Source: Moritella yayanosii | GTDB lineage: Bacteria; Pseudomonadota; Gammaproteobacteria; Enterobacterales; Moritellaceae | Direction of reading: 5' to 3' | Length of the DNA stretch: 64,000 nt | Assembly (NCBI RefSeq): GCF_900465055.1 | Contig: NZ_LS483250.1 | Location: forward strand, 2,170,001 to 2,234,000 | Part shown: positions 1 to 64,000 of the stretch, piece after piece | Layout of the letters: every line of letters begins with the position of its first letter | How positions within the stretch are numbered: the first letter of the stretch is position 1 | Translations under genes and position numbers: made by a program | The notes under the pieces: generated by a model | Seen by the model: the letters and a program-made list of their open reading frames with translations, nothing else | The model's database searches: none | Told to the model about the DNA's origin: nothing

Positions 1-259
1 CAATAAAGACTTTTATTTACAAATTTGATACAGAATAAATGGTGACAATTAAAATACTTTAACTGTCACTGACAACCCGCACCTTGCAAGGTTATCTCTG
101 CGATTGAAAATAAATATGGGGACGAAATTGAACGCTTCAAGCAGAAAAATGAATTTATTAAAAAAAAATTGAATATAATTGCAAAAATCGACTTAAATAC
201 TCGGTGTTCGACAGCAAAGATACCTTTATCAATACTGCGATGGTCCTCCGCAATCAGCG
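1..259. other. Left-edge intergenic stretch
   Basis: No gene is recognised here. A plus-strand frame from about base 73 to 358 is open and hydrophilic in its first 40 codons (AIENKYGDEIERF is legible at about 101-139). It then runs antisense into the kinase gene end. It could be the tail of a lost gene, but no family is recognised. Confidence 0.3.
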
Positions 260-2578
260 CTACGCTGTATCAATTTCGATCACGGTATACTTGTAAGGCG
301 TATCCGCTAACCAAGGCGATAAATGTTTTTGTAACATCAGGGTTAATACCTGTTTGCTGACGGGCTTAGCTATAAAATCGTCCATCCCAGCCACAAAACA
401 CTTATCTTTTTCGGTTTGCAGTACATTCGCGGTTAATGCAATGATGGGGGTGTACTGACCAGCAGTTTCATTATCGCGAATAATTTTTGTCGCCTCAAAA
501 CCATCAAGTACTGGCATCTGACAATCCATCAAGATTAAATTAAACCCTTGTTCTTTACATAGGTCTACCGCTATTTGACCATTGTCAGCAATCGTAACCA
601 CAATACCCAGCTTTTGTAACATCATCTTCGTTACTTTCTGATTGATTAAGGTATCCTCAACCAATAATACCCGCATTTCATCGGCCGCTATGGTTTGTTC
701 TACAACCGTTTCAATTTGCTTAGGCTGCTCCTTCATCAGCGTTTGAAGTACGACTGTTTTTAATGTATCGGCTTTATAAGGACGGCTCAAAAAAGCTTTT
801 ATCCCGAGTTGTTTTGCTAATACATCATCACCTACTTGCGCCTCTGCAGACATTAACATTAACCGCGGTGTGAGCTCAGCAAACTCATCTTGTAATTGTT
901 TCGCAACCGTAAAACCGTCCATTGTCGGCATCACTTTATCGATGATAACTAAATCAAAAGGCTTACCTTTATCTAACGCATCAAGTACAACTTTCTTGCT
1001 TAAACAGGGATCATCACAACATACCGATGTTGCCCCCAAACTTTTCAATTGCGCAGAGGTAATGCGCATATTCAACATACTGTCATCAATCAGCAATATA
1101 GATAACCCGGCAAGACTTTGTTCTGAATCAGGCCGCTGCAATAATTCGTCAATAGATTCGAATTGAATCACAAACTCAAAGCGGCTACCTTTATCAGGCT
1201 TACTGTAAACAAGAATGTCACTATCCATTAATTTTACAATGCTACGGCAAATCGCTAAACCTAAACCCGTGCCACCATAATTACGTGTTGTACTGCCATC
1301 TGCTTGCTGAAACTTTTCAAATATTTTTTGTTGGTTCTCGGCGGCAATGCCAATTCCACTATCAATAATCTGAAACATAACCCCGGCATTATTATCTTTA
1401 CGATCCATTAATTTGATATTCAAACGTACACAACCTATCGAGGTGAATTTGATCGCATTAGATAATAGGTTATTCAACACTTGACGTAATTGCGTGATAT
1501 CACCGAGTACAATATCAGGTATGTTGTCATCAATATGACAGACTAACGCGATCTGTTTCTGTCTCGCGATAATAGAAAAATTGGATTCAATCTCTTTACA
1601 TAACTCAAATAGATTCAGTGGATTTTTCGCAAGAATAAGTTGGCCAGACTCTATTTTTGAGAAATCGAGAATATCGTTAATCAAATCAAGTAGCGTAATA
1701 GACGAAGAGTAAAGCATATCAACAAACTCTTTCTGCTCGCGCCCCATTGGCATTTCTTGTAACAAGGATGCCGTACCAATAACCCCATTCATGGGTGTGC
1801 GGATCTCATGACTCATATTTGCCAAAAATTCACTTTTCTTCAAGTTGGCTTCTTCAGCTTGACGTTTTGCAACTACAAGCTCCTGATTGTTAAGTCTAAT
1901 CTTTTCAATCGAGGCGTTATAACTGGTGGTGAGAGTGGTGATTTCATCATCAAATAACCGCGTTGAAAGCTCAAGCGGTTGTGGTAATTGTTCGCTATCA
2001 AATTTGTTAACGGCATCTGACATCTCAGCCAAGGGCCGAATAATAATTTTATACACCACAAAAATAATGAAAAGTGCAACCATGAAGGTCTTCACTGCTT
2101 GCGATAATAACAAGACAACAAACTTATCCCACAAGCCTTTGTAGATAGGATAAAGATCGGCTTGAACCTTAAATATACCCAGCTCAAATGTCTTACTTGC
2201 AAAGTGCTTCTGCATTGGCCAAGTTACATTATACTGATATTCAACGAGCGGTTTTCCTAATTGCAGAACGATACCGCTATCATCCCTAATTTCGAGATAA
2301 TTAACACTTGGTAACTGCATGATCCCTTCTGCCAGCAACTTTAATTGTTCTCGATCTTCAACCCACAAACTTGCCGTTAAACTAGATAAATAACTTTGTT
2401 TTATTTGATCAAGCTGAGTTTCTATACCTGAAACATCGTCTTTATAATCAAGATAGATATTCAAGCCTGTAATGAATAATGTAAAAATAGAACTGATAAG
2501 CATGATTGATACGAGCAATTGCCTCGCGATGCCTACTTTTGTCTTGTGCAACGTCGCTTTATTCATCCCTAAACTCAC
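260..2578 (-). CDS. Hybrid sensor histidine kinase with two receiver domains
   Basis: Membrane-bound hybrid kinase of 772 residues. TM1 is at about 20-42, a periplasmic sensor region at about 44-153, TM2 at about 155-178, then a HAMP-like linker. The HisKA phospho-histidine is H257 in MSHEIRTPMNG. An HATPase domain follows, with the N box LLSNAIKFT and the G boxes DSGIGI and GGTGLGLAI. Two receiver domains (about 492-610 and 634-755) carry acceptor Asp in IIDKVMP and LMDCQMP. There is no Hpt domain, so phosphotransfer to an output regulator needs a separate Hpt protein. The gene starts with GTG; an ATG four codons later is possible. It is divergent from a periplasmic binding protein gene 69 bp away, which suggests, but does not prove, a sensor/ligand-receptor pair as in TorS/TorT. 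The ligand is unknown. Confidence 0.9.
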   Translation of the reverse strand: MSLGMNKATLHKTKVGIARQLLVSIMLISSIFTLFITGLNIYLDYKDDVSGIETQLDQIKQSYLSSLTASLWVEDREQLKLLAEGIMQLPSVNYLEIRDDSGIVLQLGKPLVEYQYNVTWPMQKHFASKTFELGIFKVQADLYPIYKGLWDKFVVLLLSQAVKTFMVALFIIFVVYKIIIRPLAEMSDAVNKFDSEQLPQPLELSTRLFDDEITTLTTSYNASIEKIRLNNQELVVAKRQAEEANLKKSEFLANMSHEIRTPMNGVIGTASLLQEMPMGREQKEFVDMLYSSSITLLDLINDILDFSKIESGQLILAKNPLNLFELCKEIESNFSIIARQKQIALVCHIDDNIPDIVLGDITQLRQVLNNLLSNAIKFTSIGCVRLNIKLMDRKDNNAGVMFQIIDSGIGIAAENQQKIFEKFQQADGSTTRNYGGTGLGLAICRSIVKLMDSDILVYSKPDKGSRFEFVIQFESIDELLQRPDSEQSLAGLSILLIDDSMLNMRITSAQLKSLGATSVCCDDPCLSKKVVLDALDKGKPFDLVIIDKVMPTMDGFTVAKQLQDEFAELTPRLMLMSAEAQVGDDVLAKQLGIKAFLSRPYKADTLKTVVLQTLMKEQPKQIETVVEQTIAADEMRVLLVEDTLINQKVTKMMLQKLGIVVTIADNGQIAVDLCKEQGFNLILMDCQMPVLDGFEATKIIRDNETAGQYTPIIALTANVLQTEKDKCFVAGMDDFIAKPVSKQVLTLMLQKHLSPWLADTPYKYTVIEIDTA

Positions 2579-2647
2579 ATCCTGTTACTAATCGACTAAC
2601 CTAATAATAGACACTAGAAATGGAATTACGGCGATAAGGACATAAAA

Positions 2648-3403
2648 ATGAAACGTTTTATTACAATAATGTTAACTCTACAGGTTTATCTTGCTAGCTT
2701 TACGGCTCATGCTGAAGTTATTAATTATTATGTCATTGCCAAACAAGCAATGCCATTTCAAATCATAAGCAACAATAATCAGCATACTGGTATTGTTTCA
2801 GATATTATATCCAGTGTATTTGCTGAAAATTATACCGTTAATTATCACACTTACCCGTTCAACAGAATGATCTCAGAACTGGAATCTGGTGGTAAAAAAA
2901 ACTGGATAACTTATGGCAGCCCCAATTGGGGGGGGGTTCAAGCAGCAAATTTATCTGACAACCCTATTTATACCGTGAGTCACAGTATTTTAACCCATGC
3001 TAAATCTGGCCTAGTTTTCGGTGATTTTAAAGACTTAAACGACAAAGTTTTTATATTACTCAATGGTTTTGATTACCCGAGCTTACAACCAGTTATTGAT
3101 AGTGGTGAAATTAAAGAATTACGAGTGAAAGATTATGCGGCCGCCTTTCGTATCTTAGATAGAATGCCGCAAGATGCCGTATTTGTTGAAATGACATCAC
3201 GCATTAAATATAACCTTAAGCTGCTTTCAAGAAACCTAAACGGCTATAAATTACAAGACTTTTCTGCATTGATCCCAAGTTACCCGATTTACTTAGCACT
3301 TGATCCGAACATGGATAGCGATATCCAAAAATTCATTAATCAGCAATTATCGATGTTATCTAAATCAGGGTCGTTGCAAGAAATTATTAATCGCTATATT
3401 TAA
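2648..3403 (+). CDS. Periplasmic solute-binding protein, SBP_bac_3-like
   Basis: 251 residues with a clean signal peptide (MKRFITIMLTLQVYLASFTAHA, cleavage near 22). The fold pattern is that of the short amino-acid-type binding proteins, including the N-terminal MPFQ...GIVSDII stretch and the C-terminal helix SGSLQEIINRYI. AAGGA lies 7 bases before the ATG. No transporter permease or ATPase gene is adjacent, so it is an orphan binding protein and may serve signalling, most plausibly to the divergently transcribed hybrid kinase. The codons for N-W-G-G-V contain an uninterrupted run of nine G at 2928-2936, a typical slippage tract. The reading frame is intact in this copy. Confidence 0.8.
   Translation: MKRFITIMLTLQVYLASFTAHAEVINYYVIAKQAMPFQIISNNNQHTGIVSDIISSVFAENYTVNYHTYPFNRMISELESGGKKNWITYGSPNWGGVQAANLSDNPIYTVSHSILTHAKSGLVFGDFKDLNDKVFILLNGFDYPSLQPVIDSGEIKELRVKDYAAAFRILDRMPQDAVFVEMTSRIKYNLKLLSRNLNGYKLQDFSALIPSYPIYLALDPNMDSDIQKFINQQLSMLSKSGSLQEIINRYI
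2928..2936 (+). repeat. G9 homopolymer inside the binding-protein gene
   Basis: Nine consecutive G in otherwise AT-rich coding sequence. A change of one or two units would shift the frame at about codon 95 and truncate the protein. Confidence 0.9.
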
Positions 3404-3487
3404 GACAATAACACCGGTAAATAAATCGCCAACTTAGTTACCGGTGTATCTATTTCGCCCCTGAAAACCTATTCTGACTTATCACAT

Positions 3488-3715
3488 TTAATTAATAAAA
3501 TTAGATTCAAACATACGCCCTAACTTGCTTGCCTTGGTTTTAAGGTAACCTGCTTGTAACGGCACGCGTTCGGCAATATTGATATCCGCGTTCGTTTGCT
3601 TCGACAGTATCGGCACCGTCATCTTGTAAGTGATAAGCTCTGCTCTTATTCAGCAAACCAATACCAAGGCTAAGTGCTCTTTACCCGGGGCGTGCTCGAT
3701 AAAACCATTCATCTA
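3488..3715 (-). pseudogene. ribA: Decayed RibA (GTP cyclohydrolase II) half of a NADAR-RibA fusion
   Basis: Read on the minus strand, the NADAR frame ends with AKLPTKFGTF. It then has a TAG (3713-3715) and continues in the same frame with [17 protein letters not shown]. Together these match the normal N-terminus of RibA around one stop. The sequence next jumps frame to [20 protein letters not shown], which corresponds to RibA near residue 130. It jumps again to [18 protein letters not shown] and reaches a natural RibA C-terminus ending at 3488. Two deletions of very roughly 95 and 60 codons have therefore removed the zinc-cysteine/catalytic core. Multiple lesions make sequencing error unlikely. 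A working ribA must exist elsewhere in the genome. Confidence 0.88.
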
Positions 3716-4219
3716 AAATGTGCCGAATTTAGTCGGTAACTTTGCACTATCAACATAACTGACAAGATTATACGGCGCTTGTGATGCTAACTGATGACGT
3801 ACATCCATTAATATTTTACCAAGTTCATTACGCCCCTGACCATCACCACCGTCGCCCCAATACGCGTCTTTATGGGAATGTTCTGTTAATACTTGTTCAC
3901 CCGTCGCAACAAGTTGGTAGGCATAAAATGGATTCTGACTAAATTTTGCCATCACGACATCACGCATGACACCGTCACGTACTGCCACCCAGTCCGATTT
4001 GACCAATGGTGCATACTCTCGACTTAAACTAAAAGCTTCATCTGATGTAGAGGCTCTGCGAATGAGGCTCTGTAATTGTGGATCATTGAATTTTTGCGCT
4101 TGATAAAAATGCTCACTGCTCGGCCATACAACGCCGTCGAGCTTAATTGCTGCGAGCGCAAAATTTGACAAAAAACCAAAATCATCATTTGGTTCATAAA
4201 ACTGTATTTCATCTATCAT
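3713..4219 (-). CDS. NADAR (YbiA/COG3236) N-glycosidase domain protein, remaining half of a RibA fusion
   Basis: 168 residues, the length of E. coli YbiA (about 160). Family motifs are visible: FLSNFA near 14, WPSSEHFYQAQKF near 33-45, and YWGDGGDGQGRNELGKILMDVR near 120-142. Characterised members hydrolyse the N-glycosidic bond of the first, reactive riboflavin-pathway intermediates (products of RibA and the RibD deaminase), acting as overflow and damage control. The domain is known in natural fusion to RibA in some vibrios. Here the RibA N-terminus (AKLPTKFGTF) is still attached at the C-terminus before the stop. GGAG lies 8 bases before the ATG. The domain itself looks intact, so it probably still functions alone. 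Confidence 0.88.
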   Translation of the reverse strand: MIDEIQFYEPNDDFGFLSNFALAAIKLDGVVWPSSEHFYQAQKFNDPQLQSLIRRASTSDEAFSLSREYAPLVKSDWVAVRDGVMRDVVMAKFSQNPFYAYQLVATGEQVLTEHSHKDAYWGDGGDGQGRNELGKILMDVRHQLASQAPYNLVSYVDSAKLPTKFGTF

Positions 4220-4365
4220 TTACTCTACTCCATGAATATAGATATTAATGAACATCGATATATCAGATGTAAATACGTGAATATCATGCATAAAAATGAG
4301 TATAGGGCGGATAGTAAGGAATGAGCTATGACGAGAGCAATAGTGTTACATGCTTAAAAGATTAA

Positions 4366-4396
4366 GACATTAAAGTTAAAAATTAACTTTAATGTC
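4366..4396 (-). terminator. Probable rho-independent terminator after the cytochrome b561-type gene
   Basis: A perfect 14-bp stem (gacattaaagttaa with its complement) closes a 3-base AAA loop. On the minus strand it is followed by TTAATCTTTT. It lies 41 bp beyond the stop of the minus-strand cytochrome gene. Confidence 0.65.
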
Positions 4397-4436
4397 TGCA
4401 GAAATACATTTTATACATTATTTTAAATAGTTAGAG

Positions 4437-5108
4437 CTAATAAAACAGGTAACCTAAGTTTTCATGTCCCCATTGCCACCAAATTACACCCGCAATAGCA
4501 GCGTAGATAGCCCAAGCCACTAACCCATTCATCATTTTTGGTTGTGTAATAGAACTCACTAACTTATATTCTGCAACGCCAGTAAACATCGCTTTCACTA
4601 GCGGCTGCTTCTTGAGTTTATAAGCGCCGATAGCAATGACATGTAAGCCTATTGCCCAAAGTAGTAAGTCGAAATTAACGCTATGTAACCAGGTCATAAA
4701 ACTGACCGTATCCGCAGAAAAATATTGTGCTAATGGGCCTTCTGACAAGATATCATCACTGGAGCTGAGCCCGCTGAATAACTGGGTTGCAAGCAAAGCT
4801 AAAAACAATAACACCATACAAGCGCCAGCAGGATTATGACCAAACTTAACCCGGTCAAACTTGTTTTTATCCGTTAGGTAATCGATTAACGCTTTTGGAC
4901 TTTTTATAAAATAACTGAATTTAGCCGTATCACTGCCAATAAAACCCCAAATAAAGCGGGTGATCCAAAGCGCAAGTAATGTGTAGCCAAACACAAAGTG
5001 CCATTCCATTTCGCCGTTATCAGCGCAATACCACAATGCAAATAACAAGCTCACTTGTAACCAGTGATAGCCACGAATAAATCCGTCCCAAACTTTAACC
5101 TTAACCAT
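4437..5108 (-). CDS. Cytochrome b561 / hydrogenase-type b-cytochrome family membrane protein
   Basis: 223 residues from the chosen ATG at 5108, which has GAGGG six bases upstream. An in-frame ATG 14 codons earlier lacks such a site. There are four predicted membrane segments: around WLQVSLLFALWYCA, the FGYTLLALWITRFIWGFI helix, the AGACMVLLFLALLATQLF helix, and LLLWAIGLHVIAIGAY. One more segment lies at the C-terminus. Histidines at the starts and ends of these helices (GYHW, MEWHFVFG, FGHNPAG, WLHSVNFD, GLHVIA) fit di-haem b ligation. Such proteins pass electrons between quinol and a partner redox protein, but no partner gene is adjacent. It lies 57 bp downstream of eamA on the same strand and may be cotranscribed with it. 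Confidence 0.82.
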   Translation of the reverse strand: MVKVKVWDGFIRGYHWLQVSLLFALWYCADNGEMEWHFVFGYTLLALWITRFIWGFIGSDTAKFSYFIKSPKALIDYLTDKNKFDRVKFGHNPAGACMVLLFLALLATQLFSGLSSSDDILSEGPLAQYFSADTVSFMTWLHSVNFDLLLWAIGLHVIAIGAYKLKKQPLVKAMFTGVAEYKLVSSITQPKMMNGLVAWAIYAAIAGVIWWQWGHENLGYLFY

Positions 5109-5165
5109 ACAACCCTCTGCAGATAATAACGACGTAAATGCCCAACTCACATTGAGATAATAGGG

Positions 5166-6140
5166 CTATTTTCTAACACTTAACCAGACAATAGCAACAA
5201 TTACCATCGACATACCTAAAAAATGGAAAATAGTGAATGCTTCATCCAGTAAAAACACCGCCATTAACGCAGTTAATACTGGGCCGCTGCCCCCCACAAT
5301 CGAGGCTTGCTCTGGCCCCACTCTGGCAATGGCTTCACTCATTAAAAAAGAAGGGATCACAGTACAGCCAATCGCCAACCACAGTGATATCCAAAATACT
5401 GGCATAGGTATGCTTAGATCGGCGACATCATGCACAATTGAAAAATGCACAAAGATCATAAAACTGGCGCCAAACATGGCAATACAGGTAAACACTAAAC
5501 TGCCTAGCATTTGGATCTTATTTTTACTAAACAACAAATAACAGGCAAACGTAAAGCACGCGGTTAACACCAGCAAGGATCCTGTTATCACGCCCTCCCC
5601 TTGTTTACCCAAGTCATGATAAAACAGTACAAAAACCCCCGCATAGGCCAAGATAAGTGCACCTATCACTTGTCGATTAATACGGTTACCCAATACCAAC
5701 CAGCTGAGGATCACTACGATTGTTGGGTAGGTAAATAACAGTAACCGTTCTAGCTGTGAACTAATATGGTTAAGTCCTTGCAGATCAAAATAACTGGACA
5801 AGTAATAACCTAAAAGACCAATGCCCATCACCGGCATAAACTGTGCTTTTATCGGTGATTTTAATGCCGGTTTTTTTCTTATCATCCACACAAATACGGC
5901 GATATAAAAAGGCAGCGACAAGAGCATGCGATACGTCATTAACGTGATGCTATCGATCCCATATTGATAAGCCAGTTTAATGAAAATACCTTTTGTCGAA
6001 AACAAACAGGTAGCAAAAAATGCACACAGCAGACCAATTTTATGAGCTGATAATCTATCGCGTAGCGCTGAGCGAATAGTACGTTGCTTTGTGCTATTGG
6101 TAGTACTGGTGCTATTACTGGTGATAGTAGTCTGTTCCAT
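5166..6140 (-). CDS. EamA/DMT family transporter (probable metabolite exporter)
   Basis: 324 residues: a Thr/Ser-rich cytosolic N-terminus of about 33 residues, then ten hydrophobic segments forming two EamA repeats. GGAGGGG precedes the ATG. DMT proteins export amino acids, purines or other metabolites. The substrate cannot be read from the sequence, but the upstream leader gene rich in Tyr, Phe and Trp codons hints at aromatic amino acids (inference). The 93 bases between the leader stop and this start contain hairpins that could act as an attenuator. Confidence 0.85.
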   Translation of the reverse strand: MEQTTITSNSTSTTNSTKQRTIRSALRDRLSAHKIGLLCAFFATCLFSTKGIFIKLAYQYGIDSITLMTYRMLLSLPFYIAVFVWMIRKKPALKSPIKAQFMPVMGIGLLGYYLSSYFDLQGLNHISSQLERLLLFTYPTIVVILSWLVLGNRINRQVIGALILAYAGVFVLFYHDLGKQGEGVITGSLLVLTACFTFACYLLFSKNKIQMLGSLVFTCIAMFGASFMIFVHFSIVHDVADLSIPMPVFWISLWLAIGCTVIPSFLMSEAIARVGPEQASIVGGSGPVLTALMAVFLLDEAFTIFHFLGMSMVIVAIVWLSVRK

Positions 6141-6181
6141 GACCCCTCCAAGATAAAATGAAGGCTAGGAATAAGTAGAAT

Positions 6182-6250
6182 AAAACAGATAGCAGACTAC
6201 AGATCCCGTAGCCTCGCCAAAATTAGTTAGCTGCTACTCTGGTTTCCAGA
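6182..6250 (-). promoter_or_regulatory. Candidate attenuator: two mutually exclusive hairpins before eamA
   Basis: On the minus strand TCTGG-AAA-CCAGA (6238-6250) forms a small hairpin inside the leader gene. The downstream copy CAGAGTAGCAG (6231-6241) can instead pair with CTGCTATCTG (6186-6195) with one bulged G, followed at once by TTTTATT, as in an intrinsic terminator. An inner CTAC/GTAG hairpin sits at 6197-6211. The two main structures share CCAGA, so only one can form at a time. The complementarity is visible; attenuation itself is inferred. Confidence 0.5.
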
Positions 6251-6296
6251 ACAGCCATAAACGAATAATAAAGTAAGCGCGAAAATAAATTGTCAT
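6234..6296 (-). CDS. Aromatic-rich 20-residue leader peptide upstream of eamA
   Basis: A short open frame of 20 codons plus TAG. Its ATG at 6296 is preceded by AAGGTAAGGGTG at a good Shine-Dalgarno distance. Seven of the 20 residues are aromatic (Y4, F5, Y8, F9, W14, F16, W17) and two are Arg. Such a codon bias, a good ribosome binding site, and the overlap of its last codons with the arms of competing hairpins resemble amino-acid biosynthesis leader peptides (trpL, pheL). I do not recognise a described homologue. It might instead be a small membrane peptide. Confidence 0.55.
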   Translation of the reverse strand: MTIYFRAYFIIRLWLFWKPE

Positions 6297-6489
6297 TAGT
6301 ATTCACCCTTACCTTGATCTAAAGTTAAGATTCATCATGACAGTTACCATAATATTGAACAAGCTCATAATTTTGATAAGCAGCGAATCAATATAAATGC
6401 TCACTTTAGCGCGAGGGTTAACTTTTATATAGTAAAAATATAGCGATAAACAGGATAGATTTAATTATGTATTACTCAATAGACGCGGC

Positions 6490-7503
6490 TTAATTTTTAT
6501 AACGCTGCATTAACTCACCCGGCGTTACAGCAAACTTCTTCTTAAATGCAGTAACAAAATTTGAGCTATGCTGATATTTAGCTTGGTAAGCCGCTTCAGC
6601 GACACAGTTTATCTGACCACTCTTAATACCCGCCATGACGTGCTCTAACCTGCGCTCTTTAATATAAAATGCAATCGTCACTCCAAACTCGGCTTTAAAC
6701 TTACGCTGCAGGCTACTCATACTCATCGCTTGACTATAGGCAAGTTCTGTCAGATTAATATCATTATGTAATTGCTCTTCCAAATAATTTACCACTAATC
6801 CGATCGCTTTATTGCTATGCGGTTTATCATGATTTTCGACTTCTGTATCAGCGTTTGATAACGAGTTATTCTCAACAAGTAGTTTTAACATTTGCTGTAA
6901 AATAAGTGACACTATACGCTCAGCCGAAAATGCAATTTGCCACTCAGGCAATTCTTCAATAAAGAAATTATTAATAGCCATAACAACATCCGTGGAAGGC
7001 GTCCAATAAAATGCAGCTAAGTGTGTTTGTAGCCGTGCCAGTGGCAACCCTTGTAATTGACACCCTTGCAATGTGAACCATTCAGGCGTTAAAACTATAT
7101 GTAATTTTTTAATATGCTGATTTAATTTTAAGGTTCGCGTGAATGGAATACCATGCTTAAGTCGTACTGCGACTGCATGGGCTTTTCCTTCTTTGCCCTG
7201 TAATTCAAATGCACTATCGCCATAGCTAAAATTCAGCTTACCTTCTAACACCAAACAAATAGATAAACTCTGCCCAGCTCTCCCTAACACTGTTCGACTG
7301 TCTTGCTCTAATGTTGAACCTCCAAACAATAAGATGCCTGAAGGTAATTTTAAATTAACCAATTTCCCCTTAATTAAAACCTCATTTTTAATCTTACCTC
7401 TATTGATAATCTGGGTGCCATTGACGACTTCCGTCATTGCAATATGCTGCGCACCGACAACCACCCCTTTATTTGAACTTTTTCCGGTTTGCTCAATTTT
7501 CAT
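6490..7503 (-). CDS. AraC/PchR-like transcriptional regulator of siderophore uptake
   Basis: 337 residues. The C-terminal 100 residues form a double helix-turn-helix of the AraC family (INLTELAYSQAMSMSSLQRKFKAEF ... VAEAAYQAKYQHSSNFVTAFKKKFAVTPGEL). The N-terminal half resembles the ligand domain of PchR-type regulators, which bind ferric siderophore and activate the cognate receptor gene. It is divergent from a TonB receptor gene, with a Fur box between them, which fits this role. The N-terminal 60 residues are poorly recognised. Confidence 0.85.
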   Translation of the reverse strand: MKIEQTGKSSNKGVVVGAQHIAMTEVVNGTQIINRGKIKNEVLIKGKLVNLKLPSGILLFGGSTLEQDSRTVLGRAGQSLSICLVLEGKLNFSYGDSAFELQGKEGKAHAVAVRLKHGIPFTRTLKLNQHIKKLHIVLTPEWFTLQGCQLQGLPLARLQTHLAAFYWTPSTDVVMAINNFFIEELPEWQIAFSAERIVSLILQQMLKLLVENNSLSNADTEVENHDKPHSNKAIGLVVNYLEEQLHNDINLTELAYSQAMSMSSLQRKFKAEFGVTIAFYIKERRLEHVMAGIKSGQINCVAEAAYQAKYQHSSNFVTAFKKKFAVTPGELMQRYKN

Positions 7504-7565
7504 AATTCACCGCCGATTTCGAATAACGCTTTCATCTATTAGTTTGTGTCCAAAATGCTAACATT

Positions 7566-7584
7566 AATGAGAATTATTATCAAA
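7566..7584 (+). promoter_or_regulatory. Fur box between regulator and TonB receptor
   Basis: AATGAGAATTATTATCAAA agrees at about 16 of 19 positions with the Fur consensus AATGAGAATNATTCTCATT. It sits 58 bp before the receptor start and 62 bp before the regulator start, so iron-loaded Fur could repress both. Confidence 0.75.
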
Positions 7585-7642
7585 AAGAATAATAATTTAT
7601 ACAACCCAACTTTTTTATTATAAAAACAACAGGATCTCGTTC

Positions 7643-9697
7643 ATGACTTGCAGTATCCCATCAACAAGTAAAAAATATTTACTGTCTTACCTTACTCGCT
7701 GTTTAAAGCTGTCATTATTAATATTGCCAATAAATGTCTATGCAAATATTGAATCTACCAATGACGAGCAAGATACGACGAGTACCACCACAGTTTGGGC
7801 GACTGAAATTAATAGCTCATCGGTATTTTTAGGGGATGATCAAATAGCCATTAAACAAGCCGATCATTTATCTGATTTATTAAGGGATACACCAGGGGTC
7901 GATGTTGGTGGGACCCACTCAGTCAATCAGCGTATCAATATACGCGGCATGAATGAAACAGACTTACAGATCCGATTAGATGGCGCCTCACAGTCAGCAA
8001 ACATGTTCCATCACATTGGTAATTTAACCTTAAATGCCGATATTTTGAAATCTGCAGATGTGCAGGTTGGCGCTAACTCAGTGGTGAATGGGGGCATTGG
8101 TGGTGCAGTTAGCTTCACCACCAAAAATGCACAAGATCTGTTACAGGCAGATGAAGACTTTGGTAGTCGCATAAGCCTGAATTACGGCTCAAATGATTAC
8201 CAACAAGCATCATTAGCATTTTATGGCCAACTTTCAGAAAAGTTTGATGCCATGGTTTATGGCTACATTTATGATAGAAACAATTTCTCTGACGGCGACG
8301 GTACGCCAACATTCGGCTCTGACGGCACCATAGGCAACGCCTTATTCAAAATCGGATTCTCACCAGATTCCCAGCAACGATTCGACCTTGCTTATGATTT
8401 TTATAAAGATAAAGGTGACTACAACCCAAGACCTGACATGGGCTCTTCTGCCAATGAAGCCCTGTCACAAGCGACCGTAATGCCAACTGAATATATTAGA
8501 CAGACGCTGAGTTTAAATTACTTATTAGAAAAAAATGAAGATCTGTATTTAACCAGTAGCCTCTATCGCAACCACATTGATTTAACCCGTGATGAATCGG
8601 GATTAACGATCCGCTGGCCTGGCGATCGATTATCTGAAAACAATGCGCAAAATATTAATACCGGATTTAATACCACGGCGATAAGTCAGGTTGAACTTGT
8701 GAATATGAACCACAAAATCACTTATGGTATTGATGGTAACGAGCAACAAAGTATTAGCCAATACGGTAATGCCGAAAAGACCAAAGAAAAAGCAATCAGT
8801 GGTGCAGTATTCGTCGAAGATAGAATCAATATTACTGATAGTTTATCTATCACACCCGGTGTTCGCTATGACTACTTTAAACGTAAAGCCGTTACCAGTA
8901 CCAAAAGTTTTGATGATATAAGCTTTGCACTCGCCGCTGAATATGACATCACAGATGGATTCACACTATTTGCGAACAGCAGACAATTGTTCAAAGCACC
9001 GCAACTGCTCGAAACCTTTATTAACTATCAAGCGGTGACCTATTTAGATCCTAATATCAAAGCAGAATCAGGCTTGAACACTGAAGTTGGTTTCCGTTTT
9101 GAGCATGACTTAGGTGATGGCAGTATCGCCACTAACTTAACGGTATTTAGAACTGATATCGACGATTATATCCAAAAAACATATAACCCACAGAACCATG
9201 GTTACGATGTTGAAAATATTGGTGATGTGGAATACGAAGGCTTTGAGGCAAGTATTTTATACCGTATTTATGATTTTGGTGCGCAGGTTACCTACGCTAA
9301 ATCAGATAACTGGGATAAAACGGCAAACACCCCGATTATTTCTCGAGACTCTGCACGTAGTACTGATATTGGTGATTCAATCGGACTTAATCTTGATTAT
9401 GACCTGACGTCATTAGATGTCATCTTGGGTTGGAATTCTCGCTTTATCCTTGAAGAAGATAACGTCGCTCAAGACCAACCTGTCAAACCAAGCTACGATG
9501 TACATAACTTATATGCGCAATGGTTACCTCGTCAAATTGAAGGGTTAGCGCTCACCTTTGGCATCGACAATATCTTTAACGAGCAGTATGCGTCTCATGC
9601 ATCGCGCAGCGGTACCGTTAATCGTGGTCAGCTAATTAACATGACTGACTATGAACCCGGTCGAAATGTTAAAGCAACGCTTGCTTATCAATTCTAA
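7643..9697 (+). CDS. TonB-dependent outer-membrane siderophore receptor, FetA/FrpB-like
   Basis: 684 residues. The signal peptide is long (hydrophobic core LKLSLLILPINVYA, cleavage near 35). A plug domain at about 50-170 contains the conserved RINIRGMNETDLQIRLDG and FHHIGNLTLNADILKSADVQVG stretches typical of FetA/FrpB-type receptors. A 22-strand barrel follows with a terminal aromatic residue (LAYQF). AGGA lies before the ATG. It imports a ferric siderophore using TonB energy. The siderophore is unknown; the divergent PchR-type regulator suggests induction by the same ligand. The downstream ABC genes are decayed, so periplasm-to-cytoplasm transport must be served by another system, perhaps the complete one at 13.8-17.7 kb. 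Confidence 0.88.
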   Translation: MTCSIPSTSKKYLLSYLTRCLKLSLLILPINVYANIESTNDEQDTTSTTTVWATEINSSSVFLGDDQIAIKQADHLSDLLRDTPGVDVGGTHSVNQRINIRGMNETDLQIRLDGASQSANMFHHIGNLTLNADILKSADVQVGANSVVNGGIGGAVSFTTKNAQDLLQADEDFGSRISLNYGSNDYQQASLAFYGQLSEKFDAMVYGYIYDRNNFSDGDGTPTFGSDGTIGNALFKIGFSPDSQQRFDLAYDFYKDKGDYNPRPDMGSSANEALSQATVMPTEYIRQTLSLNYLLEKNEDLYLTSSLYRNHIDLTRDESGLTIRWPGDRLSENNAQNINTGFNTTAISQVELVNMNHKITYGIDGNEQQSISQYGNAEKTKEKAISGAVFVEDRINITDSLSITPGVRYDYFKRKAVTSTKSFDDISFALAAEYDITDGFTLFANSRQLFKAPQLLETFINYQAVTYLDPNIKAESGLNTEVGFRFEHDLGDGSIATNLTVFRTDIDDYIQKTYNPQNHGYDVENIGDVEYEGFEASILYRIYDFGAQVTYAKSDNWDKTANTPIISRDSARSTDIGDSIGLNLDYDLTSLDVILGWNSRFILEEDNVAQDQPVKPSYDVHNLYAQWLPRQIEGLALTFGIDNIFNEQYASHASRSGTVNRGQLINMTDYEPGRNVKATLAYQF

Positions 9698-9721
9698 CAA
9701 CTTGTTTATTAAATATAAAAC

Positions 9722-9761
9722 CTAAAGCCAATAAATGTAGTCATGCATTTATTGGCTTTAG
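9722..9761. terminator. 16-bp perfect inverted repeat after the TonB receptor gene
   Basis: ctaaagccaataaatg and its exact complement surround an 8-base loop, 25 bp after the receptor stop. The plus strand lacks a T-run after the stem (GAAAGG follows), so it is a weak intrinsic terminator or an mRNA-end stabiliser. On the minus strand GGTTTTAT follows. Confidence 0.55.
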
Positions 9762-9871
9762 AAAGGAACTCAAAGTGCAATATAATTTAAAAAACCTGTT
9801 ATATTTATTCACAATTTTTTCGTGTTTTTCATTATCTGCGACAATATACACAATAGCGCGAAGGACCTGTT

Positions 9872-10601
9872 ATGAGCTTATCATCAACACAAGCCATTAA
9901 CTCAGACGATAGTACACCTATATCATTACAACAGGAGTATAACCAGCAGACCTCTATCAACAAGTCATTGTTTGGGCGGTTCGGTTACCTTATTCCCTTA
10001 TGGCGATAGTGGTCGGTGCTTGCTTAGGGCTCGCAGGGGCTGAAATGCAAACGGCGTTAAACAATCCTTTAGCGAGTCCTTTTACATTAGGTATTTCTGC
10101 CGCCGCAACATTAGGCGCAGCCATTGTAGTGGTGTTTAATCTACAAATACCTGGAATTTAAAATCAATACCTATTACCTATCATGGCGTTTGTTTTTTCA
10201 ATATTGGCAACCATGATCATCTTGCTTGTGATCCGCTACATTAACGCCAATATCAGCACAATTGTCTTGTTTGGTATATCACTATTTTTTGCTTTGAACG
10301 CTGCGGTGTCCTTTCTACAATTCTTAAGTGACGAAAATGCACTACAACAAATTGTATTCTGGACAATGGGGTTGATGTCAGTAAGCTGCGTTATGGCATT
10401 ATAATCCGCGTCTCATTACTTACGGCAGTGTCGATTTTCTTTGTCGGTGAGATTGGCTTTATTGGTCTGATTGCGCCGCATATTGCACGCTTACTAGTGG
10501 GTGAAGATCATACTTTCTTTCTGCCTATTAGCATCGTCACCTCCATTGTAGGCATTCCCTTATTCATCACTTTAATCTTATCGCGTCAGAGTCGTTTATG
10601 A
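9872..10601 (+). pseudogene. Decayed FecCD-family siderophore permease
   Basis: Fragments of one permease appear in shifting frames. A short N-terminal piece from an ATG at 9872 ends in a stop. Next comes GAEMQTALNNPLASPFTLGISAAATLG, with a TAA after LQIPGI. MAFVFSILATMIILLVIRYINANISTIVLFGIS through FWTMGLM ends in TAA. Last comes VGEIGFIGLIAPHIARLLVGEDH with a C-terminus ending at 10601. The coding DNA totals 730 bp against about 1000 for the family. The ARQLN...LG loop and part of the last helices are missing. The final TGA still overlaps the ATG of the ATPase gene, showing the original operon design. Confidence 0.88.
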
Positions 10602-11302
10602 AGCAGCACATAGTTTTACCGCACAAACAACAAATAACAATTCCTCATATACAACCTGGTCAACTGGTGACACTCATCGGAGCCAATGGCATAGGTACAT
10701 CGAGTTTATTAAAAGCAATCGCAGGGTTACTAAAGGTTGAAGGTGAGCTGTGTTTAAATCAGTTACCACTCAGTGATATGACCGCAAAACAGCGCCTAGA
10801 GCATATTGGTTATGTGCCACAAGCATTGCCACAAACAACCCCTCTCACCCCTTTCGAAATGTTAAGGAGTAGCCTTTTACATCTCCAGAAAACGCCAGAA
10901 CACCAGATAAATACCTTAATTACTCAAGTGTTTAAGCAATTAGAAATATCAGATATTGCACTTACACCGTTATCGCAACTATCTGGAGGGCAACGGCAAA
11001 TGGTGGCAGTGGCAAACGTGCTGACTAGAACACCGAAATTACTATTACTTGATGAACCAACCAGTGCCCTTGATCTACGCTGGCAATTAAAAGTCATTAA
11101 TACTTTAAAACAACAAGTACAACGCACCAATTGTATCGCCATTATTGCTATCCATGATATTAATTTGGCATTGCGCTTTAGTGATCAAGTATGGGTATTA
11201 GGACACGCAGGGGTTACCCATTTTGGAAAACCAAATGACGTTGTTAACAGCGCCATGCTAGCGCAAATTTATGGCATTAAAGCGCGGGTAGTAACGGACT
11301 AA
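10598..11302 (+). CDS. Siderophore ABC transporter ATPase with mutated Walker A lysine
   Basis: 234 residues, FecE/BtuD type. The signature LSGGQRQ, Walker B LLLLDEPTSALD and H-loop AIHD are intact. The Walker A motif reads G-A-N-G-I-G-T-S-S (28-36), with Thr34 (codon ACA) where the catalytic Lys (AAA/AAG) is essential. Loss of this lysine abolishes ATP hydrolysis in characterised ABC proteins, so the product is probably inactive. That agrees with the ruined permease gene it overlaps by four bases (ATGA). I read it as a recent pseudogene that still has an open frame. Confidence 0.85.
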   Translation: MKQHIVLPHKQQITIPHIQPGQLVTLIGANGIGTSSLLKAIAGLLKVEGELCLNQLPLSDMTAKQRLEHIGYVPQALPQTTPLTPFEMLRSSLLHLQKTPEHQINTLITQVFKQLEISDIALTPLSQLSGGQRQMVAVANVLTRTPKLLLLDEPTSALDLRWQLKVINTLKQQVQRTNCIAIIAIHDINLALRFSDQVWVLGHAGVTHFGKPNDVVNSAMLAQIYGIKARVVTD

Positions 11303-11326
11303 TGGACATACTTTCGTTGAGATAAA

Positions 11327-11354
11327 AAAATGGCCAATCGAAATTGGCCATTTT
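11327..11354. terminator. Bidirectional terminator between convergent iron genes
   Basis: A 12-bp perfect stem aaaatggccaat/attggccatttt with a CGAA tetraloop gives a T-run on both strands. It lies between the ATPase stop (11302) and the minus-strand receptor stop (11379). Confidence 0.85.
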
Positions 11355-11378
11355 AATAGTTAGAAAAGTAACCCGCTA

Positions 11379-13454
11379 CTAGAGCGTATAGCTAATGCCA
11401 AATTTAAAGGTTCTTGGCTCACCCACATTAACCTCGCCATTTTCACCGCCAGCAAGATAGTCGGTATCAAACAGGTTATCGATATTAAGACGAAGTTGCA
11501 GCGCGTTACCAGCCACTGAAGTCTGGTAGTTAATCCCAGTATCAATGCGGATATAACTGTCTTTTAAGAATTCGTTAGCCTCATCACCATAACGTTCGCC
11601 TTCATAATACGCGCCTAAATTAACCGATAACTGCTCAGTAAATGCATATTTACTCCAGATTGATGCAGTCCATTCCGGCACATCCTCCGGACGATTGCCT
11701 GCTAACTTATTATGTTTTTCATAGTTAGCATCGAGGTACATCACCGAGGTAATCAAAGACAAATTAGCACTAACCTTACCAATCGCACTCAGCTCTACAC
11801 CTTGGTGATGCTGTTCTCCGCCCTGAGTTGTTATATCACCATCTGAAGCGTCTTCAGTTAGTACAATATTACTGCGAGTAATATCAAAGATAGCGGCGTT
11901 AATCGCTAACTTATTATTCATAACTTGCCACTTAGTGCCCAATTCATACATTTTTCCCTTAACTGGATCTAACTCCATACCATTATTACCACTAAGGCCG
12001 TCCTCAAGTACACGACCCAGAGGTTCAAAACTTTCACTGTAGTTCGCATAAATTGATGCATTATCTTGTGGGTGATAAATAACGCCAAATTTAGGTAATA
12101 CCACATTGTTATTCGCATCGGTTTTATCCTGACGATCATAACGCACGCCCACTAATACCTGCCATTGATCATTCAAGGTCACCAGATCCTGAACATAAAT
12201 ACCATAGTACTTATAATCTTCAGTCTTAGCGTCACCATCAGCATAATCTAATTCCGGTTGATCCATAATGGTGCCATCGTTAATATTGCCATCGAACTTA
12301 TCACCTTTCACTTTTAGCGAGGTATACTCATGCGCAAGATAGTTACCACCCACTAATAACTCATGACTAATACCGCCGGTTGTCACCGAGCCTATCAGAT
12401 CAAAATAGAATGACTGCTGTTGCCAGTCTTCTAACTTGTTATAAGGTTTGTTGCCATAACTGCCATCAAGGGGATCATACTTACCCGTTTGCGGTTTACT
12501 TTCCCAGCGTTCACGTTCGTTATGCTGGTTGTTGTAACCCGTCGCAACTTGCCAATATGAATTCACTTGATAAGTCACATCAACACCGTAGTTTTCACTT
12601 TGAGCATCGATCTTAGTCCAAGGCATGTCCCAGATGGTGCTGTCACCGCCGATCACATTGCCATGATCATCAACTAAAGCGCCACTGTCCTGACCAGAAA
12701 CATCATCCAGTTTATCGTAATGCAGAGCGATAGTCAGCGCATCCGTCACATCAAACTCAGTCACTAAACTGCCTACCAACGACTCACTTTCTAAGTTGCT
12801 GCCGTCTTGGTATTCACGCCAGCTATTATTGTTTTGCTGCTCGATAATGGCTCGGTAACGAATGGTTTTATTGTCATTCAAGCTGCCAGTCGCATCAATC
12901 GAGTGACGGAATGAACCATCATCATCGCCTTTAACCGCAAATTTAACCGAACTTTCATTCGATGGCTTTTTCGTGACTAAGTTAACGATGCCGCCGGGTG
13001 CTGACTGACCGTATAATAAACTTGATGGTCCTTTTAATACCTCAACATTATCAATCAATGCCATCGGCATCCGGTATTTAGCAAAATGCTGATGACCATC
13101 TTTCAGGATATTAGTATTTTCATCTAAGCTAAAACCACGCAAGCTAAAGCGTTCTCGATCCGATGTAACTCGACCTAATGAAACACTCGCGTCATTTCTT
13201 AATGCATCACCTAAGGTGACAACTAATTGATCCTCTAACACCTCAGCAGGGATCACAGTGACCATTTGTGGCGTTTCTAACAAGGAGACATCCGAGCGCA
13301 TCGCGGCATGAGCCTGATCGATTTTATAGTGCTGCTGATAGCCAACCACAGTCATCGTTTCTGTACTGTCTGCTGGAACAGCCTGTGCGAGGCTCGCTTG
13401 TGAATAAAGGATTGTCGAAATAACGGCGGATATAAATTTAACTTGAGTGTTCAT
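11379..13454 (-). CDS. TonB-dependent siderophore receptor, FhuA/FoxA-like
   Basis: 691 residues from the chosen ATG at 13454, which opens directly on a signal peptide (MNTQVKFISAVISTILYSQASLAQA). An upstream in-frame ATG adds 11 unlikely residues. The TonB box region is TMTVVGYQ. The plug contains FSLRGFSLDENTNILKDG and the VLKGPSSLLYGQSAPGGIVNLVTKKP motif typical of hydroxamate-type siderophore receptors. The C-terminus ends RTFKFGISYTL. It is the outer-membrane step of the downstream-facing ABC operon. Its own Fur box lies about 95 bp upstream. Siderophore identity is not deducible. Confidence 0.9.
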   Translation of the reverse strand: MNTQVKFISAVISTILYSQASLAQAVPADSTETMTVVGYQQHYKIDQAHAAMRSDVSLLETPQMVTVIPAEVLEDQLVVTLGDALRNDASVSLGRVTSDRERFSLRGFSLDENTNILKDGHQHFAKYRMPMALIDNVEVLKGPSSLLYGQSAPGGIVNLVTKKPSNESSVKFAVKGDDDGSFRHSIDATGSLNDNKTIRYRAIIEQQNNNSWREYQDGSNLESESLVGSLVTEFDVTDALTIALHYDKLDDVSGQDSGALVDDHGNVIGGDSTIWDMPWTKIDAQSENYGVDVTYQVNSYWQVATGYNNQHNERERWESKPQTGKYDPLDGSYGNKPYNKLEDWQQQSFYFDLIGSVTTGGISHELLVGGNYLAHEYTSLKVKGDKFDGNINDGTIMDQPELDYADGDAKTEDYKYYGIYVQDLVTLNDQWQVLVGVRYDRQDKTDANNNVVLPKFGVIYHPQDNASIYANYSESFEPLGRVLEDGLSGNNGMELDPVKGKMYELGTKWQVMNNKLAINAAIFDITRSNIVLTEDASDGDITTQGGEQHHQGVELSAIGKVSANLSLITSVMYLDANYEKHNKLAGNRPEDVPEWTASIWSKYAFTEQLSVNLGAYYEGERYGDEANEFLKDSYIRIDTGINYQTSVAGNALQLRLNIDNLFDTDYLAGGENGEVNVGEPRTFKFGISYTL

Positions 13455-13548
13455 GTAAATAAAACCTTTGTAGCTTAATACATCCATTAGATATATTTAA
13501 TCGCTAAAATATTTTGTATGGGACTGTAACAACCCAAATACAAACTGA

Positions 13549-13567
13549 AATAGGAATCGTTCTTATT
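13549..13567 (-). promoter_or_regulatory. Fur box before the FhuA-like receptor gene
   Basis: On the plus strand AATAGGAATCGTTCTTATT is a near-perfect inverted repeat. It matches about 16 of 19 positions of AATGAGAATNATTCTCATT. It lies in the 311-bp gap between receptor and binding-protein genes, which otherwise shows only AT-rich DNA. Confidence 0.7.
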
Positions 13568-13745
13568 TGCCTTTATTTTATTGATTAGCTTACTGGTGTC
13601 AAGTTTGAACTGCTTGGTTTTTAATCGTTTATTAAATAAGTATGTAAAATATCCATTAATGGGGAACTTTTTGATAGTGCAGGAACTGGAACGGTTGTGA
13701 ATAAAATTAATCAGGTCATTAAAATAAAGGGCCATCTCGACCCTA

Positions 13746-13781
13746 TATTTTCTATTTTCTATTTTCTATTTTCTATTTTTC
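13746..13781. repeat. Heptanucleotide tandem repeat (TATTTTC)5 over the end of a gene
   Basis: Four exact copies of TATTTTC and a fifth with one extra T. The TAG stop (13766-13768) and the last four codons (K-N-R-K) of the siderophore-binding protein lie inside it. The unit is not a multiple of three. Confidence 0.95.
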
Positions 13782-14737
13782 AAAATCTGTTGTTCTAATG
13801 CATTTAATACATAATCTGCAGAAACAAAAGTAGGCGTATACGCTTGTTCACGGTTTAAACGGATGAACTGGTTGTTTTGATAAGCCGTTAAGGCAAACTG
13901 CCAACCGGGGGCAACATCATCAAAACCGGCGTCGATTGACTCGGGACCCGCGCCTAACTGCGATGTGTAGGTACTAAAAAACCAATCTGCATCTAATGAC
14001 TCAATCAGTTCTGAGCTTATTTCAGCACCCGCATCGTCAGGGGCAAAATTATCTTGTAAAAATTGTGGTCGGGTTAAGCCTAAATCAAATAATACCTGGG
14101 TAATGATCCCCGAGTTTTGGCGGATCTTAATTTCCGCCTGACCTTTGCTGGGTACCGCATAAATAAATGTTTTACCCGACAATTCATCGGTATATTTATC
14201 TTTAAAGCGAGCAATTTTTTGTTGGTAGTCGCTATAATTCTGCTCGAAAATATCTTTTTTACCCACCCAGGTAGCTACATCGCGGTAAGCATCAAAAATG
14301 TTCGGCGTATAGCGTTGGATCAATACCGTCGGGGCAATTTTAGAGAGTTTATCAAATAGTTTTTTCTGATATTTTACCGTACCGATAATCAGGTCCGGTT
14401 TCGATGCTTTGATCTGTTCAATATCACTGCCTTTATTGCCGTAGTTGAAGTAACCCGTATCGGCAAATTTAATACCAAAAACTTCTTCACCGCCGCGAAT
14501 ATAAGGCGTATTCCCCGGTAATTTAATATAAGTCGAAGTACCGACTATCGGGGCATCAACATCTAACAAAATAGACGTTGTCGACATCACATGCAGAGAT
14601 GCGATACGTTTCGGTTGGGTTAATATTTCAACCTTGTTACCCGCATGGTCGGTTATCATCATGGTTTCGTTAGCAACCGCTTGCAGCGATAAGCTCAGCA
14701 ACAACGCGCCCTGCACAAATGTTATTAATTTCATCAT
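13766..14737 (-). CDS. Periplasmic siderophore-binding protein (FecB/FatB type)
   Basis: 323 residues from ATG 14737, which has AGGA four bases before it. An upstream frame extension of seven codons is unlikely. Signal peptide MMKLITFVQGALLLSLSLQAVA. It is a type III periplasmic binding protein: DHAGNKVEIL opening, PKRIASLHV, KPDLIIGT in the middle, two lobes with a connecting helix. It hands ferric siderophore from the outer-membrane receptor to the FecCD permeases encoded just upstream. Its stop codon and last four codons lie within a heptanucleotide repeat, so the C-terminus may vary between strains. Confidence 0.88.
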   Translation of the reverse strand: MMKLITFVQGALLLSLSLQAVANETMMITDHAGNKVEILTQPKRIASLHVMSTTSILLDVDAPIVGTSTYIKLPGNTPYIRGGEEVFGIKFADTGYFNYGNKGSDIEQIKASKPDLIIGTVKYQKKLFDKLSKIAPTVLIQRYTPNIFDAYRDVATWVGKKDIFEQNYSDYQQKIARFKDKYTDELSGKTFIYAVPSKGQAEIKIRQNSGIITQVLFDLGLTRPQFLQDNFAPDDAGAEISSELIESLDADWFFSTYTSQLGAGPESIDAGFDDVAPGWQFALTAYQNNQFIRLNREQAYTPTFVSADYVLNALEQQILKNRK

Positions 14738-14798
14738 TTTCCTATATTCTTTCATCATTATACTAAATTATTTAATCATTATATTAACGATCATCAGG

Positions 14799-15845
14799 CT
14801 ACTGCCTAACAATGTAACGCGTCATGATAATAAAAAATAATGCGCCGATTAACGCAATAAATACCCCAGCATTAATCATAATCGGCGCAAAGAGTGTCCG
14901 TCCAAGGGTATCAGCCCAAAGCGTCATTAATGCCCCTAACAGCATGCTGACAATGCCTAATTCCGTACCGCGATAGCCAATAATATTTTTAGCTAAAAAT
15001 GTAGCGATCAATCCAATAAATCCGATAGAACCAACCAAGGCAATCACAGGCGCCATCGCAAAGACCGCTAATATAATAATAAATATGTAATATTTTTTGG
15101 CATCGACGCCTAATGACATGGCGTGCTGATAACCAAAATTGAGCGGATTAATATAACGGCTTAACAACAAAAACACCCCGATGATCACCGTCATCCAAAT
15201 GCTTAAAAAGCTGGCACTGGCAAGATCCAGAGATAAAAAACTACCAGATAAAAATGCCATAAGAAAAGCCATATCTTCGATAGTGACCGACGACAACAGG
15301 ATATCGCTGAACGCAGACACAACCGCACCCACGGCAATACCGACTAATACGATAAAGGTACCGTTGAGGTTTTTATGGACAAACCAGAGCACCAGCAACG
15401 CGGTAACGAATACCCCAAAGAAGCTAGCAAGAATACTCGCCGTTAAGGAAACCTGTGAGAACACCACATACAGCACAATGACTGACAGCGCCGCACCATC
15501 AGAAAGTCCTAATACGCCAGGATCGGCCAACGCATTACGCGCGGCAGTCTGTAATAAGTAACCCGATAACGCCATCAAGGCGCCCGCAGCAATAGCCCCC
15601 ATAATACGGGGTAATCTTAGTTCATAGATAGTAGACGTAGCGTCATTAAGCGCGACATCAAAGCCGATAACCGCGTACACATCTGCCCACGACACACTGA
15701 CCGAGCCTAATTTAAGACTGTAAACAAAACTCAGACTCAGCACTAGCATTAATGCGCAGAGCACCCAGACAGTGCGTTTATAAATCGGTAAGCTGATCCC
15801 TTTCGAGGGACTTATGATCATATTTTGATCGTCAAATATATTCAT
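14799..15845 (-). CDS. FecCD-family siderophore ABC permease (second subunit)
   Basis: 348 residues with about nine to ten membrane helices. Family motifs include RLPRIMGAIAAGALMALSGYLLQTAARNALADPGVLGLSDGA and VGSIGFIGLIATFLAKNI. The usual PHIAR stretch is replaced by ATFLAKNI, as in FatC/CeuC-type subunits. The start overlaps the stop of the previous permease (ATGA), so translation is coupled. The second permease forms the inner-membrane channel heterodimer with it. Confidence 0.9.
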   Translation of the reverse strand: MNIFDDQNMIISPSKGISLPIYKRTVWVLCALMLVLSLSFVYSLKLGSVSVSWADVYAVIGFDVALNDATSTIYELRLPRIMGAIAAGALMALSGYLLQTAARNALADPGVLGLSDGAALSVIVLYVVFSQVSLTASILASFFGVFVTALLVLWFVHKNLNGTFIVLVGIAVGAVVSAFSDILLSSVTIEDMAFLMAFLSGSFLSLDLASASFLSIWMTVIIGVFLLLSRYINPLNFGYQHAMSLGVDAKKYYIFIIILAVFAMAPVIALVGSIGFIGLIATFLAKNIIGYRGTELGIVSMLLGALMTLWADTLGRTLFAPIMINAGVFIALIGALFFIIMTRYIVRQ

Positions 15846-16906
15846 GACATACGTTTATCCCGGACCATAAAATACAGTAAACATAAAAAACAGATACTGC
15901 CAATAGATGCACTGACACCACCGACGATCAATACCTTGGGCGCAATAATGATACGAGCGAGTAAGTCTGACAGACTCAATAATAAACCACCGATAAGCAT
16001 CGATAACCAGGCCCCTTTATTACCCACCTCGCTGACAAAAAGCTTACTGATATGCGGTACGACCAAGCCAATAAAACCGATAGGACCGACAATCGAAACA
16101 ACCAACGAGGCCAGTAAAAAAATACACAGCAAGGTGATATTACGGGTTCGGGTGACATTAACCCCGGCACTGCGCGCCTGTTTCTCCCCCATGATCATCA
16201 CGTCCAACGAGCGTCCTTGGCTTAACAGCACCCCGATCGCCAGCAATGCCAGAGGATAAATCCGACTTAAATCGGTGAAATCAGCGGGACTAATATCCCC
16301 CAGTAACCAGTCTTGAACATTGGCAAAACGCAGTGGATCGAGCTGCATCAAAAAACTGCTTAGCGAGGAGAACAACATAGACACCAGACTGCCAGCCAGC
16401 ACAATATGCAAGTTCTTGGAAATACTCGAGCGGTTCATCATTTCCGTCATCGACAGCGTAAAGAGTCCGGCAACCGCGGCACCGAGAAACGCCGGAATAA
16501 AAATATCATTCTCAGATACATTAAAAAAATAGATGGCACACAAACTGAAGAATACCGCCCCACTACTGACCCCGAGTGTGGAAGACGATACCAGCGGATT
16601 CTGAAACATTTTCTGGGCGCTAAAACCAGCCAGACCTAACATTGCCCCACAGGCCATGGCAACAACCAAACGCGGTAATCTTTGTTTGATCACGATGTGG
16701 TGAACAAACTGCTGGCTGTCAAAAGCGAAAATGGCTTGAAAAATATCTTCCCAAGCTATCGGGCGCGCACCAATACTGATGTGAGTTAACGCCACCAGTA
16801 ACAGCATCAGCGTCAATAAAAATACCGCGCCGAAAAAACGATAGCTGGGTAATATTCTAAATAAAGAACGCGATAAAGTGCTAGGCAATGAGATGCGTTG
16901 GAACAT
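15842..16906 (-). CDS. FecCD-family siderophore ABC permease (first subunit)
   Basis: 354 residues from ATG 16906; nine additional codons upstream are possible. Motifs are RLPRLVVAMACGAMLGLAGFSAQKMFQNPLVSSSTLGVSSGA and VGPIGFIGLVVPHISKLFVSEVGNKG, with the conserved Gly-rich coupling loop. The start lies inside the last 26 bases of the ATPase gene, so the order is ATPase, permease, permease, binding protein in one operon. Confidence 0.9.
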   Translation of the reverse strand: MFQRISLPSTLSRSLFRILPSYRFFGAVFLLTLMLLLVALTHISIGARPIAWEDIFQAIFAFDSQQFVHHIVIKQRLPRLVVAMACGAMLGLAGFSAQKMFQNPLVSSSTLGVSSGAVFFSLCAIYFFNVSENDIFIPAFLGAAVAGLFTLSMTEMMNRSSISKNLHIVLAGSLVSMLFSSLSSFLMQLDPLRFANVQDWLLGDISPADFTDLSRIYPLALLAIGVLLSQGRSLDVMIMGEKQARSAGVNVTRTRNITLLCIFLLASLVVSIVGPIGFIGLVVPHISKLFVSEVGNKGAWLSMLIGGLLLSLSDLLARIIIAPKVLIVGGVSASIGSICFLCLLYFMVRDKRMS

Positions 16907-17657
16907 GAATACCGACCTTTTCGTTACCAACACGTGACGTGTTTACATGAAAAACATGTTGCATCATGGTATCGGTGATCACCGATTGTGCTGCACCTTG
17001 TGCATATATCTTTTGCTCGGCAAGCACGATCACGTGATCCGCGTATAACGCCGCTTGAGTCATATCATGTAAGATAGCAACCACAATTTTACCTTGCTGA
17101 GCCAACTCTCGACCTAGATCTAACAGCATATATTGATGCTTTAAATCTAAATGTGTAGTCGGTTCATCCAACAATACGATGTCCGTTTGTTGGGTGAGTA
17201 ACATTGCCATTCTGGCACGTTGTTGTTGACCTCCGGACAGTGTCGACAAGCGTTTATTTGCCAGTTCGGTAAGCTGCATTTTTTGCATTGCTTGCTCGGC
17301 TATCGTTCGGTCTTCGGCACTAAATCGAGAAAAAAAGCCTTGGTAGCAAAAACGCCCTTGCATCACCATATCCGCGACGGTCATAAACTCAGGCAATGGC
17401 ATGGACTGCGATAATACTGAAACACGCTGTGCTTGCTCTTTAAAGGAAAGTTGCTGTAGGTCTTTGCCATTAATGCTGATCAGCCCTGATGACAAGGGTA
17501 AATGACGCATGATCAAATTGAACAGGGTACTTTTACCGCAACCATTTTGACCGATGATCACATAGAATTTCCCCGGTTCAAAAGTCAGAGAAATGGCATC
17601 TAATATTTTATGATCAGCTTGGTAGGCAAAACTGACGTTATCGATTTTGAGAGTCAT
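16881..17657 (-). CDS. Siderophore ABC transporter ATPase
   Basis: 258 residues. Walker A is GQNGCGKST (about 37-45), the signature LSGGQQQRARMAMLL, Walker B IVLLDEPTTHLD and the H-loop ILHDMTQA. All catalytic residues are present, unlike the decayed paralogue at 10.6 kb. It is the first gene of the iron operon, which runs to the binding-protein gene. A Fur-like site lies 23 bp upstream. Confidence 0.92.
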   Translation of the reverse strand: MTLKIDNVSFAYQADHKILDAISLTFEPGKFYVIIGQNGCGKSTLFNLIMRHLPLSSGLISINGKDLQQLSFKEQAQRVSVLSQSMPLPEFMTVADMVMQGRFCYQGFFSRFSAEDRTIAEQAMQKMQLTELANKRLSTLSGGQQQRARMAMLLTQQTDIVLLDEPTTHLDLKHQYMLLDLGRELAQQGKIVVAILHDMTQAALYADHVIVLAEQKIYAQGAAQSVITDTMMQHVFHVNTSRVGNEKVGIHVPTHLIA

Positions 17658-17679
17658 AGTATATCAACAGAATGGCGTT

Positions 17680-17698
17680 GATGAGAATGATAACCAAT
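17680..17698 (-). promoter_or_regulatory. Probable Fur box before the siderophore ABC operon
   Basis: Plus-strand GATGAGAATGATAACCAAT matches the Fur consensus at about 13 of 19 positions, with the first half-site (ATGAGAAT) intact. Its location just before the ATPase start fits iron repression. Confidence 0.55.
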
Positions 17699-17865
17699 AA
17701 CAAATATGATGTAAACATCAAGCATGAAGTGGATGAAAAAGGAGCAGTTGCAATAGAAATGTTGAGCTTTTATTTAAATTTAATGACTAAAATGAAATTA
17801 AGGATTCACTTGAATAATGAATGTTGTACTTCACATTACAACATTCATTCGATAATCAAATTAAT

Positions 17866-18234
17866 CTATTTACTAATCGGATAGCTTTTCATTTTCCATT
17901 CACGGAAACCGCCATCCATAGAGATAACATCGGTATAACCCATACGCTGGATAAATTCAGCAGATAATGCTGAACGATAACCACCACCACAATACAGTAC
18001 GATACAGGTATCAAGTGCTGGATATTTGCCTTCTAGATCACGCTCAATAATGCCACGGCCCATGTACTCAGCACCGCTAATACGGCTTGCAGCCCATTCG
18101 CTTTCTTCACGCACATCTACCAGTACAAATTGTTTACCTTCATCTTGCCACTGCTTTACATCATCACAGCTGCATTCTTTAACCACTTTGCGTGCTTCAT
18201 TACATAAATCTAAAAATCGCTGACTATGAGCCAT
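17866..18234 (-). CDS. Single-domain rhodanese-like protein
   Basis: 122 residues. The rhodanese fold has CH2A-like LVDVREESEWAASRISGAEYM and an active-site loop YCGGGYRS with Cys82. The loop length (CxxxxRS) fits a sulfurtransferase. There is no signal peptide in the strict sense, so it is probably cytosolic. An N-terminal extension contains CSC. It is monocistronic, lying between the Fur-regulated operon and secF, and the sulfur acceptor is unknown. Confidence 0.88.
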   Translation of the reverse strand: MAHSQRFLDLCNEARKVVKECSCDDVKQWQDEGKQFVLVDVREESEWAASRISGAEYMGRGIIERDLEGKYPALDTCIVLYCGGGYRSALSAEFIQRMGYTDVISMDGGFREWKMKSYPISK

Positions 18235-18326
18235 GTTGTTATCCTTTTTTGTTTAATAGCAAATTCTTACCGAACTATAATTTCATTTTATATCTGATAA
18301 TTCAATCGCCCAGCGCATAAAACAAC

Positions 18327-18350
18327 AAAAACCCGCACTAGGCGGGTTTT
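18327..18350 (-). terminator. Terminator after the yajC-secD-secF genes
   Basis: acccgc-actag-gcgggt flanked by A-run and T-run. On the minus strand the stem is followed by TTTTTGTTG. It lies 45 bp past the secF stop. Confidence 0.85.
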
Positions 18351-18394
18351 ATAACAGTCCGAAGACCAATACGTTAGTTATATATCTCTAAGAC

Positions 18395-19339
18395 TTACAT
18401 CATTGGATCTTGGTCTGCGCCTTCTTTTTCGACCACGGGTGGTAACATCGTTTCACGACATACGCCTAATCGCAGTGCTAATGCACTCGCTACGTAAATC
18501 GAAGAATAGGTACCAACCACAACACCGATTAATAGTGCCAATGCAAAACCATGGAGCAGTGCGCCACCTTTCAGGAATAATGATACTAAAACCATTAATG
18601 TTGTACCAGAGGTGATTAACGTACGTGATAATGTCTGCGTTAATGATACGTCCACGATTTCCACTGAATCATCAATACGCATACGGCGGAAGTTCTCACG
18701 GATACGGTCAAATACCACGATAGTATCATTCAATGAATAACCAATAACGGTCAATAACGCCGCTAAAATAGTTAAGTCGAATTCAATCTGTAATGCCGAA
18801 AAAATACCTAACGTGATGATAACGTCATGCGCCAGTGCCAATACCGCACCCGATGCTAAACGCCATTCAAAACGTACACCAACATAAAGCAAGATACAAA
18901 TTAATGCAGCAAGCAGCGCGAGGCCACCTTGTTCAGCTAATTCATCACCTACATTTGGACCAACAAATTCGATACGGCGCATTTCTACACTCTTATCATA
19001 GCCCTGTAATGCGGTAATAATTTGGCTACCAAGATGCTCATTGTCCAAACCTTCACGTGGTGCAAGGCGGATCAATACATCACGGCTAGAGCCGAAATGT
19101 TGGATCACCGCATCATCAAACCCTTCCGCGGATAACAACGGACGAATCACTTCAAGATCAGCAGGTTTATCATAACCCACTTCAATCACCGTACCACCAG
19201 TGAAATCAAGACCCCAATTGATGCCTTTGATCGCAATAGAAGATATCGATAAAATAACTAACAGCGCGGATAAAATAAACGCGGATTTCGTCATCTTCAT
19301 AAAGTGGATCGTGCGTTTGGTTTTAATAATTTCAAACAT
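18395..19339 (-). CDS. secF: Protein translocase subunit SecF
   Basis: 314 residues with six membrane segments. The first is near 18-38, followed by the family motif WGLDFTGGTVIEVGYD, and the distal part contains the YSLNDTIVVFDRIREN signature. With SecD and YajC it uses the proton gradient to pull secreted proteins through SecYEG. The start lies 10 bp from the secD stop. Confidence 0.97.
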   Translation of the reverse strand: MFEIIKTKRTIHFMKMTKSAFILSALLVILSISSIAIKGINWGLDFTGGTVIEVGYDKPADLEVIRPLLSAEGFDDAVIQHFGSSRDVLIRLAPREGLDNEHLGSQIITALQGYDKSVEMRRIEFVGPNVGDELAEQGGLALLAALICILLYVGVRFEWRLASGAVLALAHDVIITLGIFSALQIEFDLTILAALLTVIGYSLNDTIVVFDRIRENFRRMRIDDSVEIVDVSLTQTLSRTLITSGTTLMVLVSLFLKGGALLHGFALALLIGVVVGTYSSIYVASALALRLGVCRETMLPPVVEKEGADQDPMM

Positions 19340-19349
19340 AATTAATCCC

Positions 19350-21194
19350 CTAGATTGAAAGTTTATCGATCTTTTTATTACCCCAAAGGAAATTCACGAT
19401 CGCACGTGTCCCTATGATGGAAGTAAACATAGAAGCAGCAATACCAATTGCTAGCGTAATAGCGAAACCTTTGATCGCACCAGTACCAACCGCAAACAAA
19501 ATGATCGCTGTTAATAACGTGGTAATATTGGCATCAGCAATGGTTGATAACGCATTCTCATAACCACGATGAATCGCTTGTTGCACGCTACAGCCTTCTC
19601 TTAGCTCTTCACGAATACGTTCAAATATCAGAACGTTGGCATCAACCGCCATACCGATTGTTAATACGATACCGGCAATACCAGGTAACGTCATTGTCGC
19701 ACCAGGAATCATCGACATGATACCAATGATCATGATGATGTTGGCAGATAACGCCACATTGGCAACCAGACCAAATTTACGATAGTAGACTGCCATGAAG
19801 ATAACAATAGCAATCATGCCATAAATCATCGCAGCTAAGCCGTTTTCAATATTTTGCTTACCTAGGCTAGGACCAATGGTACGTTCTTCAACGATTTGAA
19901 CGGGCGCCACTAACGCACCTGCACGCAATAATAACGCCAGATTTTTCGCTTCGCTGCTACTGTCTAAGCCAGTAATACGGAAACTACGCCCTAACTGCGC
20001 TTGAATTGTCGCCACGTTAATGACTTCTTCAATTTTTTTCAGTTTCGATTTTCCATCAGCCGTTTTTTCACCCGTTGGTTTGTATTCAATGAATACTGTC
20101 GCCATTGATGTACCGATTGCTTTTTTCGTCGCACGAGACATTTTACTGCCACCTTGCGAATCAAGATCGATATTAACCTGTGCACGACCAAACTCATCTA
20201 AGCTCGATGTGGCACCGGTGATGTGATTACCCGTTAAGATAACTTGTTTCTTCAATACCACAGGACGACCGTCACGCGTGATATATTTTTGGCTACCAGC
20301 AGGCACTCGGCTGCTATAAGGGTCCGCTTTATTATCAACTAAACGGAATTCTAACGTGGCCGTTGCGCCTAAAATTTCTTTGGCTCCAGCGGTATCCTGA
20401 ACACCCGGTAATTCAACCACAATGCGATCAGCACCTTGACGCTGTACTAACGGCTCAGCAACACCTAATTGGTTTACACGGTTACGGATAATAGTGATAT
20501 TTTGTTGCAGGGCATATTCTTTGATTTCGGCAAGTTTGTCTTCTGTCATTTTTGCCGTGAGACTAAATTGACCATTATTTTCACTGTCGGTTAACAGTAG
20601 GTCCTGATATTTAGTTTCAATAAGTTTGATTGCTGCATCACGTGTTTCAGCATCACGAAAACGCGCGGTAACACCATTACTGTTTTTACGTATTGCGGTA
20701 TAACGTAGTTTTTCTTCCCGTAAATCGGTACGGAAATCTTGCAACATTTGATCTTGTGCTTTCACTAACGCTTCTTGCATATCAACTTCTAATAAGAAGT
20801 GAACACCACCACGTAAATCAAGACCGAGTTTTAATGGTCCAGCACCAATACTTTGTAGCCAGTCTGGTGTGGCAGGGGCAAGGTTTAAAGCAACAATGAA
20901 TTTCTGACCAAGTTGCTCTTTTAAGATTTCACTAGCAAGTAACTGTTGTTCACTGTCGGTTAAACGAACCAATACTTGATTATTCTCTAATGAAACACTT
21001 TTATAGCTGATATCTTGTTTATCGAGTTCTGCTTTCACTTTATCGAGAGTTGCTACTTCAATAACAGCACCACGTGCAGCAGAGACTTGAACAGCGGGGT
21101 CTTCCCCGTATAGATTCGGTGTGGCATAGAGTAAACAAATGGCGATCGTAGCGATCACCATTAGATACTTCCACAGAGGATATTTGTTTAACAC
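19350..21194 (-). CDS. secD: Protein translocase subunit SecD
   Basis: 614 residues, the usual length. It has an N-terminal TM, the D1 motif [19 protein letters not shown], a large periplasmic region, and five C-terminal TMs with [18 protein letters not shown]. The gene lies between yajC and secF in the standard order. Confidence 0.97.
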
Positions 21195-21223
21195 AATATT
21201 ACCTTACTGGGATACGGAAAAGA

Positions 21224-21562
21224 TTAAAGCGACTGCATGCTACCTTTTGGTAATACTGCGACAATGTAATCACGCTTAATAGTAACTTTAGTTGCATCAG
21301 TAATGCTGATCACCACGTAATCATTACCGTCAGAAATCTTGGTTATTTTACCTACGATGCCACCAACAGTAAGTACCTCTTCACCTTTTGACAACGATGA
21401 CATTAGGTTCTTCTGTTCTTTTTGACGTTTCGCTTGTGGGCGATAGATCATGAAGTAAAAGATCACACCGAAAATACCTAACATGATCAACATTTCATAA
21501 CCACCACCAGCTGGACCTAGAACACCTTCAGCAGCAACTGCATTTGCAATGAACAAACTCAT
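21224..21562 (-). CDS. yajC: Preprotein translocase subunit YajC
   Basis: 112 residues. A single membrane helix (MLIMLGIFGVIFYFMIYRPQ, with the conserved YRPQ/KR exit) is followed by a small cytosolic beta domain (VLTVGGIVGKITKI). It is an accessory partner of SecDF and 118 bp downstream of tgt. Confidence 0.96.
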   Translation of the reverse strand: MSLFIANAVAAEGVLGPAGGGYEMLIMLGIFGVIFYFMIYRPQAKRQKEQKNLMSSLSKGEEVLTVGGIVGKITKISDGNDYVVISITDATKVTIKRDYIVAVLPKGSMQSL

Positions 21563-21680
21563 TTTTATTTTCCTTTATAAATTTTAATATTGATATGATA
21601 AACCAATCACATCACATTACTACTAATGAGAAAGGTTTACCAAACTTAGATCGACAATCAGGTTAGTGTTTGCTTAATAA

Positions 21681-22832
<1,152 letters not shown>

Positions 22833-22953
22833 TCAGAGAAACAGTCTGACATTACTTCTCTCAAAAAATTCAAACAACGTACTTTATCAGTCGTTGTTTA
22901 TCGTGAACAAACTAGCCGTGAATGGATAAACAGCAACGCACGACTAATTGAAT

Positions 22954-24003
22954 TTATGTTGCCGTTTGCTTAGTGACAAACATCGCGTCACCATAACTAA
23001 AGAAACGGTATTTCTCAGCAATCGCATGTTGATAAGCAGGCATCACATGATCATACCCTGCGAACGCAGATAACAGCATGATCAAGGTTGATTCTGGTAA
23101 ATGGAAATTGGTTATCATGGCATCAACAAGTTGGAACTTGTAACCAGGGTAAATAAAGATGTCAGTATCTTCAAAGAATGGCGCTAACGGTAAGCCCTTT
23201 GCCATGGTTGCTTGCGCTGCACTTTCTAAAGACCGTACCGATGTGGTACCCACCGCGATCACACGACCACCATTGGCCTTTGTTTCAGCAATTTTAGCGA
23301 CAACGTCTGCAGATACTTCGGCATATTCTGAATGCATATGGTGATCAAGAATATTATCCACACGTACTGGCTGGAAAGTACCCGCTCCAACGTGTAGCGT
23401 CACAAACGCGATGTTTACACCTTTATCTGCGAGTTCTACTAACAATGCTTCATCAAAGTGTAAGCCCGCTGTTGGCGCCGCGACAGCACCCGGTTTTTCA
23501 TTATAAACCGTTTGGTAGCGCTCTTTATCTGAATCTTCGTCAGGGCGATCGATATAAGGAGGCAGTGGCATATGGCCAATGTCTTCTAATATTTCCAATA
23601 CATGACGCTCGTCTAAAAATTTCAATTCAAATAATGCATCATGACGGGCAATCATCTCGGCCTTCACGGTACCTTCTAAGATAAGTTGCGCACCTACTTT
23701 TGGCGACTTAGAAGAACGTACATGCGCAAGTACTGAATGATCGCCAATCACACGCTCAACCAGCACTTCGATTTTACCGCCAGAGGCTTTTTTACCGTAC
23801 ATACGCGCAGGAATAACGCGGGTATTATTAAATACCATCAGATCGCCAGCTTCAACTAAATCGAGGACGTCAACAAACTGCTTATCAGTAAGTTCGCCAC
23901 TATTGCCGTTTAGTTGGAGTAGACGGCTTGAACGTCGATCCGCTTTCGGATAACGCGCAATTAACTCGTCAGGAAGACTAAAATTGAAATCTGAAACCTG
24001 CAT
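22954..24003 (-). CDS. queA: S-adenosylmethionine:tRNA ribosyltransferase-isomerase
   Basis: 349 residues, full length. It adds the epoxycyclopentanediol from SAM to preQ1-tRNA. The motifs [57 protein letters not shown] and [20 protein letters not shown] are all present. It is the first gene of the queA-tgt-yajC-secD-secF group. Confidence 0.98.
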
Positions 24004-24116
24004 GAAGGTACCTTAATCGAACTTAAAATTGAAATAGTCCGCTAGTCTAGTTATCAAGTCGCAGAAGATCAAGTTAAGAACACCACAGCTGCAAACATCC
24101 AATTGAATACTTATAC

Positions 24117-24142
24117 AAAACGCGCTAAAGTAGCGCGTTTTA
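24117..24142 (-). terminator. Terminator at the end of the laf operon
   Basis: aacgcgct-aaagt-agcgcgtt with flanking A and T runs lies 15 bp past the stop of the PilZ gene. It separates the flagellar operon from queA. Confidence 0.8.
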
Positions 24143-24156
24143 TATAACAAATTTAT

Positions 24157-24579
24157 TCACTTTTTAACAAACTTAGTTACATTACTCGTTATTGTATCGC
24201 CTCTAAATGCTTTACGGCTGTAAAGTTTTAACAAAGGTAAAATTCGGCTGGCTTCATGCTCACTCCAAGCTACACCGTAAAAAATAAGTTTACTACCAAT
24301 ATCAAAGTGATGTTTTTCAGTACAGACAATACGCTCTCCATTCGGCCAACGAATTACAAATTTACGCGCTAAGTTACGACCTGATCTACGTGAAACAACA
24401 AAACCCACACCACCAATACTAATATCTTTAGCGACTGCTTTAGCCCAAAAAAAATCTATAAACAAAAAACGTCGATAAATTTTTATGGGCACGCCTTTAG
24501 TTTGATAGATGAGTGGAATAGATTTTGATTCAAATTTCCAACGATAAAATTTACGATTTGGTTCAATCTCCATGATCAC
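24157..24579 (-). CDS. PilZ-domain protein coupled to the lateral stator genes
   Basis: 140 residues. Both c-di-GMP motifs of PilZ are complete: RxxxR as R9-K-F-Y-R13, and DxSxxG as D52-I-S-I-G-G57. No other domain is visible. The ATG overlaps the lafU stop (ATGA), so it is the last, translationally coupled gene of the lafA-to-lafU region. It could brake or block the lateral stator when c-di-GMP is high, as the PilZ protein YcgR does with MotA and FliG (known for that family; inferred here). The lysine-rich C-terminal tail is unusual. Confidence 0.82.
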   Translation of the reverse strand: MIMEIEPNRKFYRWKFESKSIPLIYQTKGVPIKIYRRFLFIDFFWAKAVAKDISIGGVGFVVSRRSGRNLARKFVIRWPNGERIVCTEKHHFDIGSKLIFYGVAWSEHEASRILPLLKLYSRKAFRGDTITSNVTKFVKK

Positions 24580-25583
24580 TTTCCTACGTTATCAAACAAG
24601 ACTTTTGATCTTAATACTGGTCTATTATATTCTGCTCTATCAACCGCGTTATCAATAGCATTATCCGGTTTATCTCGATTAAATAACGACTTAATGGCTT
24701 CCTCTGCGTCTTCAGTCAGCAACAATAACTCGATTCGGCGGTTAACACTCGATTTAGGGTTCGCAGCATCAATCGGCATCGTATCTGACATCGCGACGAC
24801 TTGTGCAACCCGCTCTCTCGGCATACCGCCAATCTGTAGCATTTGCCTTGCTTGCAGCGCCCGTTTGCTAGACAGCTCCCAGTTAGTAAATGCCGCATTA
24901 TGAAACTTAGAGCGATCTGTATGCCCAGAGATCATTAACTTATTCTCTATAGGAATAAAAACGGGCGCTAATGAGCGTAAGACATCCTGAAAAAATGGTG
25001 TCATCTGCGCACTACCACGGCGGAACATTTTATGTTTAGCGTTATCATGTAATAGAATTCGCAAACCTTGTGGCACCACTTCAATGTCAATATTTTCCGC
25101 GGCACCAATCGAATCAGTAAGAGCCTCTAATTTAGAAGCTAATAATGCTAATTGCTCTGGAGAAGTTAACTGCCCTTTCAGCAATGAATTCATCATGGGC
25201 TTATCACCGTAACCACTATCCCCTTCATCATCTGCAGTACGCTGATTTAAAGAACGAGCCGTTTTTTTAGATATTGAATGTTTTGTTAAATCTGGCTGAT
25301 GTCTACTGTCTAATACAGATAAATCAGCGCCAATACTTGTCGGTAAAGGATTACCACTAAAATCGAATGGATTACTTTCACTCTCAAATATTGAATAATT
25401 ACGTATACTTTCAGAAAATTCCTTACGTTCATCGGCGTTTGAAACAGCAAGGATCCACAGCACCATAAAAAAAGCCATCAACGCTAACATAAAATCAGCA
25501 AATGCGACTTTCCAAGCACCGCCACCTTTAGATTTACCTCGACGTCTTCTTTTACGCTTAATAATAATAATATTTTCTGACAT
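24576..25583 (-). CDS. lafU: Lateral flagellar stator protein LafU (MotB-like)
   Basis: 335 residues. A basic N-terminus precedes a single TM (about 23-46) containing the proton-binding Asp (D30, VAFADFMLALMAFFMVLW). A linker of about 100 residues leads to an OmpA/peptidoglycan-binding domain with ISGHTDRSKF near 228 and SSKRALQARQML. It anchors the LafT ring to the wall. The MotB-like rather than PomB-like TM suggests a proton motor, as in the vibrio lateral system. It shares a base with the lafT stop. Confidence 0.93.
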   Translation of the reverse strand: MSENIIIIKRKRRRRGKSKGGGAWKVAFADFMLALMAFFMVLWILAVSNADERKEFSESIRNYSIFESESNPFDFSGNPLPTSIGADLSVLDSRHQPDLTKHSISKKTARSLNQRTADDEGDSGYGDKPMMNSLLKGQLTSPEQLALLASKLEALTDSIGAAENIDIEVVPQGLRILLHDNAKHKMFRRGSAQMTPFFQDVLRSLAPVFIPIENKLMISGHTDRSKFHNAAFTNWELSSKRALQARQMLQIGGMPRERVAQVVAMSDTMPIDAANPKSSVNRRIELLLLTEDAEEAIKSLFNRDKPDNAIDNAVDRAEYNRPVLRSKVLFDNVGK

Positions 25584-26440
25584 TAGCCTTCCTTAGAATT
25601 AAGCCATTGTTCCATTTCAACAAATGTCGGCTTAATTTCTCGATCTATCAACTTGCGTCCAGAATCAACAGATAGCACGGGTGATTTACCTGAAATATGT
25701 GACACCATCATCGTTTTGACGCAAGTTAATAGCAGTAATTGATTATGTACTCGTGCAGCAAGTGATTCGCCAACCGGTTCAAATAAGCAGTAGCAGAAAA
25801 AAATACCCAGGAAAGTCCCGACTAAAGCGGCACCAACGTGCAAACCTATCATCATTAATGGTCCATCTAGCGAAGACATGGTAATGATAATCCCCATTAC
25901 AGCCGCTAAAATACCAAAACCAGGCATAGCTTCACCCGTAGTATGCAAGGCTTCAGATGGTTTTAATAAATCATCTTCAAGCGCTTCAATCTCACTTTCT
26001 AACACATGCTCTAATTCATGAGACGACATTTTCCCCATTGACATCATCCGAAAGTTGTCAGTAATAAAATGCATTAATAGATGATCAGAATGGATATGCT
26101 CGTATTGTAAAAATAATGAACTGGTTTCCCAGTTTTCAATGTGGTCATCAATCGACTTTAGTCCTTTATTGCGAACCATTTCCATCAGCGTATGCATCAC
26201 CAACAGTAATTCTTTCATTACTTCGCCGCGATCGGCTTCTTTTTTAAAAGACGCGAAAAACTGATTTTTTAATTCAACCAATACATACTTAGGATTTGCG
26301 ATCAACATTGAACCAATACCAGCACCTAGAATAATCAGCAATTCAGCTGGTTGCCACATAACAGCAAGTTTTCCTCCTGCGAGCATAAAACCACCGAAAA
26401 CACAGAGGAGGATGATCCCCAGACCTACAAATTTTTGCAT
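25583..26440 (-). CDS. lafT: Lateral flagellar stator protein LafT (MotA-like)
   Basis: 285 residues with four TMs. TM3-TM4 carry the conserved MPGFGILAAVMGIIITM and HVGAALVGTFLGIFFCY stretches, with the prolines that shape the ion path. The length is like proton-type MotA (about 295) rather than PomA (about 254). The cytosolic loop carries the charged residues that contact FliG. Confidence 0.94.
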   Translation of the reverse strand: MQKFVGLGIILLCVFGGFMLAGGKLAVMWQPAELLIILGAGIGSMLIANPKYVLVELKNQFFASFKKEADRGEVMKELLLVMHTLMEMVRNKGLKSIDDHIENWETSSLFLQYEHIHSDHLLMHFITDNFRMMSMGKMSSHELEHVLESEIEALEDDLLKPSEALHTTGEAMPGFGILAAVMGIIITMSSLDGPLMMIGLHVGAALVGTFLGIFFCYCLFEPVGESLAARVHNQLLLLTCVKTMMVSHISGKSPVLSVDSGRKLIDREIKPTFVEMEQWLNSKEG

Positions 26441-26448
26441 AACAAGCC

Positions 26449-27165
26449 TTACAATAAATTGGTTAAATGAGAATGGAGCTTCTTAAGCGCCAATTGATGT
26501 AACTGACACACTCTAGATTCGGTGATCTTAAGGGTAAGGGATATTTCTTTCATATTAAGTTCATATTGATAATATAAGGTCAGTAATAATTGATCTCTTT
26601 GATCGAGTAAAGACAGCGTTTGCTTCAGGCTACGCTTAATATCAAATTTTTGAATATCTGAGTTTTCATCTTTAATATCCGTACCTGCTTGCAGTAACTC
26701 ATCGAGGCTCTGCATCTCTTCAGAGACACTATCAAAGATCATATCTTGCAGCTGCCCAGCATCTATCTCTAAAAATGCCATTAACTCTTTTTCATTCGCT
26801 TCCCGGCCTAACGTACGCGATAAAGTACGTCTAGCTTGATTTAATGAATGGCCTTGTTGACGCGCTTGACGTGGGCGCCAATCCTGCCGCCTTAGTTCGT
26901 CTAGTATTTCACCGCGTATACGCAGAAAAGCGTAGCTTTCAAATCCATAATCTGGCTCACTACCATAACGGCGAATAGCTTCGAGTAAACCCATTGTCCC
27001 TATCTGAACAAGATCCTCATAGGATTGCAACGTACCGATCTGGCTACGTAAATGCGTCACAGCTCGCTTGACTAAATGCATATATTTAATCAATAACGCA
27101 TTTTCATCTACCACCGATGCCCTCGCATTAAAAGCACTGTTGTCCCAAGCAACCGAGTTTGTCAC
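26449..27165 (-). CDS. lafS: Lateral flagellar sigma-28 factor LafS (FliA-like)
   Basis: 238 residues. Sigma region 2 (about 25-95: YEDLVQIGTMGLLEAIRRY and FESYAFLRIRGEILDELRRQDWRPR) and region 4 (LLTLYYQYELNMKEISLTLKITESRVCQLHQLALKKL) are clear, as is region 3. It directs late lateral genes and is held by FlgM until the hook is complete. Two likely target promoters with an identical -10 element were found before lafA and flgM. Confidence 0.95.
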   Translation of the reverse strand: MTNSVAWDNSAFNARASVVDENALLIKYMHLVKRAVTHLRSQIGTLQSYEDLVQIGTMGLLEAIRRYGSEPDYGFESYAFLRIRGEILDELRRQDWRPRQARQQGHSLNQARRTLSRTLGREANEKELMAFLEIDAGQLQDMIFDSVSEEMQSLDELLQAGTDIKDENSDIQKFDIKRSLKQTLSLLDQRDQLLLTLYYQYELNMKEISLTLKITESRVCQLHQLALKKLHSHLTNLL

Positions 27166-27174
27166 AGCAAGCTC

Positions 27175-27624
27175 CTATTGAACGACCAGTTTGGTAATCA
27201 GCACACTATCAATGATGCCATTCATGTCATGCCGAATGAGTACTTCATCTAAGCCTGATAACATCTCTATTTGTAATTGCTCTATATTTTTCAAATTTTT
27301 ACGGATCGTGTCATAACTGCGTTGACTGAGGTTTTGGACAAAAGAATTTTGGATCACCGGCATAAAATAATTAATCCTCTCAATAGACGCTTCTAATTTA
27401 GTCTCTAAAGTAACCTCCATCATGACATAGTAAATTGTGCGTTCACTTTCAACACTTACCACCATTTTATCAAGCGGTATATAAAACGGTCGGGGTGACT
27501 TTGCGACTTCTGGCGTTGGCATTAATGCTGCAATCTGCGCTTTAATCTGCACCTGATATTTAAAACCTAAAAAGCCCATTGCTGTGATAATAACTAACCC
27601 AATAATTAATATTTTGCCTTTCAT
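27175..27624 (-). CDS. lafF: Lateral FliL-like protein (LafF)
   Basis: 149 residues. One N-terminal TM (ILIIGLVIITAMGFLGFKY) precedes a periplasmic FliL domain (FYIPLDKMVVSVESERTIYYVMMEVTLET). It sits where lafF sits in the vibrio cluster, between fliK and fliA equivalents. FliL associates with the stator and increases torque or membrane-related signalling. Confidence 0.85.
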   Translation of the reverse strand: MKGKILIIGLVIITAMGFLGFKYQVQIKAQIAALMPTPEVAKSPRPFYIPLDKMVVSVESERTIYYVMMEVTLETKLEASIERINYFMPVIQNSFVQNLSQRSYDTIRKNLKNIEQLQIEMLSGLDEVLIRHDMNGIIDSVLITKLVVQ

Positions 27625-27653
27625 ATATGTATTAAAACCTTAAATTTTTAAAA

Positions 27654-28760
27654 TCACACCAGAGTATTAAATAAGCCGCGCTGCTCGATAGGCAAAAGCG
27701 TTACATTTTCTTCTTGTTCCTCAGAAGAAGAGAGTGCGACATTATGTTCACGTTCCTGAAATTCTTTCTCGCCAGAACCGCCTCCGACATTAACATCGAC
27801 CCCAGCACCAAACTGATTAGAAAGCTCACTTCGGAGCTGCTGTAATGATGCCTGTAGTGCCTCTCTAATCGCACTGTTACTGGTATTAATCATCACCGTC
27901 AAGCGGTCTCCGTCCATGCGCACAGATACATCTAAACGGCCAAGATCAGGTGGATCCAAACGTATATTAGCTTGCTTTATGTTTTGATGAACTTGCATTT
28001 CAATACGATCTTGTAGCACATTAAATAACTGCTTAGACCATGCATTTTGCTGACTCTCCATTTTGACGGCAGACCACTCATGTCGTCCTTGAGTCGCTTG
28101 TGTCATCAAGCGTTCAGGCGAGTTAATATCGGCTATTTGCTGCTCGATACGCAGGCTCGCAACATCAACGGGCTTGTTATCGTTAAGATTCGCGCTTGTT
28201 AACTTATCCAGCAATACGACTGTCGATAATTTTTGCGTCGTGTTCATCACTTTCATTTCTGGGCTGAACATCTCGCCAGACGCTAATTTGGTCACGTTAG
28301 CTTTTACTGCATCCGTCGCGCTCGTATTTAACTGATTAACGTGACGTTCTATTGCACTCGTCTCTGTAGCTTGTGTTTGATGCTTAACAGCTTGTAACAG
28401 CGAGATTGACGGTGATTGTTGATGACTAAGTTCAACAGGATTAACAGAGCCTCTTACCGACGCTGAGTTATCAGCAAGTAGCGACGTAGGGACCTTCGTT
28501 GTTGTTGCGGTATCTGTGGCATTCGCTTCTGGTGCTAAAAAATGAGCAAAATAATGGTCTTTAGTTTGGTCTCGAGGGACTAAATTGTCCTGATGCTCTG
28601 GGCTAACAAAATCAATACTATCTTGCTCTTCAGCATCAATGCTATGACCACTTTTTTTATCAGCCTCTTTAGCTTGCAGTGGTTGCGGTTTGATAGCATT
28701 CGTAGCTGTATTATTTTGAGCGCCTGCATGACTGGCTATTGTCGTGGTCATTGCAATCAT
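27654..28760 (-). CDS. lafE: Lateral hook-length control protein LafE (FliK-like)
   Basis: 368 residues from ATG 28760, which overlaps the lafD stop as ATGA. The upstream in-frame extension lies wholly within lafD. The long N-terminal part is Thr/Ala/Gln-rich and poorly conserved, as expected for the molecular ruler. The C-terminal Flg_hook domain shows NIRLDPPDLGRLDVSVRMDGDRLTVMINTS and ALQASLQQLRSELS. It sets hook length and switches export specificity through FlhB. Confidence 0.88.
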   Translation of the reverse strand: MIAMTTTIASHAGAQNNTATNAIKPQPLQAKEADKKSGHSIDAEEQDSIDFVSPEHQDNLVPRDQTKDHYFAHFLAPEANATDTATTTKVPTSLLADNSASVRGSVNPVELSHQQSPSISLLQAVKHQTQATETSAIERHVNQLNTSATDAVKANVTKLASGEMFSPEMKVMNTTQKLSTVVLLDKLTSANLNDNKPVDVASLRIEQQIADINSPERLMTQATQGRHEWSAVKMESQQNAWSKQLFNVLQDRIEMQVHQNIKQANIRLDPPDLGRLDVSVRMDGDRLTVMINTSNSAIREALQASLQQLRSELSNQFGAGVDVNVGGGSGEKEFQEREHNVALSSSEEQEENVTLLPIEQRGLFNTLV

Positions 28761-29092
28761 ATTTCTAGTTCCTGATAAGCCATAATACCTTCTCTGTTTT
28801 TGGTATGATTTGCCATTACACCAGCGAGATGCGCTTGTTGCTGTTTGCATAGCTCTAGCACTTTAGAATGGCTGCTTTTTAAGGCTGTGAGCTCTCTCTG
28901 TAATTGTAACTTTAGCGCTGGTTTTAAATTCAATAACGAGAGTAAGGTGGCCACTTCATGATCTAATTTAACCACCTCGTTAACGTTAATATTTTCATTA
29001 CTTGCTTTTACAACGCGGCAAAAATGAGCATGTAAAATTATAATTTGCTGCTGTAATGATTTTATATCTAACACGCTTATCACCTTAGTCAA
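28757..29092 (-). CDS. lafD: Small helical laf-operon protein LafD (FliT-position)
   Basis: 111 residues, almost entirely helical with a Leu/Gln-rich coiled-coil-like middle (LKPALKLQLQRELTALKSS). No strong motif is visible. It lies between fliS and fliK equivalents, exactly where lafD (a FliT-like chaperone candidate) lies in Vibrio parahaemolyticus. The name is by position. The 164-bp gap upstream contains only a small ttccgc/gcggaa hairpin. Confidence 0.65.
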   Translation of the reverse strand: MTKVISVLDIKSLQQQIIILHAHFCRVVKASNENINVNEVVKLDHEVATLLSLLNLKPALKLQLQRELTALKSSHSKVLELCKQQQAHLAGVMANHTKNREGIMAYQELEI

Positions 29093-29256
29093 TACGGCCT
29101 AATGAAATATTATGCAAACTACAGACCAACTTTTAAAGCTTTGTTATTAAAGGAAAATAAAATAGTATAAGGAAACTTAACTTCCGCTCAACTTCCGCCA
29201 GCGGAAATAATAACACCGGGATACCCTGCATTATTATTGGCTACATTAGCGCTAAA

Positions 29257-29649
29257 CTAAGCTGCATCTCGGCCTATATTGGCCCAACCTTCTTTCAATT
29301 TTTCCATCACATTAACCACAGTACTCAGTTCTTCAACATCATTACTGATGCTGATGTTATAGAGCGTATTGGCACAGTACTCATATAAGTGATGAAGATT
29401 AGCCGCTACTTCGCCACCCTCTTCCATATCAAGTGCCGCATCTAAACCCGATACAATATCTAAACATTTACTGATAGATTTACCTTTATGCTCATATCGA
29501 CGACCTACAATATGACCTTCGGCACGGGCTATTTCATCTAATAGCCCGTCAATTAACATCACCACTAATTTGTGGGGATCGGCCGTGGCAGCCTGTGCTT
29601 CGGTATTGGTTTCCTGGTAGGCATCATAACCCAGATCAAATTCGTTCAT
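29257..29649 (-). CDS. fliS: Lateral flagellin export chaperone FliS (LafC)
   Basis: 130 residues. The FliS pattern AYQETNTEAQAATADPHKLVVMLIDGLLDEIARAEGHI is followed by CLDIVSGLDAALDMEEGGEVAANLHHLYEYC. It binds the disordered C-terminus of flagellin until export. It is 16 bp downstream of fliD. Confidence 0.95.
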   Translation of the reverse strand: MNEFDLGYDAYQETNTEAQAATADPHKLVVMLIDGLLDEIARAEGHIVGRRYEHKGKSISKCLDIVSGLDAALDMEEGGEVAANLHHLYEYCANTLYNISISNDVEELSTVVNVMEKLKEGWANIGRDAA

Positions 29650-29665
29650 GTTTCTATCCTATTGA

Positions 29666-31033
29666 CTAAAATTGTTGGATCATACCAAACAGACCACTGG
29701 TCTGCTGCATCTGGCTCTGTAATTGCTGCATCGCGGTAAACTGTTTCAAGTAACGCTGATACAGACTCTCCATCTGCACATCTAACTGCGCGGTTTTGTC
29801 TTGCAGTCTATCAATTTCTGAATTTAAACTCGACACCCGATTATCATATATCCCTTTTGACTGACTATAGGGCTTTAACGTTGTGGATAATCTGTCCACA
29901 ATGCCATCTTTACCCAGCAACATGTTGTTGAGAATATCCGGATCTTTATCCAGTGACTTGGCCAGAGCTTCTTTATCTAGGGATATTTCGCCGTTTTTAT
30001 CAAACTTAAGACCGACCTGACTCAGGTAGCCACCGTCGGGCAGATTGGAAAACACAGAACGCAACTGCCGCATCATCGAGGAGGCGGTACTGTCGCCAGA
30101 CAGGGGTGCTCGGGTTATATTCTTCGTCGCGCCGGTCTCGACCTTAGAGATCGTCGCGGTTTTAACCCGGCCCATCAGGCCGTTATAGGCACTCACCAGT
30201 AACTCTAATGATTTGGTGATGGCATCATCATCACGCCCGACCGTTAATGTCAGCGGCTCGCCGACATTGGTTTTGGTCAATTCCAGGGTGAGATTATCGG
30301 TAATATTTTCAACTTTGTTTGACTGCGAAGTAATAGCGATGCCGTTAAAAGTTAATTCGGCGTTTTGCGCCTTGCTCAATTCGATTTGACCTGTGACTAT
30401 AGTTTTCGTGGCATCATCAGGGTCTGGAATAGTTTTACTGTTAACGGCTGTATCTAATAATGTATCAGCAACGCCAGCATACTCCACTGTCAGCGCATGC
30501 TCGGTACCGGTTTTTGTACTGCTCAATACCAGTTTAACATCAGTACCGGTGCGAATAATGGACGCCTGCACCCCGGGATTATCTTCCGCATTGTTAATGG
30601 CATTCCGTAGATCCATCAGATTAGCATCTTCGGGCAATTCGTGAAGATTCAACACCATGTCTTCTGAGCCCACCGAGAACTTCAGCGCCCCCTCACGAGG
30701 TATCTTCACATTCTCATCTGTAAACGTCAGGCCAATGCGCGATGCCTTGGCCAACTGGCTGACCTCAATGCTGTAATCACCGACAATAGCGCCGTCAGTG
30801 GTACTGGCCTTAATAATGCCTTCACTGCTTAACTTGGTGTCGGTCGCCCTTAAATCACTGCTTTTACTTAAGTCTTTAAGTGCCGTCGATAAATTGCCCA
30901 CCTTTCCGTCTAATGCTTTGAACGCTCTGATCTTATTATTGACTGTCGCTTGCTGCGTATTATTGTGTTTATCCAAACCGGCACGAGTAGCAGCCACCAA
31001 CTGTGAGGAAAAAGAAGCGGGATCTATCGCCAT
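29666..31033 (-). CDS. fliD: Lateral flagellar filament cap FliD (LafB)
   Basis: 455 residues. The N-terminal FliD_N domain includes KSSDLRATDTKLSSEGIIKASTTDGAIVGDYSIEVSQLAKASRIG, and the C-terminal FliD_C reads VGLKFDKNGEISLDKEALAKSL with terminal heptad helices. Five subunits cap the filament. The gene starts only 18 bp after the T-run of a strong terminator placed behind lafA, so it probably depends on read-through or on a promoter overlapping the terminator. Confidence 0.95.
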   Translation of the reverse strand: MAIDPASFSSQLVAATRAGLDKHNNTQQATVNNKIRAFKALDGKVGNLSTALKDLSKSSDLRATDTKLSSEGIIKASTTDGAIVGDYSIEVSQLAKASRIGLTFTDENVKIPREGALKFSVGSEDMVLNLHELPEDANLMDLRNAINNAEDNPGVQASIIRTGTDVKLVLSSTKTGTEHALTVEYAGVADTLLDTAVNSKTIPDPDDATKTIVTGQIELSKAQNAELTFNGIAITSQSNKVENITDNLTLELTKTNVGEPLTLTVGRDDDAITKSLELLVSAYNGLMGRVKTATISKVETGATKNITRAPLSGDSTASSMMRQLRSVFSNLPDGGYLSQVGLKFDKNGEISLDKEALAKSLDKDPDILNNMLLGKDGIVDRLSTTLKPYSQSKGIYDNRVSSLNSEIDRLQDKTAQLDVQMESLYQRYLKQFTAMQQLQSQMQQTSGLFGMIQQF

Positions 31034-31050
31034 AACAACTCCATAAAAAC

Positions 31051-31087
31051 AAAAAAGATCCTATATTCCGGGTTTGGATATAGGATC
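31051..31087 (-). terminator. Strong terminator between lafA and fliD
   Basis: A 10-bp stem gatcctatat/atataggatc with an 11-base loop is followed on the minus strand by T6. It probably makes most lafA mRNA monocistronic, raising flagellin over cap and chaperone levels. Confidence 0.9.
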
Positions 31088-31136
31088 ATATTTTTAATTC
31101 CAAACGGAATTAATGTATAACTCGGTCATTACGCGA

Positions 31137-32249
31137 TTAACGTAACAGACCCATTACCATGCCGCCGATCTGGTTGCTCTTGCCTAGTACAGACATACCA
31201 GATTGCATTAACAGCTGTTGCTTAGTCATGTTTGCAGATTCTGCAGCAAAATCAGCATCCATAATACGGCCTTTAGACAGTTCAATATTCTGGTTCATGT
31301 TGCCCAGGTTATTGATTGTGTGGTCTAAACGGTTGATTGACGCACCGAACTGGCCACGTAAAGAGCCAATAGCATCAAGCAGGCGGTCAGCACTTGCCAT
31401 TGCTGTTTTTGCACTCGCTTGATCGGTAACTTTACCCAAACCTGCTTGTGCTGCAGCCAAATTACCAAGCTTACCTGAAGTATCAAGCTTCATGTTTTCA
31501 TTCGCAGAAGAACCGATCTGGAAAGTGATCTCAGCACCGAAGGCACCGGCTGATGATGCAACACCAATTTTACCTGCTGCCGCGTCTTCAGCGGTTTTAA
31601 GGTCAGTTTTAGCACTATCAACCGCGGTTATTTGACTAGCCGCAGTGTCAAATGTACCCACTACAGCCGCTGTAATTTTAGTTGTATCAGTAGCTGCGGT
31701 TACCGTAGCACCTGCTGCAGTAGTACCAGTGACTGTTGAGCCAATAGCTGCATCTAGAGTAGATTGTGCTGCTTCAACAGTATAATGAAGGCTTCGGTTC
31801 GTTGTTGCATCAGCTACTGACACTTCTGTCGCTAACAGTTTCTTACCTTCACCGTACTGAGTATTTTGCGCGATGTTAGTTAATTCTGCCGCTAACTCTT
31901 TGTATTCATCATTTAGCGCCGTGTATTCTGCTTTGCCGTTAGTGCCGTTAGCCGCTTGCGTAGCAATATCTTTCATACGCTGACCAATGCTGGTCATTTC
32001 TGATAACGCGCCTTCTGCAGTTTGCATCATTGAGATAGCATCCTGGGCGTTACGCATACCTATTTTCTGACCGTTAGACTGAGTCTGTAGACGCGTTGCG
32101 ATCTGTAGACCAGCAGCATCATCCGATGCAGAGTTGATACGTAGACCAGTACCTAAACGTTGCATTGCAGTTGACAGCATGCTGTTGGTTTTGCCCAGTT
32201 GGTTTTGAGTAACCAGTGACGCGTAGTTAGTATGAACTGATAAAGCCAT
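31137..32249 (-). CDS. lafA: Lateral flagellin LafA
   Basis: 370 residues. Conserved D0/D1 at the N-terminus: SLVTQNQLGKTNSMLSTAMQRLGTGLRINSASDDAAGLQIATRL. At the C-terminus: ADFAAESANMTKQQLLMQSGMSVLGKSNQIGGMVMGLLR. The central 150-250 region is Ala/Thr/Gly-rich and without Cys. It is about 85 residues longer than the vibrio lateral flagellin (about 284), so it exposes an added surface domain. Its promoter is the LafS site at 32330-32356 and it has its own terminator. Confidence 0.97.
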   Translation of the reverse strand: MALSVHTNYASLVTQNQLGKTNSMLSTAMQRLGTGLRINSASDDAAGLQIATRLQTQSNGQKIGMRNAQDAISMMQTAEGALSEMTSIGQRMKDIATQAANGTNGKAEYTALNDEYKELAAELTNIAQNTQYGEGKKLLATEVSVADATTNRSLHYTVEAAQSTLDAAIGSTVTGTTAAGATVTAATDTTKITAAVVGTFDTAASQITAVDSAKTDLKTAEDAAAGKIGVASSAGAFGAEITFQIGSSANENMKLDTSGKLGNLAAAQAGLGKVTDQASAKTAMASADRLLDAIGSLRGQFGASINRLDHTINNLGNMNQNIELSKGRIMDADFAAESANMTKQQLLMQSGMSVLGKSNQIGGMVMGLLR

Positions 32250-32329
32250 GTGAAAGTATCCTAATGCTATTGATTATAAAGAGATGAAATAGAAGTATTT
32301 AATGCCTTCTCATCTCGCTTATAAATACA

Positions 32330-32356
32330 AAGCGACACTCGATCCTAAAAACTTAA
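32330..32356 (-). promoter_or_regulatory. LafS (sigma-28) promoter of lafA
   Basis: On the minus strand -35 TTAAGTTT (32349-32356), 11-bp spacer, -10 TGTCGCTT (32330-32337). The -35 agrees at 7 of 8 positions with sigma-28 consensus TAAAGTTT. The -10 differs from the classical GCCGATAA but is identical to that before flgM. The leader to the lafA start is about 75 bases. Confidence 0.7.
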
Positions 32357-32530
32357 ATTTATTTTTATTTTATTTTAAATAAATAAACATAATGCGTTGT
32401 ATCTTTTAATTTAAGCGTTAATGCACATGAACAATCGCGATCTACTTTTACGTATCACTGCAGATCAGACTCCATCATACTCATTATATAACAACAGGTT
32501 AGTAATTATAAAACCAAAAATTCAACCAGT

Positions 32531-33565
32531 TTACTTATTCAATAATGCTACTGCGGTATTACGCGATATATTGGCTTGCGCTAATAAACTCGTTAACCGA
32601 CTGCCAAAATCACCGTCACTGAGTAATGCTGATAGCTCAGATGCCACGGCGCTAATATCAATAGGCGCAGAGTGAGACCCTTTATTTCGAACCTGATCCA
32701 TGGCCGCTCTAAGCTGCACGATAGCATGACGCACATCAGCTTGTACTTGTCTTACTTGCTCATTAACGTCTTGCTTATGCCCATTTTTTTTATTGGCATT
32801 GCCATCGATGGCGTCAGCCAAACTCAATAAAGCGCCCACTTGTAATTGCATCTGCACCGGGACTGGATTGCCCGCCGGCACTCGAATACCTTCACCAGAA
32901 AATAATACCGGTTCATTAAAAAACCGACTATTATCAGATGTTGGATTGAAGACTAATTTTTGCTCGGCATTAAGCGTCACGTGGGTATCAACCGCAGCTA
33001 AAGAACGGTTAATGCTCATTAATATTTCTTTCGGCTCAGCATAAGCAGGAATGTGAAAACTCACCGACTTACCCGCGGATGGCAGTACCATACTCAGTGT
33101 TTCTGCGGGTTTTTTCGCTAATAAATTCACACTATTCAACACGTAATTAGGGCGTTCTGTATGGCGATTCAATACTTTTGGCTGTAACTGGCCATTTAAG
33201 TCTTTACTCGTGACATGGTCAAGTTGGCGCACTCGATTAGCCATCACGTCAGCATTATTAACTTTGTTATTGAGCATCGTACTAATATTAACAAGCTCCC
33301 GATACACAGTACCTAAACTATTCTCTGCACTTTTATATTGACTAAAAGTCAATTGGTTTGAATTCAGCCCAGACCAACGCGCTAAGCCTGATGCTGTCAC
33401 ATTACCATTGCGTTGTTTGTGCCGTTCAGTCGTCGTTAGCTTGCTATCCACGACATTAACACTCGACCCTTTAGTCGATTGGTTTGCCGCAGGAGTAACA
33501 AGCGAGGGTAAATGTTTAGTGCTATTAACTAAATTATCACTAACTTTATTAAGTAGATTTATCAT
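32531..33565 (-). CDS. Unknown protein with flagellin-like C-terminal helix, between flgL and lafA
   Basis: 344 residues with no signal peptide and no recognised domain in the N-terminal 300. It is rich in Ser, Asn, Val and Gln, with low-charge helical stretches. The last 20 residues (LLAQANISRNTAVALLNK) resemble the flagellin/HAP C-terminal D0 helix (typically ...VLAQANQ...LSLLR). Its place after flgL and before lafA matches where Aeromonas lateral clusters keep the hook-associated lafW-type gene. That equivalence is inference. It could be an additional axial component or export substrate of the lateral hook-filament junction. The 281-bp gap to lafA shows no other gene. Confidence 0.6.
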   Translation of the reverse strand: MINLLNKVSDNLVNSTKHLPSLVTPAANQSTKGSSVNVVDSKLTTTERHKQRNGNVTASGLARWSGLNSNQLTFSQYKSAENSLGTVYRELVNISTMLNNKVNNADVMANRVRQLDHVTSKDLNGQLQPKVLNRHTERPNYVLNSVNLLAKKPAETLSMVLPSAGKSVSFHIPAYAEPKEILMSINRSLAAVDTHVTLNAEQKLVFNPTSDNSRFFNEPVLFSGEGIRVPAGNPVPVQMQLQVGALLSLADAIDGNANKKNGHKQDVNEQVRQVQADVRHAIVQLRAAMDQVRNKGSHSAPIDISAVASELSALLSDGDFGSRLTSLLAQANISRNTAVALLNK

Positions 33566-33569
33566 TATC

Positions 33570-34472
33570 TTACATCACATTAAACAAGCTTAATCTACTT
33601 GCCTTAACATACACCATCTGTGTTGTTTTTAGTGCCAATTCAGCTTGAGCAAACTCAAATGAGGCCGTGCCATAGTCGAGTTGCTCTAAGGATAACTGCA
33701 GTTTTTTTCCATATAAACTAATATCAGCATTGGTATCTTTCGTTTGTATAATTTCTGATAGACGAGTACCGATAATCGTCAGTAATTGTAAGTTGGTATC
33801 AGCACTCGAGTCTATCGCCGCTAACATAACCTTTCTGTCGGCAGGGACTTGGCTATCCGTGTTTAACTTCTCGATATAGCCATCTAAGTCTTTAAAAAAA
33901 TCTTGGCCACCATCAAAAAAAGTTTCTCCAACATCTATGTTCGAAACAACCTTAACACCGGAAGCAATGGTTATTTTACGTTCACGATTATCACCGACAT
34001 AGGTGTAGTCCCCTGTGACAGGATCGGGTCCTGCAATTGGTGCTTTTTCGACTTCTGAGCCGGAAAATAGATATTTTCCATTACTGCCTTTGGCATTTGC
34101 ACTCGCCAGTAATGACTCTTTTACCGCTTCCATTTCTTGAGCAATCGCTTTGCGTCCTGCCGCGGTTAGCGTGCCATTACCCGCTTCCAAAGTTAAATCA
34201 CGCAATTTCCCGAGCTGGTCGGAAATACTGGTGACATAGGTTTCAGCCCCTGAAAGATGACGACGAGCGTTTTCAATATTAGTATTAAACTGTTTTAAAT
34301 TGGCTTGTTCCGCTTGTAACGCCATCAATTTCACCGTACCTAACGGATCATCTGATGGTTTAATAATGCGCTTGCCCGATGCCTGTTGTTGAATAATATG
34401 AGCAAAACGACTTGCGCCTCGATCCATACCGCTCATGACGATACGCTGAAGTTGAACTGTACTCACTCGCAT
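33570..34472 (-). CDS. flgL: Lateral hook-filament junction protein FlgL
   Basis: 300 residues. The flagellin-like N-terminus RVSTVQLQRIVMSGMDRGASRFAHIIQQQASGKRIIKPSDDPLGTVKLMALQAEQ and C-terminus SFEFAQAELALKTTQMVYVKASRLSLFNVM are typical of HAP3. It is nine bases from flgK. It forms the junction on which the FliD cap assembles filament. Confidence 0.95.
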   Translation of the reverse strand: MRVSTVQLQRIVMSGMDRGASRFAHIIQQQASGKRIIKPSDDPLGTVKLMALQAEQANLKQFNTNIENARRHLSGAETYVTSISDQLGKLRDLTLEAGNGTLTAAGRKAIAQEMEAVKESLLASANAKGSNGKYLFSGSEVEKAPIAGPDPVTGDYTYVGDNRERKITIASGVKVVSNIDVGETFFDGGQDFFKDLDGYIEKLNTDSQVPADRKVMLAAIDSSADTNLQLLTIIGTRLSEIIQTKDTNADISLYGKKLQLSLEQLDYGTASFEFAQAELALKTTQMVYVKASRLSLFNVM

Positions 34473-34481
34473 AATTATTCC

Positions 34482-35813
34482 TTACATCATCCTTAATAGG
34501 GTTGCAAATAGCTGATCAGCAATGCTAATTACTTTTGCGTTAGCATTATAAGACTGCTGATACTTCATTAATGAAATACCTTCTTCGTCGAGGTTAACAC
34601 CACTCACCGAGTCACGTTGAGCTAATGCAGCTTCAGCCATCGTTTTACTTGCTTGCGCACTAGACCGTGCCTCACCACTTTTAATCGCAAGAGAACCAAC
34701 CAAACCATTATAAATACCTAACAAGCCATCTTTCATCTCAAGTAATGCGGTTAAATTAGTATTATCACCGGGACCAGTACCGGCCGCACCCAAGGCTAAA
34801 TCTTTCGGTTTAAATCCATCAGACACCTGGAATGAACCCGCGGGATTGGATGGATCATAACTAAACAATGGTTTACCTACGCCAACGGGATCGTTAATAT
34901 CTTGACCTGATCCCAATTGGTTGTTCATCGCATCAGCAATGTCTTTGGCTAATTTATCTAATTCTGCTTTCGTTGGATCTAAAACATGACTCTGATAAGA
35001 TAAAACACCACCTATTTTACCGCCAACGTCACCATTAAAAGTAAAATTTTGCCCCGCGATACTCGCCGCATAACCTGACCCTTTACTTGATAGCGTGGCG
35101 GCACTGGCTCCCAATACCACCGGCTGTCCGCCGGAAAGAGAGAGCGTGATAGACCCATCGCCCTGACGGCTGACATCAAGCGCCATCAATTCAGCTAATT
35201 TGCTAATCGTTTCAGCTCGTTGATCCTGTAATGCGGTCACATTACCACCCGTCGCGCTGCTCTCTACAATTTTACTATTTAAAGCAGCCACTTGCGAAAA
35301 CATGGTATTAGCAGAACTCATCATGCCATTAACTTGTTGTGTAATATCGGTACTCTGAATATCCAAATTTGAATATAAAGAATTAAACCGATTGGCAAGC
35401 GCATCCGCAGAAGCAATAATTTGCTGTCGGGGTGCCATGGTACTTGGTTCTGTAGTTGCCGAGTCTAACGCGCTAAACAAGCCATCAAGGCCTTTCGCTA
35501 TACTGAGGTTTTCGTTAGCAACGAGCTGTTCACTGATCATAAGATAGCTACTATACGCTTGCGCAAAACCATTATTTGAATTACTTCGCCACAAGCTATT
35601 ATTAAGATAGTTATCCGCGATACGACGTACCGAGGTGATCTCAACGCCTTGCCCCGTGCTTAAGTTTGCGTTACTCGCGCTATAGCGCGAACTACTAATA
35701 GCATCAAGACGGCTATAACCAGAAACATTCACATTCGCGACATTGTTACTGACTACATTCAATGCTATCTGCGACGCATTTAAACCAGATAACCCATTAC
35801 TGAACATGCTCAT
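34482..35813 (-). CDS. flgK: Lateral hook-filament junction protein FlgK
   Basis: 443 residues, shorter than the usual polar FlgK (about 550-650). Rod/hook N-terminal motif GLSGLNASQIALNVVSNNVANVNVSGYSR; C-terminal motif SGVNLDEEGISLMKYQQSYNANAKVISIADQLFATLLRMM. It is HAP1, the first junction ring between hook and filament. Confidence 0.95.
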   Translation of the reverse strand: MSMFSNGLSGLNASQIALNVVSNNVANVNVSGYSRLDAISSSRYSASNANLSTGQGVEITSVRRIADNYLNNSLWRSNSNNGFAQAYSSYLMISEQLVANENLSIAKGLDGLFSALDSATTEPSTMAPRQQIIASADALANRFNSLYSNLDIQSTDITQQVNGMMSSANTMFSQVAALNSKIVESSATGGNVTALQDQRAETISKLAELMALDVSRQGDGSITLSLSGGQPVVLGASAATLSSKGSGYAASIAGQNFTFNGDVGGKIGGVLSYQSHVLDPTKAELDKLAKDIADAMNNQLGSGQDINDPVGVGKPLFSYDPSNPAGSFQVSDGFKPKDLALGAAGTGPGDNTNLTALLEMKDGLLGIYNGLVGSLAIKSGEARSSAQASKTMAEAALAQRDSVSGVNLDEEGISLMKYQQSYNANAKVISIADQLFATLLRMM

Positions 35814-35834
35814 AATTAATTTTCTCTTAATCTA

Positions 35835-36269
35835 CTAAATATTTAATAGCGGCTGGCTAAACGAGCCAAGCAAGGTCTCTTGAATACTATTAGCGACCTG
35901 TTTTTCATTAAACTTTAATCCAAAGTTTAAATTATTTTCCAGAGGTGCATCTGCAACACTCGCCACCAGTGGCGACATCTGCCTGACCATTGCGTCAGCA
36001 ATACCTAGAGCACTCTTATCCGCCATCGCCATTGTTAACTGCCCATCATACATATCGCGGTACATTCGCTGGCGATCGCTATTAACAAATGAATCATCAG
36101 AAGCTAACGCATCACTCGCAGTGCGCATACTTTTTAATACCATTTGTAAGAACATGGTTTCAAATTGATCGGCCACCTGAATCAAACCTTCAACCGTATT
36201 CCCATGTTCTTTAATTGCATTAACGGTTGTTGGGTCCATTGCTAACCCCGTTATTTCTATTTTTGTCAT
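35835..36269 (-). CDS. flgJ: Lateral rod protein FlgJ, rod-cap part only
   Basis: 144 residues, containing just the N-terminal rod-binding domain (VADQFETMFLQMVLKSMRTASD ... MYDGQLTMAMADKSALGIADAMVRQM). The muramidase domain of enterobacterial FlgJ is absent, as in other lateral systems. Wall cleavage must therefore come from a separate enzyme. Confidence 0.93.
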   Translation of the reverse strand: MTKIEITGLAMDPTTVNAIKEHGNTVEGLIQVADQFETMFLQMVLKSMRTASDALASDDSFVNSDRQRMYRDMYDGQLTMAMADKSALGIADAMVRQMSPLVASVADAPLENNLNFGLKFNEKQVANSIQETLLGSFSQPLLNI

Positions 36270-36291
36270 TGAGTTACTACCAGCTTTGTCA

Positions 36292-37404
36292 TTAAATTAC
36301 TACCAATTCAGCTTCTAATGCACCCGCTTGATCAAGTGCTTGTAAAATTGACATTAAATCGTCTGGCGATGCACCTAAACTATTAATAGCTCGGACAATA
36401 ACCTCTAGAGATGTACCTTCAGGCACAATAAACATCGGGTTATCGCCTTTCTGTATATAGATTGACGACTCTGGTGTTATCGCAGTATTACCATTAGAGA
36501 ATGCATTGGGTTGACTTACATTTGAGCGTTCATTAATGGTTACCGTTAAATTACCGTGACTAACAGCCGCTTTGCGCACCTTCACATTCGCCCCCATGAC
36601 CACAGTCCCTGTTCGACTATTAAACACAATACGCGGTTTAACTCGACCTAACTCAATTTCTATCTCTTCTAACATCGACATGAAGGTAACGCGTTGACGG
36701 GCATCAACGGGTGCGGCCACGGTCACACGATGTTGTCCTTGCGCTTGTGCTACGCCGTCACCAAAAATAGCATTGATGGCAAGTTCGATGTTACGCGCCG
36801 TTTTAAAGTTCGGTGTTTTAAGATTAAGTACCACTTCTTTTGCGCTAATAAAATTCGTTTGGATCTCTTTTTCAATCGTGCCCCCGTTAGGGATAATACC
36901 CACAGTCGGCGTATTCACTGTCACTGAAGAACCAGAGCTACCTGTCGCTTTTATGCCGCCAACCACAAGGTTACCTTGAGCCGTAGCATATATTTCACCA
37001 TCCATACCACGTAACGGTGTTAATAACAGGGTGCCACCACGTAAGCTTTTCGCATCACCAATCGAAGACACGGTAATATTGATGGTTTGACCTTTACCAA
37101 CCTGAGATGCCACCTCAGCAGTGATCATAACTGCTGCCACATTTTTTAATTTAGGGTTGCCTTTATCACCGAGTTTTACGCCAAACTGCTGCAACATATT
37201 AATCATTGACTGAGTCGTAAATTTCACCTGACTCTTATCCCCCGAGCCATCTAAACCCACAACAAGCCCATAGCCAATCAGCTGATGTTTACGTAGCCCT
37301 TGGATATCGGTAATATCCAATAACATACGCTGATATGCAGCACTGACACCGACAGATAACAGTGTCGAACATAATAACACTGATAACAATATTAGTTTCT
37401 TCAT
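36292..37404 (-). CDS. flgI: Lateral P-ring protein FlgI
   Basis: 370 residues. The signal peptide ([21 protein letters not shown]) is followed by [31 protein letters not shown] and the conserved [22 protein letters not shown]. The C-terminus [29 protein letters not shown] is complete. It forms the periplasmic bushing ring around the rod. Confidence 0.96.
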
Positions 37405-37474
37405 TCATTTAACCTAAGTTATATTGTCTCTAAATCACAATCCTGAATACGTTCTAGCAACCACTGATTGATGA

Positions 37475-38164
37475 CTAAAAAGGAAACCACTTACTATTAA
37501 TGAATCGTGTAAACCAACCTTGTTGATTCGATTCAGCAAGTTCGCCACGCCCAGCATAAGTAATATTCGCATCTGCAAGTCTTCGAGAGCTTATTCGATT
37601 CGACTTATCAATGTCCTCAACCCGGACTAAACCTGTCAAACGAATATACTCATCCCCTTGGTTGAGTTTGATCCATTTCTCACCACGAATACGCAACGCG
37701 CCAGTCGGTAAAATTTCAGCCACCGTCACCGTAATCGCACCAGATAATGCATTTTGTTGACTTGATGTACCACCACCATTAAATGATCGGTCAGAGCCAA
37801 AACTAAACGAACCTGTTGCATCAAAAGACGGCAGATTACTGGCATAATCACCACTAGCTTTAGCGTTCTTTTTAATGCCTGAGTTTGCTCGCTTACTAGA
37901 CTGAGTCTGCTCTTCGAGTATTACCGTTAAAATATCACCGACCTTGTATGCGCGACGATCTTGAAACATATTTAATAGCGAATAATTAGCTAATAAACTA
38001 CCATCACCTAGGGTAGTTGTATCACTGCGTACTATCGGTTTAGTGGTGATAGTAGGTGACCATTCTGCCTCACCCGGTTTTGCCTCTAACACATTGTAAA
38101 CGCTATCGGCACAACCTCCTAAAAGTGCACAAACACTCAGTTTCACCAGCCATTTCGCCAACAT
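37475..38164 (-). CDS. flgH: Lateral L-ring lipoprotein FlgH
   Basis: 229 residues with lipobox LLGGC (Cys18). Motifs include FQDRRAYKVGDILTVILEEQTQSSKRANSGIKK and ITVTVAEILPTGALRIRGEKWIKLNQGDEYIRLTGLVRVEDID. It is lipid-anchored in the outer membrane, making the outer ring. Confidence 0.96.
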   Translation of the reverse strand: MLAKWLVKLSVCALLGGCADSVYNVLEAKPGEAEWSPTITTKPIVRSDTTTLGDGSLLANYSLLNMFQDRRAYKVGDILTVILEEQTQSSKRANSGIKKNAKASGDYASNLPSFDATGSFSFGSDRSFNGGGTSSQQNALSGAITVTVAEILPTGALRIRGEKWIKLNQGDEYIRLTGLVRVEDIDKSNRISSRRLADANITYAGRGELAESNQQGWFTRFINSKWFPF

Positions 38165-38180
38165 AATGAGTACCTATCGG

Positions 38181-38966
38181 TTATAAAGTTTGAGTAACGA
38201 ACTGCAACATTTTATCCGCAGCAGACACCACTTTGGCATTCATTTCATAAGCGCGTTGCGTCGAAATCATATCTACCATTTCTTCCACTACACTGACATT
38301 TGAACCTTCTAACCCGCGTTGCTTAATTTGTCCTAATGAGGCCTCACCAGCCACGCCTTCTTGTGCCGCACCAGATGACCCAGTTTCAGTATATAAATTA
38401 CCGCCTAACGCCACTAAACCTGCTGGATTAGCAAAACTTGCCAGCGTTATTTGGCCTATGTCTTGTGGCGCACTTTCACCCGCTAACTGCGCTGTTATAG
38501 TACCGTCCGAACCAATTGTAATACTGGTTGCGTCTTCTGGAATTTGGATGTTTGGAACCAAGGGTAAACCATCGCTATTCACAATTTGACTATCTGAATT
38601 CAACGTAAATTGACCATTGCGCGTATATGCTATTTCACCGCTGACTTGTTCAACTTGGAAAAAACCTTTCCCAATAATAGCCATATCCAGCTCTTGACCC
38701 GTTTCAGAAAAGCTGCCCGGCGTGAAAACTTTTTGAGTACCGGTAACACGAACACCATTACCAACTTGAACGCCCGTTGGTATTTCATTATTTTGGTCTG
38801 CTAATGCCCCTGGCTGACGTTTGATATCATAAAATAGATCCGAGAATGCAACGCGATCTTTTTTAAAACCAATGGTATTAATATTGGCGAGGTTATTGGC
38901 AATTATTGACATTTTTACATCTTGTGCTGCCAACCCGGTTTTACTTGTCCAAAGTGCTGAACTCAT
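38181..38966 (-). CDS. flgG: Lateral distal rod protein FlgG
   Basis: 261 residues. SALWTSKTGLAAQDVKMSIIANNLANINTIGFKKDRVAFSDLFYD opens the rod domain, and GLEGSNVSVVEEMVDMISTQRAYEMNAKVVSAADKMLQ closes it. It is the distal rod, 17 bp upstream of flgH and 65 bp downstream of flgF. Confidence 0.96.
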   Translation of the reverse strand: MSSALWTSKTGLAAQDVKMSIIANNLANINTIGFKKDRVAFSDLFYDIKRQPGALADQNNEIPTGVQVGNGVRVTGTQKVFTPGSFSETGQELDMAIIGKGFFQVEQVSGEIAYTRNGQFTLNSDSQIVNSDGLPLVPNIQIPEDATSITIGSDGTITAQLAGESAPQDIGQITLASFANPAGLVALGGNLYTETGSSGAAQEGVAGEASLGQIKQRGLEGSNVSVVEEMVDMISTQRAYEMNAKVVSAADKMLQFVTQTL

Positions 38967-39031
38967 TATATTATTCCTACTATTTAAACCTAAGGTGATT
39001 AATTATTTAAAGCTAAAGTAATTAATTATTA

Positions 39032-39757
39032 TCAACCGCTGATCAGTTGATTGCCTTTTTGAGCCAATGTATCAGCCGTTTTCATCATCTTAATTTGCAG
39101 TTCAAACTGGCGATTAACCATCATTGATGCAACCAACTCGGTCACCGCATTCACATTAGAACCTTCCAGAAACCCTGACACTAATGCGACATCTTCAGCT
39201 CGATTTCCTACCGCGCCCGCCTTTAAATGCAACAAGCCGTCCTGCCCTTTCACCATGCTGCCCGCTTCAGGTTTAATCAGCTTTATTAGGCCAACTTGAA
39301 CCTGTGCACCACCTAAAGTAATGGCAGTCACAGTCCCATCACTGCCAATTTCGATACTTTGGTATTCAGGGAAAGTAAGTTGCGCACCATCAGCAACCAC
39401 AGCGTTACCATTAATGAAAGCACGGCCTTCACTGTCTAATGTCATGCTGCCAGCCCGAGTATATGCTTCAGCCCCACCCGGCGTTTGCACTGCAATATAA
39501 CCTTCGCCTTGAATTGCGATATCTAAGCTACGGCCGGTTTTTTCTAGCTCACCAGCAGCAAAATTAGTACCTGACGCTGTACTTTGACTGAGATAACGGG
39601 TTGCATAACCCGCGCCTTCGATCTTGTAAGCGACAGCGCGAGCAATATCAGCTTTAAAGCCGTTGGTATTCACATTCGCCAGATTATTAGCACGAATGTT
39701 CATTGCCGTTTGGCTTTGCTCGGCACCCGATAAAGCGGTATAGAGTAGTTTCATCAA
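39032..39757 (-). CDS. flgF: Lateral proximal rod protein FlgF
   Basis: 241 residues. LLYTALSGAEQSQTAMNIRANNLANVNTNGFKADI is the rod N-terminus, and GFLEGSNVNAVTELVASMMVNRQFELQIKMMKTAD the C-terminus. The order flgE-flgF-flgG is standard. Confidence 0.95.
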   Translation of the reverse strand: MMKLLYTALSGAEQSQTAMNIRANNLANVNTNGFKADIARAVAYKIEGAGYATRYLSQSTASGTNFAAGELEKTGRSLDIAIQGEGYIAVQTPGGAEAYTRAGSMTLDSEGRAFINGNAVVADGAQLTFPEYQSIEIGSDGTVTAITLGGAQVQVGLIKLIKPEAGSMVKGQDGLLHLKAGAVGNRAEDVALVSGFLEGSNVNAVTELVASMMVNRQFELQIKMMKTADTLAQKGNQLISG

Positions 39758-39767
39758 CTAATTCCTA

Positions 39768-40970
39768 TTAAAATGCGTTAAATAACACTTGCGTCATTTT
39801 TTCAGCGGCTGAAATAGTTTTAGAGTTAGCTTGATAGTTACGCTGTGCGGTCATCAAACTAACGAGTTCACCAGTCAGGTCTACGTTAGAACCTTCATAA
39901 GCACCCGAGGTTAATGAACCCAGCGTACCACTACCTGGTAAGCCTACAGTTGGTGCACCCGACGCAAAGCTTTGACCCCATGTGGTATTATCACCTTGAC
40001 GTAAGCCATTTGGATTAGCAAAATTAGCCAAAATTACTTTGCCTTGTAACTTATCTTGACCATTAGTGTAAACACCGTACAGAGAACCATCATCATCAAT
40101 ACGAATTGTTTTCAGATCGCCAGCGCCATATCCGTTCGTTTCATTACGACTCAAACTGAAACTTGCTGCATTCTGACTCATATTAGTCATTGATATTTTG
40201 ATACTTAAAGGCTCAGCTCCCGTGATGGCCTGAGAAACCGTAACAGACCCCGTCGGCGACGTGATATTACCACTGGTGTCAAAGGTTAAAGTCTGCGTTG
40301 CAGTTGTACCCGCTGGTTTGCCATCGATAAAGTAATGTGCAGTCCACTCATTTGTCGCAGGGGCCGCCGACTTTACAAAATACTGGGTTAACACATGCTC
40401 AGTACCAAGTGAGTCGTAAACTTTACCTGATTGCGAATAGTTATACATATCAGGCTTGATATTGGCAGGGTCAAATGCGCTAGCAGGTACTGGCGCATCC
40501 GCTTTTAAGTTAGCGGCAAATTCAACACTCGACGATGCTTTCGCGGGTAATGTACCGGTGCCGACCTTTAGATCCGAAATAACACCGCTTAACAGTGCGC
40601 CATTGGCATCCACAGGATAACCTTGTAAACGCGCACCACTACTGGTTTCAATATAATTGCTCGCATTACGAACAAACGAGCCTGCACGCGTATAAGATGT
40701 TTCACCGCCATTATTTAATACAAAGAAACCACGACCAGAGATCGCAAGATCCATTGCACGGCCAGTATTAACGACATCGCCATCGCGATCAAAGTTACTT
40801 GAAATCGCAGCAACTTCCACACCGCCAGCAGAACCACCACTGTAAACAGCAGAGAACTCTGCACGACCTGATTTAAAACCCGAGGTATTTACATTGGCAA
40901 TATTTTGCGAAATAACATTCAACTGCTCATTAGTAGAACGAAGCCCTGACAAACCGATACTATAAGACAT
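39768..40970 (-). CDS. flgE: Lateral hook protein FlgE
   Basis: 400 residues. Rod/hook N-terminus IGLSGLRSTNEQLNVISQNIANVNTSGFKSGR; the central domain is Ser/Thr/Gly-rich; C-terminus GAYEGSNVDLTGELVSLMTAQRNYQANSKTISAAEKMTQ. It builds the hook, whose length LafE controls. Confidence 0.96.
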   Translation of the reverse strand: MSYSIGLSGLRSTNEQLNVISQNIANVNTSGFKSGRAEFSAVYSGGSAGGVEVAAISSNFDRDGDVVNTGRAMDLAISGRGFFVLNNGGETSYTRAGSFVRNASNYIETSSGARLQGYPVDANGALLSGVISDLKVGTGTLPAKASSSVEFAANLKADAPVPASAFDPANIKPDMYNYSQSGKVYDSLGTEHVLTQYFVKSAAPATNEWTAHYFIDGKPAGTTATQTLTFDTSGNITSPTGSVTVSQAITGAEPLSIKISMTNMSQNAASFSLSRNETNGYGAGDLKTIRIDDDGSLYGVYTNGQDKLQGKVILANFANPNGLRQGDNTTWGQSFASGAPTVGLPGSGTLGSLTSGAYEGSNVDLTGELVSLMTAQRNYQANSKTISAAEKMTQVLFNAF

Positions 40971-40979
40971 TTTAAACCC

Positions 40980-41642
40980 TTAACTTATTGTTTTACCAAA
41001 TTCAGAAATAGAGAACAGCGAGACACTGCCCATACCTGCAATTGACAGTTGAATATCAGAACCTGTTTTTGGCAAGCTGATTTTTTCAACTTCTCTTGAT
41101 AATAGAGGTGCGCCATTTAATACTTGGCTACCCATTCTAACTTCAACATCGAACACATAACTGCCTTCATCTAGTGCTGGTACTTCGAATGCAATATCGC
41201 CAGACTCAGGGTATTTCCAAATTTGTGTATTAATAACCTTACCGTTCAAATCTTTTACAGTCAGTGTAACTTCATCAGCCGCACTATCGAGACGGATAAC
41301 ACCGCTTGGTTGTTCACCTTGCTTGGCAGCAATGCCAGTAGATGGGACTAACACTGTGGTACCAATTAAGGCTGTGCTCTGTAGTACTTGTTGGGTGTAG
41401 AGCATTTCTGCTTGACCAGCTTGACCAGCACGTAACCCCTCAATCCCTTCAACCATAGAAAACTGGGCCAGTTGGCTGACATACTCAGCACCATCTAGCG
41501 GATTAAGCGGGTCCTGGTTTTTAATTTGCGCAACCATCATCTGTAAAAATTCATTTTTCAAGCCCAAAGCACTATTGGCTGTAACCTCAGACGTCTGAGC
41601 TGGGTTCGTTCTATTACTATTATTTATTGGATTCATAACCAC
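40980..41642 (-). CDS. flgD: Lateral hook cap FlgD
   Basis: 220 residues. The N-terminal LKNEFLQMMVAQIKNQDPLNPLDGAEYVSQLAQFSMVEGIE is diagnostic. The C-terminal part has FlgD Ig-like/Tudor-type beta structure (EGSYVFDVEVRMGSQVL). It is the scaffold for hook assembly and is released on completion. Confidence 0.95.
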   Translation of the reverse strand: MVMNPINNSNRTNPAQTSEVTANSALGLKNEFLQMMVAQIKNQDPLNPLDGAEYVSQLAQFSMVEGIEGLRAGQAGQAEMLYTQQVLQSTALIGTTVLVPSTGIAAKQGEQPSGVIRLDSAADEVTLTVKDLNGKVINTQIWKYPESGDIAFEVPALDEGSYVFDVEVRMGSQVLNGAPLLSREVEKISLPKTGSDIQLSIAGMGSVSLFSISEFGKTIS

Positions 41643-42064
41643 TATCCTTGCCCAAGTCTTAATAGACTTTGTTGCATGCTATTGACACGGCGCATGACCT
41701 CAGCTGAACTCTCAAAACTACGAGATGCCGACATCATGTCAGCCATTTCAGCCACCGCATTCACATTAGAATAAAAAACGTAACCATCGTTATTTGCGAG
41801 TGTATGCTCAGGCTCATATCGACGTTCAATAGCTTGTTGTGATTGAGTAACACCAAGCATATTAACGCTTGCTCCCGTCACCTCTAAAGTTTCTTGACTC
41901 GTTTGATAAACAGTCGCAAAGATCGGCTTCAACGCATGATATGCTTCTTTTTCGCTGCTTGCTGCTGAGTTCACATTCGCTAAATTTGAGGCGACTGTAT
42001 TCAAACGTAATATCTGGCTTCGCATACCACTGCCAGCAATTTCATAGATATTATTAAATGACAT
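41642..42064 (-). CDS. flgC: Lateral proximal rod protein FlgC
   Basis: 140 residues. IYEIAGSGMRSQILRLNTVASNLANVNSAASSEKEAYHALKPIFA, then NVNAVAEMADMMSASRSFESSAEVMRRVNSMQQSLLRLGQG. Its stop shares a base with the flgD start. Confidence 0.95.
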   Translation of the reverse strand: MSFNNIYEIAGSGMRSQILRLNTVASNLANVNSAASSEKEAYHALKPIFATVYQTSQETLEVTGASVNMLGVTQSQQAIERRYEPEHTLANNDGYVFYSNVNAVAEMADMMSASRSFESSAEVMRRVNSMQQSLLRLGQG

Positions 42065-42066
42065 AA

Positions 42067-42438
42067 TTAGCGTCCATCGATTACTTTTTGAAGTCCTTGA
42101 ATACGCATATTTAAGAACGTTAAACTACTTTGGAAGTTCATCGCATTGTTATTAAATTTTGCTTGTTCGATACCTAACTCAGCAGTATTACCGTCTTTTG
42201 AAGCTTGAAATGGCACACGATATAGACTATGCATTTCTAATTCTGGTAATCTACCGCCTGTTGATTGATTTAATTGTGTTTCTAAATTTATCAGCACTGA
42301 CTTGAAATCATAATCGCGGGCCAGATAACCCGGAGTATCAACATTGGCTAAGTTACCAGCTAAAATCTCACTGCGTTGAACGCGCGCTTGTAAAGCGTAA
42401 GGATGAATTCCCAGTGCTTTATCAAAATTTATTGCCAT
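42067..42438 (-). CDS. flgB: Lateral proximal rod protein FlgB
   Basis: 123 residues. LGIHPYALQARVQRSEILAGNLANVDTPGYLARDYDFKSVLINLE is the diagnostic N-terminus. It is the first gene of the minus-strand flgB-to-flgL operon, with a sigma54 promoter 38 bp upstream. Confidence 0.95.
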   Translation of the reverse strand: MAINFDKALGIHPYALQARVQRSEILAGNLANVDTPGYLARDYDFKSVLINLETQLNQSTGGRLPELEMHSLYRVPFQASKDGNTAELGIEQAKFNNNAMNFQSSLTFLNMRIQGLQKVIDGR

Positions 42439-42475
42439 GAACTGTGATTCCTAATGGTTTGTTATCATAAACTTA

Positions 42476-42491
42476 AGCAATATTCACACCA
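42476..42491 (-). promoter_or_regulatory. Sigma54 promoter of flgB-flgL
   Basis: On the minus strand TGGTGTGAATATTGCT: the -24 GG and -12 GC are exactly ten bases apart and TTGC is intact, close to TGGCACG-N4-TTGCA. It lies 38-53 bp before the flgB start. LafK, the sigma54 activator encoded in the cluster, is the natural regulator. Confidence 0.75.
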
Positions 42492-42513
42492 CAAATTGAA
42501 GGGCTTTAAAACA

Positions 42514-43254
42514 ATGACTTACAATGTAAATAGACAAAAAAGGGAAGTAGGAACGGAAGTGCAACTTCCCCTAAGGAAGTTACTGATATTAACTATTCTG
42601 TGGTCACTGAGTAACAGCGTGTCTGCGCATTTATTTAAGCAACAGGTTGAACAAGATATTAAACACTATAGCCAGCAACAAAACTGGCTAAATTATGATG
42701 CTGAGGTCCTCATCTGGCTACCGAATAAAGCAAATCACTTGCCTGCCTGTAAAGACACAGTGCAATATCAACGGACAACACCAAATAATGCACCGATTGG
42801 TCGAGTCAATTATTTAATATCTTGTACACAGCCAAGCTGGAAGGTCCGCGCGCATGCTAAAGTAAAAATAGGCTTAGAAGTGTGGCATGCTAAAACAGAC
42901 ATTAACCCCAATCAGATACTAAAAAAACAACATATTCAGTTACAACGGGGAGTAATAAGCCGTCACACCCAGCGTTTTATCACCAGCTCACAACAATTAG
43001 TCAATCAACGAGCTAAACGCCGAATTAGGTCAGGTAAAATAATCTTACCAAGTCAATTACAGCAACGTCTGTTAGTCGAGCGTAAGGATGAAGTCATAAT
43101 CAGGGCCGGTTCAGGCGGTTTTGTAGTATCAATGAAAGGAAAAGCCCTGCAGAATGGTCAATTAGGTGATAAAATCTATATTAAGAACTTGTCATCAGGG
43201 AAAAAAATTCAGGCTAAAATCATTGCATCAGGCGTTGTTGAAACTTTATTTTAG
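42514..43254 (+). CDS. flgA: Lateral P-ring chaperone FlgA
   Basis: 246 residues from ATG 42514 (GAAGGG 12 bases upstream). The earlier in-frame ATG at 42454 lacks a ribosome site and its 20 codons overlap the flgB promoter. A hydrophobic signal segment (KLLILTILWSLSNSVSAH) starts near residue 22. The C-terminal SAF/FlgA domain reads VERKDEVIIRAGSGGFVVSMKGKALQNGQLGDKIYIKNLSSGKKIQAKI. It assists FlgI polymerisation in the periplasm. It is divergent from flgB. Confidence 0.88.
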   Translation: MTYNVNRQKREVGTEVQLPLRKLLILTILWSLSNSVSAHLFKQQVEQDIKHYSQQQNWLNYDAEVLIWLPNKANHLPACKDTVQYQRTTPNNAPIGRVNYLISCTQPSWKVRAHAKVKIGLEVWHAKTDINPNQILKKQHIQLQRGVISRHTQRFITSSQQLVNQRAKRRIRSGKIILPSQLQQRLLVERKDEVIIRAGSGGFVVSMKGKALQNGQLGDKIYIKNLSSGKKIQAKIIASGVVETLF

Positions 43255-43273
43255 TTTATTTTCCATTTAGCAT

Positions 43274-43300
43274 TACAGTTACACTCTGTTTGTGTCGCTT
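43274..43300 (+). promoter_or_regulatory. LafS (sigma-28) promoter of flgM-flgN
   Basis: -35 TACAGTTA (43274-43281), 11-bp spacer, -10 TGTCGCTT (43293-43300); ATG of flgM is 38 bp later. The -10 is identical over 8 bases to that of lafA, with the same spacing, on the opposite strand and over 10 kb away. Confidence 0.65.
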
Positions 43301-43338
43301 AACTATAATAACCGGATAATTGTAGGTACGAAAACAGC

Positions 43339-43614
43339 ATGAAAATAACCAATAGCATTAATGGTCACGCAATGGCTAAAGCCGTATCAAGCGCAACTAA
43401 AGTAACCACTGATACTGCAGTTCAAGGTTTGAAACAAACCACTGAAGTGAATCGAAAAGCCGATAACTTTGTTAATATCAGCAATAAGTTAGCACCGACT
43501 TCGGATATAGACATGGATAAAGTGAACCGCATTTCGGCACTACTTAGAGAAGGTAAACTAAGCTTAGATTTAGACATACTGACTGATAGTATTATTGAGA
43601 TGCACCGTCGATGA
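43339..43614 (+). CDS. flgM: Lateral anti-sigma-28 factor FlgM
   Basis: 91 residues. A disordered polar N-terminus is followed by the FlgM core (VNISNKLAPTSDIDMDKVNRISALLREGKLSLDLDILTDSIIEMH). It holds LafS inactive and is exported through the finished hook-basal body. Its stop overlaps flgN (ATGA). Confidence 0.9.
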   Translation: MKITNSINGHAMAKAVSSATKVTTDTAVQGLKQTTEVNRKADNFVNISNKLAPTSDIDMDKVNRISALLREGKLSLDLDILTDSIIEMHRR

Positions 43615-44057
43615 GTCAAGTTCGTCAATTTATCATCGCTTTAATTTCAGGCCTAAAGGCAGATATTAAAAATTACTCACGATTCCATGAATTACTGCAC
43701 AAACAGCACAACCTGATGCAGCAACATAACAGTGAAGCACTCATCACGTTAAATCAAGATCATAGTATATTAATAGAAACAATTAGTAAGCACGCTATAC
43801 GCCGTAAACAACTTATGTGTCATATTGGTGTTACTGCTGATAATGCGGGTATGGAAAAAATACTGGCCGCACTCGATGCGCAATCTGGCCCTCAAGTCGC
43901 CATATTATGGGATAAATTAAAGCAGCTAACTCACCACTGCCACGACCAGAATGAAGTGAATGGTCAATTACTCGCATTACAATTCGAACTATTAAATAAA
44001 GTCTTACATATTCAACCGCAAGATGAGTATTCACCCAATACCGCCGGTGAATACTAA
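43611..44057 (+). CDS. flgN: Lateral export chaperone FlgN
   Basis: 148 residues, all-helical, with the FlgN pattern FHELLHKQHNLMQQHNSEALITLNQDHSILIETISKHAIRRKQLM. It is a chaperone for FlgK and FlgL. It ends one base from the end of the convergent fliJ, and no terminator is visible between them. Confidence 0.85.
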   Translation: MSQVRQFIIALISGLKADIKNYSRFHELLHKQHNLMQQHNSEALITLNQDHSILIETISKHAIRRKQLMCHIGVTADNAGMEKILAALDAQSGPQVAILWDKLKQLTHHCHDQNEVNGQLLALQFELLNKVLHIQPQDEYSPNTAGEY

Positions 44058-44058
44058 G

Positions 44059-44478
44059 TTAATCTCGATTCCGTAAAAAAACCTGTATAGCTAGTTCATC
44101 ATTTTGAAATTGTTCAGCTATATCTTGTGCTAACTGCGCCTTAGATTCACGCCTCCTGAGCACGGATTCAAAACCTTTAACCTGCCCAATTTTCTGGCTG
44201 ATAAGCGTGTTCTGGCGTAATAGGTCCGCTTCATGTAGATCAATTTCAAACTGTTGGTTATCAATCAAACCGTCAACTTGATTTCGCATCGACTGCATAT
44301 TTTGTAAATGCAATACTTGGCTATCGCCATTATTTGCAGTTAAGGCTTGCTGGTAAGTCGCTAATTGAGATATTTGATATTTTTTGCGCTGCAGTTGTTC
44401 ATTAAACTGTACTCGCTGCGCCGATAATGCATCTAGTTTTTTTTGTTCTATACCAATTAATCTATTTAGCATGCTCAT
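44059..44478 (-). CDS. fliJ: Lateral export protein FliJ
   Basis: 139 residues, a long antiparallel coiled coil, as in FliJ (EQKKLDALSAQRVQFNEQLQRKKYQISQL ...). The start lies inside the fliI coding end (17-base overlap; a second ATG two codons on is possible). It links the ATPase ring to FlhA. Confidence 0.88.
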   Translation of the reverse strand: MSMLNRLIGIEQKKLDALSAQRVQFNEQLQRKKYQISQLATYQQALTANNGDSQVLHLQNMQSMRNQVDGLIDNQQFEIDLHEADLLRQNTLISQKIGQVKGFESVLRRRESKAQLAQDIAEQFQNDELAIQVFLRNRD

Positions 44479-45796
44479 TATCCATCAGATCTATCAATTG
44501 ATTCATACTATCGCTTAGCCCACTTTTCTCATCGAGGCCCTGCTGTAAAAATGCAGCAATCGCAGGAAACTTCTGTACAGCATAATCTACTTGTATATCC
44601 TTGCCGGGTTGATAACCACCTAACGGGATCAGTTCTTTTATTTGTTGATAACTGCTGTATAGTTTTTTTAGTTTGAGCGCATGCGCGAGATAATCTTTTG
44701 TCACTACTTGCGGCATAACACGACTAATCGATGCACTAATATCAATGGCCGGATAATGTCCTTGTTCAGCGAGATCACGGCTAAGCACGATATGACCATC
44801 TAAAATAGCGCGAGCGGCATCAGCAATAGGTTCTTGCTGGTTATCGCCTTCGACCAGTACAGTATAGATAGCAGTCATGCTACCACTACCAAGTCCATTA
44901 CCTGCGCGTTCAACTAATTGGGTGAGTAGACTGAATACGGAAGGCGGATAACCTTTCGTTACCGGAGGCTCTCCCATCGCTAAACCAATCTCACGCTGCG
45001 CTTGCGCATAGCGGGTCAAAGAATCCATTAATAATAAAACGTGCTTACCTTGATCACGGAAATGCTCAGCTAAACGATGACAAACTTGTGCCGCACGCAA
45101 GCGCATCAGAGCGGTAGAATCCGCTGGAGCTGCAACAACAATCGCGCGTTTTAGGCCTTCCTCACCTAAACTATGTTCTATAAATTCACGTACTTCCCGA
45201 CCGCGTTCACCAATAAGCCCAACAATAATAATGTCAGCTTCGGTATAACGAGTCATCATGCCTAATAACACACTTTTCCCGACACCTGAGCCGGCAAAAA
45301 GACCTAAACGCTGCCCTTTACCGGGTGTTAACACCGCGTTAATACAGCGAATGCCGACATCAATGGGTTCAGATATAGGTTGACGACTAAGTGGGTTATT
45401 TGGCAAAGAAAAGAGGGGGATCGACTCACCAGTAATGGCTGGCAGGCCATCAAGCGGTTGCAGTAGTCCATCAACAACCCGGCCTAATAATTGTTCGCCA
45501 ACAACAATTTTTTCAATACCACTTTGTGGTGAAACCCTCGCACCCGAAAACAAGCCCACGGCATGTTGAAGTGGCATTAAATAACTAATATCTCTGTTGA
45601 AACCAACCACTTCAGCAACTAAACTGCCATTGTTTAGCGTTTCAATAAAGCAACGCTGACCGATAAAAAGTCGACAACCCGTCACTTCGAGTGTCAAACC
45701 ATTAATACGCACAAGTCGCCCATAAACTTTTGCGACAGCACCGGCATCAATACTTTCCACCGCCTGAATCAACCGCTCTTTTAAGGCTTCATTCAT
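44462..45796 (-). CDS. fliI: Lateral export ATPase FliI
   Basis: 444 residues. Walker A GLFAGSGVGKSVLLGMM near 165-180, IIVGLIGERGREVREFIE, Walker B HVLLLMDSLTRYAQAQREIGLA and GEPPVTKGYPPSVFSLLTQLVERAG. It is related to F1-ATPase beta. It energises unfolding of export substrates with FliH and FliJ. Confidence 0.97.
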   Translation of the reverse strand: MNEALKERLIQAVESIDAGAVAKVYGRLVRINGLTLEVTGCRLFIGQRCFIETLNNGSLVAEVVGFNRDISYLMPLQHAVGLFSGARVSPQSGIEKIVVGEQLLGRVVDGLLQPLDGLPAITGESIPLFSLPNNPLSRQPISEPIDVGIRCINAVLTPGKGQRLGLFAGSGVGKSVLLGMMTRYTEADIIIVGLIGERGREVREFIEHSLGEEGLKRAIVVAAPADSTALMRLRAAQVCHRLAEHFRDQGKHVLLLMDSLTRYAQAQREIGLAMGEPPVTKGYPPSVFSLLTQLVERAGNGLGSGSMTAIYTVLVEGDNQQEPIADAARAILDGHIVLSRDLAEQGHYPAIDISASISRVMPQVVTKDYLAHALKLKKLYSSYQQIKELIPLGGYQPGKDIQVDYAVQKFPAIAAFLQQGLDEKSGLSDSMNQLIDLMDNEHAK

Positions 45797-45828
45797 CGCC
45801 GAGTTCCCCTTGTAACATCAAAATTGGA

Positions 45829-46518
45829 CTAGTTAGCGTCTGTCATTGACTGATTCATAGATTCCATACACTGCTGAAAACGTTCTTCGGTATCAACTGA
45901 AATCTCCTTATCTGAACTCTTAATATAGCTATCTCCGACAGCTAATTCCTCATCAACTTCCAGTGCCCAACCATTCAAGTCTAAGATACCGAGGTCTTTA
46001 AGGCGTTTTTTATCATCTACATTTAAAAAGATACGTACTTTGTCAATATCATCGGCAAACACTTGGATTGCTTCTTCAACAAGATTTAACACTTGCTTAG
46101 GGTTTAACGTCAGTTCGGCACGAATAACTTGGCGAGATACTTGTCCGACTAAATCGGCAATCAGTTCTTGTTGAACAACGAGCTTATGCTTAGCTAATTC
46201 ATCGACTTTTTTCTGCACTGTTGAAAGCTGAGTAATGGCATCTTTAAATAACTGCGCGCCTTTAATTTGGCCTTCCGCAATACCTTGCATAAGACCCGTA
46301 TTATACCCTTCTTGACGACCATCAACTAAACCTTGCTGCAAGCCACGCTCAACACCTTCCTTATGTCCTTCTTCCAAGCCCTGCTGAAATTCTTGCTCCA
46401 CATTAGGTGATATGTCATCCACAGCGCCGAGGGTCGCACCGCCACCAACACGATATGGCGGAAATACATGCCGTCGATAACTGATGTTATTGGCTTTAAT
46501 AATTTGAGCTGAGTTCAT
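45829..46518 (-). CDS. fliH: Lateral export regulator FliH
   Basis: 229 residues. The N-terminus has YRRHVFPPYRV, then a Gly-rich stretch of GxxxG-type repeats (QQGLEEGHKEGVERGLQQGLVDGRQEGY...) characteristic of FliH. The C-terminal domain (VEEAIQVFADDIDKVRIFLNVDD) binds FliI. It shares one base with fliG. Confidence 0.92.
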   Translation of the reverse strand: MNSAQIIKANNISYRRHVFPPYRVGGGATLGAVDDISPNVEQEFQQGLEEGHKEGVERGLQQGLVDGRQEGYNTGLMQGIAEGQIKGAQLFKDAITQLSTVQKKVDELAKHKLVVQQELIADLVGQVSRQVIRAELTLNPKQVLNLVEEAIQVFADDIDKVRIFLNVDDKKRLKDLGILDLNGWALEVDEELAVGDSYIKSSDKEISVDTEERFQQCMESMNQSMTDAN

Positions 46519-47531
46519 TAGCTAACCACTTGTTCTTCGAATAATTGTAACTGTAACTCACCACTTTCAAAGAGCTTACGGGCGATAGCCATAATCTCTT
46601 TGCGTGAAACTTCTATTTTACTCAACGGCATAGGACCCAAACGTTGAATTTCAGCATTAAGCGCTTCAGCCATACGTTTTGGCAATGCTTCTTCAATTCT
46701 ATTGATAATTGATTTATCCGCACCTTTCAACGCTGTGGCGAAAACCTCATTAGGAACGGCTTCAATAAGCGCTTGCAGAATATCTAATGGCTGTCGTCCA
46801 AGAATCATAAAGTTGAACATGTTATCTCTAATCGCATTCGCTGTATCAACGTTATGCATCTCAACTAATTCAATTAAGTTAGCTTTATCGCCACTATAAC
46901 GATTAAGGATATTCGCCGCTTGACTGCTGCCATCAACTTTAGCACCCGACTGTTCAGCAACAAAATCAATACAAAGTTGTAGTGTGACTCTTAAATCACT
47001 GATTACATGATCACTGATGTTTTCTAAATTAGCGATACGATAGATCAATTCATCATGAGACTCTAAGGGTAAATGTTTTAGCACCGCATTGGCTGTATCA
47101 GGTGATAAAAATGCCAACATAACCGCTTGCATTTGCAAGTGTTCATGACGGAAAAAACGTGCTAAAACATCCGCTGGTAACCACTGTAAGCGCTGAATAT
47201 CATTCGACATTACATCACCATAAATGGAATCTAACATGCCACTAGCCAGTTTTCGTCCAAGCGCCATATCTAATGATTTCTCAAGATATTCGCGAGATGC
47301 TCTACTTATTCCACTTTGCTGAGTATATTGTTCAAAAAATTGTTGTAAAATTTGCTGAGCATCAATACTTGATACATTACTGAGGCGAGCCATTGCCATT
47401 GACACATCTTTAACTTCTTCAGGTTCCATCAATCGCAATATTTTTGCAGCTGATTCTTCACCCATGCTTAACAGTAAAACAGCGGCTTTATCTCTTTCAC
47501 TAAACGCTGTAGTCATATCATTACGACTCAT
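46518..47531 (-). CDS. fliG: Lateral motor switch protein FliG
   Basis: 337 residues. N-terminal FliG domain binding FliF (AAVLLLSMGEESAAKILRLMEPEEVKDVSMAMARL), an armadillo-type middle, and the C-terminal MotA-contact domain (MFNFMILGRQPLDILQALIEAVPNEVFATALKGADKSIINRIEEALPKRMAEALNAEI). It overlaps fliF by 11 bases. Confidence 0.96.
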   Translation of the reverse strand: MSRNDMTTAFSERDKAAVLLLSMGEESAAKILRLMEPEEVKDVSMAMARLSNVSSIDAQQILQQFFEQYTQQSGISRASREYLEKSLDMALGRKLASGMLDSIYGDVMSNDIQRLQWLPADVLARFFRHEHLQMQAVMLAFLSPDTANAVLKHLPLESHDELIYRIANLENISDHVISDLRVTLQLCIDFVAEQSGAKVDGSSQAANILNRYSGDKANLIELVEMHNVDTANAIRDNMFNFMILGRQPLDILQALIEAVPNEVFATALKGADKSIINRIEEALPKRMAEALNAEIQRLGPMPLSKIEVSRKEIMAIARKLFESGELQLQLFEEQVVS

Positions 47532-49263
47532 TCTGACTCCCTCCGTTAGACTTAACCCAGCCTTTCAATACTTCCGCAACACGAACAGCTTCTTTATCTG
47601 CTAAAATTTGTAGGTGATTTAATTGCACACTAAACTCACTTCCTGGGGCTGGTAAAGCGGGTATTTCAACTGATGTCAACTCAGTCATATTGACCAGCTT
47701 ACTTGCCTTACTGAGCTCATCTGGCTTAATATCAGTGCTTAAGCTATTCGTTTTAGCGTCACTTGTTTGTTCTGTCGACGCAAGCGCAGCATTTTCTGTT
47801 GGTCGTGATTGACTAACAAAGTGTTTAATTAACGGTCTGATTACAAATATAATTAACGCTAAGCCGAGGATTGTAATAACGATATAGCGCAAGTACGCTT
47901 GTATTACATCCATCTGCCACCAAGGTAACGCTTCAAACGTTATTTCAGGAACAGCGATAAAATCATAACCAGAAATATTTAACTGATCGCCACGACTAGC
48001 AACGATACCAATAGCATTTTTTATCGTGATAGATATTTTAGCTAACTCTTGATCACTCCAACCTTCTTTACCCGTTGCTATTTTATTATTCAAAATAACA
48101 GAAACACTCAAGTTATTAATACGACCAAATTCATATTTTTTATGCATCACAGAGCGACCAACAGCATATTCTTTGCTGTAATCATTACGCTTAGTTATCA
48201 TCGATAATGCCGCTTCACTCGATGCTGTTTCTTCACCTTTCTTTGCCACTTTTTTGATTGGTGGTAAATTTGATAACGAACCTGGAATACCAACAGCATT
48301 GACATCGCCAGAAACTTGTTCACGTATATTTTCCTTTGTTAATACAGTTTCAGGGCTCACCGTCTCTATCGTCTCTTCGACTTCATTGAAATCTAAATCT
48401 GCGGTTAGTTGTATTCTAAAATTTTCAGCACCAACAAGTGGGTATAACAGATCACTTATTCGACTAATTAACCGTGCTTCGAGATCATGTTTAAATGTAA
48501 CCAGTTGCGTGGCCACTTGGCCGCGATTACTCGACTGACTACCGGATAAGGTTAATAATCTACCCGCCTGATCGACCACTGAAATATTATCGGGCTTCAT
48601 ATTTATGACACTGCTCGCGACTAAATTAATGATCGCGGTAACTTGCCCTTGAGAAAGTTCTCGACCGGGTTGCAAATCAAGCATGACCGACGCCGAAGCC
48701 GAAGCCTCATCACGTCCAATAAACAGTGTGCGCTCAGGTAACGCCAAATGTACACGCGCATTACGAACAGCATCGATAGTGATAATCGATAATGCTAACT
48801 CGCCCTCAAGTGCAAAACGATAGCTTTTAGACTCCATAAACTGACTAGTGCCCAGTCCCATTTTACCTTCAAGACCCCCCATCCCCATCGGGATGTTCTT
48901 TTTGACACCCAGCGCAGCCAACGCCATGCGTAATTGAGCTAGTTGACTCTTCGCGACTAAAATTTGTCCCGACTCGGTATCTAACTGAAAATCAGCTTTT
49001 TGTTGCTCTAACAGCTCAAGGATATTGGCTTTATCATACATTTCTTGTTTCCCATATATGGGAACATACTGCTCAGCAGTCCATAACGAGGCCACAATAG
49101 CAGCAGCAATAAGGCTCGATAGCAACCCGATTAAAAATAAAGACCTAAATCGATAAAGTTTGTCGCGGGTTAGTTTCAACCCTGATCGCATGTTCTTTAT
49201 CACGTTTCCATTACCTGCACCTGGGCTTTTGATAAGACCTCTTTCTTGAGATAAAATTTCCAC
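47521..49263 (-). CDS. fliF: Lateral MS-ring protein FliF
   Basis: 580 residues. A TM at about 44-64, then the RBM domains (MYDKANILELLEQQKADFQLDTESGQILVAKSQLAQLRMALAALGV, VHLALPERTLFIGRDEASASASVMLDLQPGREL). A second TM lies near 455-475. The C-terminal FliG-binding tail is acidic. It forms the base of the lateral motor. Confidence 0.96.
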   Translation of the reverse strand: MEILSQERGLIKSPGAGNGNVIKNMRSGLKLTRDKLYRFRSLFLIGLLSSLIAAAIVASLWTAEQYVPIYGKQEMYDKANILELLEQQKADFQLDTESGQILVAKSQLAQLRMALAALGVKKNIPMGMGGLEGKMGLGTSQFMESKSYRFALEGELALSIITIDAVRNARVHLALPERTLFIGRDEASASASVMLDLQPGRELSQGQVTAIINLVASSVINMKPDNISVVDQAGRLLTLSGSQSSNRGQVATQLVTFKHDLEARLISRISDLLYPLVGAENFRIQLTADLDFNEVEETIETVSPETVLTKENIREQVSGDVNAVGIPGSLSNLPPIKKVAKKGEETASSEAALSMITKRNDYSKEYAVGRSVMHKKYEFGRINNLSVSVILNNKIATGKEGWSDQELAKISITIKNAIGIVASRGDQLNISGYDFIAVPEITFEALPWWQMDVIQAYLRYIVITILGLALIIFVIRPLIKHFVSQSRPTENAALASTEQTSDAKTNSLSTDIKPDELSKASKLVNMTELTSVEIPALPAPGSEFSVQLNHLQILADKEAVRVAEVLKGWVKSNGGSQNES

Positions 49264-49271
49264 ACTAGCCC

Positions 49272-49613
49272 CTACAACGGTATACGCATAATATTATCAA
49301 AACCGGTCATCAACTTATTTCTAACTTGCATTAATACCGAAAAACTTAACTGTGCTTTTTTTGCCATGACCATCGCACCAACTAAGTCATCACTACGGCC
49401 TGAATCGACAGCTGACATCATGCCATTAGCTTTTAACTGCTGCTGATTAACATCACTGATCATCATTTTCATTGTCTGGTTAAATGACACAGCTTGATGA
49501 GTACCTAATGGATTACCTGCAATTTCATTACCAGCTTGAAGCTTCATTAGCTCCATTTTATTCATCAAATTAATTGATTGGGTATTTGCTTCGATTTTCA
49601 TATTAATTACCAC
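49272..49613 (-). CDS. fliE: Lateral basal-body protein FliE
   Basis: 113 residues. MS-ring/rod junction protein. The C-terminal half ADVNQQQLKANGMMSAVDSGRSDDLVGAMVMAKKAQLSFSVLMQVRNKLMTGFDNIMRIPL is diagnostic. A start four codons in is equally possible. Confidence 0.93.
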   Translation of the reverse strand: MVINMKIEANTQSINLMNKMELMKLQAGNEIAGNPLGTHQAVSFNQTMKMMISDVNQQQLKANGMMSAVDSGRSDDLVGAMVMAKKAQLSFSVLMQVRNKLMTGFDNIMRIPL

Positions 49614-49616
49614 CAG

Positions 49617-50948
49617 TTAAATTGCTATACCTTGCTCTCGCATTGCTACCATTTTGTAACGCAACGCTCTCGTGGTTACACCTAGTGCTGCAGCGGTTTT
49701 CATTCTATGCCCTTTAAATTGTTTTAATGTATCTAAAACATATTGGTACTCTGCCCTTTTTTTAGTTGATTCCAATCCTTCAGATTGGTGAATAATTTTC
49801 AGCGCCGTTTTCTTTTCATTTAACTGCGCTGGCAGCATTAAATCTGCCACTTGTATTTCCATACCTCGAGCAATAATGAGAGCCCGTTGAATTACATTTT
49901 CTAATTCACGAACATTACCAGGCCAAGCATGTCCTAATAACATCAATGTGGCAGCACTACTCATGAAATAATTAGGCGTTGGCGCATACTTACGAATGAA
50001 GAACTCCGCGAGAGGCAGGATGTCATCTTTACGCTCTCTCAACGCCCCGCATTGCAAAGGTAATACATCTAATCGGTAATACAAATCTTGACGGAACAGA
50101 CCTTTTTCAACGGCCTCTTGCAAATTTTTATTTGTTGCAGCGATAATACGAATATTAAGCTTGATTTTTTTATTACTACCGAGCCGTTCAACTTCACGTT
50201 CCTGAATCACTCGCAGTAACTTAGCTTGTAATTGCAATGGAATTTCAGCAATTTCATCTAACATGATGGTGCCATTATTGGCGAGTTCAAACTTCCCCAC
50301 CAGCTCACTCGTTGCACCGGTATAGGCCCCCTTTGTATGACCAAATAGCATGGCTTCAATCATCGATTCAGGCATGGCTGCGCAATTGAAAGCCACAAAC
50401 GGCCCATCTGCACGCGGAGAATGTGTGTGAATATAGCGAGCCAACAACTCTTTACCAGTGCCCGATTCGCCTCGGATCAATACAGTTGCATCGGTTTGTG
50501 CAGCACGATGTGCGAGTTGCACAACCTGACGGCTTTCAGCCGAACAAAGAATAAAATCATCCATTGGTTTGCGTAAGCTCTCAGCTCGCTTTATCGCTTT
50601 AATCAACTGGTAATCAGAGAATGGTTTCAGTAAATAATCCGCAGCACCTACTACGATCGCCTCAGCAGCAAGTTCACATTGACTACTTTTCACCATTACG
50701 ATGATAACGGTGTCAGGGTGATTACGAGAGAAGACATTCACAAAACTAACTAATGACATATCAGCTAATTCGGCATCGACGAGAACAACGGCTGGTGATA
50801 ACGTCGAGGCATTTAATAAAGCGTCGTCAGCATTCAGACAACGATGTACGACATAGCCTTGTTGTTCTAACTCTTTGCTATCAAGTCTCGTTACTGAAGG
50901 AGATTCGAGGATCAATAACATATTATCTTGTTCATGATTAGCCGACAT
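49617..50948 (-). CDS. lafK: Sigma54-dependent lateral flagellar regulator LafK
   Basis: 443 residues: receiver-like domain (1-120), AAA+ (about 130-360) and Fis-type helix-turn-helix (KTAAALGVTTRALRYKM). Walker A is GESGTGKE (160-167), and the sigma54 contact loop is GAYTGA (207-212), a known variant of GAFTGA. In the receiver, D58 and K108 are present. The acidic pair that binds magnesium is replaced by E-S-P (ILESPS), so phosphorylation is doubtful. This fits FleQ/FlrA-like LafK, which acts without a kinase. It heads the lateral hierarchy and probably drives the flgB promoter. Confidence 0.93.
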   Translation of the reverse strand: MSANHEQDNMLLILESPSVTRLDSKELEQQGYVVHRCLNADDALLNASTLSPAVVLVDAELADMSLVSFVNVFSRNHPDTVIIVMVKSSQCELAAEAIVVGAADYLLKPFSDYQLIKAIKRAESLRKPMDDFILCSAESRQVVQLAHRAAQTDATVLIRGESGTGKELLARYIHTHSPRADGPFVAFNCAAMPESMIEAMLFGHTKGAYTGATSELVGKFELANNGTIMLDEIAEIPLQLQAKLLRVIQEREVERLGSNKKIKLNIRIIAATNKNLQEAVEKGLFRQDLYYRLDVLPLQCGALRERKDDILPLAEFFIRKYAPTPNYFMSSAATLMLLGHAWPGNVRELENVIQRALIIARGMEIQVADLMLPAQLNEKKTALKIIHQSEGLESTKKRAEYQYVLDTLKQFKGHRMKTAAALGVTTRALRYKMVAMREQGIAI

Positions 50949-50949
50949 A

Positions 50950-51804
50950 TTATTTACCCAACCGACGAATAATACGTAAATTCACGCGTCTATTTTTTTC
51001 ACGACCAGAGGCTGTCCGATCTGATTTTAATGGGTAACGATCGCCGTGAGAGCGCACTTCCATTAGTTTTGTAGGGATACCGGCCTCCATCAGATACATA
51101 TACACATCATCAGCACGTTGTTGTGATAACAATAAATTATTTACTGTATTGCCAATACTATTCGAATGTCCATCGATGAGTATTTTCGTCACTAAACCAT
51201 CAAGAGATATGTATTTAACGATCGCTGCCATTTCTTGTTTTTGTTGGGTATTCAATAAATACGAGCCACCAGAATAATATAAATTCCGGTCTCTTACTTG
51301 CTCATATGAAAAAGGAGATATGTCGCGGAGACATTGATAGTAACCATCAAATACGTCACCTAGATTTACTGAGGGTAGTACTGCATGTATATTGTCGCTG
51401 TCAACATAGGTTAAGGCAATATGTCCCCAATCCCCCTGCTGCAGCTGTCGAGTAAAACTCGCAACACCGACTAAAATTTCATTTTCAAACGGCAAGGCAG
51501 GCCCTAGCCAACGAGGGTCAGGCAGTATTTTAACTCCCCAAGGTGCCTTTGAACTACCAAGCCTATAACGCTTAATTTTTTGTGTATAAATTGTGGATGT
51601 GACGTCGATAAATTCAGGATAGCCCGCTTTCTTAACAATACTAACAGTCCCTAATGTTTCAACATTCGTTGTCATTTTGCACTCAAACGAATTTGAGCTC
51701 AATTGCCATTGCACTTGGTCTAGCTCAGAAATAAAAGGTTGTGCATTCAATATTGAACAAAAAAACAAGCTGCCGGCAGCAGGCAACAAAACCTTTAGAG
51801 ACAT
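50950..51804 (-). CDS. motY: Lateral MotY-like T-ring/OmpA protein
   Basis: 284 residues with an N-terminal signal peptide (LKVLLPAAGSLFFCSILNA), a MotY_N domain (SELDQVQWQLSSNSFECKMTTNVETLGTVSIVKKAGYPEF) and a C-terminal OmpA domain (ILIDGHSNSIGNTVNNLLLSQQRADDVYMYLME). Lateral MotY is needed for the proton-driven stator in vibrios. It is one base from lafK and is the first gene of the motY-lafK-fliE-fliF-fliG-fliH-fliI-fliJ operon. Confidence 0.9.
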   Translation of the reverse strand: MSLKVLLPAAGSLFFCSILNAQPFISELDQVQWQLSSNSFECKMTTNVETLGTVSIVKKAGYPEFIDVTSTIYTQKIKRYRLGSSKAPWGVKILPDPRWLGPALPFENEILVGVASFTRQLQQGDWGHIALTYVDSDNIHAVLPSVNLGDVFDGYYQCLRDISPFSYEQVRDRNLYYSGGSYLLNTQQKQEMAAIVKYISLDGLVTKILIDGHSNSIGNTVNNLLLSQQRADDVYMYLMEAGIPTKLMEVRSHGDRYPLKSDRTASGREKNRRVNLRIIRRLGK

Positions 51805-52146
51805 GATTCCTCACTCACTTACTTAAATCATTTACAGTACAAGATCAACCCAAATGAATACGTTGATGATGATAAGTAGCTCAATAGCGACGTTTAAGTA
51901 ACACTCGATTGACTAGCTTATAAACGTAAAGAAAAAAGCAACAGATGAGGTATTTAGCGGCAAAAAGATAGATCTTCCCCCCGGAGTTAATATTTTCAAA
52001 AAATATAAACAATTTACCTTTTGGCAGTTCCACTATCTGTAATAAAAATACAGATTGGTAACTTTGCGTCCAAACCTCACGATTTGTTTGCCTTTTTACA
52101 GAGGTGCATTTAACAACATCGCAAACCATAAAGCAATTCCAAATAC

Positions 52147-52186
52147 AAAAATATGTAAAAATATGTAAATATATGTAAATATCGAT
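52147..52186. repeat. 10-bp phased A-tract repeats
   Basis: aaaaatatgt twice, then aaatatatgt and aaatatcgat, in exact 10-bp register. A-tracts phased with the helical turn curve DNA. Confidence 0.85.
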
Positions 52187-52196
52187 ATATCGATAT
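52179..52196. repeat. Perfect 18-bp palindrome
   Basis: atatcgatatatcgatat equals its own reverse complement. It overlaps the last A-tract unit and is a plausible dimeric regulator site, identity unknown. Confidence 0.85.
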
Positions 52197-52503
52197 GATA
52201 ATAAATTGATTTTCGATAAATTAAAATGAACAAACAGCATAAAATATCGGTATAATTATTAACCAAAGTACAATGTAATACCCACAAAGCAATGCCCGTG
52301 GTATTATATTAAAATAATATCGATATTTAATTTGCTATACCCCGTTAAATTAATTAGCATTTACCCTCCCCCCAAAAAAATACGCGTGAAATACTTATTT
52401 TATACGTATGTCGAACCTGACTTTCCGGTTGATTAACATGCTCAACTGGCGTCATCAAATATCATTTTAAATCTTATAGGCATTATCCATTGGAGAATTT
52501 ACT

Positions 52504-53397
52504 ATGTTGGTTGTAAAACCTACAGCGGTTAGTCCCAAAATTACAAAATCCAGTTCTAAAATTACTCTCGCTGCCGAATCAGCTGAGATTGAAAAATACG
52601 ATCTACTCGGTGAACGTCGTCAGTGGACTGATTGCCTTGAAGTCATTAATGCTGATCTTTCCTTGGTTCATCGGGAAATTGAGCGCCGTCTATCTCAATT
52701 ATTTAATGAATATGAATACAGAATAACGCTACAAAAATTCACTTATGAGAAGGTTAACCCTGTCGATTTAGGGACCAATATAATTTGGCTTCAAGCCCAA
52801 AATAACGCGGGTCTGAAAGTATTATTATCGATCAATAATACGATGCTATATACCCTGACAGAAATCTTTCTTGGGGCAACTAAACCGAGCAACAAAGATA
52901 ACTTAGCGCAACCGAGTGATTCTGAGTATCGACTACTTAAACGCATTTTAACAATCCTGCTGGACGCATTAGATAATCAGCTTAGCCATCATCACGAATG
53001 GACTATAAGCCATACTAATCAACCAACTATAGGCGATGAGTTTATTACATCAACTATTGATTGTACGATAAAAGAGTACATGTCTAGTTGGAGAATTTGG
53101 TACCCAAAAGAATTTATTAACCAAAAACTATCAAGTAACCGTACGCTGCCTGATTATGAATTGTTAGCAGCAAAACTGGCTAACGCCGCAACGAATATAC
53201 CAACTAATATCAAGGTTATTCTTGCGAAAACTCAGCTTAATCTCGTACAACTCACACAGCTAAAATCAGGTGATTTCATTATGATGGACTTACCCGAAAT
53301 TGTCAGTGCCTGCACTGGTAATCATGTTATAGCTCATGGCCGAGTAGTCGTCCAATCTGGACGATTAGTAATGCAAGTAACCGATACAAACGATTAA
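52504..53397 (+). CDS. fliM: Lateral motor switch protein FliM
   Basis: 297 residues. The C-terminal SpoA domain (ATNIPTNIKVILAKTQLNLVQLTQLKSGDFIMMDLPEIVSACTGNHVIAHGRVVVQSGRLVMQV) and the CheC-like middle are recognisable though divergent. The usual N-terminal CheY-P-binding motif (LSQxEIDALL) is absent; the N-terminus is MLVVKPTAVSPKIT and basic. TGGAG lies before the ATG. It is the first gene of the fliM-N-P-Q-R-flhB-flhA operon. Confidence 0.85.
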   Translation: MLVVKPTAVSPKITKSSSKITLAAESAEIEKYDLLGERRQWTDCLEVINADLSLVHREIERRLSQLFNEYEYRITLQKFTYEKVNPVDLGTNIIWLQAQNNAGLKVLLSINNTMLYTLTEIFLGATKPSNKDNLAQPSDSEYRLLKRILTILLDALDNQLSHHHEWTISHTNQPTIGDEFITSTIDCTIKEYMSSWRIWYPKEFINQKLSSNRTLPDYELLAAKLANAATNIPTNIKVILAKTQLNLVQLTQLKSGDFIMMDLPEIVSACTGNHVIAHGRVVVQSGRLVMQVTDTND

Positions 53398-53414
53398 TTT
53401 TGGAGATCTAAATA

Positions 53415-53792
53415 ATGAGTAATTTTAATGTAGAAGATATCAACCTAGATTTGGATAGTATCGATACTATCGATAGTCTGGACGATATCTTACAAGATGA
53501 TAGTTCGCTTATGACGGCAGAAAATAAGCCACTAAAGAAAGATCTTAGCTTTTTTCATAATATCCCCATTGATGTAACGCTCGAAGTGGCCAGCACCAAG
53601 CTCGTCATTGGTGACTTAATGATGCTAAGCAGCGGTGCTGTTATAGAATTAGATAAGCTCGCCGATGAGCCTCTTGATCTGAAAGTTAACGGTCAACTTT
53701 TAGCCACCGCCGAAGTGGTTGTTGTCAATGGTAAGTACGGCGTTAAGTTAATTGATGTTGTAGATGATGTTGTGAGTGGATTAAAAACATGA
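53415..53792 (+). CDS. fliN: Lateral motor switch protein FliN
   Basis: 125 residues. An acidic N-terminus (about 1-45) precedes a SpoA domain (FFHNIPIDVTLEVASTKLVIGDLMMLSSGAVIELDKLADEPLDLKVNGQLLATAEVVVVNGKYGVKLIDVV). It completes the C-ring with FliM. Its last codons overlap fliP. Confidence 0.93.
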   Translation: MSNFNVEDINLDLDSIDTIDSLDDILQDDSSLMTAENKPLKKDLSFFHNIPIDVTLEVASTKLVIGDLMMLSSGAVIELDKLADEPLDLKVNGQLLATAEVVVVNGKYGVKLIDVVDDVVSGLKT

Positions 53793-54529
53793 AAAAGTTC
53801 AGTATCTACTTAGCCGTATTCTTAGCATTTATCAGTCTTGCGGCACCAGCGCATGCTGATTTAGCCTTGTTTTCTGTCAATAATGGCGGGCAATCTCAAG
53901 AATACAGTATAAAACTACAACTGTTATTACTGATGACAGCATTGAGTTTATTACCCGCTATGTTATTGATGCTGACAAGCTTCACCCGCATTATAGTTGT
54001 TCTGGCAATATTACGACAAGCTATTGGTTTACAACAAAGCCCACCCAATCGAGTACTCGTTGGTATTGCGCTAACACTAACGATACTGATCATGAGACCG
54101 GTCTGGACTCAGATACACGAGGATGCTTTCTTACCTTACGATAGCGGTAGCATTACGCTTATTGAGGCTTTAGGTAAAGCCGAGATCCCTTTGCGCACCT
54201 TTATGCTTAAACAAACTCGCGAAACCGACCTTGAACAAATGTTGAAAATTGGTAATGAACCCCCAGTAACCTCGGTTGATGATATCCCCTTTGTTGTCTT
54301 AATGCCTGCATTTGTCCTCAGCGAATTAAAAACGGCATTCCAGATTGGATTCATGCTGTTTCTTCCATTTTTAGTCATCGATCTTGTCGTCGCAAGTGTG
54401 CTAATGGCTATGGGCATGATGATGCTATCGCCACTTATTATTTCTTTGCCTTTCAAACTTATGATATTTGTTTTGGTTGATGGTTGGTCCATGACGATCG
54501 GTACATTAACCGCTAGTTTTGGAGGCTAG
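53789..54529 (+). CDS. fliP: Lateral export gate protein FliP
   Basis: 246 residues. A cleavable signal peptide (FSIYLAVFLAFISLAAPAHA) and TMs with LLMTALSLLPAMLLMLTSFTRIIVVLAILRQAIGLQQSPPNRVLVGIALTLT, then FQIGFMLFLPFLVIDLVVASVLMAMGMMMLSP. It is the core of the export channel. Confidence 0.97.
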   Translation: MKKFSIYLAVFLAFISLAAPAHADLALFSVNNGGQSQEYSIKLQLLLLMTALSLLPAMLLMLTSFTRIIVVLAILRQAIGLQQSPPNRVLVGIALTLTILIMRPVWTQIHEDAFLPYDSGSITLIEALGKAEIPLRTFMLKQTRETDLEQMLKIGNEPPVTSVDDIPFVVLMPAFVLSELKTAFQIGFMLFLPFLVIDLVVASVLMAMGMMMLSPLIISLPFKLMIFVLVDGWSMTIGTLTASFGG

Positions 54530-54531
54530 TT

Positions 54532-54801
54532 ATGACTCCTGAACAGGTCGTATCGTTGATGGGCTTAGCTGTTAACACTATTATTGCCATGGTGTCTGTA
54601 TTAGTGATCCCTGGATTAATTGTCGGCTTAATTGTCAGTGTTTTTCAAGCCGCAACACAAATTCAAGAGCAGACGTTAAGCTTTTTGCCAAAATTAATCG
54701 TCACTTTATTAATGGTTACATTTGCAGGTCATTGGCTGTTAGCACAAGTTAAAGCGCTTTTTGATTATATGTTTTTAAATATCCCAGGGTTAATCGGTTA
54801 G
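54532..54801 (+). CDS. fliQ: Lateral export gate protein FliQ
   Basis: 89 residues with two TMs (MGLAVNTIIAMVSVLVIPGLIVGLIVSVFQAATQIQEQTLSFLPKLI), the standard FliQ pattern. It lies two bases after fliP. Confidence 0.97.
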   Translation: MTPEQVVSLMGLAVNTIIAMVSVLVIPGLIVGLIVSVFQAATQIQEQTLSFLPKLIVTLLMVTFAGHWLLAQVKALFDYMFLNIPGLIG

Positions 54802-54803
54802 CT

Positions 54804-55586
54804 ATGCTTAACTTTTCTAGCATCGAATTAATGCTCATTATTGGTAAAATATGGTGGCCGTTCTTTCGCATTATTTCAGCATTATGGCTATTACCTATAT
54901 TTGGTGATACCCGCATTACACCAAGTGTGCGTATTTTGTTTGCTTTAACTTTAGCTATTTTAATAGCTCCAGTGGTACCCATCGTTGACAACATCAATCC
55001 TTTTTCTTTAGGTAGTATCATTTTAGCTTTAGAACAGATCTTGTTTGGACTATTTTTTGGTCTCAGCTTAACGATGCTATTTGCAATGATGAAATTGATT
55101 GGTGAAATACTTTCAATGCAAATGGGCTTATCGATGGCCGTAATGAATGATCCAAGCAGTGGTGGTAGTTCTCACGTTAACTCTCATTTACTGACTATTT
55201 TTGCTACGCTGTTATTTTTGAGTTTCAATGGCCATTTAATTGTCTTAGATATTCTAGTTGAAAGTTTTACGACTTGGCCAATCGGCTCTTCTATTTATTT
55301 ATTAAATATTGATATAATTTTAAAACTTGTCAGTTGGATGTTTATGGCCGCACTCATGTTAGCCATGCCTGCTATTGTCGCCATGCTGTTAGTTAATATC
55401 ACCTTTGGTGTCATGAACCGAAGTGCACCGTCTTTAAACGTTCATTCATTAGGTTTCCCGATGGGCATGTTGTTGGGCATCATCTGTTTAGGCCTGGTAT
55501 TTCGTGTCATTCCCAACCGTTTCTTTGATTTTTCGGTATTTATTCTCGAACAAATGCGATTCATTTCTGGGGGATTAAATGTCTGA
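54804..55586 (+). CDS. fliR: Lateral export gate protein FliR
   Basis: 260 residues, multispanning. ISALWLLPIFGDTRITPSVRILFALTLAILIAPVVP is typical of FliR; FGVMNRSAPSLNVHSLGFPMGMLLGI lies near the C-terminus. It joins FliP and FliQ. It overlaps flhB by eight bases. Confidence 0.95.
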   Translation: MLNFSSIELMLIIGKIWWPFFRIISALWLLPIFGDTRITPSVRILFALTLAILIAPVVPIVDNINPFSLGSIILALEQILFGLFFGLSLTMLFAMMKLIGEILSMQMGLSMAVMNDPSSGGSSHVNSHLLTIFATLLFLSFNGHLIVLDILVESFTTWPIGSSIYLLNIDIILKLVSWMFMAALMLAMPAIVAMLLVNITFGVMNRSAPSLNVHSLGFPMGMLLGIICLGLVFRVIPNRFFDFSVFILEQMRFISGGLNV

Positions 55587-56706
55587 CAGTTCAACGCAAG
55601 ATAAAACCGAAGAACCCACCCAGAAAAAACTAGATGATGCTAAAAAAGAAGGTCAAATAGCACGTTCAAAAGAGCTTGCTACTGCGGGTTTAATCTTAAT
55701 AAGTGGCTCTAGTTTGAGTTGGTTCGCCCCCTCTTTTAGTGCGTTTTTTAGTGCCTTATTTACCATTCAAATGCAGCTTACCCGAGAGGTCACTCGCGAC
55801 CCTCAATATATGGTCGTTATGTTGGGCGAAGCCATCATCAACATGCTCAAAGTATTAATTCCGTTTATTTTGGTATTAAACTTAACCACATTTTTGCTCG
55901 GTATAATGCCCGGTGGATTGATCTTTGTATTAAAAAATATTCAGCCCAAAATAAGTAAAATGAACCCTATTTCAGGGTTGAAACGCATGGTATCTAAAGA
56001 CACCATCATTGAACTTATCAAGTCCATATTAAAAATTTCGCTTATTAGTTTCACCTTGTATAAAGTGCTCAGTTTACATTGGCATGAATTGGCTGCAATG
56101 GCGCAAATGCCGCTCTTGAACGTCCTTAACAATGCCATGTATATCATGTCTATCACCCTCTCTTTTATGGGTGCGGCTTTATTAATCGTTGCTGCAATCG
56201 ACTTACCTTACCAAAAATGGTCGATGAATAAAAAGCTGAAGATGAGTAAACAAGAAATAAAAGATGAACATAAAGGCGCAGAGGGAAACCCCGAAATAAA
56301 ACAAAAAATCAAGCAAATCCAACGCCAAATGAGCCAAAAAAGAATTGATTCAGCCGTCCCGACAGCAGACTTTATTATTGTGAATCCCACTCACTATGCT
56401 GTTGCAGTTAAATACGATGCGGCGCGTAGTCAAGCACCATTTATTGTGGCTAAAGGTGTTGACACCATGGCCCTCCGGATCAAAGAAATTGCCGAAAGTC
56501 ATGATTTAGACATAATTGAAGCACCTGAATTAACGCGTGCTATTTATCACTCAACACAAGTTGACCAAGAAATACCCGCACAATTATATACCGCTGTCGC
56601 GTACATTCTAACGCATATAATGCAACTGAGTGCATACCGCAAAGGGCGTGGAAAACAGCCAAATACATTACCCAACTTTGAAATACCAGCAACGTTAAAA
56701 CGTTAA
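55579..56706 (+). CDS. flhB: Lateral export switch protein FlhB
   Basis: 375 residues. EEPTQKKLDDAKKEGQIARSKEL at the N-terminus, four TMs, a cytosolic domain with the autocleavage site N-P-T-H at 269-272, and VAVKYDAARSQAPFIVAKG after it. LafE acts on the cleaved domain to change substrate specificity. Confidence 0.97.
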   Translation: MSDSSTQDKTEEPTQKKLDDAKKEGQIARSKELATAGLILISGSSLSWFAPSFSAFFSALFTIQMQLTREVTRDPQYMVVMLGEAIINMLKVLIPFILVLNLTTFLLGIMPGGLIFVLKNIQPKISKMNPISGLKRMVSKDTIIELIKSILKISLISFTLYKVLSLHWHELAAMAQMPLLNVLNNAMYIMSITLSFMGAALLIVAAIDLPYQKWSMNKKLKMSKQEIKDEHKGAEGNPEIKQKIKQIQRQMSQKRIDSAVPTADFIIVNPTHYAVAVKYDAARSQAPFIVAKGVDTMALRIKEIAESHDLDIIEAPELTRAIYHSTQVDQEIPAQLYTAVAYILTHIMQLSAYRKGRGKQPNTLPNFEIPATLKR

Positions 56707-56721
56707 TTAAAGAGGTTATTC

Positions 56722-58797
56722 GTGAACTGGAACACCATAAAAAATATTAAAGTAAGTGTACCGATATTCTTACTCGCAGTCCTCGCAATGGTGATGCTGC
56801 CATTGCCAGCATGGATACTCGACAGCTTATTTACCTTCAACATTGTACTCTCAATACTCGTACTCTTAGTTGCGGTATCAGCAAAGCGTCCGCTGGATTT
56901 TTCTGTCTTTCCTACCGTGTTATTACTTGCAACATTATTACGATTAACGCTTAACGTCGCGTCAACCCGAATGGTATTACTACACGGCCATGAGGGTCCC
57001 GATGCTGTGGGTAAAGTAATCCAAGCGTTTGGTGAAGTTGTTATCGGCGGTAATTACGTTGTTGGTATGGTGGTCTTTATTATCTTAATGATCATCAATT
57101 TCGTTGTTATCACTAAAGGTGGAGAGCGCATTGCTGAAGTGTCAGCTCGTTTTACACTTGATGCGCTACCTGGTAAACAGATGGCTATCGATGCCGATCT
57201 CAATGCCGGCATTATCGATAAGGATCAAGCGAAAATCCGTCGTGCCGATGTTTCTCATGAAGCTGATTTTTATGGTTCGATGGACGGTGCCAGTAAATTT
57301 GTAAAAGGGGATGCAATTGCGAGTATGATGATCCTTTTCATTAACCTGATCGGTGGCTTGGCCATTGGTGTATTCCAAAATGATTTAAGTGTTACCGATG
57401 CTTTTCAACGTTTTGCATTGCTCACTATTGGTGATGGATTAGTTGCACAAATCCCGTCGCTATTATTAGCAACAGCCGCTGCTATTATCGTGACGCGTGT
57501 TAATAATGATGATGGTGAGCTATCGGGCCAGATTGGCCGCCAACTTTTAGCTAACCCAAGTGTCATTTATACCTCAGCAATCGTCATGCTGATACTTGGT
57601 CTCGTTCCGGGTATGCCAACATTTGTATTCTTAGTCTTCGCGGCTGTACTTGCTCTCGTGGGTTGGAAACAAAAAGACCACTTAACAGATCACGCGCCAA
57701 TTCAGCAAGCAGAAAAAATAGTTGAATCATTAACAAAAAGAGATGAACCGCTGAAATGGAGTGACTTACCGATTATCGATTGCTTGTCTATTGAACTTGG
57801 CTATCAGCTCGTTTCATTAGTAGATCAAGAACAAGATGGTGAATTACTCAATCGTATTCGAGGTATTCGCAAAACCAACTCTGAAAAAATGGGTTTCTTA
57901 ATACCAGAAGTGCGTATAAAAGATAACCTAACATTAAAACCGAGTGAATATCGCATTAAACTCAATGGAGCCAAAGTCGCAGAAGCTTCTGTTAAACATG
58001 ACCAGTTACTTGCGATAAAATCAGGTGAAATATTTGGTACCTTAGACGGTGAGATAACACGTGATCCAGCTTACAACATGGAAGCAGTTTGGATCTCTCC
58101 AAACATGAAATCAAAAGCGCTCAATCTCGGTTATTCTGTGGTTGATTGTCCAACGGTCATTGCCACACACGTTAGTAAAATAATTCGTGACAACTTGGCT
58201 GAGATATTTGGTTATAATGAAAATGAAGCGCTAATGGAAAGACTCCAAAGTTTATCGCCAAAACTCAGCGATAATTTGGAGAAAGCACTAACAAATAATG
58301 ATCAACTTAAAGTTTTCCGCCAGTTACTCCGAGAGCAAGTGCCGTTAGTTGATATTGCGAATATTGCGACCACTATTATTGATTCAGCTGAAACGACCAA
58401 AGACCCTATTTTATTAAGTTCTGATATTCGTTGCACCTTAAAACGTAGTCTGATCACACTCGCTATTGGCGATAGAACCAAACTGAATACCTTTACCCTT
58501 GCTGATGAATTAGAACAAACGCTGCTTACAGCATTAAACCAATCTCAGCAAGAAGCTAAAACCGCAATAGATAGCTTCCCAATAGATCCAAGTTTATTAA
58601 GTAAATTACAACAAAAAATGCCGACAGTAAAAGAACAATTACAACAAAATGGTCATCCCGCCACCCTATTAGTGACACCGCAACTGCGTCCATTACTTGC
58701 ACGCTATGCACGATCGTTTGCTAAAGGATTATCGGTTTTATCTTACAATGAAATACCTGAACATATTCAGGTTGATGTTGTGGGAACCTTGGGATAA
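56722..58797 (+). CDS. flhA: Lateral export gate protein FlhA
   Basis: 691 residues starting with GTG (AGAGG upstream). Eight TMs lie in the first 340 residues, with the family signature RLTLNVASTRMVLLHGHEGPDAVGKVIQAFGEVVIGGNYVVGMVVFIILMIINFVVITKG and FTLDALPGKQMAIDADLNAG. The large cytosolic docking domain for FliJ and chaperone-substrate complexes follows. It is the last gene of the fliM operon. Confidence 0.97.
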   Translation: MNWNTIKNIKVSVPIFLLAVLAMVMLPLPAWILDSLFTFNIVLSILVLLVAVSAKRPLDFSVFPTVLLLATLLRLTLNVASTRMVLLHGHEGPDAVGKVIQAFGEVVIGGNYVVGMVVFIILMIINFVVITKGGERIAEVSARFTLDALPGKQMAIDADLNAGIIDKDQAKIRRADVSHEADFYGSMDGASKFVKGDAIASMMILFINLIGGLAIGVFQNDLSVTDAFQRFALLTIGDGLVAQIPSLLLATAAAIIVTRVNNDDGELSGQIGRQLLANPSVIYTSAIVMLILGLVPGMPTFVFLVFAAVLALVGWKQKDHLTDHAPIQQAEKIVESLTKRDEPLKWSDLPIIDCLSIELGYQLVSLVDQEQDGELLNRIRGIRKTNSEKMGFLIPEVRIKDNLTLKPSEYRIKLNGAKVAEASVKHDQLLAIKSGEIFGTLDGEITRDPAYNMEAVWISPNMKSKALNLGYSVVDCPTVIATHVSKIIRDNLAEIFGYNENEALMERLQSLSPKLSDNLEKALTNNDQLKVFRQLLREQVPLVDIANIATTIIDSAETTKDPILLSSDIRCTLKRSLITLAIGDRTKLNTFTLADELEQTLLTALNQSQQEAKTAIDSFPIDPSLLSKLQQKMPTVKEQLQQNGHPATLLVTPQLRPLLARYARSFAKGLSVLSYNEIPEHIQVDVVGTLG

Positions 58798-58907
58798 TTA
58801 ATGTCGCGTTATTCGGATAACTAAACTGCGCCCGTTACCTGAATGGATCCGATACCGACTCCCAACAACCTTAGCATTTCATTGCAAACTAAATATCAGC
58901 CAATAAA

Positions 58908-58929
58908 AAAGCAGCCCGAGAGCTGCTTT
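58908..58929. terminator. Bidirectional terminator between flhA and guaA
   Basis: aaagcagc-ccgaga-gctgcttt with A-rich and T-rich flanks. It can serve flhA (plus) and guaA (minus), which converge. Confidence 0.8.
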
Positions 58930-58953
58930 CATATTCATATCAGTATTTACTGC

Positions 58954-58984
58954 TTAACTACTTACTTAACTACTTACTTAACTA
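58954..58984. repeat. 12-bp tandem repeat beside guaA
   Basis: ttaactacttac, repeated 2.6 times exactly, starts 24 bp after the terminator and ends 9 bp before the guaA stop. No function is seen. Confidence 0.9.
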
Positions 58985-58992
58985 GGTGAGGA

Positions 58993-60573
58993 TTATTCCC
59001 ACTCAATTGTTGCAGGTGGCTTACCAGATACATCGTAAACTACTCGAGAAATACCATCAATTTCATTAATGATACGGTTTGATACATGACCGATCAAATC
59101 ATACGGAAGATGTGACCAACGCGCGGTCATAAAGTCGATTGTTTCAACACAGCGTAGTGCGACTACCCAATCGTATTTACGGCAATCACCCATTACACCG
59201 ACAGAGCGTACCGGTAAAAACACCACAAATGCTTGGCTTACTTTATGGTAAAGATCCGCTTTATGTAACTCTTCAATGAAGATAGCGTCAGCACGACGTA
59301 ATAGGTCGCAATACTCTTTCTTCACTTCACCAAGTACACGCACACCTAGACCTGGCCCAGGGAATGGGTGACGGTAAAGCATGTCGTATGGTAGACCTAA
59401 TTCAAGACCAATCTTACGCACTTCATCTTTAAATAATTCACGTAATGGCTCAATAAGACCCATTGCCATATCGTCAGGTAAACCACCGACGTTATGGTGT
59501 GATTTAATCACGTGTGCTTTACCGTTTTTGGTCGCTGCAGATTCGATAACATCAGGGTAGATAGTACCTTGTGCTAACCATCTGGCATTGGTTAATTTCT
59601 TTGATTCTTCATCAAATATTTCAACAAATACACGGCCGATAATTTTACGCTTAACTTCAGGATCATGTTCGCCAGCCATTTGATCTAGAAAACGATCTTC
59701 AGCTTTTACGTGAACAATTTTCAACCCAAAACGATCACCAAACATATCCATTACTTGCTGACCTTCGTTTAAACGAAGCAAACCATTATCAACAAATACA
59801 CAAGTCAGTTTATCGCCGATGGCACGTTGTAATAACATCGCAACAACAGATGAATCAACACCACCAGATAGACCTAAGATAACTTCATCATCACCGATCT
59901 GCGCTTTCATACGTGCAATTGCATCATCGATGATTGAGCTTGACGTCCAAAGTCCATCACAGCCACAGATATCTTTCGCAAAGTGCGCAAGCATACGCTC
60001 ACCTTGACGAGTATGTGTTACTTCTGGGTGAAATTGCACACCGTAAAAACGTTTCTCTTCATTTGCCATCGCAGCAAACTCACAAGTCGCGGTATTAGCA
60101 ACCGTTACAAAACCTTCAGGGATAGCAGCAACTTTATCACCGTGGCTCATCCATACGTCTAATAGTGCTTTACCAGAATCCGATACCGCATCTTCGATAG
60201 ACTTGAACAGCGCAGAAGGCGTTTGCATCTCGATTTGTGCATAACCAAATTCGCCTTCGCCTGTCCCTTTAATGACTTTGCCACCAAGTTGCTCAGACAT
60301 TGTTTGCATACCATAACAGATACCCAGTACAGGTACGCCTGCGTTGAATACATATTCAGGAGCTCGTGGTGAACCCGCTTCTGTTACGCTTTCTGGGCCA
60401 CCAGCAAGGATAATACCGTTTGGATTGAATTCACGGATTGCCGCTTCATCTACGTCCCATGTCCATAATTCACAGTAAACCCCGATTTCACGGATACGAC
60501 GCGCGATTAGCTGCGTATATTGAGAACCAAAGTCCAGGATTAGGATTTTTTGTTCATGAATATTTGTGGTCAT
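58993..60573 (-). CDS. guaA: GMP synthase (glutamine-hydrolysing)
   Basis: 526 residues. Class I glutamine amidotransferase: [19 protein letters not shown], nucleophile Cys in [11 protein letters not shown], His-Glu pair in FHPEVTH. ATP-pyrophosphatase domain with LSGGVDSSV (P-loop), and the C-terminal dimerisation domain ending [18 protein letters not shown]. It converts XMP to GMP. It follows guaB. Confidence 0.98.
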
Positions 60574-60685
60574 TAAAGATATTCCTGTAAATATATTTAG
60601 TCGTTATGTTTGTAATAATAGTAAGAGGAGACACTTGCCTCCTCTTACATTATCAGTTTCTAACTATCTGTTCAGCTAAGCTAGC

Positions 60686-62149
60686 TTAGTTTGAACGGTA
60701 GTTTGGCGCTTCTTTAGTCATGATCACATCGTGAACATGGCTTTCTGTGATGCCAGAACCGGTGATACGAACGAATTCAGCTTTGGTGTTCATCTCATGG
60801 ATAGTTGCACAACCAGTTAGACCCATTGAAGAACGAATACCACCCATTTGTTGATGGATGATTTCTTTCAATTTGCCTTTATAAGGAACACGGCCTTCAA
60901 TACCTTCTGGTACTAATTTGTCAGCTGCGTTTTCTGATTGGAAGTAACGGTCAGATGAACCCTTAGACATAGCGCCTAATGAACCCATACCACGGTAAGA
61001 TTTGTATGCACGACCTTGGTAAAGTTCAACTTCACCCGGTGCTTCTTCAGTACCAGCGAACATAGAACCAACCATCACACATGATGCACCAGCAGCAAGT
61101 GCTTTGGCGATATCACCAGAGAAACGGATACCACCATCAGCGATAACTGGAATACCAGTACCTTCTAATGCCGTTACAGCGTCATTGATTGCCGTAATTT
61201 GCGGCACACCAACACCAGTAACGATACGGGTAGTACAGATTGAACCAGGGCCGATACCTACTTTCACACAGCTAACGCCAGCGTCAACTAATGCCAGAGC
61301 ACCAACGCCAGTTGCAACGTTACCACCGATAATTTCTAAATCAGGGTATGCCGCGCGTGTTTCTTTAATGCGGTTTAAAACACCTTGAGAATGACCGTGA
61401 GATGAATCAATTAATAATACATCCACGCCCGCTGCTACTAATGCGTCGATACGTTCGGCAGTAGAACCACCAGCACCTACAGCAGCACCTACACGTAAAC
61501 GACCTAATTCGTCTTTACATGCATTTGGTTTTTTCTCAGCTTGTTTAAAATCTTTAACTGTGATCATACCCGTTAGTTTAAAGTCTTCATTTACTGCAAG
61601 TACTTTTTCAATACGGTGTTTGTGCATAAGACCAAGTACTTCTTCACGAGGAGCATCTCGTCCTACTGTCACTAAACGATCTTTCGGTGTCATCACAGAT
61701 TCAACTAGGGCAGTTAAATCATCAACAAAACGTACATCACGACCAGTAATGATACCCACTAGGTCATTGGCTTCGGTTACTACAGGAAAGCCAGCAAAAC
61801 CGTATTGCTTAGCGAGTTCAGCAACCGCAGCAATAGTCATATCAGGTTTTACAGTAACGGGCTCAGCAACAATACCACTTACATATTTTTTAACTAAACG
61901 TACTTCCGCTGCTTGGCGTTCAATAGACATATTTTTGTGAACGAAACCAATACCACCTTCTTCAGCTAACGCGATCGCTAAACGGCCTTCAGTTACTGTG
62001 TCCATCGCAGCAGCAAGCATAGGGATATTTAGTTGGATGTTTTTTGTTAGTTGAGTTTTGAGGTCAGCATCGTTCGGTAAAATAGTTGAATGAGCAGGTA
62101 CAAGTAGTACGTCATCAAAGGTAAGGGCTTCTTTGGCAATTCTTAGCAT
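60686..62149 (-). CDS. guaB: IMP dehydrogenase
   Basis: 487 residues from the ATG at 62149, giving the typical start [22 protein letters not shown] 14-codon extension upstream lacks conservation. Two CBS domains (about 92-200) sit inside the barrel. The active-site Cys loop is [21 protein letters not shown], and the flap contains [10 protein letters not shown]. It converts IMP to XMP. Confidence 0.98.
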
Positions 62150-62377
62150 GGGCAATATCTCACCTTGTATAAGGTATAAAATGGACGACATATTTGGTAT
62201 AAATATTGCGGACGAATTATATTGATAGTTAGGTGGGAAAGCAAATTATATTTCAACTTTTTTTAGTTGTCATTGATCTTAATGCCCTTTAAAAAGCAAA
62301 GCTGCTACAATGTCTCGACAATGGTGCCGACGCAATTACACCTAATTTTAACTGCTTAACGCTTAGAGAGCCTTATT

Positions 62378-63700
62378 TTGAACAATGCCAATATTTATAC
62401 CGTGACTCATTTAAATGCCAGCGTTAGGCAATTGCTCGAATCAGAGATGGGGACACTGTGGTTAACCGGTGAGATCTCCAACTTTGTCGCCCCGGCATCT
62501 GGGCATTGGTATTTATCCCTCAAAGATAGTCGTTCACAAGTTCGCTGTGCCATGTTTAAAGGCAATAACCGTCGGGTGACATTCCGCCCAGCCAACGGCC
62601 AGCAAGTATTAGCCAAAGTACGCGTGACTATGTATGAGCCGCGGGGGGAATATCAGTTAGTCATTGAATCATTAAGCCCAGCGGGCGATGGCTTATTACA
62701 ACAGCAATATGAACAGTTAAAGGCATCATTAGACGCACAAGGTTATTTTGCTCAAGAACATAAAAAAGCCCTGCCCTTACATCCTAAACGCATTGGTATT
62801 GTCACGTCGGCAACCGGTGCTGCGGTACATGATATTTTGACCGTACTTGAACGTCGTAGTCCTACCTTATCGGTGATTATCTACCCAACCTTGGTACAAG
62901 GCGCACAAGCAGCATCAGCGATTGTTAATGCCATTAATATTGCCAATCAGCGTAACGAAGTGGATCTGTTAATTGTTGGTCGTGGTGGCGGTTCGTTAGA
63001 AGATCTCTGGTGCTTTAATGAAGCAAGCGTCGCCGAAGCTATTTTTAACAGTCAATTACCGATTATCAGCGCAGTAGGCCACGAGATCGACGTCACTATC
63101 GCCGATTTCGTCGCCGATATGCGCGCCCCGACCCCTTCTGCGGCGGCTGAATTAGTCAGTCAAGATCAAGCACATTTACAGCAACAAGTAACCAACCTAA
63201 GCCAGCGTTTAAACAAAGCCATACAAACCCAGTTAGCGAAAAAACAACATCAGCAGCGTTACTTACAACAATCCTTGATAAACCAGCATCCGCAGCATAA
63301 ACTGCAGCAACAAAATCAAAAACTCGATGAACTCAGCCTACGTTTAAATCAAGCGGTTAATCGCCACATCAGCAAACAGAAATTACACTTAACCCAGCTA
63401 ACAGGCCGATTACAGTCGCGCTCACCAATGCATAAATTTACCGCGATGCAGCAACAACAAGCCAATTTGCAAACGCGTTTACACACTGCCATGCAACGTC
63501 GTATACAACAAGAACAAAGTCATTTACAAAATCTGGCACAGCAATTACAAACGGTCAGTCCGTTAGCCACATTAACCCGTGGTTATTCAATTACCCAGAA
63601 TGACCAACAACAAGTCATCACCTCGGTAGCCAAATTAAAATCTGGCGACAAGCTGATCACCCGCTTTACCGATGGTGAAATACAATCAACGATTGATTAA
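62378..63700 (+). CDS. xseA: Exodeoxyribonuclease VII large subunit
   Basis: 440 residues. It starts with TTG at 62378 (GAGAG upstream; no better ATG in frame). An N-terminal OB-fold ([34 protein letters not shown]) is followed by the catalytic domain with [67 protein letters not shown] long Gln-rich coiled-coil region follows. It needs XseB, not in this window. Confidence 0.96.
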
Positions 63701-63839
63701 TACCAAACAATCAACCCTATAATGACAGTAAGTCATATATATAAAGTGGTAAAATAATGAATAAATCCCTTGTGTTATCCATGATTTGGTCGATAACCTG
63801 ATTAGCTCATCATCATGGTAATCACAAGGCAGTCTCTAC

Positions 63840-64000
63840 ATGAAATCGATTAAAAATACTTACTCTTCCTACTTCATTGCGTTTATGCTCGCAATCATGG
63901 TGTTAACAACCGTTGGAATTAAAACCTTTGTCTCACCAGAATTACTTAAATCTTCAGAAAATCTCATCCATAAGTCATTACAAAAAGTCGCTGAAAACGT
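63840..64000 (+). CDS. Partial: N-terminus of a membrane (sensor-type) protein
   Basis: 53 codons, cut by the window edge. A Lys-rich start is followed by one hydrophobic helix (SSYFIAFMLAIMVLTTVGI) and then a polar extracytoplasmic stretch. This resembles the start of a chemoreceptor, sensor kinase or diguanylate cyclase. The family cannot be decided. The 139 bp before it contain only a 14-codon frame (MNKSLVLSMIWSIT), not supported as a gene. Confidence 0.6.
   Translation, partial: MKSIKNTYSSYFIAFMLAIMVLTTVGIKTFVSPELLKSSENLIHKSLQKVAEN

Follow-up and report, generated by a model that had tools for sequence, protein, structure and literature searches.

The window analyzed here, a 64,000-nt stretch of Moritella yayanosii DNA, contains on its reverse strand a gene for an EamA/DMT transporter of 324 aa (5166-6140), identified by the Pfam family EamA (105 bits) and by its orthologues. 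We presume it to be the regulated gene of the element described below. It is preceded on the same strand by a leader open reading frame of 20 codons (6234-6296), which runs from an ATG at 6296 to a TAG at 6234 and encodes MTIYFRAYFIIRLWLFWKPE, with seven aromatic codons. Codons 12-17 encode a core R-L-W-L-(L/F)-W that is conserved in Moritella. Judging from the sequence, a ribosome-binding site of the AAGGG type (GGTAAGGGT, 6305-6313, reverse strand) probably serves the leader. The first-pass annotation of this DNA had described the frame, its aromatic codons and a good ribosome site, and all of these are borne out. A leader frame with a ribosome site is a trait of leuL/trpL-type attenuators. 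Leader stop and transporter start codon (ATG at 6140) are 93 nt apart, and the functional block extends from the leader to this start codon (about 6310-6140), which is longer than initially annotated.

An out-of-frame reading frame (6223-6258, reverse strand) overlaps the leader. Its product would read MAVLETRVAAN, or MAALETRVAAN in relatives; the frame is open in the inspected Moritella copies and is probably a by-product of hairpin conservation. Near the transporter gene, the window encodes a NADAR-domain protein (3713-4219, reverse strand; Pfam PF08719, 119 bits) with no visible link to it. At 52019-52101 of the reverse strand, a match of 61 bits to Rfam RF03167 marks a c-di-GMP-I-GGC riboswitch; downstream of it lie a 284-aa gene (50950-51804) that by eye looks OmpA-like and MotY-like, and a gene for a sigma-54-type regulator (49617-50948).

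A 190-nt region at the leader folds better than 200 out of 200 shuffled sequences (z = -3.7), and its pairing can be described with six segments, all on the reverse strand. Segment 1 (TGGCTGTTCTGG, 6246-6257) carries the W-L-F-W codons and is the 5' arm of a leader-end hairpin 1:2, in which 6257-6246 pair with 6242-6228 in the predicted fold; the 3' arm, segment 2 (6228-6242), includes the leader stop. Segment 3 (GAGGCTACGG, 6206-6215) can pair with segment 2, 4 or 5. Its alternative helix with segment 2 joins GTAGC (6237-6233) to GCTAC (6212-6208) and is also seen in Vibrionaceae; an arm shared by a small hairpin and a terminator-like stem, as had been noted before, is thus essentially right. 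The terminator-like stem 3:4 consists of 9 bp (6214-6206 with 6202-6194), with segment 4 (CTGTAGTCT, 6194-6202) as its 3' arm. This stem had been described as ending in TTTTATT. The 9-bp stem stands, but the T run (6185-6179) begins 8 nt past it and is therefore not a canonical terminator tail. Segment 5 (CCTAGCCTTCA, 6159-6169) has two alternative partners: segment 3, as long as the Shine-Dalgarno (SD) sequence has not yet been made, and the SD region itself. The latter is segment 6 (TGGAGG, 6145-6150), the SD of the EamA gene, whose partner in the minimum-energy fold is CCTTCA (6164-6159).

Seven out of ten other Moritella genomes contain a complete orthologue of the transporter gene, and one further genome contains only the end of the gene at a contig edge. 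The leader is present in all eight Moritella genomes with a complete gene (M. yayanosii included), and it stays while the gene neighbours differ. The mean pairwise identity of these leaders is 95% over codons 12-20 plus the stop and 70% over codons 1-11. Identity amounts to 91% from the leader end to the transporter start codon and to 52% in the 60 columns upstream of the leader. Conservation of the leader upstream of eamA in related genomes, proposed as a check in the first-pass annotation, thus holds while upstream sequence and neighbours vary. The part common to all Moritella leaders is R-L-W-L-(L/F)-W-(K/R)-(P/S)-E. They have between four and seven aromatic residues, with the full set of seven seen only in M. 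yayanosii, and leaders of other groups have few.

We scanned the regions upstream of transporter orthologues and of more distant homologues for small frames. The same type of leader, with W-L-L followed by a stop a few codons on, is found upstream of orthologous DMT genes in several groups: Vibrio and Photobacterium relatives (e.g., MKFMFTYLWLLLLNACSR), Agarivorans (...KLWLLLISSSGEM), Thiothrix-like bacteria (NRWLLLCVTTQSG), a proteobacterial family, f57 (KLWLLLPLAVV), and the alphaproteobacteria Devosia, Pelagibacterium and Parvibaculum (LWLLG...). The leader is missing from many homologues at a greater distance, for instance that of Thiomicrorhabdus. The small-frame filter was passed by 124 loci, a few of them false (L081, L103, L212), and the distance from W to the stop ranges from 7 to 18 codons. 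A covariance model (R1) was built from a Vibrionaceae-dominated alignment (A4), whose misplaced rows L001 and L111 should hardly affect it. It matched 21 loci in 149 genomes of the order; 20 of these lie beside the transporter gene, and the remaining match is doubtful (E = 0.08, G019). Copies of the element before other genes, sought as a clue to the amino acid, were essentially absent from the matches of this model, and neighbour genes as a clue to the substrate were dismissed, none being consistent across lineages. The Rfam covariance models give no credible match at the element, also below threshold, and we found no description of such a leader in the open-access literature.

The helices 1:2, 2:3, 3:4, and 3:5 covary in 57 Vibrionaceae sequences, which answers the call for hairpin covariation made with the original description. 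The signal is clearest for helix 3:5, with 98.2% of cells paired, 34 double-changed and none of 500 shuffles equal to it; these counts include shared ancestry, so that shuffle counts should not be read as probabilities. Paired cells make up 95.7% in helix 3:4 (47 double changes), 89.7% in 2:3 (20 double changes) and 83.3% in 1:2 (27 double changes), and pairing falls to 17-59% in slid controls. In these three helices, pairs changed on both sides are not clearly more frequent than in shuffles of the 57 sequences. The GAG of segment 3 that lies in the loop of 3:4 has segment 5 as its sole partner, and both co-change between lineages (GAG/CTC, GAAG/CTTC, GGG/CCC); helix 3:5 is therefore more than a by-product. 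Helix 5:6, which hides the SD, also covaries in Vibrionaceae, with compensations such as TAACTCGT/ACGAGTTA and TTTCTCGC/GCGAGAAA. In a duplex test, pairing of the 3:5 type exceeds shuffles in 7 of 7 Moritella, 6 of 6 Agarivorans, 2 of 2 Thiothrix-like, 15 of 17 f57 and 51 of 58 Vibrionaceae sequences. By the same test, helix 5:6 exceeds shuffles only in 33 of 58 Vibrionaceae sequences; neither in Moritella nor in Agarivorans does it rise above chance. By covariation, the element has the mutually exclusive helices 1:2, 2:3, and 3:4 of a leuL/trpL-type attenuator. An SD-hiding helix with an alternative that frees the SD, as in translational attenuators, is found in Vibrionaceae and predicted in M. 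yayanosii.

The W codon is invariant among 41 aligned Vibrionaceae leaders. Positions 1 and 2 of the next codon (W+1) are invariant as well, with position 3 free (0, 0 and 1.62 bits), and W+2 and W+3 behave alike. Since the first two positions of the Leu codons are conserved and the third is free, we infer a translated frame with a CTN box under selection. The CTN share of Leu codons in the leader core is 92-100% in most lineages, compared to 44-58% in the transporter genes; it is 77% versus 47% in f57. In alphaproteobacteria, the CTN share is 93% in leaders versus 90% in genes, and that of CTC/CTT (CTY) 87% versus 39%. On average, about 3.8 Leu are present per 10-residue core (83 distinct cores from all lineages), with clear CTN runs in Vibrionaceae. 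Moritella leaders contain two or three Leu beside two Trp, and the Leu signal is weak in this genus; the L-W-L-F-W of M. yayanosii has as many Trp as Leu.

Several leaders have lost the W at the core and kept the Leu codons, namely L235 (GLLLLLTLLPLGR), L245 (LLTLLLLMLPTGR), L211 (DSLLV) and the alphaproteobacterial L092 and L093, for which reason we favour Leu as the signal. Leaders L161 and L228 (NRWPSFLPVAW and YRWQLSAMPSSR, respectively) keep the TGG and the hairpins with few Leu codons, which speaks against pure Leu sensing, but pairing in helix 1:2 may be what keeps their TGG. On balance, we lean towards the view that the element reads Leu codons in Vibrionaceae. Sensing of aromatic tRNAs in general, as suggested at first, does not fit a conserved W-L-L with CTN codons from which some leaders have lost the W. 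Aromatic richness was rejected as the signal, with Tyr and Phe varying freely across leaders. The leader L225, from a Photobacterium relative, is a natural leader-truncation variant: codon 4 is changed from TCA to TAA, without damage to the W-L-L codons, the hairpins or the transporter.

When Vibrionaceae RNA ending before the SD is folded, helix 3:5 dominates (0.90), and the complete RNA has 3:4 at 0.85 and 5:6 at 0.73. Since 3:5 comes early and 3:4 with 5:6 later, the RNA is predicted to begin with an open SD and to end with a closed one. In M. yayanosii, the predicted order is similarly a long 3:5 hairpin and later 3:4 with the CCTTCA-TGGAGG pairing. A stalled ribosome is predicted to lower 3:5 in the pre-SD RNA from 0.90 to 0.75, a small shift. 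When the ribosome is placed at one codon or another in equilibrium folding, SD accessibility is hardly altered, and the predictions are too weak to fix the sign.

We are confident that a conserved RNA switch controlled by a leader peptide is present here, and it probably acts mainly at translation initiation. In the proposed mechanism, how fast the ribosome passes the CTN Leu codons and the Trp codon would report the level of charged Leu-tRNA and possibly Trp-tRNA. A ribosome on the W-L-L codons would break helix 1:2, making segment 2 a competitor for segment 3. With a slow ribosome, segment 3 would be captured by segment 2; otherwise it would stay free and pair with segment 5 during RNA synthesis, by which the SD would be kept open. 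Failing this, segment 5 would pair with the SD and translation would be off. A slow ribosome is thus predicted to cause a modest loss of 3:5 and less expression. The direction that we favour, although weakly supported, is that smooth translation of the leader (amino acid plentiful) leads to more transporter, which would be the useful direction for an exporter.

The same layout would also suit transcription attenuation, with 3:4 or the longer 3:5 acting as an intrinsic terminator, a stalled ribosome forming 2:3 to allow readthrough, and starvation turning the gene on. The competition between 2:3 and 3:4 is a textbook arrangement and covaries, helix 3:5 dominates before the SD is made, the right moment for a terminator, and U-rich bases follow 3:5 in several Moritella (ATTTTATC, ATTTTTTT), where termination may occur. 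However, a U-tract (6 or more T among the 8 nt that follow 3:4) is seen in only 1 of 57 Vibrionaceae sequences, and 31 of the 57 lack any T-run longer than 2 after segment 5, whereas the leuL and trpL controls of sampled Vibrionaceae, Agarivorans and M. yayanosii itself have canonical tails (6-8 T in 9). With a U-tract in 1 of 57 sequences after 3:4, a canonical terminator was rejected for Vibrionaceae, in which the element lacks the intrinsic terminator with U-tract typical of leuL/trpL-type attenuators. Termination would also leave the covariation of 5:6 unexplained, and we regard it as unlikely. The earlier proposal of termination at the TTTTATT stem is not sustained: conservation covers the stem but not the U-tract, and of the alternative pairings the best-conserved one leads to the ribosome-binding site of the gene.

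Nascent-peptide arrest has precedents in the TnaC, ErmC and BmrCD leaders. Here, free Trp or another small molecule (e.g., a ribosome-targeting antibiotic) would arrest the nascent W-L-L peptide, and the arrested ribosome would open the start site. Such a logic of inducer excess fits an exporter, W-L hardly varies even between distant groups, with a Trp that is usually single and not tandem as in trpL, and the exporters known to be under leader control are induced by drugs, among them BmrC/BmrD (PMC4191407) and mef(E) (PMC4335068). Yet the freedom at third positions and the selection on the CTN box indicate tRNA decoding and not peptide sequence alone, the five leaders without W have Leu runs, and the W-to-stop distance is variable, all of which leaves arrest with little likelihood. 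An RNA-only switch that binds a protein or ligand, with the small frame being incidental, would account for the 91-95% conservation of Moritella RNA between the leader core and the start codon, and for the intact hairpins of L225 behind its premature stop. It is very improbable given the codon-position pattern, the CTN bias and frames that stay open in more than 100 loci although their N-terminal part varies.

Returning to the ribosome-controlled switch, the claim that a leader and mutually exclusive hairpins precede a transporter gene of the EamA family is supported. The chances are about even that the complete reading applies, namely a leader-peptide attenuator that controls the DMT transporter with translation initiation as its main output and that senses ribosome progress over Leu (perhaps Trp) codons. 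More tentative, and rather doubtful, is an inverted attenuator combining leuL-like Leu logic with the inverter pair 3:5/5:6, in which the exporter would be switched on by amino-acid excess and off by starvation; this would be a widespread, undescribed overflow valve in Proteobacteria. If true, a conserved leader of Leu/Trp codons that serves a DMT transporter across several proteobacterial groups would offer a testable physiological signal and a substrate clue for a poorly characterised family.

The transporter probably exports amino acids or similar metabolites. Its closest solved structure by sequence is 5i20 (E 3e-7), which we take to be YddG. An orthologue of YddG was ruled out by the NCBIfam model of that protein, which scores 30.1 bits, far under the equivalog cut-off of 300. 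The aromatic amino-acid exporter YddG shares the DMT superfamily with the transporter described here, and we know of no such leader before yddG.

Biosynthesis operons and drug resistance genes are known targets of leader-peptide attenuation. Translational attenuators of the ermC, cat and cmlA type respond to ribosome-bound drugs via specific arrest peptides. They share with our element a leader peptide and a helix hiding the downstream SD, but the conserved sense codons found here suggest tRNA supply, and the anti-sequester helix 3:5 is additional. Export genes under ribosome-mediated leader control include BmrC/BmrD (PMC4191407) and mef(E)/mel (PMC4335068), which encode ABC or MFS drug pumps of Firmicutes with transcriptional, drug-induced regulation and with no sequence relation seen to our element. 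The trpL and other aromatic attenuators also combine Trp in the leader with alternative hairpins; in the sampled genomes, however, the Trp residues of trpL stand in tandem (ISWWWHIPL, SWWWRTPK) and a canonical terminator is present, whereas the Trp is usually single here and can be lost. The leuL leader of leuABCD in Vibrio and E. coli has the short leader, the CTN Leu run and the competing helices in common with the element, but no invariant Trp. The leuL controls (three Vibrio genomes and one other vibrionacean) use only CTN for Leu, with FSILLSLLLIV read in Vibrio, and have canonical terminators. Vibrio leuA has such a Leu-rich leader; none was seen upstream of leuA in M. yayanosii or Agarivorans. 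In contrast to leuL, with its canonical terminator and downstream biosynthesis genes, the element has no such terminator, possesses the extra helices 3:5 and 5:6 that reach the SD, and precedes a transporter gene. If the proposed reading is true, leuL-type logic has been rewired here from transcription to translation, perhaps with its sign inverted.
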